NCBI GenBank assembly: GCA_035532835.1
Contig: DATKQG010000104.1
Span: 1-34,690, forward strand
Direction of reading: 5' to 3'
From: Candidatus Dormiibacterota bacterium
GTDB lineage: Bacteria > Vulcanimicrobiota > Vulcanimicrobiia > Vulcanimicrobiales > Vulcanimicrobiaceae
DNA length: 34,690 nt
Every line of letters starts with the position of its first letter. The first letter of the stretch is position 1. This document shows positions 1-34,690 of the stretch, piece by piece. A program made the translations under genes and the position numbers. The notes under the pieces were generated by a model, which was not told where the DNA came from, made no database searches, and saw only the letters and a program-made list of their open reading frames with translations.

Positions 1-1
1 T

Positions 2-454
2 GCGCCTGACGCCTCGGTGCTAGCGCCGAATCTTTCCCTTGCCCTCGAGCGCATCACGGACGGTTTCTTCGCACTCGACGCCAACTGGCATATCGCCTAC
101 ATGAACGCCGAGGCGCGAAAATTGCTCGACGCGCCGGGCGAAATCCTCGGCCGCTTCTGGCTCGATGCGCCGCAACTCAGGAAGCTGGATTCGTTCAATA
201 CGGCCAATACCGGCGAGGGCATCTTACGATTAAAGACGGTGGGACTCGAGAGTGCGGCTTGCGAGTGCTACTCTGTTAGCGTAGCCAATGTCCGGGCGGC
301 TTTGGATACTAACCAGGCTTATCGTCGGCGTGGTAACGCGGCCGTCGCCAAACTAGCGAGTAGGCGCGGGGCTGGGCGATCCGGGGATCAAGCCCAAATG
401 TCCGTTCTCGTAGTCGAGGATGATTTTGAATTGCGAGAAGAACGCCGCGCCTAA
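2..454 (+). CDS. PAS-domain protein fragment, probably partial or degraded
   Basis: The frame is open to the left edge, so this is the tail of a gene that starts outside the window, unless the GTG at 17 is used. Residues near the left end read like the first half of a PAS sensor domain (ITDGFFALDANWHIAYMN, then a GEILGRFWLDAP segment). After about position 180 the resemblance stops abruptly: the usual second half of the PAS core and its linker are absent, and the DNA becomes visibly less GC-rich. The last 100 bases lie antisense to the well-conserved C-terminus of the aspartyl protease gene, so the end of this frame is unlikely to be under protein selection. I read it as a truncated or decayed PAS protein. 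A genuine short C-terminal PAS protein is possible but less likely. Confidence 0.4.
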   Translation, partial: APDASVLAPNLSLALERITDGFFALDANWHIAYMNAEARKLLDAPGEILGRFWLDAPQLRKLDSFNTANTGEGILRLKTVGLESAACECYSVSVANVRAALDTNQAYRRRGNAAVAKLASRRGAGRSGDQAQMSVLVVEDDFELREERRA

Positions 455-1828
455 ATGTCCGTACGCCGTTCCTCGTAACGATTCGGTCGTGCCGATGCGT
501 TGCGGCGAGGTTTGATACGATCCGATCGTCACGCTGGGAATGCGGCCGATTAACTCAACGCTGTTGCCGCCGATTCCGCTGACCGATCGCTGTTCGGTGG
601 CGCGAAAGAGCGTGGGATGTTGCTGGTAGAAATCGTAAGAGAGGTTGATATTCGATTCGTCTCCCGTGTCCACGGCGAGGTGAGCTTGCAACTCCCCGAG
701 TTGGACGTTGACGACGGGGATGAAATCTTCAAAGGCCATCGGCACGGAGATGGCGTTATTGGGGGCGCTGGCGCCGAGCCAAAGCGTGTGCGAAACGGGG
801 TCGATTTCGATGGTGGTCGCCGCCAGGACGTCGGCACCGAGCACTACGTCGTACCCGTAGTGGCTAATGTCGTGGAGCACGACGTAATCGGCATCGGGAA
901 AGCTTGCGTTCCCAATGGTGAGCGGCCCGACGCGCACGACGTCGGTGACGTAGCGTCCCAGGCCCGCCACCGAATAGGCGCCGACGGACGGCGCCTTCAG
1001 GCGTTCGGCCAAGCCTTGGCTGATCGAGAGACCGGAGTTTCCGGTGTCGAGCAGACAACGTACCGCGATGCCGGCGATCGTGCATGGAAAGACCGGCACC
1101 GCTTTGCCCGGATCGGTCGGTACGCGTACTGCGGCACCCGCGAACGTCACGGTCAAACCGTGCGGCACAACGAAGGGGCTTGGCGAGGCCTCGCGTTGGT
1201 CGTAGCGCTCTAGAACGGTGTCGTTATGGAGAACGAGCGAGGGCAGTGTAATGCCGCCGTCGAGCCGCTGGTAGTGACGGTACTCGAAGGTTCCGTCACC
1301 GTCTATATCGCGCATGTACCGCACGAGCGCCGTAGCGGGATCGACGAAGACTTGCATCGGCACCGCATCGGCGTCGGATACCAGCAACACCCGATAGCGG
1401 GCGCCGGCGATCGTGGCCGTTCCGGCATCTTCGATCCTGCCGCCGCCGGACGTGAAATCGCGGGAAAGGAATGCGAGCGAAGAGACGGTGCGGATCCCGC
1501 GCAGATAGGTTTCGGGCAAGCTCGAGCGCGGCAGCGTGGTTCCGTTGATGTTGATCGAATAGAGCCGCCGCCCGTCGAAGTACGTGCCGGGGCAAAGGGC
1601 GCCGTTGCATTCGCGGGTGACGAAGCGCACCCCGAGCGCGTCGCTTTGAATGGTGGTCGTTTCGCCGTCGATGGTCAGGCGGCTGACCGAGCGCAGATGC
1701 GTGCGCCAAACGGGGCCGCTGGCGGCGCGCATGCGCGCCAACAAGTGGGTCGGTTCGGCGGCGCGAGCTACTCCCAAAGGAAAGAGCCCGAGCGCGCAGC
1801 AGAGTGCAAGCCGTGCGGCGAAGCCCAT
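353..1828 (-). CDS. Secreted retropepsin-like aspartyl protease with two DTG motifs
   Basis: The protein has 491 aa. Residues 1-23 form a Sec signal peptide (short charged start, hydrophobic core, Ala-x-Ala near 21-23), so it acts outside the cytoplasm. Residues 24-230 are an N-terminal region of unknown function containing an Asp-rich IDGDGTFEY stretch at about 175-183. From residue 245 on there are two retropepsin-type half domains: DTGNSG at 261-266 followed by a YDVVLGADVL flap/psi-loop motif at 326-335, and DTGDES at 387-392 followed by a GAAFFSQFKIILDYENGHL segment near the end. Two catalytic DTG motifs in one chain would allow an intramolecular pseudo-dimer, as in pepsins, whereas most bacterial members carry one DTG and dimerise. 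Substrate is unknown. The start codon lies 3 bases from the start of the divergent gene at 1832, and no clear ribosome binding site is visible. Confidence 0.8.
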   Translation of the reverse strand: MGFAARLALCCALGLFPLGVARAAEPTHLLARMRAASGPVWRTHLRSVSRLTIDGETTTIQSDALGVRFVTRECNGALCPGTYFDGRRLYSININGTTLPRSSLPETYLRGIRTVSSLAFLSRDFTSGGGRIEDAGTATIAGARYRVLLVSDADAVPMQVFVDPATALVRYMRDIDGDGTFEYRHYQRLDGGITLPSLVLHNDTVLERYDQREASPSPFVVPHGLTVTFAGAAVRVPTDPGKAVPVFPCTIAGIAVRCLLDTGNSGLSISQGLAERLKAPSVGAYSVAGLGRYVTDVVRVGPLTIGNASFPDADYVVLHDISHYGYDVVLGADVLAATTIEIDPVSHTLWLGASAPNNAISVPMAFEDFIPVVNVQLGELQAHLAVDTGDESNINLSYDFYQQHPTLFRATEQRSVSGIGGNSVELIGRIPSVTIGSYQTSPQRIGTTESLRGTAYGHLGAAFFSQFKIILDYENGHLGLIPGSPSPAPTR

Positions 1829-1831
1829 AGT

Positions 1832-2131
1832 ATGCAGTTCGAGTTACTGGATCGGTATCTTCTCGATGGCTCCCCGGAAAAGGGCGAGGTGGTTCGGCGC
1901 CTCCTCGATGAGCCCTCGGGCGAGCCCGCGGCCGGGCCGTTTTACGAGGGTATGCGCATCCTGGGCGGACGCACCCCGGATCTGACGCTGATTGCACTGC
2001 GGATCGTGCTTGGAGGCAAGCGAGCCGACGATGCGTCGGTCGTCAAGCTGCGCGGGCTCGTCGAACGCGCTCGCAAGGGCGGCCCGGACGGAGCCGAAGC
2101 GCGTGAGGCGTTCGCACGGGAGTGGGCGTAA
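1832..2131 (+). CDS. Small hypothetical protein, 99 aa
   Basis: I do not recognise this protein. It is 99 aa, acidic at the N-terminus, with no signal peptide or membrane segment, and looks mostly helical (FELLDRYLL, DLTLIALRIVLGG, SVVKLRGLVERA). The frame is open far upstream, but that upstream part is antisense to the protease gene, so I place the start at the ATG just after the protease start codon. There is no convincing Shine-Dalgarno sequence. It is followed by another small gene 52 bases downstream. It could be a small regulatory or structural protein; a spurious frame cannot be excluded, though its amino acid composition looks natural. Confidence 0.5.
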   Translation: MQFELLDRYLLDGSPEKGEVVRRLLDEPSGEPAAGPFYEGMRILGGRTPDLTLIALRIVLGGKRADDASVVKLRGLVERARKGGPDGAEAREAFAREWA

Positions 2132-2183
2132 TGGGGCGAGGTTTCGAAACGATGCGCGTATCGGCGAGCGTTCTGTTAGCGCT

Positions 2184-2501
2184 ATGAATCGACAGCGTTT
2201 CGCCGCGGCCGCGGCACTTTTGGCGGCGACCATCTTTTGGGCTCCGCAGGTACTCGCAAGCCCGCCCGCGCACGCGCCGAGCGCCATCTCGGGGCGAGTG
2301 GACTCGGTCGATTACGGCCAAGGAACGATGGTCGTGCGCCGTGGCCAGGAGCGCATCACCATTGCCGTGGTTCCCAGCACGCAGATCTATCTCCACGATT
2401 CCGGCGGAACGTTTGCCGACGTGCGGCCCGGAGCGCAGGTCGACGTCTTCGTAAGCGATATCGGTGGACGCTTGGTTGCGCAGATCATTCGTCTGAAGTG
2501 A
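2184..2501 (+). CDS. Small exported OB-fold-like protein (DUF5666-like)
   Basis: The protein has 105 aa. Residues 1-26 are a clear signal peptide (MNRQRF, then an Ala/Leu-rich core ending in LAS), so it is probably periplasmic or extracytoplasmic. The mature part is a short beta-rich domain: SGRVDSVDYGQGTMVVRRG, then ITIAVVPSTQIYLHDSGGTFADVRPGAQV, then VDVFVSDIGG and VAQIIRLK. The pattern of a strand with a Gly turn, a threshold-like 'T-Q-I' strand, and a 'G..V.V' strand resembles DUF5666-type OB-fold domains found in exported bacterial proteins. No catalytic residues are evident. It ends 10 bases before nagZ and may be co-transcribed with the murein-recycling operon, which is only an inference from spacing. 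Confidence 0.65.
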   Translation: MNRQRFAAAAALLAATIFWAPQVLASPPAHAPSAISGRVDSVDYGQGTMVVRRGQERITIAVVPSTQIYLHDSGGTFADVRPGAQVDVFVSDIGGRLVAQIIRLK

Positions 2502-2511
2502 CCGCGCATTC

Positions 2512-4026
2512 ATGACCGATCTGGAGCGGTTGGCCCGCGGCGCTATCGTCGTCGGCTTCGACGGACATCGGCTCTCGGGCGATCTCGCAGAACGCTTGCG
2601 AGAGAACGCTTTTGCCGGTTATCTACTGTTCGCGCGGAACGTCGCTTCGTTCGCTCAAGTTCGCGAACTCACCGACGCTCTTCGCGCGCTCCACGACGGC
2701 CTCGCGCCGATCGTCGCGATCGATCAAGAAGGCGGACGGGTCACGCGATTGCGGGAGGGCGCGCAGACGATTCCGCCCATGATGGCGCTGGGCGCTACCG
2801 GCGATCGTGAGCTCGCGCGCCGCGTGGGCGAGAGCCTCGCGCACGACGTGCGGCGCGCCGGATGCACGGTCGACTACGCTCCCGTGCTGGATTTGGCGGC
2901 GGATCCGATGAGCGGTGCGATCGGGACCCGCGCATTTGCGGCGGATCCGCTCGAAGTGGCCGAGCTGGCTTCGGCCGTTGCGTCGGGATTGCGCGCCGGC
3001 GGAATCGTCCCGACGTTCAAACATTTTCCGGGGCACGGATCGACCGCCGACGACTCCCATCTCATGCTCCCGGTTATCGATATGGACGAACGGACGCTGC
3101 GCGCGCGCGATCTGCTTCCGTTCGCACGTTTGCTGCCCGGTGCGCAGGCGGTCATGACCGCGCACATCGTCGTTCGCGCGCTCGATCCCATGCATCCGGC
3201 GACGCTCTCGCGCCGTATACTCACCGGCGTCCTGCGCGATGAGTTGGGGTTCCGGGGGGTGTGTTTTACGGACTGCATGCAGATGGATGCCATCGCGCGC
3301 GGCATCGGCACCGTCGAAGGCGTCGTCGCCGCGATCGCCGCCGGCGCCGACTGCGCGCTGGTCAGTCACGACATCGATCTTGCCGTCAAAGCCGGCGACG
3401 CGCTCGCTAACGCGGTTCGCGAGGGCCGCCTCGAACGAGCGCGGTTGGAGCAGGCCTGCGAGCGTGTCCGGGCGCTGCGCGAAGCGCAAAGCACCCCGCT
3501 CCCGCTCGATACGCCGGCGCCGTATCCGGGTATCGGACGCGAGGTCGCGGCGCGGGCCATCACCGCCGTTCGAGGCGTGCAGGGGCTGGATCCGGCCACG
3601 TCCGTCGTCGTTTCATTTCAAAGTTCGACGACGGAGGGCGCGCAGGGGACGTTCGACGAGTACCCGTCGCTACGGGGCGAAGCGCCGGCGCTACACGAGA
3701 TCGTGCTTTCGTTGCAACCGAGCGACGCCGAGCGCGCGCGACTCGTGGATGCGTTGGCGCGAACGAATCGCCGGCCGATCCTACTGGCCCGCAGGGCCCG
3801 CTTCTATCCCGAGCAGATGGCCGCCATTCACGCCGCTCTCGACGCGCGTGGAGATGCGGTGCTGGTGGCGCTTCGGGAGCCGTTCGATCTGACGTGGTTT
3901 CCGCAGGCGCGGCACGCGATCGCGGCATACGGGGACGACGATGCCTGCATCGCGGCGCTTGCCGGCGTTCTCTTCGGGCGTCGCGAGCCGGTCGGCACGC
4001 TTCCGGTCAGCATCGCGGAAAGATAG
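2512..4026 (+). CDS. nagZ: Beta-N-acetylglucosaminidase NagZ (GH3)
   Basis: The protein is a glycoside hydrolase family 3 enzyme that removes GlcNAc from GlcNAc-(anhydro)MurNAc peptides. The TIM-barrel domain shows the family signatures: DQEGG at 71-75 (substrate-binding Asp), KHFPGHG at 170-176, the Asp-Ser-His of the flexible catalytic loop at 181-183, and the nucleophile Asp254 in CFTDCMQM. At 504 aa it is longer than single-domain Gram-negative NagZ (about 340 aa) because a C-terminal alpha/beta domain (about 330-504) follows, as in the two-domain type of Bacillus. No signal peptide is visible, so it should act in the cytoplasm. It is the first enzyme gene of the operon; its stop codon touches or overlaps the start of the next gene. 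Confidence 0.93.
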   Translation: MTDLERLARGAIVVGFDGHRLSGDLAERLRENAFAGYLLFARNVASFAQVRELTDALRALHDGLAPIVAIDQEGGRVTRLREGAQTIPPMMALGATGDRELARRVGESLAHDVRRAGCTVDYAPVLDLAADPMSGAIGTRAFAADPLEVAELASAVASGLRAGGIVPTFKHFPGHGSTADDSHLMLPVIDMDERTLRARDLLPFARLLPGAQAVMTAHIVVRALDPMHPATLSRRILTGVLRDELGFRGVCFTDCMQMDAIARGIGTVEGVVAAIAAGADCALVSHDIDLAVKAGDALANAVREGRLERARLEQACERVRALREAQSTPLPLDTPAPYPGIGREVAARAITAVRGVQGLDPATSVVVSFQSSTTEGAQGTFDEYPSLRGEAPALHEIVLSLQPSDAERARLVDALARTNRRPILLARRARFYPEQMAAIHAALDARGDAVLVALREPFDLTWFPQARHAIAAYGDDDACIAALAGVLFGRREPVGTLPVSIAER

Positions 4027-4028
4027 TG

Positions 4029-5057
4029 GTGCGCTTCGCACGTTGTGAGGGTGTCCTGAACGACGCATGCGGGGTAGCGTTTACCGGAGCGGTAGCTCGG
4101 ATCGAACATCGCGGCGTGCCGGTATACGAGCGGGCTTTCGGTACGACGCGAGATGACGACGCGAAGCGCCCCGTATACGTCGATACGCGATTCGACTTCG
4201 CATCGCTGACGAAAGTGTTCGTAGCGACCGTCGCGTTGCACTTGATTGCCGCCGGCCAATTGGCGTTGGATGAAACGTTGGGCGGATGGTTCCCGCAGTG
4301 GCGGGGATTACCGCAGGAGCGAATCACCCCGCGGATGTTGCTGGCGCACACCTCAGGCATGCAGTCGGGGGCGGACTATCGTACGCTACTCGACGAGCGC
4401 GTCGAAACGTTTGCGCTCGAACGGCCGCTCGCTGCGTCTCCGGGAGAGCGGGTGATTTACAGCGATTTGGGGTTCATCGTTCTGGGCGCGTTGATCGCGC
4501 GCGTCTCCGGGGCCTCGCTCGCCTCCGCGGCCCGTACGCTCTTTCCCAGCGCTTCGCTCGGGTTCGCGCCGCCCGCTCGGGAGCGACTCTCGATCGTCGC
4601 CACCGAAGACGATGGCTGGCGCGGGCGCGTTCAAGGCACCGTTCACGACGAGAAAGCCGCGTTGATGGGGGGCTGCGCCGGGCACGCGGGACTGTTCGGT
4701 ACCGCGGCGGACGTGGCCGCGCTCACCGAAATTTACCTGGGAGCCGGCTGCGGGCGCAGTTCCGATCCGCTGCCCGCAGATCTGGCACGCGAGGCGACGC
4801 AGGAAGCCGCCTTCGACCCGGTCTTGCGGCGCGGGCTGGGCTGGGCGCTCAAGACGAGCGCGAGTAATTCGTGCGGCGAACGCTTCGGTGCGACCAGCTT
4901 CGGGCACACGGGCTTCGTGGGAACGTGCGTGTGGGCCGATCCGCAACGCGACGTCCTGGGCGTTTTGCTCACGAACACGGTCTATTTCGGGCGCGGCGAT
5001 TCGCGTGCGTTGCGGGCTGCGTTTTACAACGCGCTCGTCGAGGATCTTGAAGCGTGA
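4029..5057 (+). CDS. Serine hydrolase of the beta-lactamase family, AmiE-like muramyl amidase candidate
   Basis: The protein belongs to the class C beta-lactamase/transpeptidase fold. It has the SxxK motif (SLTK, Ser59-Lys62), the YSD motif at 144-146 in place of YxN, and a late HTG motif (GHTGF) in place of KTG. The frame runs back into nagZ, but homology starts at RFARCEG, so GTG at 4029 (342 aa) or the GTG at 4026 is the start. No signal peptide is seen. In Bacillus subtilis a family member, AmiE (YbbE), is encoded beside nagZ and murQ and removes the stem peptide from MurNAc. The same neighbourhood here makes an N-acetylmuramyl-L-alanine amidase role likely. A true beta-lactamase role is less likely given the context. 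The stop overlaps the anmK start by four bases. Confidence 0.85.
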   Translation: MRFARCEGVLNDACGVAFTGAVARIEHRGVPVYERAFGTTRDDDAKRPVYVDTRFDFASLTKVFVATVALHLIAAGQLALDETLGGWFPQWRGLPQERITPRMLLAHTSGMQSGADYRTLLDERVETFALERPLAASPGERVIYSDLGFIVLGALIARVSGASLASAARTLFPSASLGFAPPARERLSIVATEDDGWRGRVQGTVHDEKAALMGGCAGHAGLFGTAADVAALTEIYLGAGCGRSSDPLPADLAREATQEAAFDPVLRRGLGWALKTSASNSCGERFGATSFGHTGFVGTCVWADPQRDVLGVLLTNTVYFGRGDSRALRAAFYNALVEDLEA

Positions 5058-6205
5058 TCGGGGTCGGCTTGATGAGCGGAACCTCGCTCGACGGCATCGA
5101 TGCGGCGCTCGTCCACATCGAACCGCTCGGTACGTCTTATCGGTTGGAAGTGATGGAATTTATCACGCAGCCCTTCGATGCAGAGCTTGCCGTGGAGATT
5201 CGCGATGCGTTGCCGCCGCAGGCGGGAACGGTTGCATCGGTGGCGCGTTTGCACCGGAGTTTGGGCGCTGCGTTCGCACGTGCCGCTCGTCGCGTTGCGG
5301 GTGCCATGCGAGTCGATTATGTCGCATCGCACGGGCTCACGCTCTTTCACGACGGTGCGGCGCATACGACCTTACAGGTGGGGGATCCGTTCGCCATCCG
5401 CGAGTCGCTCTCGGCGAGCGTATGTTACGATTTTCGCAGTGCCGATTGCGCGTTGGGCGGGCACGGCGCACCGTTGGTTCCGTACGTGGATGCGCTTTTG
5501 ATCGGCAGCCCCTGCGAAGATCGCGTGGCGCTCAACATCGGAGGTATTGCGAACGTGACCGCGCTCGGCCGGCAAGCGCATTCGCACGACGTGCTCGGAT
5601 ACGATACCGGGCCCGGCAATATGTTGATCGACGCTTTCGTGCGCGATCGTTCGAACGGGGCCTTGGCCTTCGACGACGGCGGCGCGCTCGCACGAGCCGG
5701 TACGCCCGATGCCGCGCTCCTCGCGCGTCTCCTGAAGGACCCGTACTTCGAGCGGCCGGCGCCGAAATCGGCGGGACGCGAGCAATTCGGCGCGCACGTG
5801 CTGCTTCGGCACGAAGCCGAGCTCGCACGCCTGAGCCTCGAAGATGGGGCCGCAACGTTTACCGCCCTGACGGTCGAATCGATCGCCCGCGCGATCGAAG
5901 GACTGCAGTTGGACGCACCACGCATTCTGGTGAGCGGGGGCGGCGCCCACAACCGCGCCATCCTCGAGCGGCTCGCCGAACGGCTTCCGACGATGCGTGT
6001 CGAAACGACGGCCTTTGTGGGTATCGATGTGGATGCAAAAGAAGCGGTCGCGTTCGCGCTCTTGGGCTACGAAACGCTGCGCGGTCGCGCGGCGAACGTG
6101 CCGCGTATCACCGGTGCTTCGCGGGCGATTCCGTTAGGATCGATCGCGCCGTTCGAACTCCCGGAATTGCTCGCGCGGGTGGAGTTAGAGTGTCGTTCGC
6201 TGTAG
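5054..6205 (+). CDS. anmK: Anhydro-N-acetylmuramic acid kinase AnmK
   Basis: The 383 aa protein matches the AnmK family over its length. It hydrolyses the 1,6-anhydro bond of anhMurNAc and phosphorylates O6 using ATP, giving MurNAc-6-P. Visible motifs are the N-terminal phosphate loop GLMSGTSLDGIDAAL at 5-19, ASHGLT at 91-96, DFRSADCALGGHGAPLVP at 126-143, LNIGGIANVT at 160-169, and the catalytic Asp184 in GYDTGPGNML. A late ATP-binding loop VSGGGAHN follows. The GTG start forms a GTGA overlap with the previous stop at 5054-5057. AnmK is diagnostic of cells whose murein is opened by lytic transglycosylases, which leave anhydro ends. Confidence 0.96.
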   Translation: MIGVGLMSGTSLDGIDAALVHIEPLGTSYRLEVMEFITQPFDAELAVEIRDALPPQAGTVASVARLHRSLGAAFARAARRVAGAMRVDYVASHGLTLFHDGAAHTTLQVGDPFAIRESLSASVCYDFRSADCALGGHGAPLVPYVDALLIGSPCEDRVALNIGGIANVTALGRQAHSHDVLGYDTGPGNMLIDAFVRDRSNGALAFDDGGALARAGTPDAALLARLLKDPYFERPAPKSAGREQFGAHVLLRHEAELARLSLEDGAATFTALTVESIARAIEGLQLDAPRILVSGGGAHNRAILERLAERLPTMRVETTAFVGIDVDAKEAVAFALLGYETLRGRAANVPRITGASRAIPLGSIAPFELPELLARVELECRSL

Positions 6206-7095
6206 GCGTCGATGCCGGTGGGACCCGCGTGTCGGCGGTCGTATCGCTGCCGGACGGTTCGCACCGCTTTGGGTATGCACCGGCGGCCAACCTGCGTGCG
6301 ATCGGCGTCGAGCGCGCTGCGGATGCGATTGTAGAAGCGATAGCGAGCGCGTTACTCGGGGAGCCGGCCGCCGCGGTGGCCGTCGGGGCTGCCGGTGCGG
6401 GCGACCCGGTGGCCGCCGCCGCGCTCTCGGCCGCGCTCGAACGGCGATTGCCCGGCGCGCGCGTTGCGGTCTGCGACGATGCGGCGATCGCGTTGCGCGC
6501 CGGCGTTCCCACCGGAGATGCGCTGGCGCTCATCGCGGGAACCGGATCGATCGCCTACGGCGAGATCGGCGCGGAGCGCTATCGTGTCGGCGGACACGGC
6601 TACCTGCTGGGCGATGAAGGATCTGGATTCGCCATCGGCAGCGCTGCGATACGATTGTTGCTGCGCGCGTACGACGGGCGGGCGCCCCAGGATCCGTTCT
6701 TAGCGGCGGTAGCGACGAGCCTGGGCGTGGACAGCGCGCAAGAGACGATCGCGCGCATCTATCAAGCGGAGCGTCCCGTAACGGAGATCGCGGCAATCGC
6801 TGCGGTAGCGCTCGATTTCGCCGATGCGGGCGAGCGCAGCGCGGCGAAAATCGTGCAGGCCGCAGCCCTCGAACTCTTCGATTTGGTCAAGTCGCTGGTG
6901 CGTCGCGCCGGGGTCGAGGGCCGCGAACTGCCGCTGCTCTTTGCAGGCGGCCTACTGGCTAAGAACAGCCTTTTAACCTATCTCATCGAGACGCGCGTCT
7001 CCAACGAATTACCGCACGTCGTCCCGCGCAAGCAGCCGCCGGATCCGGCGCTGGGAGCTCTCGCACTCGCGCAAAGCCTTGGAGAGCAGGCGTGA
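6190..7095 (+). CDS. BadF/BadG-family sugar kinase, MurK-like (MurNAc/GlcNAc kinase)
   Basis: The protein has 301 aa from a GTG start that overlaps the end of anmK by 16 bases. It has the ASKHA ATPase layout of the BadF/BadG/BcrA/BcrD family: VGVDAGGT at 6-12 (phosphate 1), CDDAAIAL at 95-102 (catalytic Asp region), GTGS at 117-120, GHGYLLGDEGSGFAIG at 135-150, and a late FAGGLLA adenosine loop. Family members include eukaryotic-type GlcNAc kinase and MurK of Clostridium acetobutylicum, which phosphorylates both MurNAc and GlcNAc. Placed between anmK and murQ, it most likely phosphorylates free MurNAc (feeding MurQ), free GlcNAc released by NagZ, or both. Which sugar is preferred cannot be told from sequence. 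Confidence 0.85.
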   Translation: MSFAVGVDAGGTRVSAVVSLPDGSHRFGYAPAANLRAIGVERAADAIVEAIASALLGEPAAAVAVGAAGAGDPVAAAALSAALERRLPGARVAVCDDAAIALRAGVPTGDALALIAGTGSIAYGEIGAERYRVGGHGYLLGDEGSGFAIGSAAIRLLLRAYDGRAPQDPFLAAVATSLGVDSAQETIARIYQAERPVTEIAAIAAVALDFADAGERSAAKIVQAAALELFDLVKSLVRRAGVEGRELPLLFAGGLLAKNSLLTYLIETRVSNELPHVVPRKQPPDPALGALALAQSLGEQA

Positions 7096-7973
7096 CGCGG
7101 ATCCCACAGACCGAAGCGGCAAACCCGCGCACTGCGACTATCGATGCCCTTTCGACGCGGCAACTGGTGACCGTTCTGGCTCACGAGCAGCGCCGTGCGG
7201 CCGATGCGATAGCGGCACGTTCCGAGCAGCTTGCGGAGATCGTCGATGCGCTCGTCGCGTGCGTGCGTGCGGGGGGGCGATTGCACTACGTCGGCGCCGG
7301 CACGAGCGGCCGGCTGGGCGTCCTCGATGCATCCGAAATGCCCCCGACGTTCGGTACGCCGCCGCATCTCGTCTGCGCGCACATTGCGGGCGGCGACGCG
7401 GCGCTGCGTTCCGCGGTCGAAGGCGCTGAAGACGACCGCGCGGCAGGCGCCGCCGCGATGCGCGGACACATCGCACCTACCGATGCGCTCGTCGCGCTTT
7501 CGGCCAGCGGCGGCGCACCCTATGCCATCGCGGCCGTGGAAGCGGCGCGCGCGGCCGGCGCATTCACCGTGGCGATCGTCAACGCAATGCCTTCGCCGCT
7601 CGGCGCGGCGGCGGAGCGCGTACTGTGGCTGGAGACCGGCCCCGAACCGATTGCCGGTTCCACCCGCATGGTCGCCGGCACGGCGCAAAAGATTGCGCTC
7701 AACACGCTCTCGACCGCGATCATGGTACGCCTAGGCAAAGTGCACGGCAATCTCATGGTCGACGTCGTCGCGAGCAATCAGAAGCTGCGCGAACGCGCGC
7801 TCGGGTTGGTGCAGAGCATCGCGGGCGTCGATCGCGAGCGCGCGCGGCAGTTGCTCGACGGTGCGGACGGGCGCGTCAAGGTCGCGGTGGTCATGGCCTT
7901 CCGCGGCATTTCATCGGATGCGGCCAGCGCGCTCTTGGACGCTCGCGGCGGCGTCCTGCGCGAGGTGCTGTGA
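7092..7973 (+). CDS. murQ: N-acetylmuramic acid 6-phosphate etherase MurQ
   Basis: The 293 aa protein cleaves the D-lactyl ether of MurNAc-6-P, giving GlcNAc-6-P and D-lactate. It has the SIS-domain phosphosugar site LHYVGAGTSGRLGVLDASEMPPTFG at about 64-88. Glu82 and Glu113 (in VEGAED) have the same 31-residue spacing as the catalytic pair reported for E. coli MurQ (83 and 114). A conserved GSTRM-type second phosphosugar segment (AGSTRMVAGTAQK) and a C-terminal helical domain follow. Length is that of the family. The GTG start overlaps the kinase stop (GTGA, 7092-7095). Downstream enzymes such as NagA are not in this window. Confidence 0.97.
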   Translation: MTRIPQTEAANPRTATIDALSTRQLVTVLAHEQRRAADAIAARSEQLAEIVDALVACVRAGGRLHYVGAGTSGRLGVLDASEMPPTFGTPPHLVCAHIAGGDAALRSAVEGAEDDRAAGAAAMRGHIAPTDALVALSASGGAPYAIAAVEAARAAGAFTVAIVNAMPSPLGAAAERVLWLETGPEPIAGSTRMVAGTAQKIALNTLSTAIMVRLGKVHGNLMVDVVASNQKLRERALGLVQSIAGVDRERARQLLDGADGRVKVAVVMAFRGISSDAASALLDARGGVLREVL

Positions 7974-8018
7974 GGCAAACAGCAATCCTCCGCACGTTGT
8001 CGCGAGCCTAATCGCATC

Positions 8019-9542
8019 GTGCAATGGCTCGCGCTCCTACTCTCGTTTATCGCGCTGGTTCCGTTGGACGACCGGCCCGTCACCGTGCAACTGCCGGTGA
8101 TGCTCGGCCGCATCGCGGGCGTGCCCGTGCGCGTTCCGCCGCGCCCCTTGCTGGGCCATTACTTGCACCCGGGCCAACCGGACCGCATCATCGCTTGGCT
8201 CAACGGGCCCCAGAACCGCGGCGCCGGCGCGATCGTTCTTTCGAGCGACATGCTCGTGTATGGCGGGCTGGTCGCTTCGCGCGTTCCCGATAGCGCGTCG
8301 TATCAGGACGGGTACTTTCGCTTACGCGCCTTGCGGCAGGTGCGCGCCACGCATCCGCATGCGTGGATTGCGGCGTTCGGCACCATCATGCGTTTGGCGC
8401 CCACCGGCGTTCCGGCGATCGGCTCCGCGGCCGGATTTTTCGCGGCGTATCCGACCTGGACGTACCTGCAGCAGTATGCGAACTTGCACGATCCGCCGTT
8501 ACCGCAAGAACGCGAACAAGCGGAAAAATTGCGCGCCGAGGCGGGCCCCGCGTTCGATGCGTACCTTGCCGCTCGCGCGCGCAACTATGCCGTGGATCGT
8601 ACGCTCATCGACACGGTCCCGGCGGGCGTGGTGAACCGGCTCGTGCTGGGGCAGGATGACGCGGGGCCGGTAGGGCTGCACGTCAAGGATGTCTACGGCC
8701 TAGAGCAAGCGGCGCAGGCGAGCGGCGCGGCCGGCCGGATCGCGATCGAACCGGGTGCCGACGAACTCGGCATGGTGCTCGTCGCGCACGCCCTCGCACG
8801 CCGCATCGGTTGGACACCGCGCGTAGCGGTGCGCTATTCCACGCCCCAGGGCGCGACCTATCAGGATCCGCTGGAGTTCGCGCCGATCGGGGTGACGATC
8901 GGGCACCTCATCGCGCTGTGCGGCGGACGGCTCGTCGAACGCGATCCCGACATCGTGCTCGACGTACGCGTTCCCGAAACGACGCAGGCGCTCGACGACG
9001 CGTTCGTTACCGAGATGCGCGCCGACCTCGCCGCGCACCGTCGGGTCGCGCTCGCGGACCTATCCTTTCTCGAACCCACCTATGCGTCGCAAGCGGCATT
9101 CGCGGCGCGCATCCTGCGCGACGGCATCGCTCGGCGACTCGAAGCCTACGCGGCCTGGAATACCGACGCGAATACGGTCGGAACGGCTCTGGCAGAAGCG
9201 GTTGCCGCCGGAGCCGGCCGGCGCTCCGGATCGTACGATGCGTTGGCGCATCGCGACTTTACGTTTATGCGTTTTCTCGACGACGATGCCTTCCATGCCG
9301 TCGTTCGCCCGCAACTCAACGCCGCGCTGGATGCGCAGGGTGTTACCGACCACACGTATCTCGTGCGCTCGGTGGCCGCGCAAAGTGAGGCATTGAACAA
9401 CGCGTTACTCTGGCAACAGGCGGTCATGCTGCTCCCGCAACTGTACCCCGACCATCACATTGCGTTCATGCGCATCACACTGCCCTGGAACCGAACCTTC
9501 GAAACGAAGATTCGCGTGCGATTGGCTCCGACTATTCCTTAG
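8019..9542 (+). CDS. DUF4127 family protein
   Basis: The protein has 507 aa and begins with a short hydrophobic stretch (MQWLALLLSFIALV) running straight into the family's hallmark PLDDRPVT. The stretch may be a signal peptide, but it also supplies the first beta strand of the domain. Further family-like segments are the VRVPPRPLLGHYLHPG loop, AGAIVLSSDMLVYGGLVASR, and an EPGADELGMVLVAHALARR segment with conserved acidic residues. Function of DUF4127 is not established. It starts 45 bases after murQ on the same strand, the last gene of this block, so a role in murein-sugar uptake or breakdown is a reasonable inference. Its stop codon (9540-9542) overlaps the stop of the convergent epimerase gene. 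Confidence 0.85.
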   Translation: MQWLALLLSFIALVPLDDRPVTVQLPVMLGRIAGVPVRVPPRPLLGHYLHPGQPDRIIAWLNGPQNRGAGAIVLSSDMLVYGGLVASRVPDSASYQDGYFRLRALRQVRATHPHAWIAAFGTIMRLAPTGVPAIGSAAGFFAAYPTWTYLQQYANLHDPPLPQEREQAEKLRAEAGPAFDAYLAARARNYAVDRTLIDTVPAGVVNRLVLGQDDAGPVGLHVKDVYGLEQAAQASGAAGRIAIEPGADELGMVLVAHALARRIGWTPRVAVRYSTPQGATYQDPLEFAPIGVTIGHLIALCGGRLVERDPDIVLDVRVPETTQALDDAFVTEMRADLAAHRRVALADLSFLEPTYASQAAFAARILRDGIARRLEAYAAWNTDANTVGTALAEAVAAGAGRRSGSYDALAHRDFTFMRFLDDDAFHAVVRPQLNAALDAQGVTDHTYLVRSVAAQSEALNNALLWQQAVMLLPQLYPDHHIAFMRITLPWNRTFETKIRVRLAPTIP

Positions 9543-9949
9543 CGTTCGTCAGCGTTCGTCGGCTGGCAGAGTTCGATCAACACGCCGCCGGTCGATTTCG
9601 GATGAAGGAACGCGATCGCGTTGCCGTGCGCCCCAGCGCGCGGATGCTCGTCTATGAGCCGCACGCCTTTCGCGCGCAGTTCGGCGAGCTTCGCTTCGAT
9701 ATCGTCCACGCGATACGCGGTGTGGTGGAGCTTGGTTGCGGCCTCGCCCCGAAATACCGCGATCGGCGAGCGTTCGTCCAACGGGCGCAGGAGTTCGATC
9801 GCGGAATCCCCCGCGGCCAAACCGACGGCTTCGACGCCTTGATCGAGAATCGTCTCGCGATAGAGCTGTTTGAAGCCGAGCGTCCGGACGTAGAGATCGA
9901 TGGTCGCCTCGAGGTCTTTCACCACGATGGCGATGTGATCGATGGTCAC
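9539..9949 (-). CDS. mce: Methylmalonyl-CoA epimerase
   Basis: The 136 aa protein is of the vicinal-oxygen-chelate (glyoxalase) fold and interconverts (S)- and (R)-methylmalonyl-CoA. It has the expected paired beta-alpha-beta-beta-beta modules and metal ligands: His5 in DHIAIVV, His75/76 in [11 protein letters not shown], and Glu126 in VLIELCQP. The [10 protein letters not shown] segment and the [12 protein letters not shown] ending are typical of the family. The frame is open further upstream, but that part is antisense-free mutase coding sequence in another frame, so the GTG at 9949, which makes a GTGA overlap with the mutase stop, is the likely start. It is the last gene of the minus-strand propionate block. 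Confidence 0.93.
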
Positions 9950-11526
9950 GCAATGGCCTCCTTGGCGCGATAGACACCAAATACGTCGCGCAGGACATTG
10001 CAGATTTCCCCGAGCGTCGCACCGGAGTCGACGGCTTCGAGAAAGTGCGGCATGAGGTTGTCGTGCCCGGCCGCCGCCGCGCGCACGGCGCTCAAACGCT
10101 CCGCAACGATGCGCTCGTCGCGATTGCGCCGGTAGTCGTGCAGGCGTTGCACCTGCTCTCGTTCCACCCGTTCGTCGATGCGTTGGAGCGGTATCCGTGC
10201 GCCCGAACCGGCCGCTTCGGCGAAGCGGTTGACGCCGACGACGACGGCTTCTCCGCGTTCGATCGCTTGCTGCGCGGCGTACGACGAATCGGCGATGCGC
10301 GTTTGCATCCACCCGCTCTCGATGGCCGCTATGCTGCCGCCCATCTCATCGATCTGCGCGATCAGCGCCGATGCACGTTCGACGAGATCGGCCGTGAGCG
10401 ATTCCACATAGTACGAACCGGCGAGCGGATCGACCACGTCGGTAACGCCGGATTCGTAGCCGATAATCTGCTGCGTGCGTAGCGCGACCTTCGCGCTTTC
10501 GGCGGTTGGCAGCGCGAGCGCTTCGTCTTTGCCGTTCGTGTGCAGCGATTGCGTCCCGCCCAGCACTGCGGCCAGCGCTTGAATGGTGACGCGCACGACG
10601 TTGTTATCGGGCTCCTGAGCCGTGAGCGTCGAACCGCCGGTCTGCGTGTGAAAACGCAGCATCTGCGAGCGCGGATCTTTACACCCGAACTCGTCGCGCG
10701 TGATACGGGCCCAGAGATAGCGAGCGGCGCGAAATTTCGCGACCTCTTCGAAGAAATCGTTATGCGCGTTCCAGAAAAACGAGAGGCGTGGGGCTATCGT
10801 GTCGAGGTCGATCCCGGCCGCCCGAGCGGCGCGCAAATACGATTTGGCGTTGGCCAGCGTAAAGGCGATCTCTTCCAGTGCCGTCGATCCGGCTTCGCGA
10901 ATGTGATAGCCCGAGATCGAGATCGTGTTCCATTGCGGCACCTCGCGCGCGCAATAGGCCATCACGTCGGTCACCAAGCGCATCGACGATTCGGGCGGAT
11001 AGATATACGTTCCGCGGGCGACGTACTCTTTGAGTACGTCGTTCTGAACGGTTCCGCCCAACGCCGCAAACGGAATCCCGCGCCTGCGCGCGACGGCGAG
11101 GAGCATCGCGAGCAGAATCGATGCCGGCGCGTTGATCGTCATCGAAACCGTTACGCGGTCGAGCGGAATGCCGTCGAGCAGCGTTTCCATGTCGCCGATC
11201 GCATCGATCGCGACGCCGACTTTGCCGACTTCACCGCGCGATTGCGGTGCGTCGGAATCGTAGCCGAGTTGCGTCGGCAGATCGAACGCCACCGAAAGTC
11301 CGGTCGTGCCGTGCTCGAGGAGATAGCGGTACCGCGCGTTCGATTCGGCGGCGGTTGCGAACCCCGCGTATTGGCGCATCGTCCACAGCCGTCCCCGGTA
11401 CATATCCTTGCGGATACCTCGCCCGTAGGGGAATCGTCCGGGTTCGCCCAGATCTAAGTGCGGCCGATCCTCGGCTGTATACACGGGTTCCAGCGGAATG
11501 CCGCTGGCGTTGAGATCGCGGGCCAT
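9946..11526 (-). CDS. mcmA: Methylmalonyl-CoA mutase, large subunit without B12-binding domain
   Basis: The 526 aa protein is the substrate-binding TIM-barrel part of adenosylcobalamin-dependent methylmalonyl-CoA mutase, which makes succinyl-CoA. Typical segments are [20 protein letters not shown] (about 44-63), [17 protein letters not shown] (76-92), RGTYIYPPE (171-179), [11 protein letters not shown] (203-213) and [20 protein letters not shown]. Tyr53, Arg171, Tyr207 and His208 align with Tyr89, Arg207, Tyr243 and His244 of the Propionibacterium enzyme, with identical Arg-to-Tyr spacing. That favours methylmalonyl-CoA over isobutyryl-CoA as substrate. The C-terminal cobalamin-binding domain is absent, so a separate small B12-binding subunit must be encoded elsewhere. 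No MeaB-type GTPase is nearby. It lies 47 bases downstream of the carboxylase gene. Confidence 0.93.
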
Positions 11527-11573
11527 ATCCGGTGGTTCGCTATCGCCACGGTTGCTACTTCGTTCCGAAGCGG

Positions 11574-13319
11574 TTAGGCAAGCGTCACCAGCGGCGCTCC
11601 GGCCTCCACCGTCTCGCCGGCCGCGACATGCACCGTTGCGGCGATTCCGGCGCGGTGGGCGCGGATCTCGTTCATCATCTTCATGGCCTCGACGACGGCG
11701 ACGACCTGTTGCTCTGCGATTTCTTGACCGGGCTCAACCCGCAATTCGATGACGGCGCCGTGCATGGGAGAGAGGATCGCGTTGCCGTGTGCGCTCGTCG
11801 AACGCTTGCCGGCCGCTCCGGCACGCGCGCTCCGGCGCGCACCGTTCGTGGCGCTACCGGTCGCGGGCCGGTCGATCACGCGGACGCGGTAGAGCCGGTC
11901 GTTGACTTCGACGCGTACCTCGTCGCTCGGCGGGGCGCCGCCTATCGACGGCGTGGGCGGCTCGGCGGTGGCCGATGGTGCGAGCGTCGCAGCGAACGGC
12001 TCGAGCGTTGCGGTACCGTAGCTCGCGTCGCGCACCGGGGCGTAATCGCAGAGCGCGCGCAGGAGCGCAAGCGTGGTGGGAACGCCGGTGATCACGTACT
12101 CGTCGATCGCGCGGGCAAGGCGCGCGATCGCCTGTTCGCGCGTCGGTGCCCAGACGATGAGCTTGGCGATCATCGAATCGTAGTCGGGAGTGATGGCATA
12201 TCCGGGATACGCCGCGGTATCGACGCGCACGCCGAGGCCCGCGGGCTCGCGATAGGCCGCGATCGTCCCGGGCGCCGGGCGGAAGTTCTGCGTTGGATCC
12301 TCCGCGTTGACGCGGCCTTCGATGGCCACCCCGCGGAAGGTGATGTCGGCTTGTGTGAAGCCCAACGGCTCGCCCGCCGCGACGCGAATCTGCTCGCGAA
12401 TCAAGTCGATGCCCGAAATCATCTCGCTCACCGTGTGCTCGACTTGAATGCGCGTGTTCATTTCGAGAAAATAGAACGCATCGCCGCTCACCAAACATTC
12501 GATCGTGCCGACCGAGTCGTAGCCGATCGCCTGCGCCGCGCGAATCCCCGCATCGCGGAGTTGAGCGATGACCGACGCCGGAATCTGCGCCGGCGCCTCC
12601 TCCCAGAGCTTTTGATGCCGCCGCTGGAGCGAGCAGTCGCGCTCTCCGACGTGAACCGTGTTGCCGTGCTTGTCGGCGAGAATCTGCAGTTCGATATGCT
12701 TGGGGTTGTCGAGATAGCGTTCGGCATAGATGGTGCCGTTCTTGAAATACGCCTCGGCCTCGCGTTTGGCGTTCGTAAACGCCGATTCGATGTCGTCCAG
12801 CGTACGGGCGACCTTGAGGCCTTTGCCGCCGCCTCCGCCCGAAGCTTTGAGGGCCAACGGCAATCCGAACTCTTTGGCCGCCGCGATCGCCTGGGCAACG
12901 TCCTCGATGGCGTGCGTTCCGCCCGGCACGAACGGCACGCTCGCCTTTTGCATGGCCTGGCGCGCGCGCAGCTTGTCGCCCATCGCATCGATCGCATCGG
13001 CGTGCGGGCCGATCCACGTCAACCCCTCCCCAACTACTCGACGCGCGAACGCGGCGTTTTCCGCGAGAAAGCCGTAGCCCGGATGAATCGCTTGCGCGCC
13101 GGAGCGTTTTGCGACGTCGATCAAACGATCGATGTTGAGATAGCTTTCGCTGGGCGCGGCCGCGCCGATAAGGTAGGCTTCGTCCGCCATGCGCACGTGC
13201 AGCGCGTCGCGGTCGATTTCGGAGTAGACGGCAACGCAGGCAATGCCCATCTCGCGAGCCGTGCGCAGGATGCGTACCGCTATTTCGCCACGATTGGCGA
13301 TGAGTATTTTGGAGAACAT
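11574..13319 (-). CDS. pccA: Propionyl/acyl-CoA carboxylase alpha subunit (biotin carboxylase plus BCCP)
   Basis: The protein has 581 aa from the ATG at 13319, where the family's [17 protein letters not shown] begins; the longer frame upstream adds unrelated residues. It carries an N-terminal biotin carboxylase with an ATP-grasp fold: the glycine-rich loop [10 protein letters not shown] at about 160-169 and the active-site [10 protein letters not shown] at 286-295. A low-complexity Ala/Ser/Arg linker follows at about 485-510. The C-terminal biotinyl domain has the EAMKM motif, with Lys547 as the biotin site. It carboxylates biotin with bicarbonate and ATP and passes it to the carboxyltransferase subunit. 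The matching beta subunit is at 17531-19084. A role in acetyl-CoA carboxylation as well cannot be excluded. Confidence 0.93.
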
Positions 13320-13335
13320 CGAGTGGTGTGGGCCC

Positions 13336-13530
13336 CTACCAGCGATTGGATGCGTGGGTGAACGTGCAGGCACGGATATCGTCGCGATCGGCGTCCGGCA
13401 GGCGCATCGCGAGTTTCCACGCGCTCCCGGTGGATGCCGGCGATCGGTCCGCCGGCACGTCGAACGTTGCCAAGACCGCGGCTATCGCGGCGATCTCGTC
13501 TTCGCCGGCCGGCCCGAGAACTTCGATCAC
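13336..13530 (-). CDS. Small acyl-CoA carboxylase epsilon-like subunit candidate
   Basis: This 64 aa frame begins with a GTG that forms a GTGA overlap with the fabI stop (13527-13530) and ends 16 bases before the carboxylase alpha start. It reads IEVLGPAGEDEIAAIAAVLATF, followed by a Pro/Ser-rich stretch, a lone Trp (AWKLAMRL), and a C-terminus ending in Trp. That layout (short strand, E-E-I-A-A-hydrophobic helix, Trp/Arg-rich tail) matches the small epsilon subunits that bind actinobacterial acyl-CoA carboxylase beta subunits. The position directly before the alpha gene supports it. Sequence similarity in such short proteins is weak, so the call is a candidate. Confidence 0.55.
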   Translation of the reverse strand: MIEVLGPAGEDEIAAIAAVLATFDVPADRSPASTGSAWKLAMRLPDADRDDIRACTFTHASNRW

Positions 13531-14312
13531 GAGTTGAAATCCGGCGGGTACATTCCCATCGCATGGTATCCCGCGTCGACGAAATGGACGTCGGCCGTGA
13601 TCGACCGCGAGAGGTCGGAGGCCAGATAGACGGCCGTATCGCCGACGTCGTCGGCGGTGATGTTGCGGCGAAGCGGTGCGACCTTCGGTACGACGTCGAG
13701 AATGCGAGAGAATCCGCCGACTTGACGGGAACTCGCGGTCTTGATCGGGCCGGCCGAGATCGCGTTGACGCGGATGCCGCGCTCGCCCAGATCGTACGCG
13801 AGGTAGCGGACGATCGATTCGAGGGCGGCTTTGGCGATGCCGGCGATATTGTAGTTGGGAACGATCTGCGTGGCACCGAGATAGGAGAGCGCCATCACCG
13901 ATGCGCCGTCGTTCATCCCTTCGCGTAGCGTATTGACCAGCGCGATCAGCGAGTAGGACGAAATGTCGAGCGCCGTCGTGAAGCCGTTTCGCGACGTGTC
14001 GTACACGCGGCCCGCGAGGTCTTCTTTATTGACGAAGGCGATCGAATGGACGAGCGCGTCGAGCTTGCCGAACGGCGCCAGGGCTTCACGCATCGCGGCT
14101 AGCGAAGCATCGTCGGAGACGTCGCAGGCGACGACCGGGCCTCCACCCAGCTCCGCCGCGAGTTTCTCCACTTCGTCCCGCACGCGTTCGCCCTGATAGG
14201 TAAAGGCGAGTTGCGCGCCATGCTCGTGCATGCGGCGGGCGATCCCGGTCGCGATCGACCAGCGATTGGCCACGCCCGTAATGAGGGCGCGTTTCCCTTC
14301 AAGTAGTTTCAC
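13527..14312 (-). CDS. fabI: Enoyl-[acyl-carrier-protein] reductase FabI
   Basis: The 261 aa protein is a short-chain dehydrogenase-type NADH-dependent enoyl-ACP reductase, the last step of each fatty acid elongation cycle. Motifs are ITGVANRWSIATGIA at 11-25 (the FabI-type nucleotide loop), SIAF at 90-93, ALSYLGAT at 141-148 with Tyr144, and the catalytic Tyr154-x6-Lys161 in PNYNIAGIAKAALE, followed by GPIKTASS. I chose the GTG at 14312 because the family starts at LLEGKRALITG; an ATG at 14333 would add seven residues. It heads the minus-strand block with the propionyl-CoA genes and lies 54 bases from the divergent telA start. FabI is the target of triclosan and isoniazid-type inhibitors. 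Confidence 0.94.
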   Translation of the reverse strand: MKLLEGKRALITGVANRWSIATGIARRMHEHGAQLAFTYQGERVRDEVEKLAAELGGGPVVACDVSDDASLAAMREALAPFGKLDALVHSIAFVNKEDLAGRVYDTSRNGFTTALDISSYSLIALVNTLREGMNDGASVMALSYLGATQIVPNYNIAGIAKAALESIVRYLAYDLGERGIRVNAISAGPIKTASSRQVGGFSRILDVVPKVAPLRRNITADDVGDTAVYLASDLSRSITADVHFVDAGYHAMGMYPPDFNS

Positions 14313-14366
14313 GCCGGTTAGATACCAGCGCAAGGGGCGGCGTCCTCTCGGGAGAAGGGCACCGGC

Positions 14367-15515
14367 ATGTCCGAGCAGCCATCGGCGAGCGACGAGCTCG
14401 CGCTTACACCACCCGAGCCGGTCGCGCCGGTATCGGCCGAATCCGCAGGCGCCCGCGTTCGACTCGAGCAGGGCGACGTCGCCTCGGCCGATGCGCGCGT
14501 AGCGGCTTTTGTCGACGACCTCGGGCGCCTGGATGTCGACGACGCGGCGTTTCGGGCAAAAATCGAGGCGGTCGAGGCGATCGGACGCGATGAAATTCGC
14601 GACGCCGGCGCCGCTTCGAACCGTCTCCTCGAACGGCCGTTGCGAGCGTTGCGCGAGGGTCCGATGGCGGCAAATTCAACTGTTGCCAAGAGTCTGGTCG
14701 ATCTGCGCAATACGGTCGAATCGCTCGACCCGTCAAAAAGAGGAAATCTCTTCGAACCGCGCCGTCTGCTGGGGTTGATTCCGTTCGGCAGCGCGTTGCG
14801 GAGCTATTTCGATGAGTATCAATCCGCCCAAGCCCACCTTGGTGCGATCGTGGATTCGCTCTATCGCGGGCGCGACGAATTGCTGCGCGATAATGCCGCA
14901 ATCGAAGAGCAGAAGGTCGCGATGTGGGAACAGATGCGCAAGCTGCAACTTGCGATCTATCTCTGCGCGCAACTCGATGCCGCACTCGAAGGGCGCATTG
15001 CCGGCTACGAGACCAGCGACCCGGCGCGGGCAAAGAAACTGCGCGAGGACGCGCTGTTCCCGCTGCGTCAGAAACGGACCGATCTGCTCACGCAGATGGC
15101 CGTGAACGTGCAGGGGTATCAAGCGCTCGACCTGATCAAGAAAAACAACGGCGAGTTGATCAAAGGCGTCGATCGCGCCACGTCCACGACGCTGGGCGCG
15201 CTGCGCACGGCCGTGGCGACGGCCCAGGCGTTGACCAATCAGAAGCTGGTCTTGAGCCAAATCTCCGCGCTGCAAAATACGACGAACTCCATGATCGAAT
15301 CGACGTCGAAGATGCTGGGCGAGCAGGGGGTTGCGATCTACCAGCAAGCGACCGCTCCTAGCGTCGATCTCGAGACGTTACATCGCGCGTTCGAACGGAT
15401 ATACGCAGCGATGGACGCGCTGGATGCGTATAAAGGGCGCGCCGCACAGAGCATGGAGCAGACGATCGACGCACTGACGACCGAGGTCGATGCGGCGAGG
15501 AAGCGTCTCACGTGA
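14367..15515 (+). CDS. TelA/toxic anion resistance family protein
   Basis: The 382 aa protein belongs to the TelA (KlaA) family associated with tellurite and other toxic anion resistance; its biochemical role is not established. It starts with an acidic, low-complexity tail (residues 1-50), then a mostly helical body with long heptad-like stretches. These include DDLGRLDVDDAAFRAKIEAV, PFGSALRSYFDEYQSAQAHL, and a C-terminal QKLVLSQISALQNTTNSMIESTSKML segment, which are typical of the family. A good ribosome binding site (GGGAGAAGGG) sits about 7 bases before the ATG. No signal peptide or membrane segment is present, so it is cytoplasmic. It ends in a GTGA overlap with the next gene, with which it is likely co-translated. 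Confidence 0.88.
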   Translation: MSEQPSASDELALTPPEPVAPVSAESAGARVRLEQGDVASADARVAAFVDDLGRLDVDDAAFRAKIEAVEAIGRDEIRDAGAASNRLLERPLRALREGPMAANSTVAKSLVDLRNTVESLDPSKRGNLFEPRRLLGLIPFGSALRSYFDEYQSAQAHLGAIVDSLYRGRDELLRDNAAIEEQKVAMWEQMRKLQLAIYLCAQLDAALEGRIAGYETSDPARAKKLREDALFPLRQKRTDLLTQMAVNVQGYQALDLIKKNNGELIKGVDRATSTTLGALRTAVATAQALTNQKLVLSQISALQNTTNSMIESTSKMLGEQGVAIYQQATAPSVDLETLHRAFERIYAAMDALDAYKGRAAQSMEQTIDALTTEVDAARKRLT

Positions 15516-16276
15516 AGATCCCGCCCGAGGCGGCGCAGATCGTCGAGCGGATACAGAACCTCCTCGATACCGCGCAATCGTACGGCCTGGATGCGCGCGA
15601 GGGGGAGGACGCCTACGCGTTGCGAGAGACCCGCAGCCGCTATCTTCCCGAGACGATCGCCGCCTACGAGGCGATTCCGCCCGCGCTGCGGAGCCTGCCG
15701 AAGGGGTCGCAGCCAAGCGCCGATGCCTTGCTGATCGAGCAACTCTCAATTTTGGAGCGTGCCTGCTCGCAGCAAGTCGAGCGTCTGGCCGAATCCGCGC
15801 GGAGCGCACTTTCGACGAATGGCCGTTTTTTGAGCGAGCGCCTGGGCTCGCTCGATGCGCTACCCGAGCCCGTCGCGGCACTACCGGATGCGCAGCCGCA
15901 CATCGCCCAACGCTTTTTGGATGCCATCGGGCGAGAGGCTCCCAAGCCCTCGGATCGTCTTGAATCGATCGCGCGAAGATTTGCGCTAGCTATCCCGCAT
16001 CTGGTCGAAATCGAACGCGGAGGCCTGTTCGGCCGCGGGCCCGTGCGACGCGTCGCGATCACCGTGCCGGTCGGGGCGGACCGCTATCGCTACACGCTCT
16101 CGGCAGACCCAAGCGGCGCCCTGGATGCCGCGTGCGCGAAGATCGTGCGAGGCGTCGCCATTCGTACCGAGGCGGTTGCATTGGACGAGTGGATACGAGC
16201 GCTGTTCGAGGATATCGAGGCGTTCGCTCGTACCCAAGCGGTACATACCGATGCGATCGGCGCGCTTTTGCGCTAG
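15512..16276 (+). CDS. TelA-linked hypothetical protein, 254 aa
   Basis: I do not recognise a named family. The protein has 254 aa, no signal peptide and no membrane segment, and is helical in the first half: IVERIQNLLDTAQSYGL, then SRYLPETIAAYEAIPPALR, then an EQLSILERACSQQVERLAES helix. The second half has an unrelated beta-rich stretch (PVRRVAITVPVGADRYRYTLSADPSG, residues about 183-209) and a final helix. It is coupled to telA by a four-base overlap, so the two products probably work together. In many genomes TelA is accompanied by an XpaC-type protein; this could be a distant functional counterpart, but I see no motif that proves it. Confidence 0.7.
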   Translation: MKIPPEAAQIVERIQNLLDTAQSYGLDAREGEDAYALRETRSRYLPETIAAYEAIPPALRSLPKGSQPSADALLIEQLSILERACSQQVERLAESARSALSTNGRFLSERLGSLDALPEPVAALPDAQPHIAQRFLDAIGREAPKPSDRLESIARRFALAIPHLVEIERGGLFGRGPVRRVAITVPVGADRYRYTLSADPSGALDAACAKIVRGVAIRTEAVALDEWIRALFEDIEAFARTQAVHTDAIGALLR

Positions 16277-16308
16277 TTCGTGCGTTCGCGGATAGAGAGA
16301 TAGACGAG

Positions 16309-17193
16309 ATGGGATTCTTCGGCTTTCGGGGCGGCCAACCACCGCAGCAGCAACAGCAATCGGCCGGGATCGGCGAGGAGCCGCTGCATACGGCCGGCGG
16401 GGTACCGCAGGACGCGATCGCGCGCTTGCGCCGCATGTCGGGCGAGGGCGGTAAAGCGCTCTGGACGAGCGACCTGTCGGTTAACGAATTCGTCCTGTTA
16501 GATCGCCTCGGCATGAAGCCGCTGGGCCTCGTGCTCGGCAGTTCGATCTATCACGTAGGCATACAATACGGCAATTACTACCAGAATCAGGAACTCGAGT
16601 ATCTTTCGGCGGCGATGTACCACGCGCGCGAACTCGCAATAAAGCGCATGGAAGAAGAAGCCGACGTGCTCGGCGCCGACGGCATCGTCGGCGTACGCAT
16701 CAACGTGATCGCTTATAATTGGGCCGAAAGCGCGTTGGAGTTTACGGCGCTCGGCACTGCGGTCAAGGCGCCGGCCGGAGAATCGCACCGCACCGTGCAC
16801 GGAAAGCCGTTTACCAGCGACTTTTCGATGCAAGATTTCTACAAGATCTACCAAGCCGGATACATTCCGGTCGAAGTTGTGATGGGCAATTGCGTCTATC
16901 ACGTCGCGCATCAAGGCTTCATGCAATCGCTGCGCACGTGGGGCGCGAACGTCGAACTCTCCAATTATACAGAGGCGATCTACGACGCGCGCGAGCTCGC
17001 GATGTCGCGGATGCAGGCTGAGGCCGAGGCGCACCAAGCCGAAGGCGTGGTCGGCATGACGATCAGCGAGCGGAGTTGGATCTGGCAGCCGCACGTGATC
17101 GAATTCTTCGCGCTGGGCACCTCGATCGTGCACCGCCCCGGCGCCGCGGCTGGCCCGGATGCACCGACCTACACCGTCTCACTCGACGATTAA
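16309..17193 (+). CDS. Protein with two YbjQ-type (PF01906-like) domains
   Basis: The protein has 294 aa from the ATG at 16309; the frame continues upstream into the previous gene, but homology does not. After a glutamine-rich N-terminal tail (GGQPPQQQQQSAG) there are two copies of a YbjQ-like domain. Copy one contains LGLVLGSSIYHVGIQYG, then the helix YHARELAIKRMEEEADVLGADGIVGVRI and ALEFTALGTAV. Copy two contains PVEVVMGNCVYHVAHQG, YDARELAMSRMQAEAEAHQAEGVVGMTI and VIEFFALGTSIV. YbjQ proteins are small oligomeric proteins described as putative heavy-metal-binding, with function unproven. An internal duplication is visible. Its position behind TelA suggests a shared stress role. Confidence 0.85.
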   Translation: MGFFGFRGGQPPQQQQQSAGIGEEPLHTAGGVPQDAIARLRRMSGEGGKALWTSDLSVNEFVLLDRLGMKPLGLVLGSSIYHVGIQYGNYYQNQELEYLSAAMYHARELAIKRMEEEADVLGADGIVGVRINVIAYNWAESALEFTALGTAVKAPAGESHRTVHGKPFTSDFSMQDFYKIYQAGYIPVEVVMGNCVYHVAHQGFMQSLRTWGANVELSNYTEAIYDARELAMSRMQAEAEAHQAEGVVGMTISERSWIWQPHVIEFFALGTSIVHRPGAAAGPDAPTYTVSLDD

Positions 17194-17209
17194 TTAGAAG
17201 AAGGACCGC

Positions 17210-17515
17210 ATGTTTCTCTTGCTCTCACGGTATGTCAAACCGCTCGAAGAAGTCGACCGCGTTCTGGCCGAGCACCGCGCGTTTCTCGACCGCTACTACG
17301 ATGCCGGGCTCTTTGTGGTTTCGGGCTCTCGTGAGCCGCGGACCGGGGGCGTGATCGTGACGACGGATGCTCCGCGCGAAGCCGTCGAACGCGCGCTGGC
17401 GGAAGATCCCTTCGTGCGCGAAGGCGTCTCGCAATACGAGATCGTCGAATTTAACGCGAGCAAACGCGCCCAGGGATTCCTTGCCGCGCTCGCGGCTAAT
17501 TCGGGCGGCGCATAG
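17210..17515 (+). CDS. YciI family protein
   Basis: The 101 aa protein is a YciI-like ferredoxin-fold protein. The family pattern is seen as FLLLSRYVKPLEEVDRVLAEHRAFLDRYYDAGLFVVSGSREPRTGG, with the conserved His of EHRAFL and a hydrophobic strand, then AEDPFVREGVSQYEIVEFNA. Members are related to muconolactone isomerase and dye-decolourising-like folds, but most have no known reaction. A good ribosome binding site (AGAAGAAGGA) precedes the ATG, 16 bases after the YbjQ-domain gene. It ends 15 bases before the convergent carboxyltransferase gene. Confidence 0.9.
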   Translation: MFLLLSRYVKPLEEVDRVLAEHRAFLDRYYDAGLFVVSGSREPRTGGVIVTTDAPREAVERALAEDPFVREGVSQYEIVEFNASKRAQGFLAALAANSGGA

Positions 17516-17530
17516 GCCCCTGCGCCGTAG

Positions 17531-19084
17531 CTAGAGCGGAATGTTGCCGTGCTTGCGTTTGGGGCGCTCGACGCGTTTGTTCTCTAACATCGCCAGAGCG
17601 TTGGCGATGGCCCCGCGCGTGCGATGCGCCTCGATGACGTCGTCCACATAGCCGCGCTGCGCCGCGATGTACGGGTTGGCAAAGCGCTCGGTGTAATCGT
17701 CGATGAGTTCCTTCATCTTTGCGTCTTTATCTGCGGCGGCGGCGATTTCGCGTCGGAAGATCGTCTTGACCGCTCCTTCGGCGCCCATCACCGCGATCTC
17801 GGCCGTCGGCCACGCGAGGTTGATGTCGGCGCGGATGTGCTTGGAGGCCATAACGTCGTAGGCGCCGCCGTAGGCTTTGCGCGTGATGATCGTGATCTTC
17901 GGGACCGTGGCCTCGGCATAGGCGTACAGCAGCTTTGCCCCATGGACGATGATGCCGCCGTACTCCTGATCGGTCCCGGGGAGGAAGCCGGGCACGTCGA
18001 CGAAGGTGACCAGCGGGATGTTGAACGCATCGCAGAAGCGCACGAACCGGGCCGCCTTGATCGACGACTTGATATCGAGGACGCCGGCTAGAATGCTCGG
18101 CTGATTCGCGACGATGCCGACGCTACGCCCGGCGACGCGCCCGAAGCCGATGAGGATATTGGGCGCGTAGAGCGGCTGAATTTCGAAGAAATCTCCGTAA
18201 TCCAAGACCTCTTCGAGTACCGCGTGCATGTCGTAGGGCTTGTTGGGCGAGTCGGGGACCACGTCGTCGAGTTTCGGGCTCACGCGCTGCGGATCGTCGT
18301 CGCAGGCGAAGCGCGGCGGGTCTTCGAGATTGTTCTGCGGGATATACGAGAATAGCGTCTGCGTGAGTTCGCACACCTCGTCTTCGTCTGCCCCGACCAA
18401 ATGCGCGACGCCGCTCTTGCTCGCATGCGTGGTCGCACCGCCGAGTTGCTCGAAGGTGACGTCTTCGCCGGTGACGGTTTTGATGATCTCGGGGCCGGTG
18501 ATGAACATCTGCGAGATCGCTTCGGTCATCAGCACGAAATCGGTGATCGCCGGTGAGTAAACGGCTCCGCCGGCGCAAGGGCCCGCAATGAGCGAGAGTT
18601 GCGGCACGACGCCGCTGGCCTGCACGTTACGCCAGAAGATTTCGGCATAGCCGCCGAGCGAAACGACCCCCTCTTGAATGCGCGCTCCGCCGGAGTCGTT
18701 GATGCCGATCATCGGCGATCCGGTGCGCACGGCAAGGTCCATCACCTTACAGATTTTCTCGGCAAAGACTTCGCCGAGCGATCCGCCGAGCACGGTGAAG
18801 TCTTGCGAAAAGAGAAAGACTTGCCGGCCGTCGATGGTGGCCCGCCCCGTTACCACGCCGTCGCCGAGAAATTCGCGCTCGTCCAGACCGAACGCGCTGG
18901 TGCGATGGACGGCGAAACGATCGAGCTCGGTAAACGACCCGTCGTCGACCAGGCGTTCGATGCGCTCGCGCGCGGTGCGCTTGCCGCGGGCGTGCTGCTT
19001 GGCGATCGCATCTTCGCCGGCGGGAGCCTGCGCGCGGGCACGCAGGCGCTCGAGTTCGGCGTACTTCTCTTGGTGCGTCTTCAT
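17531..19084 (-). CDS. pccB: Propionyl-CoA carboxylase beta subunit (carboxyltransferase)
   Basis: The 517 aa protein is a biotin-dependent acyl-CoA carboxyltransferase with two crotonase-like halves. The N half carries the oxyanion loop [10 protein letters not shown] at 131-140 and [12 protein letters not shown] at 167-178; the C half carries [16 protein letters not shown] at 362-377 and [16 protein letters not shown] at 402-417. Asp410 in GGAYD occupies the position where Streptomyces PccB has Asp and acetyl-CoA-preferring AccB has Ile, which points to propionyl-CoA as main substrate. It forms the enzyme with the alpha subunit at 11574-13319, although the plus-strand TelA block separates them. 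The gene starts 6 bases after the nitronate monooxygenase stop. Confidence 0.94.
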
Positions 19085-19090
19085 CGACGA

Positions 19091-20068
19091 TCAGGCTTGC
19101 ACGGAGGCTCGAAATCGGCCTTCCGCGACGATGCGGGCCAAGGCGGCGTCGTACTCCCGCGCGAGCCGCTCGATCAACGCGTGCGCCGGAACGACCTCGC
19201 GCACGGACCCGACGCCTTGGCCCGCGCCCCAAATATCTCGCCACGCTTTGGCGGCGCCATCGCCGAAGTGCATCTTGGAGGGATCGGATTCGGGCAGGCG
19301 ATCGGGGTCGAGCCCGGCCGCGCGAATCGAGGCTTTGAGGTAGTTGCCGTGCACGCCGGTAAACAAGTTGGTGTAGACGATCTCGCTCGCGTCGCCGCGG
19401 ACGACGCCGTCCTTATACGCGTCCGAAGCGTTGGCTTCGCCGGTCGCGATGAATGCCGAGCCGATATACGCAACGTCGGCGCCCATCGCTTGCGCGGCCA
19501 GCACGCCGCCGCCCGTCGCAATCGATCCGGAGAGCGCGATGAGGCCGTCGAACCACGCTCGCGTTTCGGCGACGAGGGCAAACGGCGATAGCGTTCCGGC
19601 GTGGCCGCCGGCGCCGGCGGCCACTAAAATCAAACCGTCCGCCCCTTTCTCGATCGCCTTGTGGGCGTGCCGTTGGTTGATGACGTCGTGCAAGACGGTG
19701 CCGCCGTATTCGTGGATCGCGGCATTGACTTCTTCGTTGGCTCCGAGCGACGTGATGACGATCGGCACGCGATACTTGACGCACAGAGCGAGGTCGTCCA
19801 TTAAGCGATCGTTGGACTTGTGGACGATTTGATTGACGGCAAACGGCGCGGCGGGCCGATCGGGATGGCGCGCGTCCCAGTCTGCAAGGGAGCGTGTGAG
19901 TTCATCGAGCCATTCGTCGAGCTGGGCGGCCGGACGAGCGTTGAGCGCCGGAAAAGATCCCACGATGCCCCCGGTGCACTGCGCGATCGTCAGCTTGGGA
20001 TTCGAGATAATGAAGAGCGGTGCGCCGATGACCGGAATGCGCAGACGCGAGAGCCAGGACGGTTTCAT
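19091..20068 (-). CDS. Nitronate monooxygenase-like FMN oxidoreductase
   Basis: The 325 aa protein is of the 2-nitropropane dioxygenase/nitronate monooxygenase TIM-barrel family, FMN-dependent enzymes that oxidise nitronates such as propionate-3-nitronate. Signatures are IPVIGAPLF at the N-terminus, GGIVGSFPALNARP, VNQIVHKSN, the AAGAGGHAGTLSP motif with the proposed catalytic His, ATGGGVLAAQAMGADVAYIGSAF and a late WGAGQGVG loop. I start it at the ATG at 20068, four bases after the transporter stop; the longer frame overlaps the transporter. Some family members are instead enoyl reductases or have other flavin roles. Placement before pccB could hint at detoxification of a propionate analogue, but this is inference. 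Confidence 0.88.
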   Translation of the reverse strand: MKPSWLSRLRIPVIGAPLFIISNPKLTIAQCTGGIVGSFPALNARPAAQLDEWLDELTRSLADWDARHPDRPAAPFAVNQIVHKSNDRLMDDLALCVKYRVPIVITSLGANEEVNAAIHEYGGTVLHDVINQRHAHKAIEKGADGLILVAAGAGGHAGTLSPFALVAETRAWFDGLIALSGSIATGGGVLAAQAMGADVAYIGSAFIATGEANASDAYKDGVVRGDASEIVYTNLFTGVHGNYLKASIRAAGLDPDRLPESDPSKMHFGDGAAKAWRDIWGAGQGVGSVREVVPAHALIERLAREYDAALARIVAEGRFRASVQA

Positions 20069-20072
20069 CGGG

Positions 20073-21608
20073 TTACTCCAAGGCGGCTGCATGCATGGGG
20101 ACCGGCACCCCGTGTGGTGTGCGCAGCAAGAGGACCATCGGCGTTAAGACGAGCGTGACCACGCCCAGGAAGAAGAACGCGTCGGCAAAGGCCATGGTAT
20201 GCGCTTGCTGCGCGACGATCGCCGCGGCCTGCGCGATGCTCCCGTGCATCTGCTCGGCGTGCTGTACCGCTAGATTGCGCAGCGTGACGTTCCCGGCCAG
20301 GATATCTTGATGAAAGGCGCTGCGGCGGTCGAGCAGGGTCACGAGGGTGGCCGTGGCGATCGACCCGCCGAGCTGCTGGCACAGGCTGAGCAGCGACGTG
20401 GCCTTCTGGGTATCGATGCCGTGTACGGATCTGAGCACGGCGACCGAGAGCGGCACGAAGATCATCCCGAAGCCGATGCCGCCCAGAAAGAGCGGCGGTA
20501 CGAACGTTCCGAACGAACTGTTGGTCGTGATGACCGCGGCGGTCATGATGTTCGCGATGCCGACGATGACGAACCCGACCCCGAGGAGCACTTGCGGTTT
20601 TACATGGAACCGATTGAGCGCGTACAGCGTGACGGGCGTCATGAGCATAATCGCCGCCGCCCGCACCAAGATCGACAAACCCGAGAGCGTCGCCGTGAAG
20701 TCGAGTAGCGATTGTTGGAACTGCGGCGAGAGAATGACGCCGCCGAATAGCCCGAAAGCCAGCGTCATGGCGAGCAGGCAGCCTGCCGCGACGGTGCGAT
20801 TGCGCAAGAGGATGCGCAGGTCGACGATCGGGTGCTCGACCACCCGCAACTCCCAGTACACGAACGTCACCAGCGAGGCCGCGGAAACGACGGCGATCGC
20901 GAAGATGTGATGGCTGTTGAACCAGTCGTTGCGCTCGCCCTCGTCGAGCACGTACTGGAGGCAGCCTAAGCCGAGCGCCATCAAACCCAAGCCGACCGCG
21001 TCCACCGATGCTTTCCCGCGTTTGGGCGGATTGCGCAGGAAGCCCGCGCACAAGAGTGCGGCGACGATGCCCGGAATGATGTTGACGTAGAAGATCCAGT
21101 TCCACGACAGCGCGTCGGTCAACACTCCGCCGAGCGTCGGACCGATCGAGGGCCCGACGATCGCACCGATGGACACGAGCGCTTGGCTCTTGCCCAGCTC
21201 CTTGGCTGGAAACGTATCGCGCATGATCGCTTGACCGGTTGCAATGAGACCGCCGCCGCACAGCCCTTGCAGCACGCGAAAAAAGATCAGTTGATCGAGC
21301 GACGTCGCGAGTCCGCAGAGCGCGGAGGCGATCGTAAACCCGATGATGGCCGCCACGTAGTATTGTTTGCGGCCGAAGACTTGCTGCAACCACGGCGTTA
21401 GCGGGATGACGATAACGGCCGCGATGATGTAGGCGGTAACGATCCACGCACCGTCGTCGAAGTTCGCTCCCATGTTGCCCTGGATCGTCGGTAGCGCGAC
21501 GTTGACGATGGTGGCGTCGAGGACTTGCAGCAGGGTCGCCAGCATGACGCCGGCCACGATGAGCCAACGCCGCGTGCCGTATTCGACTAGGTGTTCGTCG
21601 TGCATCAT
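20073..21608 (-). CDS. DHA2-type (EmrB/QacA) major facilitator multidrug transporter
   Basis: The 511 aa membrane protein has the 14-helix layout of the DHA2 drug:H+ antiporters. Visible signatures are LQVLDATIVNVALPTI (motif D1, with the membrane-embedded Asp) in helix 1, GRKQYY (motif A) after helix 2, RVLQGLCGGGL with Arg in helix 4, and GPSIGPTLGG (motif C, antiporter) in helix 5. The cytoplasmic N-terminus begins with two adjacent Met codons at 21608 and 21605; either may be used. No HlyD/EmrA-type adaptor gene lies beside it. It heads a likely three-gene minus-strand operon with nitronate monooxygenase and pccB. Substrate is unknown. Confidence 0.92.
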   Translation of the reverse strand: MMHDEHLVEYGTRRWLIVAGVMLATLLQVLDATIVNVALPTIQGNMGANFDDGAWIVTAYIIAAVIVIPLTPWLQQVFGRKQYYVAAIIGFTIASALCGLATSLDQLIFFRVLQGLCGGGLIATGQAIMRDTFPAKELGKSQALVSIGAIVGPSIGPTLGGVLTDALSWNWIFYVNIIPGIVAALLCAGFLRNPPKRGKASVDAVGLGLMALGLGCLQYVLDEGERNDWFNSHHIFAIAVVSAASLVTFVYWELRVVEHPIVDLRILLRNRTVAAGCLLAMTLAFGLFGGVILSPQFQQSLLDFTATLSGLSILVRAAAIMLMTPVTLYALNRFHVKPQVLLGVGFVIVGIANIMTAAVITTNSSFGTFVPPLFLGGIGFGMIFVPLSVAVLRSVHGIDTQKATSLLSLCQQLGGSIATATLVTLLDRRSAFHQDILAGNVTLRNLAVQHAEQMHGSIAQAAAIVAQQAHTMAFADAFFFLGVVTLVLTPMVLLLRTPHGVPVPMHAAALE

Positions 21609-21687
21609 CGCTCGCTAGACTCGCACATCAGAGCCGGAGGTTTCGCCACAGGAAGGGGCTTTCCATAGCCGGAACGGACGGCAGCTT

Positions 21688-22542
21688 ATGCAAGTGGAGT
21701 CGCGCGATCTTCTCGTTACGGCGCTCGATGGCCGCGGATTGCACGCGACGCTGTTCGAGCCCGAACGTCCGCGCACGGCGGTGATCGTGAGCGCTGCGAC
21801 CGCAACGCCGCGCGGCTATTACCGCGCCTTCGCGCAGTGGCTGGCGGAGCGGGGCGTCGCGGTATTGACGTACGACTACCGCGGAAGCGGCGAACCGCCC
21901 GGGGTGCTCCGTCATTCCGACGCGCGGATGCGCGATTGGGGCGAACTCGATTTCGCCGGCGTCCTCGCGTGGATGAAGGATCGCTATGGCGACCGCGCCA
22001 TCATGACGGTCGGACACTCCTTCGGCGGCCACGCCCTGTTGCTCGCGCCGAATAACGCGCTCGTCGCGCGCTCGGTAACGGTGGCGTGTCAATCCGGCTA
22101 TTGGCGTTTCTGCGCGCCGGGCGAGCGCTATCGAGTCTGGTTGTTGCTCAACGTGTTAGCTCCGCTCGCGATGCGCGCGCTCGGCTACGTTCCCGGTTCG
22201 CGCTTGGGGCTAGGCGAAGATCTCGCCGGCGGCATCATGCGCGAGTGGCGCCGCTGGTGCAACAGCCCGGGCTATTTTTACGACGATCCGTCGATGGCCG
22301 TCGCGCTCGCTCGAGCATCGACCTACACCGCGCCCACGCTGATGATCGGCCTCGCGGACGACCTGTGGGCGACGGCTCCGGCTCGCGAGGCACTCGCCGG
22401 TTGGTATACGCACGCCAAGACGGAGCAGCTCGTGCTCGACCCGGCGGCACTGGGCTTGGAACCCGTCGGGCACCTCGGGTTTTTTAGGGCTCGTTACGCA
22501 AACACGCTCTGGCCGTCGGTCACCGACTTCCTGGGATTGTGA
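21688..22542 (+). CDS. Alpha/beta hydrolase
   Basis: The 284 aa protein has an alpha/beta-hydrolase fold. The nucleophile elbow is GHSFGG with Ser111, the acid is Asp224 or Asp225 in MIGLADDLWA, and the base is His262 in PVGHLGFF. The YDYRGSGEPPG segment after strand 4 is typical of lipase- or serine aminopeptidase-like members. A long helical lid lies around 140-195. No signal peptide is present. The product probably acts on a small ester or lipid; the natural substrate is not evident. It is divergent from the transporter gene (79 bases between starts) and followed 19 bases later by a thioesterase gene, so the two may form an operon. Confidence 0.86.
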   Translation: MQVESRDLLVTALDGRGLHATLFEPERPRTAVIVSAATATPRGYYRAFAQWLAERGVAVLTYDYRGSGEPPGVLRHSDARMRDWGELDFAGVLAWMKDRYGDRAIMTVGHSFGGHALLLAPNNALVARSVTVACQSGYWRFCAPGERYRVWLLLNVLAPLAMRALGYVPGSRLGLGEDLAGGIMREWRRWCNSPGYFYDDPSMAVALARASTYTAPTLMIGLADDLWATAPAREALAGWYTHAKTEQLVLDPAALGLEPVGHLGFFRARYANTLWPSVTDFLGL

Positions 22543-22561
22543 ACCCGTTGAAAGGACGACG

Positions 22562-23083
22562 ATGAGCGAGAATCCGCGCGAACGATGCTTCACTTGGGAG
22601 GACCCGCGCGAGGTTGCGCGCGCGGTGTTCTCAAGCGAAAATCAATCGTGGCTGCAGGGGTTGCTGGAACGCAGATTCCCCTCTGCGCCGGTGGCCGAAT
22701 TAATCGGTATGTATCCGGAATCGATCGAGGACGGCAGCATCGCGTTCGCCATGCACGCGCACGAATGGATGGCCAATCCCGCGGGCGTGATCCACGGCGG
22801 CATAACGAGCACGCTGCTCGATACGGCCCTAACCCTGTGCGTGATCGCAAAACTTCCGACCGGGAAGATGTGCACGACGAGGAACCTCAACGTGCAGTTC
22901 GTGCGCCCGCTCTTTCCGAACGGCGAAAAGATCGTCGCACGCGGCACCGTCGTGCACATCGGCGCGACGACCGCGACGTCCGAAGGCCGCGTCTACGACT
23001 CCCGCAATCGCCTCATCGCCCACGCCACCGCCACCCTAGCCATCATCGACTCGGCCTCCATACTAAAAACCCTCACCCAATAA
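22562..23083 (+). CDS. PaaI-type hotdog thioesterase
   Basis: The 173 aa protein has a single hotdog domain of the PaaI/acyl-CoA thioesterase family. The hallmark is NPAGVIHGGITSTLLDTALT, which holds the long central helix and the His-Gly-Gly signature. It is followed by LNVQFVRPLFPNGEKIVARGTVVHIG and the last strands HATATLAII. It likely hydrolyses a short or aromatic acyl-CoA. The N-terminal 55 residues, including a helix with WLQGLLERRFPSAPVAEL, precede the domain. A ribosome binding site (GAAAGGAC) sits before the ATG. It follows the hydrolase gene closely and ends in front of the hairpin cluster. Confidence 0.88.
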   Translation: MSENPRERCFTWEDPREVARAVFSSENQSWLQGLLERRFPSAPVAELIGMYPESIEDGSIAFAMHAHEWMANPAGVIHGGITSTLLDTALTLCVIAKLPTGKMCTTRNLNVQFVRPLFPNGEKIVARGTVVHIGATTATSEGRVYDSRNRLIAHATATLAIIDSASILKTLTQ

Positions 23084-23097
23084 CCACTCGCAAAGAT

Positions 23098-23184
23098 TTC
23101 GCGCGAAACGCGAATTCACGAATCCCGCGGGCGGCTTGGCGCGAAGCGCCAAACGCGACGAGTTCGCGCGAAGCGCGAACTCAC
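23098..23184. repeat. Cluster of three extragenic hairpins
   Basis: Three inverted repeats stand in 83 bases between convergent genes. Hairpin 1 (23098-23114) has a 6-bp stem TTCGCG/CGCGAA. Hairpin 2 (23136-23152) has a perfect 7-bp stem TTGGCGC/GCGCCAA with a GAA loop. Hairpin 3 (23162-23180) has a perfect 8-bp stem GTTCGCGC/GCGCGAAC with a GAA loop and ends directly at the SufT-like stop codon. Hairpins 1 and 3 belong to two copies of a 22-base near-repeat (23098-23119 and 23163-23184, two differences). There is no T-tract, so these look more like REP-type palindromes than classical terminators, although they may also stop transcription from both sides. Confidence 0.7.
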
Positions 23185-23492
23185 CATATGCCTAGCGCGG
23201 CTTTAACGTCCTCGGTGGCCATCGTGTTGGGGTCCCACGGCGGCGTGAACGTAATGTCGACGGTGGCGCTCTTGACGCCTTCGACGGCTTTCACGTTCTC
23301 TTCGACGGATTTTTTAAAGAGCGGTCCGACCGGGCACATCGGCGAGGTGAGGGTCATCACGACGGTCACGTGCTCGCCGGTATCGCCTTCGACGGAGATG
23401 TCGTAAACGAGACCGAGGTCTAGGATCCCAAGGTTGAGTTCGGGGTCGTTTACTTTTTCGAGCGAGGTACGGATCTGTTCTACGGTCGGCAT
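23181..23492 (-). CDS. MIP18/DUF59 family iron-sulfur assembly protein (SufT-like)
   Basis: The 103 aa protein is a DUF59/MIP18 domain protein of the SufT/PaaD group, which helps load iron-sulfur clusters onto target proteins. Signatures are VNDPELNLGILDLGLVYDI at 14-32, MTLTSPMCPVG at 46-56 with the conserved Cys53, and ITFTPPWDPNTM near the C-terminus. A ribosome binding site (TAAGGAC) lies about 4 bases before the ATG. It is a single-domain member without the extra domains of ApbC/PaaD fusions. No suf or isc gene is adjacent, so its targets cannot be named. Confidence 0.9.
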   Translation of the reverse strand: MPTVEQIRTSLEKVNDPELNLGILDLGLVYDISVEGDTGEHVTVVMTLTSPMCPVGPLFKKSVEENVKAVEGVKSATVDITFTPPWDPNTMATEDVKAALGIW

Positions 23493-23578
23493 GGTGTCCT
23501 TACAACTGCGGCGGGGGATACCAGGGTTCCGGGTCGGGAGAACGAGGCCTTGCGGGCGAGTGTGGCCAAAGGCGCGGC

Positions 23579-24034
23579 ATGCGAACTACGGCCCTGACGT
23601 TTATCGCCATCATCGTGACGATCGTGGGGCTACGGGCCCCAGCGCTCGCCGATGTCTCAGCCGCCGCGGGAGTCTACGCCACGGACACGCCCTCGCAAGT
23701 GGGCGCTGCGGCGATCCTGAGCACGGCTGAGTCCATTCCGGCGCTGCCGATTCAAATTCAAGCCTCCCTCCTGATACCGGCAACCAAGCAAGGGGGGTAC
23801 GCGCTCACCGCTGAGGTTCGCGGCTTGTCCGGCGGCGGGTTCGGCGGCGCTTATGTCGGGGCGGGCTTGGGCGTGGGCACCCTATCGACCGGCCGGACGC
23901 CTGGTCCCGTGCTTACCGTCTTTGCCGGGAAGCCGATCGCGCCGTTCACCACGATCGAGGTGCGCATCTATCGCGGCACGCAACAGAACGGAACGACCGC
24001 CGGCTTTCTTGGTCTGCGCTTCTCGGTTTTATAG
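23579..24034 (+). CDS. Small exported hypothetical protein, 151 aa
   Basis: I do not recognise this protein. It has a clear signal peptide (residues 1-24, a hydrophobic core, then APALA). The mature part is beta-rich with alternating hydrophobic residues and many Gly: VSAAAGVYATD, IQIQASLLIPATKQGGYALTAEVRG, GGAYVGAGLGVGTLSTG, VLTVFAGKPIAPFTTIEVRIYRG and a last strand ending FLGLRFSVL with a C-terminal hydrophobic residue. That pattern suits a small outer-membrane beta-barrel or an exported beta-sandwich. It is divergent from the SufT-like gene and 106 bases upstream of clpC. Confidence 0.65.
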   Translation: MRTTALTFIAIIVTIVGLRAPALADVSAAAGVYATDTPSQVGAAAILSTAESIPALPIQIQASLLIPATKQGGYALTAEVRGLSGGGFGGAYVGAGLGVGTLSTGRTPGPVLTVFAGKPIAPFTTIEVRIYRGTQQNGTTAGFLGLRFSVL

Positions 24035-24076
24035 AGTACCGTCGAAGGAGTGTCACGAAACCCGTTGACTAAGGGT

Positions 24077-24139
24077 AGAGTTCATAGAGGAACAGCGTCC
24101 GTACGCGGTACGGACATACCAAAGGAAGAGTTCAAAGAC
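24077..24139 (+). promoter_or_regulatory. clpC leader: perfect palindrome flanked by a direct repeat
   Basis: A perfect inverted repeat, GTCCGTAC-GCG-GTACGGAC (24097-24115), lies 25 bases before the clpC ATG. A 13-base direct repeat with two differences flanks it (AGAGTTCATAGAG at 24077-24089 and AGAGTTCAAAGAC at 24127-24139). A TTGACT hexamer at 24065-24070 could be a -35 box, but no good -10 stands at the right distance. The palindrome could be an operator or an mRNA hairpin in the 5' leader. It does not resemble the CIRCE (HrcA) or CtsR operator patterns known for clp genes. Confidence 0.5.
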
Positions 24140-24140
24140 C

Positions 24141-26639
24141 ATGTCGATGTGGGAACCGTTCACCGAGCGCGCGAGACGCAGCATCGTTCTCGCTCAAGAA
24201 GAAGCGCAGCGTTTGGGGAACAATTATATCGGTACCGAGCACATTCTGCTCGGCATCATTTCCGAAGGCGAGAGCCTCGCCGCTAAGGTTCTCGAATCGC
24301 TCGGCGTCAATCTAGCCAAAGTTCGCCAGGAAGTTGAGGCGATCGTCGGACGTGGTGGCCAAACCGTCCAGCAAGAGATGGTTTTTACGCCGCGCGCGAA
24401 GCGCGTCATCGAACTGGCCTTCGAAGAGGCTCGTCAACTCAACCATAATTACATCGGCACGGAGCATCTGCTGCTGGGCCTGATTCGCGAAGGCGAAGGC
24501 GTTGCGGCGCGCGTGCTCACCAATCTCGGCGTGGATCCCGCCAAGGTGCGCGTGCAGACGACCTCGCTGTTGGGAGCCGAAGGGCAGCCGCCCGCGCCCA
24601 AGGGTAAGAGCAAGACGCCGACGCTGGACGCATACGGTCGCGATCTCACGACGCTTGCGCGCGAGAATAAGCTCGACCCTGTGATCGGCCGCAATAACGA
24701 AATCGAGCGCGTCATCCAAATTTTGGCGCGTCGCACGAAGAATAATCCCGCGTTAATCGGCGAACCCGGCGTCGGTAAGACGGCTATTGCCGAGGGCTTG
24801 GCGCAGCGCGTCATCAAGGGCGAGATTCCGGAGCCGTTGCGCGACAAGCGCGTGATCACGCTCGATCTCGCAGGTTTGGTCGCCGGTACGAAATATCGCG
24901 GCGAGTTCGAAGAACGCATGAAGCGCGTCATGGACGAGATCCGCGGCGCTGCGGGCGAGATCATTCTGTTCATCGATGAGTTGCACACGCTGGTCGGCGC
25001 CGGCGCGGCCGAAGGGGCGATCGACGCCAGCAACATCATCAAGCCGGCGCTCGCGCGCGGCGAACTGCAATGCATCGGCGCGACTACGCTCAACGAATTC
25101 CGCAAGCATATCGAGAAAGACTCCGCCCTCGAGCGGCGTTTCCAGCCCGTGATGGTCGGCGAGCCCTCGATCGACGAAACGATCGAGATCTTGCGCGGTC
25201 TGCGCGACCGTTACGAAGCGCACCACAAGGTGCAGATTACCGATGGCGCGTTATCCGCCGCGGCCAAGCTTTCCGATCGCTATATCACCGATCGCTTTTT
25301 GCCCGATAAAGCCGTCGATCTGATCGACGAAGCGGGCTCGCGCGTGCGCCTACAGGCGACATTGCCGCCGCAAGCGATTCGCGATATCGATACGCAGCTA
25401 CGTAAGGTCGTGGCCGAGAAAGAAGCGGTCGTCAAAAATCAGGAGTTCGATCGTGCCGCTTCGATTCGCGATCGCGAAGAGAAGCTGCGTCTCGAACGCG
25501 CGACGCTCGAACAGGCCTGGCAAGAGAAGAAAAAGGCCCAAGCCGAAAACATCCTGCAAGTAACCGAAGAGAGCATTGCGGAGATCGTCGCGGCATGGAC
25601 CAAGATTCCCGTCAGCCGCCTCGCGCAAGCCGAAACCGAGAAACTTCTGAATATGAAGGTCTCGTTACATAAGCGCGTCGTCGGCCAAGAGGAAGCGATC
25701 GAGGTCATCACCCGTGCGATCCGCCGTTCGCGCGCCGGATTGAAGAACCCGAGCCGGCCGATCGGATCGTTCCTGTTCTTCGGCCCAACCGGCGTCGGCA
25801 AGACCGAAGTCGCTCGGAGCGTCGCGGAGTTTCTCTTCGACGATGACGAATCGATGATTCGCATCGATATGTCGGAGTACATGGAGAAGTACTCGGTTTC
25901 GCGCTTGATCGGCGCGCCTCCGGGATACGTCGGCTATGAAGAGGGCGGGCAGCTTACCGAAGCGGTGCGTCGTCGCCCATACTCCGTCGTGCTGCTGGAC
26001 GAGATCGAAAAAGCCCATCCCGACGTCTTCAACCTGCTGCTGCAGATGCTCGACGACGGCCGTTTGACCGATTCGCAAGGGCGGCAAGTCGACTTCAAAA
26101 ACTGCGTGATCATCATGACCTCGAACGTCGGTGCCACCGGCATGCAGACGACGTCCGATATCGGCTTCCGCCCGCAGAAAGCCTCGGAAGACGATGAAGC
26201 CAAGGCGTACGAGCGGATGAAGACCAAGGTGTTGGAAGAGGTCAAGCACACCTTCCGCCCCGAGTTTCTCAATCGCGTCGACGAACTCGTCGTCTTCCAT
26301 CAACTCACGCGCGAGCAGATCGAACAGATCGTCGGGCTCGAGCTCGAGAAAGTAATGCGCGAAGTGCGGGCTCAAGAGATGGAGCTCAAGGTGACCGAAG
26401 CCGCGAAGGCCCTGCTGGCCAAGAAAGGCTGGGATCCGCAGTACGGAGCGCGTCCGTTACGCCGGGCGATTCAGCGAAGCGTCGAGGACGAACTCGCGGA
26501 AGAAATGCTCAAGGGGACGTTCGGATCCGGCGACCATATTCTGGCCGACGTCGACGAGAACGACCCGGAGAAGCTCAAATTCCAGAAGATCCCCTCGGTC
26601 GAGCCTCCGACCGCGGCAGCCGAAGCCGCTCACGTGTAA
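24141..26639 (+). CDS. clpC: ATP-dependent Clp protease ATP-binding subunit ClpC
   Basis: The 832 aa protein is a Hsp100 unfoldase that feeds proteins to ClpP. Two Clp-N repeats stand at the N-terminus (about 5-68 and 80-143; [12 protein letters not shown] and [13 protein letters not shown]). AAA domain 1 has Walker A GEPGVGKT at 207-214 and Walker B FIDE at 277-280. A UVR-type coiled-coil insert follows at about 424-460 ([24 protein letters not shown]), which marks ClpC rather than ClpA or ClpB. AAA domain 2 has GPTGVGKT at 548-555 and [11 protein letters not shown]. An IGF tripeptide in the D2 insert can serve as the ClpP-binding loop. An A/G-rich ribosome binding site (AAAGGAAGAG) precedes the ATG. 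No clpP, mcsA or mcsB is in the window. Confidence 0.97.
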
Positions 26640-26643
26640 AAAG

Positions 26644-26679
26644 TGAAACGCCCCAGGAGAAAGCTCCCGGGGCGTTTCA
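26644..26679 (+). terminator. Hairpin terminator after clpC
   Basis: Immediately after the clpC stop there is an 11-bp perfect stem, TGAAACGCCCC (26644-26654) pairing with GGGGCGTTTCA (26669-26679). The 14-base loop can itself form a 4-bp stem (GGAG/CTCC). The A-rich 5' flank and the GTTTC on the 3' arm fit an intrinsic terminator, although a long T-run is missing. It sits between clpC and the next gene (start 26692), so it probably separates the two transcription units. Confidence 0.75.
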
Positions 26680-26691
26680 TCGTACGGGCGT

Positions 26692-27669
26692 ATGGATGCA
26701 ACGGGCGTCGTCGTAGGGAAATTCGATCCGCCGCATCGTGGCCACTCGTTGGTCATAGACGTGGCCCGCTCGCAGGTCGATCGTTTGACCGTGCTGGTGT
26801 GGGAGTATGCGGAGCAGACGATCGACGTCCGGACGCGTGCGCGATGGCTGAGCGAGATTCACCCCGACGTGACGATACGGATCGTCACGGACGTGCCGGA
26901 GGCAGTCGATGCGCGGAGCTGGGGCAGCCACGCAGCTGCGTTCCTGGACGAACCGGCGAACGTGTTCTTCTCCTCGGAGCCTTACGGGGAAGAGTTGGCC
27001 CGCCAACTCGGTGCGCGCGCGTTCAACGTCGATCGCGACCGCGTCTGGGTACCGTGCACGAGTACGATGATCCGTCGCGCGCCGCTGGAGAATTTGGAGT
27101 GGCTCGCACCCGTGGTTCGCGCGCACTACGTCAAACGCGTCTGCGTGATCGGCTCCGAATCGACCGGCAAAACAACGCTCTGCCAGCGGCTCGCGACGCA
27201 TTTCCAAACCAATTGGGTGCCGGAGTACGGCCGCGAGTATTCGCTCGCGAAGCAGCGTCGCGGGTTGCTTGGCAAATGGCGCTCGGATGAGTTCTACCAT
27301 ATCGCGCGCGAGCAGCAGCGCTGGGAAGACGAGGCGGCGCGGCGCGCCAATCGCGTGCTGATCTGCGATACCGACGCGCTCGCTACGCGTATCTGGCACG
27401 AACGCTATCTGGGGATGGAACCGCCGACGTGGCCGTTGCCCCCCTCGCGGATAGCCTGTTACCTGGTGCCTTATCCCGACGTACCGTTCGTGCCCGACGA
27501 AATTCGCGACGGCGAACACACGCGGTTTTGGATGTACGAGCGATTCATCGCCGAGTTCGAACGAACTAACCGGCCCTATCGCGTGCTGCGCGGCCCATGG
27601 GACGAACGCTTCGACGAAGCCGTGGCGTGCATCGACGCGTTACTCGCGCAAGGCGCGCCGGCGCGCTAG
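26692..27669 (+). CDS. nadR: NadR-like bifunctional NMN adenylyltransferase / nicotinamide riboside kinase
   Basis: The 325 aa protein has two domains. Residues 1-145 are a nucleotidyltransferase of the NMNAT type, with GKFDPPHRGH at 9-18 and the STMIR motif at 124-128; it makes NAD from NMN and ATP. Residues 148-320 are a P-loop kinase with Walker A GSESTGKT at 154-161, which phosphorylates nicotinamide riboside. This is the layout of NadR, but the N-terminal helix-turn-helix repressor domain of the enterobacterial protein (about 410 aa) is absent, so it should be an enzyme only. It follows the clpC terminator and ends 3 bases from the convergent MaoC gene. No PnuC-type transporter is next to it. 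Confidence 0.9.
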   Translation: MDATGVVVGKFDPPHRGHSLVIDVARSQVDRLTVLVWEYAEQTIDVRTRARWLSEIHPDVTIRIVTDVPEAVDARSWGSHAAAFLDEPANVFFSSEPYGEELARQLGARAFNVDRDRVWVPCTSTMIRRAPLENLEWLAPVVRAHYVKRVCVIGSESTGKTTLCQRLATHFQTNWVPEYGREYSLAKQRRGLLGKWRSDEFYHIAREQQRWEDEAARRANRVLICDTDALATRIWHERYLGMEPPTWPLPPSRIACYLVPYPDVPFVPDEIRDGEHTRFWMYERFIAEFERTNRPYRVLRGPWDERFDEAVACIDALLAQGAPAR

Positions 27670-27672
27670 CGG

Positions 27673-28125
27673 CTAGGACCCCTCGCGATAGTTCAGGACG
27701 AGGTTGGCGATCTGCGACATGACGACAAGATCGTCCTGATTGCGCGTGAGCAAGCGAACGCGCAACGTGCCGCGCCGTTTATTACCCGGCCATGGCTGCC
27801 GGTCGATCACCTCACCGCGTACCCGCAACGTATCGCCGGGAACGACGGGAGCGAGCCAACGAAGATCGTCGATGCCGGTGCCGACGATGCCGGTGGTGCG
27901 TAGAACGCCGCTTTCGACAACCAGCCGCATCGTGACCGCGGCAGTCTGCCATCCGCTGCTGACGAGGCGTTTGAAGAAGCTCGCCTGCGCGGCTTCGGCG
28001 TCCAGATGGAACGGTTGCGGATCGTAGGCCCGTGCGAAGGCCAGGCTCTCGTCCAGAGAGATCGTATGCGCGGCCGTCTCGAAGGTTTCGCCGACCGCAA
28101 AATCCTCGAAGTAGCGATCGATCAC
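27673..28125 (-). CDS. MaoC-like hydratase/dehydratase
   Basis: The 150 aa protein is a hotdog-fold MaoC-type protein. The hydratase motif is AFARAYDPQPFHLDAEAAQAS at about 30-50, with Asp and His in D-P-Q-P-F-H placed as in (R)-specific enoyl-CoA hydratases. The LAPVVPGDTLRVRGEVIDRQ strand pair is also typical. The GTG start overlaps the mtnC stop (GTGA, 28122-28125), so it is the fourth gene of the methionine-salvage operon. A known role for a MaoC protein in methionine salvage does not come to mind; it may handle an unrelated acyl-CoA or an operon by-product. It ends 3 bases from the convergent nadR stop. Confidence 0.85.
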   Translation of the reverse strand: MIDRYFEDFAVGETFETAAHTISLDESLAFARAYDPQPFHLDAEAAQASFFKRLVSSGWQTAAVTMRLVVESGVLRTTGIVGTGIDDLRWLAPVVPGDTLRVRGEVIDRQPWPGNKRRGTLRVRLLTRNQDDLVVMSQIANLVLNYREGS

Positions 28126-28823
28126 GCCGGCAGCACCTTGAGCGCATCGAAACTCGTTTCGGAGCGATGGCTTGGGCTGGGCTGCGTTCCGTCTTGCGGC
28201 CGTGCGAGCTGTACCGTCTGCATGCCCGCATCGCGCGCGGCGTGCAATTCGAACGCGTTATCCGAGAAGAAGACGATCCGTTCGGGCCGAACGGCGATCT
28301 CGGAAGCGATACGCGCGTACGAAGCGGCATCGCGTTTTCCGCCGATCGTCGTGTCGAAGAAACCGGAGAAAAGCGGCAACAAGTCTCCCGCGCTGCTGTG
28401 CCCGAAGAGCAGCTTCTGGGCCGGTACGGAGCCCGATGAATAGACGTACAGCAGAACGCCGTTCGTGTGAAAGCGTTGGAGCGCTTGGACGGCATCGTCA
28501 TAGAGATGCCCGCGAATGCCGCTGGAAATGAAGCCCTCCTCCCAAATGCGGCCTTGTATGGCCTTGAGCGCCGTCACCTTGCGGTCTTCGTCCGACCACG
28601 CATGCAACGCCCGCAGGATGGCGGGGAGATCGCCGGCGGAAGCTCCGGCTTCGCGAGCGGCGTCATCGAGCAACGCGCGCATCTCCGGCTCGTTCGCGTG
28701 CAATGCGACGTATTCGTCGAGGCGTTCCTTTGCGTACGGAAAGAGCGTATCCCGAACGAACGCGATCGAGCCGACGGTTCCTTCAATATCGATCAGCGCG
28801 ACGTCGGCCCGCAGGACGCTCAC
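28122..28823 (-). CDS. mtnC: Enolase-phosphatase E1 (acireductone synthase) MtnC
   Basis: The 233 aa protein is a HAD-family enzyme that enolises and dephosphorylates 2,3-diketo-5-methylthiopentyl-1-phosphate to acireductone. The nucleophile motif is DIEGT at 12-16. Further family segments are TALKAIQGRIWEEGFISSGIRGHLYDD, the YVYSSGSVPAQKLLFGHSSAGDLLPLFSGFFDTTIGGK stretch and the acidic motif FFSDN. I start it at the GTG at 28823, which makes a four-base overlap with the mtnD stop; the longer frame runs through mtnD in another frame. Length fits the family (about 225-260 aa). Confidence 0.93.
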   Translation of the reverse strand: MSVLRADVALIDIEGTVGSIAFVRDTLFPYAKERLDEYVALHANEPEMRALLDDAAREAGASAGDLPAILRALHAWSDEDRKVTALKAIQGRIWEEGFISSGIRGHLYDDAVQALQRFHTNGVLLYVYSSGSVPAQKLLFGHSSAGDLLPLFSGFFDTTIGGKRDAASYARIASEIAVRPERIVFFSDNAFELHAARDAGMQTVQLARPQDGTQPSPSHRSETSFDALKVLPA

Positions 28824-29380
28824 GAGTCGAGCTTTGGAAACGCTTGCGCGATCGGGCTCCCGGTAAAATTCGCCACCCAACCGTCGGGATTGACGAAGAG
28901 CCGGATCGCGGTGAACTCGGGGTCCGGCCCCATGTCGAACCAATGCGTGGTCCCGGCGGGGACGCTGATAAGGTCGCCGCGGACGCAGATCGTTTGATAG
29001 ACGCGCGACCCGACGTGCAAATAAAACGCGCCGCGGCCCTCGACGAAGAACCGGACTTCGTCCTCGCTGTGGCGGTGCTCGTCGAGAAACTTCTTGCGGA
29101 TCGGATCGGTATTCGGCGTACCGCGCTCGAGCCGGATGACATCGACCGACCGGTAACCGCACTCGTTCTGCAAGCGCTCGATCGACGAGCGGTATGCCTC
29201 GACGACCGCGGCTTGATCTGCGCCCGGCGCCAAGTGCGCGTCGGCGGCCCATCGCTCGAAGCGCACGCCGATGGAGGCCAGCTCCTGCGCGATGCGCGAG
29301 CCGTCGCCGGTCTGGAGCAGGGGCACGTGCGGATTCGTTTCGTCGAATACTCGCAGCAGGGTGGTCAGCGTGGTGGTCAT
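28820..29380 (-). CDS. mtnD: Acireductone dioxygenase MtnD
   Basis: The 186 aa cupin protein oxidises acireductone to 2-keto-4-methylthiobutyrate and formate when it binds iron. The metal ligands are visible as His102, His104 and Glu108 in EHRHSEDEVRFFVEG and His146 in PAGTTHWFDMG. The ATG at 29380 overlaps the mtnB stop (ATGA, 29377-29380); a ten-residue longer start would run inside mtnB. With nickel in the site the family can make the off-pathway products methylthiopropionate and carbon monoxide, so the metal matters, but this is not readable from sequence. Confidence 0.95.
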   Translation of the reverse strand: MTTTLTTLLRVFDETNPHVPLLQTGDGSRIAQELASIGVRFERWAADAHLAPGADQAAVVEAYRSSIERLQNECGYRSVDVIRLERGTPNTDPIRKKFLDEHRHSEDEVRFFVEGRGAFYLHVGSRVYQTICVRGDLISVPAGTTHWFDMGPDPEFTAIRLFVNPDGWVANFTGSPIAQAFPKLDS

Positions 29381-29997
29381 GCGCGGATCCTCCGTTCCTC
29401 GAGCGCGCAACGCAACAGAAACTCTAAGCCCTCTAGATGGCGTTTGGCATCCGCCATGGTTGCACCCCAGGCATATAAGCCATGGCCCGCGAGCAGATAG
29501 CCCGGCACGGGAGCGTGGCCGCCGATCGACGCTTCGATGCGTTCGGCCAGCTCGCGCGTATTCTGCGCGTTAGAGAAAATGGGCACCCGGATGGCGCCTT
29601 CGTGGGTCGAGATGCCCGAAAGCGCTTTCTGCATCTCGTAGCCTTCAACGGTGACGGCGCCTTGCGCGAGGTCGAGCCGCGAGAGCACGGTCGCCGCAAC
29701 GGTGTGCACGTGTACGATGGCGCCGACGGCGAGGCCGGAACGGTAACGCGCGACGTGTAGGGGCGTCTCGGCTGAGACGCCGGCCGGCAGTGGGCCCTCG
29801 AGGCTTACGACCGCGATATCACGTGCCGTCAGGAGACCCTTGTCGGCTCCGGAGCGCGTGATCGCGATCGTTGCGTCGTCGATCCGCCGCGAAAAATTGC
29901 CGCTCGTCGCCGGCACCCAGCCCATGCTCGCGGCGAACCGGCCGATCCCGGCCACGTCGGCAAGCGTCTGGGCGGGAAGCTCGCGCTCATCAATCAT
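29377..29997 (-). CDS. mtnB: Methylthioribulose-1-phosphate dehydratase MtnB
   Basis: The 206 aa protein is a class II aldolase/adducin-fold dehydratase of methionine salvage. The motifs are ATSGNFS at 30-36, the phosphate-binding SGADKG at 49-54, Glu77, the zinc-binding HVHT with His96 and His98, and GHGLYAWG near 170. It is the first gene of a likely mtnB-mtnD-mtnC-maoC operon on the minus strand, divergent from the exported protein at 30084. A TATGCT hexamer 18-23 bases before the start codon on the minus strand could be a -10 box. The pathway's mtnA and mtnP (or mtnN and mtnK) are not in the window. Confidence 0.94.
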   Translation of the reverse strand: MIDERELPAQTLADVAGIGRFAASMGWVPATSGNFSRRIDDATIAITRSGADKGLLTARDIAVVSLEGPLPAGVSAETPLHVARYRSGLAVGAIVHVHTVAATVLSRLDLAQGAVTVEGYEMQKALSGISTHEGAIRVPIFSNAQNTRELAERIEASIGGHAPVPGYLLAGHGLYAWGATMADAKRHLEGLEFLLRCALEERRIRA

Positions 29998-30083
29998 CGC
30001 AGACTACTGTAGCATACTCCCGCCATGCGGCGACCGTCCGCTTGCCGGGAGGCAATCGCCGGCGGCGCGCGTACTTCGGCCGC

Positions 30084-31922
30084 ATGAAGATGCGAGCATA
30101 CGCTTTCGCGGTCGCTTTCATCGTGCTGCTCGGTGTTGCCGGGCGTGCCGTGCCGACGAACGCCTCGTTCGATCTGCTGGGTGCGAGCCTGCACGTCGTC
30201 GTGGTTCGTCGCGGCGTGACCCTCCCGGCGAATCGCGTACCGTTCCTAAAACCCGGCGACACGATTCGCATCTCGTTTCCGAAAGGCGTGCAGATGAGCA
30301 CGTCGCCGCGCTGGCATCTGGTGGTCGCGAATATGTACGACGATTATCTGCAGCACCCGCCGACCTTTCCCATTGCCGATGCGGATTTGAGCGCAAAACC
30401 CCCGGGCTACGTGTGGAGCGTCACCTATCGCGGGAAGGCGACGCCGATTTTTTTCCTGGTTCCGGAGAACGGCAGCCGGTACGGGCACGGCATTCCCGCG
30501 GCTCGCAACGCGATCTCCGCCCTGAGCGACCGCGCTGCGTTAGCGCGTGCTGCGCTCTTCTCCGCAAGCGCAGCCGCCAAGGCCTCCACGCTGCAAACCT
30601 TCTTGCATTCTTTGGCGACGATTCGCCCGGCCGATCTCACCGACGGCCGTGCCCGCATCGCGTCGGCGACGCAGTCGCTTTTCGGTTACGATTTGAGCAG
30701 CGCACCCTGTTTCGATCCGAGCGTGGCGCAGAGCACGCAAACGGCTTGCGCGGCGCAGGCCATCGTCTCGAGCTATCAGATGCCCACCGGCGCGAACGTG
30801 ACGACGGCCCTCGGAAGCCAGCTCTCGGTGAACGCGGCAACGTACGGCATGCTGATCGGCGCGCTCTACCAGTTGCTTGCAAAGCGCCGCGCCGAGGCGA
30901 ACTACACCTTCGTGCCGGGTGCGTTAAAACCGACTGCCGCCGCAACCGACGTGTACGTGCGCGAACGTCTTGAGTACGACCCGTCCGGAGCGAAGCCGTC
31001 GACGATCGTCTATTTTCAAATCGGCGCGCAAGGCGATAAAGCGGACGAACCCTCGTTCGGTGAAGCTCCCGCCATGCCGGTATGCCTTTCGTCGTCAAGG
31101 TTCAACGCGGCGATACCGTTTTCGGGCCTTCCGGTGTACTTTCGCGCGCATCGCGTAACCTTCGATGCGCGCAAGCACGCGTTTTCGGTACCGGCCACCT
31201 ACGATCCGATTGCCGGATACAGCGCTACGCTGACCGATGCGCAGCGTACGCTGCTCGCACGCGGTGCGACCGCGTCGATCACGAGCGAGTGGGGATTCGA
31301 CGCGTTGACGTCGCCTCCGATCCAAGTGGTGGAACCGCACGCCGCGGCATGGGCGCTGCAGCGTGCCAAAGGCGCCCCTCTGGTCGCGGGCCGGCATGCG
31401 GAGACGTTGACGTTTACCGACGGCGCAAGCGCGATGGGCGCCTGCGCGAAGTCCGTTATCGTGCGTGACGGACTCGGGCACGCGCTTGCCGTCTCGGGCA
31501 TGAAGCGTACCCGCGATACGGTAGCCGTAAACGTCGACGCCACAGCTGCCGGCGGGGGGAGCGGCAGCGCCCTCGTCGCGGAAGCGGACGGTATCGATTC
31601 CGCGCCGATACCGATGACGATCCTGCCCGCAATGCCGTCGGTCGCCAGCGCGGTTGCCTACCTCCCGGAGGGGCTGCTCGTGTTGAGCGGCACGGGCTTG
31701 AAGTACATCAACACCGTGACCCTGCAAAACACCGGAATCGTGTTTGCAAACGGTTCGCCTCAGGCGAACGGGGACTGGGCGTTTACCTCAACAACCGCTC
31801 CGACCGCCTATCAACCGATGTGGGAGCACGAAACGATGTCGGTGCTCTTCACCCTGCAGCCTCCCGACGCACGGACTAACGCCGTTGAGGCCGACGTACG
31901 CTATGCTCCCCCTCCAACGTAG
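30084..31922 (+). CDS. Large exported hypothetical protein, 612 aa
   Basis: I do not recognise a family over the whole length. The ATG at 30084 gives a good signal peptide (MKMRAYAFAVAFIVLLG, cleavage near residue 27). The mature protein has a short beta-rich N-terminal part (VVVRRGVTLPANRVPFLKPGDTIRISFPKG), a helical Ala-rich middle (about 145-215), and then several beta-sandwich-like stretches. The last 100 residues (AVAYLPEGLLVLSGTGLKYINTVTLQNTGIVF) have an IPT/TIG-like flavour, with weak support. Two Cys lie close together in SSAPCFDPSVAQSTQTACAAQ. It is the first of three genes that may code for envelope or surface functions. Confidence 0.75.
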   Translation: MKMRAYAFAVAFIVLLGVAGRAVPTNASFDLLGASLHVVVVRRGVTLPANRVPFLKPGDTIRISFPKGVQMSTSPRWHLVVANMYDDYLQHPPTFPIADADLSAKPPGYVWSVTYRGKATPIFFLVPENGSRYGHGIPAARNAISALSDRAALARAALFSASAAAKASTLQTFLHSLATIRPADLTDGRARIASATQSLFGYDLSSAPCFDPSVAQSTQTACAAQAIVSSYQMPTGANVTTALGSQLSVNAATYGMLIGALYQLLAKRRAEANYTFVPGALKPTAAATDVYVRERLEYDPSGAKPSTIVYFQIGAQGDKADEPSFGEAPAMPVCLSSSRFNAAIPFSGLPVYFRAHRVTFDARKHAFSVPATYDPIAGYSATLTDAQRTLLARGATASITSEWGFDALTSPPIQVVEPHAAAWALQRAKGAPLVAGRHAETLTFTDGASAMGACAKSVIVRDGLGHALAVSGMKRTRDTVAVNVDATAAGGGSGSALVAEADGIDSAPIPMTILPAMPSVASAVAYLPEGLLVLSGTGLKYINTVTLQNTGIVFANGSPQANGDWAFTSTTAPTAYQPMWEHETMSVLFTLQPPDARTNAVEADVRYAPPPT

Positions 31923-31939
31923 GCCCAACGGCGGATTTC

Positions 31940-31968
31940 TTGCCGCGAGTTCGGTCGCGTGATAGGCT
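31940..31968 (+). promoter_or_regulatory. Possible sigma70-type promoter before the DUF4870-like gene
   Basis: TTGCCG (31940-31945) and TAGGCT (31963-31968) are spaced by 17 bases and could be -35 and -10 elements, each with a few mismatches to consensus. Two palindromes follow at 31984-31997 and 32001-32010. This is weak pattern evidence only; the preceding gene could also be co-transcribed. Confidence 0.25.
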
Positions 31969-31983
31969 GAAGAATATGGCGGG

Positions 31984-32010
31984 ACGCCGGCCGGCGTTCG
32001 CTCTGCAGAG
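31984..32010. repeat. Two adjacent palindromes before the DUF4870-like gene
   Basis: A perfect 14-base palindrome ACGCCGGCCGGCGT (31984-31997) and a perfect 10-base palindrome CTCTGCAGAG (32001-32010) lie 20-47 bases before the ATG at 32031. They may be operator sites or mRNA hairpins just upstream of a strong ribosome binding site. Function is not shown. Confidence 0.5.
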
Positions 32011-32030
32011 TGGTGCTTAGGAGGATCCAG

Positions 32031-32402
32031 ATGGCCTCTCAACCTACGCAAGACACCCCGTTCGGACTCGATCAGAATGTTGCCGCGGGCCTTGCCTATC
32101 TCTTGGGCCCTGTAGGCGGCATCGTGATGATCGCCGGCGGCGGCACCAACCATTTCGTGAAATGGGCGGCCGCGCAGTCCATCACGCTGTGGGCAACTGC
32201 GGTAGTGCTGCGGATTGCGCTGAGCATCGTGGGCTCGATCCTGCACTTCTTGATCCTCATCATCTTCCCGGTCATCATGCTGGTCGGATTGCTCATGTTC
32301 GCTGCATGGCTGTGGACCTCGATTACGGCATTCCAGGGCAAAGAGGTGCGCGTACCGATCGTTGCGGACCTGACCACGCGTTTATTCGCTTCGATACTTT
32401 AG
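32031..32402 (+). CDS. Small DUF4870-like membrane protein
   Basis: The 123 aa protein has a polar N-terminus, then about three membrane helices: QNVAAGLAYLLGPVGGIVMIAGG, AAQSITLWATAVVLRIALSIVGS and HFLILIIFPVIMLVGLLMFAAW. Then comes a short tail with FQGKEVRVPIVADL. The FVKWAAAQSI segment between helices 1 and 2 (HaaQsi type) is typical of DUF4870/YedF-like small membrane proteins of unknown function. A strong ribosome binding site (TAGGAGGA) sits about 6 bases before the ATG. It lies between two exported proteins and may sit in the inner membrane with them. Confidence 0.75.
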   Translation: MASQPTQDTPFGLDQNVAAGLAYLLGPVGGIVMIAGGGTNHFVKWAAAQSITLWATAVVLRIALSIVGSILHFLILIIFPVIMLVGLLMFAAWLWTSITAFQGKEVRVPIVADLTTRLFASIL

Positions 32403-32438
32403 CAAGACCGACTCCTCGCGATCGCGTAAGAAGCCCCG

Positions 32439-34157
32439 ATGCTTCATGCGTTGCTCGCGGCTCTCTTGGTTGCGCAGGTTACCCCGCCGCCCCCGCCTCC
32501 CGTACTGGCCGCTCCCACGGTGAGCCCGTCGCCGAGCCCGTCGCCGGGTTTGCCGGCGGGCGCGACGCCGTCGCCGCTGCCCGCGCAGTTGATCGTCAAC
32601 CCGACCAGCGTGAACATCAATCCCGCGCAGCAGACGCTGGTGACGGTTTCGAATGCGATCGGGTTGCTCCAGGCGACGTTACAACGCAAGTTGGTGATGG
32701 TATCGATCGACCAGCAGACGCACGTCGTTACCCTCACCGCCACGCAAGCAACCGGAAGCGACACGCTCCACCTTGTCGACGAGGCGGGAGCCGTAGCGGA
32801 TATTCCGATTCGCGTGCTGTTCAACGCCGGTACGATTCCGGTCACGGCGCAACTCGCAGTTACCGGCAGTCCCGTCGATCCTTCCTGGCTCGCGCAACAG
32901 GTACAGACGTTCGTGCAACGGCTCGCGTTGGCCGCGCCGGGCGCGCAGGCGACCGTCTCTCCCGTGCAGGCTCCGCCCGCGCCCTTGCCGCCGGGTGCGC
33001 AGAGCACCTTCGTGGTGCCGGTGCAGATCGCGGGCAACGGCCTCTATCTCGACATGAACGGTGCGACAACCGTAACGGTCCGGAACGTGCCGCTCGATGC
33101 GTTTGCGCCGCCGTTGCTGTTCTACGACGACGACCCCGAGCGCGTCACGCAGGACGGCGTGCTCTATCGCGGCACGATTACCGCCGCCCAGCCGGCGCGA
33201 CTCTATTACTACCACGACGACGGCACCGGCCCGCGACAGCTCGCGGTCGTGCTGGCGTCATCGTCGCAGGATCCGACCCAGGTGCAGATCATCGATTCCT
33301 CGGCGGGCCCGAACATTGACGTCATGAGCGTCGGCCACGCGGTTGCAAGAGATTTTCTCACGCTCAAACCGCTCGACGAGGGCGTCATCGTCAATCTCGG
33401 CGCGGATGCATATGCCTTGCACGACCTCGCCATGACCGACAAACAGGGCGTTGCCGGCAGCGTGGACTTTCGCGTACTCTCGGGCGGCCCGGTCACCGTT
33501 AGCGTTGTGGCGGTCTCACCCGGGGTCGATCCGCGCACGGTACTGGATCAGCCGCTCCTACCCGGCGACGGACACCACCGCACCGGTGTGTTCGCACTCG
33601 CGGGATTCGGAAACGACCGGCTCTCTTACAGCGTCGGCGGGGCCGACGCAACCCTCGTCTATGCCGATCGCGGCTCGGCGCCGCCGAACGTCGACCCGGC
33701 CTCCAAAGGGCGCGACTACGGCGACTATGGCGTGCTCCGGACGATCGTCATCCAGCTGGCCAATCCCACCGACACCCCGGCCGTCGCCTACCTGTACGAA
33801 AAACCGATCGGCGGCATCGTGCGGTCGAGCTTCGTGGTCGACGGATCGCTCGTTCAGATCGGCTGCGTTCGCGAGCCCATACCCTATCAAATCTCCGCGT
33901 TTGCGCTGGCGCCCCAATCGACGTACCAGGCGGTCGTTCAGACGATGACGGACGGTGGGTCGAATTACCCGCTCGAAGTCGGCGTGAGCGCGACGCCGCC
34001 GCAGCCGGCCGGACCGCCGATCTCCTCGCCGGAAGGCTGCTTCCCCAAACCCAACGCTCCCGTCCCGGCTCCCACGGCCGCGCCGCCGCTGCAGGGCCCG
34101 ACGGCCGCGCCGAGCGCTACACCGTTGCCGCCGGCGAGCGCTCCCAGCCCGTTTTGA
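32439..34157 (+). CDS. Exported proline-rich hypothetical protein, 572 aa
   Basis: I do not recognise a family for the whole chain. It starts with a short signal-like stretch (MLHALLAALLVAQV) that leads into a Pro/Ser-rich linker (residues about 15-48). A beta-sandwich-like domain (about 49-130) follows, with LIVNPTSVNINPAQQTLVTV, then SDTLHLVDEAGAVADIPIRVL; it recalls the N-domains of pilus or secretin-type proteins and BACON-like Ig domains. The middle and C-terminal parts are beta-rich. A second Pro/Ala linker forms the last 45 residues. The DNA of the first linker contains a perfect 12-base tandem duplication (32522-32545). It could be a surface or envelope protein. Confidence 0.75.
   Translation: MLHALLAALLVAQVTPPPPPPVLAAPTVSPSPSPSPGLPAGATPSPLPAQLIVNPTSVNINPAQQTLVTVSNAIGLLQATLQRKLVMVSIDQQTHVVTLTATQATGSDTLHLVDEAGAVADIPIRVLFNAGTIPVTAQLAVTGSPVDPSWLAQQVQTFVQRLALAAPGAQATVSPVQAPPAPLPPGAQSTFVVPVQIAGNGLYLDMNGATTVTVRNVPLDAFAPPLLFYDDDPERVTQDGVLYRGTITAAQPARLYYYHDDGTGPRQLAVVLASSSQDPTQVQIIDSSAGPNIDVMSVGHAVARDFLTLKPLDEGVIVNLGADAYALHDLAMTDKQGVAGSVDFRVLSGGPVTVSVVAVSPGVDPRTVLDQPLLPGDGHHRTGVFALAGFGNDRLSYSVGGADATLVYADRGSAPPNVDPASKGRDYGDYGVLRTIVIQLANPTDTPAVAYLYEKPIGGIVRSSFVVDGSLVQIGCVREPIPYQISAFALAPQSTYQAVVQTMTDGGSNYPLEVGVSATPPQPAGPPISSPEGCFPKPNAPVPAPTAAPPLQGPTAAPSATPLPPASAPSPF
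32522..32545 (+). repeat. 12-base tandem duplication in a Pro/Ser linker
   Basis: GAGCCCGTCGCC is repeated twice in direct tandem and encodes SPSP-type linker residues of the exported protein at 32439. It is a candidate for length variation between strains. Confidence 0.7.
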
Positions 34158-34220
34158 TGAAAGTTTGAATGGTGCGCCGTATCTCTGGCACAGTACACTC
34201 ATGATGGAGGGCTCTTTGCC

Positions 34221-34690
34221 ATAGAACGCGCTACCGAACCCAAAATCGTCTTGCTCGTCCGCCTGCTCAACGCTATCGACGAGGGGCGGCACTCGTTTGA
34301 AGCGCTCAAGGAACGGATCTCCGAGGGCGGCAAACTTCCGAGCACCCGGAGCCTTCGCCGCTACCTAGCGGTTTTAGCCGAAGCGGGCTTTCCGTGGTTC
34401 TTCGACCGTACGGCAAACGCGTACCGCTTCGCGGAGGGCTACAGCCTCAAGCGCCTCGATCTTTCGAGCGGCGAACTCTTTGGTTTGGTAGCGTTGCGAT
34501 CGTTCAGCGCATCGCTGGGCGGCACGATCGGCGCATCCATCGACGAGATCACCGAGAAGCTCGTGGGCACCGCGGGTCGCGGTGCGCGGGCACGCATCGA
34601 GGCGCCTTCGCCGATGGCCTTTCGTCTCTCGGAGATCCGCTTGGACGAGCAGGGCGAGCGCGCGTTTGCGCTGCTCTCGGCGGCGGAACG
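34221..34690 (+). CDS. WYL-type transcriptional regulator, partial, start unclear
   Basis: The frame is open from 34161 to the right edge of the window. Its first recognisable part, from 34221, reads IERATEPKIVLLVRLLNAIDEGRHSFEALKERI, then STRSLRRYLAVLAEAGFPWFFDR and a YRFAEGY segment. This is the helix-turn-helix and wing of a WYL-domain regulator of the DeoR-like type; the WYL part would lie beyond the window. There is no ATG, GTG or TTG between 34161 and a TTG at 34251, which would cut into the first helix. A good ribosome binding site (GGAGGG, 34206-34211) lies 9 bases before an ATA at 34221. An ATG pair at 34201 is in another frame and stops at 34224. See the finding on this site. Confidence 0.7.
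   Translation, partial: MERATEPKIVLLVRLLNAIDEGRHSFEALKERISEGGKLPSTRSLRRYLAVLAEAGFPWFFDRTANAYRFAEGYSLKRLDLSSGELFGLVALRSFSASLGGTIGASIDEITEKLVGTAGRGARARIEAPSPMAFRLSEIRLDEQGERAFALLSAAE

Follow-up and report, generated by a model that had tools for sequence, protein, structure and literature searches.

A small gene between fabI and pccA in Candidatus Eremiobacterota that probably encodes a divergent epsilon-type carboxylase subunit, and its link to a hairpin segment of the alpha subunit

The 64-residue product of a minus-strand gene at positions 13336-13530 is, judged from sequence comparisons, very probably a divergent epsilon-type subunit of a propionyl-CoA-type carboxylase, whose alpha subunit would be encoded at 11574-13319 and whose beta subunit would be encoded at 17531-19084. 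The gene lies in a 34,690-nucleotide stretch of DNA (hereafter the window), one of the 120 contigs (C104) of a draft genome of 2.89 Mb. By alpha subunit, most of the nearest named relatives are genomes from metagenomes that carry the label Candidatus Eremiobacterota, and the occurrence of an epsilon subunit outside the actinobacteria, as proposed by a sequence-only reading of the window, is borne out by this host phylum. New here are the known subunit in a further phylum, a linked hairpin segment in the alpha subunit, and the hidden epsilon-like genes to which the hairpin points.

The frame begins with a GTG codon (13530-13528) and ends with the stop codon at 13336-13338. The start codon shares bases with the TGA (13529-13527) of the upstream neighbour, a fabI-like enoyl-ACP reductase gene (13527-14333, minus strand), which yields a GTGA overlap at 13527-13530. 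Sixteen bases (13320-13335) separate the epsilon stop codon from the ATG of pccA, which begins at 13319; pccA (11574-13319, minus strand) encodes the alpha subunit with its biotin carboxylase (BC) and BCCP domains. Further downstream on this strand are the genes for the methylmalonyl-CoA mutase large subunit (9946-11526) and for a glyoxalase-family protein (9539 to approximately 9955; the frame as listed spans 9539-10312), which from its position is probably the methylmalonyl-CoA epimerase. The minus-strand order is fabI, epsilon, pccA, mutase and glyoxalase-family protein. The 64-residue frame, the GTGA overlap and the 16-base gap had all been described in the sequence-only reading, which gave no strand. 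A four-base start/stop overlap upstream of epsilon is found at 57 of 75 epsilon loci (34 GTGA, 19 ATGA and 4 TTGA). Because other frames at 13336-13530 are also open in this GC-rich DNA, the presence and length of the frame are by themselves no evidence for a gene.

The beta-subunit (carboxyltransferase) gene pccB (17531-19084, minus strand) is separated from fabI by plus-strand genes at 14367-17515, which encode a TelA-type toxic anion resistance protein, an unassigned protein, a YbjQ-like protein and a YCII protein. In many relatives pccB, fabI, epsilon and pccA follow one another on a single strand. Throughout the family and order of the window, with few exceptions, the gene immediately upstream of epsilon is fabI; in genus g27 it is pccB, not fabI, and in family f3 pccB directly precedes epsilon at all ten loci with a detected upstream gene (pccB-epsilon-pccA), an order resembling the beta-epsilon pairs of actinobacteria. 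We infer that in the lineage of the window fabI became placed between the beta and epsilon genes, beta and fabI being separated later. On the other side, a plus-strand gene for a DUF4127 protein (8019-9542) adjoins the carboxylase genes. A search with Rfam at gathering scores gave no match in window positions 9000-20000, and the epsilon protein of the window found no match in a plasmid collection.

Conservation of the frame carries the case for a real gene. The sister genome has the same open reading frame with 82% identity, and relatives have reading frames with the motif P..EE.AAI.A.L ... SaW+.AaR at the same place between fabI and pccA, from which we conclude that the frame is real. With a first model, epsilon was detected in 33 of the 38 Eremiobacterota-type loci (L061-L100) having an alpha start, a count that leaves out L095, L098 and L101 (no alpha start) and a spurious match in L080; seven of the 33 are identical to sequences from the G genomes, the majority of these sequences being part of the model. 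All but one of the 33 exceed 9.8 bits, the highest score among 39 loci from other phyla (L102-L140); the exception is L100 with 9.6 bits. For L066 and L080, a second model picked up epsilon in the same genomes (as L205 and L238); the alphas of the remaining loci, L070, L081 and L086, belong to the epsilon-less kind. At the level of genomes, 72 of 149 in the phylum match the epsilon profile at E ≤ 0.001 and 77 do not match at that level. The within-phylum models were built from the same loci on which they were counted.

Selection on the frame is purifying but relaxed. In 23 close pairs dN/dS was below 1 throughout (range 0.27-0.70); the permutation test gave P ≤ 0.05 in 15 pairs and higher values in eight, with 0.056 for the window's own pair, and the pairs share sequences, so that they are not independent. 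Epsilon evolves much faster than its neighbours, with a dN/dS of 0.44 versus 0.03 for fabI and 0.08 for alpha in the same pair. Loss of the frame in relatives and lack of purifying selection had been named beforehand as the outcomes that would speak against the gene; the frame is kept at the 33 loci and the two recovered with the second model, and all 23 pairs lie below 1.

The predicted model of the window protein contains helices at residues 10-22, 37-43 and 49-61 and is of modest confidence (pLDDT 74.6, pTM 0.35). Epsilons share a core that consists of the helix P..EE.AAI.A.L, a variable linker and one tryptophan. In the window protein this conserved helix is predicted at residues 10-22 (13465-13503, minus strand), and the tryptophan, Trp38, lies in the second predicted helix, residues 37-43 (AWKLAMR; 13402-13422, minus strand). 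The helix motif described by the sequence-only reading is present, its exact letters being DEIAAI and not EEIAAI. The Trp-rich tail of that reading did not hold up: only Trp38 is conserved, being invariant in 34 of 34 epsilons, and the terminal Trp64 is an arginine in the sister genome. A second, C-terminal Trp motif (GPgaWR-like), near-invariant in the ten actinobacterial epsilons compared, is absent from the window protein, which is therefore not of the actinobacterial sub-type. Epsilons of genus g8 (L186, L187, L189, L190, L068 and L071) have an SRWxxAGRL-like motif twice, which looks like a duplication of the Trp helix, and a similar motif pair is seen in a hidden epsilon-like frame of the actinobacterial genome G183 (L334). 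A fold comparison of epsilon covered six chains only, with a best Z of 3.5 and no epsilon among them, and is uninformative for a helical protein of 64 residues.

The assignment to the epsilon family comes from profile comparisons. PF13822 was the best Pfam family for the window protein (16.9 bits, E = 0.01); because the cut-off is 25 bits, the protein is not formally a member by Pfam's rule. Among 23 family members, 19 match PF13822 at E ≤ 1 (best 5.5e-7), and at the fabI-epsilon-pccA locus the match exceeds the cut-off in four of 60 genomes. The profile search with an epsilon-subunit model that had been suggested earlier placed this family first, with the window protein below the cut-off. Searched against 177,635 distinct PDB sequences, the family profile found AccE5 as its only significant match (E = 0.0017 and 0.0018). 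Alignment of the Eremiobacterota epsilons to ten actinobacterial epsilons by hhalign gave probabilities of 95.4% and 96.5%. With the Eremiobacterota model all ten actinobacterial epsilons scored above 500 shuffles; in the reverse direction, 16 of 34 Eremiobacterota epsilons exceeded all 1,700 shuffles. No NCBIfam epsilon model matched, and a single-sequence search with the window protein found its nearest relatives and a longer list made up mostly of chance matches. The likeness to acyl-CoA carboxylase epsilon subunits claimed from the sequence alone is upheld by these comparisons: homology to the actinobacterial subunits is detected at the profile level, the genes are linked to those for carboxylase alpha and/or beta subunits, and the partner alpha joins BC and BCCP by a short linker and not by a full BT domain, in an AccA3-like layout.

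AccE5 (PDB 30hu, 9t97, 9tdm, 9yx1, 9yx2, 9yx4 and 9yx5) likewise has a P[TS].EE.AAl.AvL helix followed by a tryptophan. It differs from the window protein in length (94 versus 64 residues), in possessing the C-terminal Trp motif and in its gene context: AccE5 is in an operon with beta according to PMC4064979, whereas the window gene lies between fabI and alpha. In PMC13118682, AccE, PccE and AccE2 of Streptomyces coelicolor (PF13822) are small subunits of alpha-beta-epsilon carboxylases; they differ from the present family in being actinobacterial and encoded in beta-epsilon gene pairs, and Eremiobacterota also retain an ordinary AccA. That coupling of epsilon to alpha would be unusual, as had been supposed, is contradicted by the relatives: it is usual in the phylum, and the actinobacterial locus L290 also has the order beta-epsilon-alpha.

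Propionyl-CoA carboxylase is the likeliest complex for the alpha, beta and epsilon subunits on sequence grounds, because the mutase gene and the probable epimerase gene are adjacent, beta contains GGAYDVM (at residue 406) and the genome has a separate accA. We take the aspartate of this beta motif to mark propionyl-CoA enzymes. Ordinary AccA was found above cut-off in 38 of 41 Eremiobacterota genomes. The best Foldseek match of the alpha model was 9yx2_A, the alpha subunit of a long-chain acyl-CoA carboxylase of Mycobacterium smegmatis. VIA-align of the same model ranked plain biotin carboxylases first and 9yx2 eleventh, because only the BC domain was aligned, and was not used.

The alpha subunit contains a 13-residue hairpin segment (residues 469-481; 11877-11915, minus strand) between BC and BCCP, which is conserved amid an otherwise variable linker and was modelled, with low confidence, as two short strands. 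Its presence tracks that of epsilon. We examined 91 loci, namely the 89 of 104 alpha rows that were fetched plus the window and the sister; the 15 rows left out were the window and sister themselves, five near-copies and eight cut alphas. For the count, the threshold for epsilon was 14 bits and the hairpin was called by a fixed pattern, the epsilon model being derived partly from the same loci. The hairpin was present in 71 of 71 complete alphas with an adjacent epsilon and was lost or degraded in 13 of 13 complete alphas without one; five loci had cut or unreadable alphas. The other two (G120 and G054) showed a hairpin and no epsilon in the fetched stretch. Both exceptions were resolved: in G120 epsilon lies 0.76 kb upstream, and in G054 beta, epsilon and the alpha start are consecutive on another contig. 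With these two counted, the hairpin occurs in 73 of 73 complete alphas having epsilon.

The 13 epsilon-less alphas are 12 alphas of genus g36 and that of G114 of genus g18, in which the other complete alphas have both hairpin and epsilon (6/6). The segment of G114 is degraded, not deleted, and the genome is rated 84% complete. On a tree of the BC part (87 rows) two changes are needed, both forced by supported branches, which amounts to two independent losses. Both affect the same conserved 13 residues, and parts of the surrounding linker persist. When 18 g36 genomes and G114 were searched, no credible epsilon turned up at another place, at a level at which true epsilons can score as weakly as the matches seen. 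Weak matches in 12 of the 18 g36 genomes (best E = 0.0023) were taken as chance; the one inspected, in G079, had no query genes adjacent. In this search G116, which does have epsilon, reached only E = 0.012 with it, and given this weak score a divergent copy may lie elsewhere in g36 or G114.

The same segment is found in mycobacterial AccA3, the alpha partner of AccE5, where it reads VVVEVGGRRLEV. AccA3 crystallised alone (5mlk, 451 residues) aligns up to its residue 463; four listed alpha chains of 9yx2 comprise 478-592 residues and 9yx1_B only 415, a contrast in chain length that gives a slight hint at most. That epsilon and the 13-residue segment of alpha are lost together suggests a binding site, and the hairpin is probably the place on alpha where epsilon binds. 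At residues 326 and 338 of the window beta, A-to-G and I-to-T exchanges are seen in the betas next to the epsilon-less alphas of L070, L081 and L086, and both positions are invariant in 18 others. They are possible epsilon contacts in three related sequences, and for this reason the differences between the 18 betas with and the three without epsilon were not used as evidence.

To test the hairpin rule we took 100 genomes of Actinomycetota, the phylum of Paraeggerthella; nine of them have PF13822 at E ≤ 1e-5. Alphas were inspected in these nine and in 11 others of our choice, and hairpins were judged by eye. A hairpin-type alpha was present in 9/9 genomes with a Pfam epsilon and also in 10/11 without one. 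The ten were scanned for hidden epsilons from 60 bases before to 700 bases after the end of the beta gene, and an epsilon-like frame was found after beta in seven of them (G209, G255, G250, G244, G183, G189 and G249), its score under one or other of two epsilon models being 16.1-31.5 bits. As a null, 2,000 windows taken at random from alpha loci of actinobacteria, without L299 and L320 because these contain epsilon, all stayed below 15 bits. G200 and G186 have frames of similar layout after beta with scores within this null, G213 has no epsilon-like frame in the scanned stretch, and three second beta genes of the same genomes are followed by no frame above the null. The rule that the hairpin marks epsilon holds in most of the genomes examined and is not universal, because G200, G186 and G213 are without a clear epsilon. 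Actinobacterial epsilon homologues come after beta; in L290 (genome G171) beta, epsilon and alpha are consecutive, which is the order of Eremiobacterota family f3.

We considered two other roles for the small protein. The frame could be translated into something other than a subunit, for example a leader that couples the translation of fabI to that of pccA, its motif being an effect of composition. The tight overlap with fabI, the short gap to alpha, the fast evolution and the low identity would all suit such a leader, which we nevertheless regard as very unlikely: it would explain neither the invariant Trp38 and helix motif in 34 sequences nor the homology to epsilon at the profile level, epsilon directly follows beta without fabI in family f3, and the frame is lost together with a segment of alpha. 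The alternative frames argue in the same direction. Frame +1 has stops and a higher pN/pS in 23/23 pairs; frame +2 is mostly stop-free, and its pN/pS is higher than that of the epsilon frame except in the pairs L008/L175 and L096/L175. Still less credible is that the protein descends from epsilon and has become a subunit of a different enzyme such as FabI. The immediate proximity of fabI, near-universal in the family and order of the window, would fit; against this, the upstream gene is pccB in family f3 (10/10) and in genus g27, the segment lost with epsilon belongs to alpha, and the actinobacterial homologues come after beta.

A different objection concerns only the coupling of epsilon and hairpin, which could be a by-product of operon and alpha-linker shortening and not of physical contact. 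This is improbable, though by a smaller distance than the two readings above. Only two independent losses are visible, one of them in the degraded segment of the 84%-complete G114, and in actinobacteria G200, G186 and G213 combine a hairpin alpha with no clear epsilon. Linker shortening would not readily account, however, for two losses that strike the same 13 residues and spare parts of the linker around them, for the same segment in mycobacterial AccA3, or for the hairpin having pointed to hidden epsilons in seven of ten actinobacterial genomes.

In the mechanism we propose, the epsilon helix 10-22, followed by the Trp38 helix, would bind both the alpha hairpin 469-481 and beta. Docked on the hairpin, epsilon would tie alpha to beta and hold it there, so that biotin could shuttle, and would take the place of the BT domain, the larger linker found in ordinary PCC/MCC alphas. 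Without epsilon, activity should drop, as reported for actinobacterial epsilons: the carboxylase activity of S. coelicolor is strongly dependent on AccE2 (PMC13118682), and epsilon dependence in actinobacteria is also reported (PMC4064979). The methylmalonyl-CoA product would pass to the epimerase and mutase encoded next door.

The BT domain is the linker domain of PCC/MCC alpha subunits. Like epsilon and the alpha hairpin taken together, it presents in turn a helix-like stretch, a tryptophan and strand-like stretches, and it occupies the hairpin's position in the alpha chain, between BC and BCCP; in contrast to them, it is part of one chain and exceeds 100 residues. In BT-type linkers the AAA-rich helix-like stretch is followed by a W...GWR-like motif, and the strand-like stretches stand at the end. 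We tested the identity of epsilon with the BT helix by profile against the N-terminal part of the linkers, using 12 of 15 (L314, L353 and L354 were left out). The hhalign probability was 12.4% for pooled epsilons, 14.4% for those of Eremiobacterota and 2.6% for the actinobacterial ones alone; the first two values lie above all 60 column shuffles of the pooled comparison (maximum 0.26%). The match (12-14%) is too weak to establish homology, for which reason the replacement of the BT domain by epsilon is put forward as a hypothesis.

The idea draws on the layout of the BT linkers and on epsilon-like tails of biotin carboxylases. Some stand-alone biotin carboxylases of Myxococcota and Acidobacteriota (L344:1501-1641, L138 and L114) end in a tail with AAIAAAL ... 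S[RP]W..AGR-like motifs, as in epsilons; the tail is fused to the enzyme, whereas the epsilon of the window is a separate gene. Compared with pooled epsilons, the tails gave an hhalign probability of 92.9% (60 column shuffles, ≤ 3.5%; 71% with actinobacterial epsilons alone), from three sequences only, of which L344 had been picked up by means of the epsilon profile. In a control search of 57 genomes from the phylum to which a Polyangiaceae genome belongs, the single match was this fused biotin carboxylase tail. Epsilon may, tentatively, be the detached helix-Trp half of a BT-like linker domain, of which the alpha hairpin would be the other half: two chains would rebuild the one-chain domain of PCC/MCC, the first half being a biotin carboxylase tail in some Myxococcota and Acidobacteriota, and the hairpin would predict cryptic epsilons, too divergent for the Pfam model to detect, both in Eremiobacterota and in many actinobacteria. 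We consider this broader proposal somewhat less probable than not, in distinction to the assignment of the subunit itself.

Searches of open-access literature brought up no report of epsilon with these carboxylases in Eremiobacterota, nor of an epsilon linked to the BT domain; a term search of PMC5407890 found epsilon only in a reference. The epsilon subunit had been thought special to actinobacteria. With a family spread across Eremiobacterota, and with hidden actinobacterial relatives that went undetected by the Pfam model at the applied threshold, the three-subunit design would be of greater age or mobility than previously supposed. Because epsilon and the alpha segment are lost together, the site of epsilon action is open to direct test. 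This bears on Mycobacterium tuberculosis as well: its ACCase5, which is reported to use the AccA3/AccE5 pair, has the same hairpin segment in its AccA3 alpha subunit.
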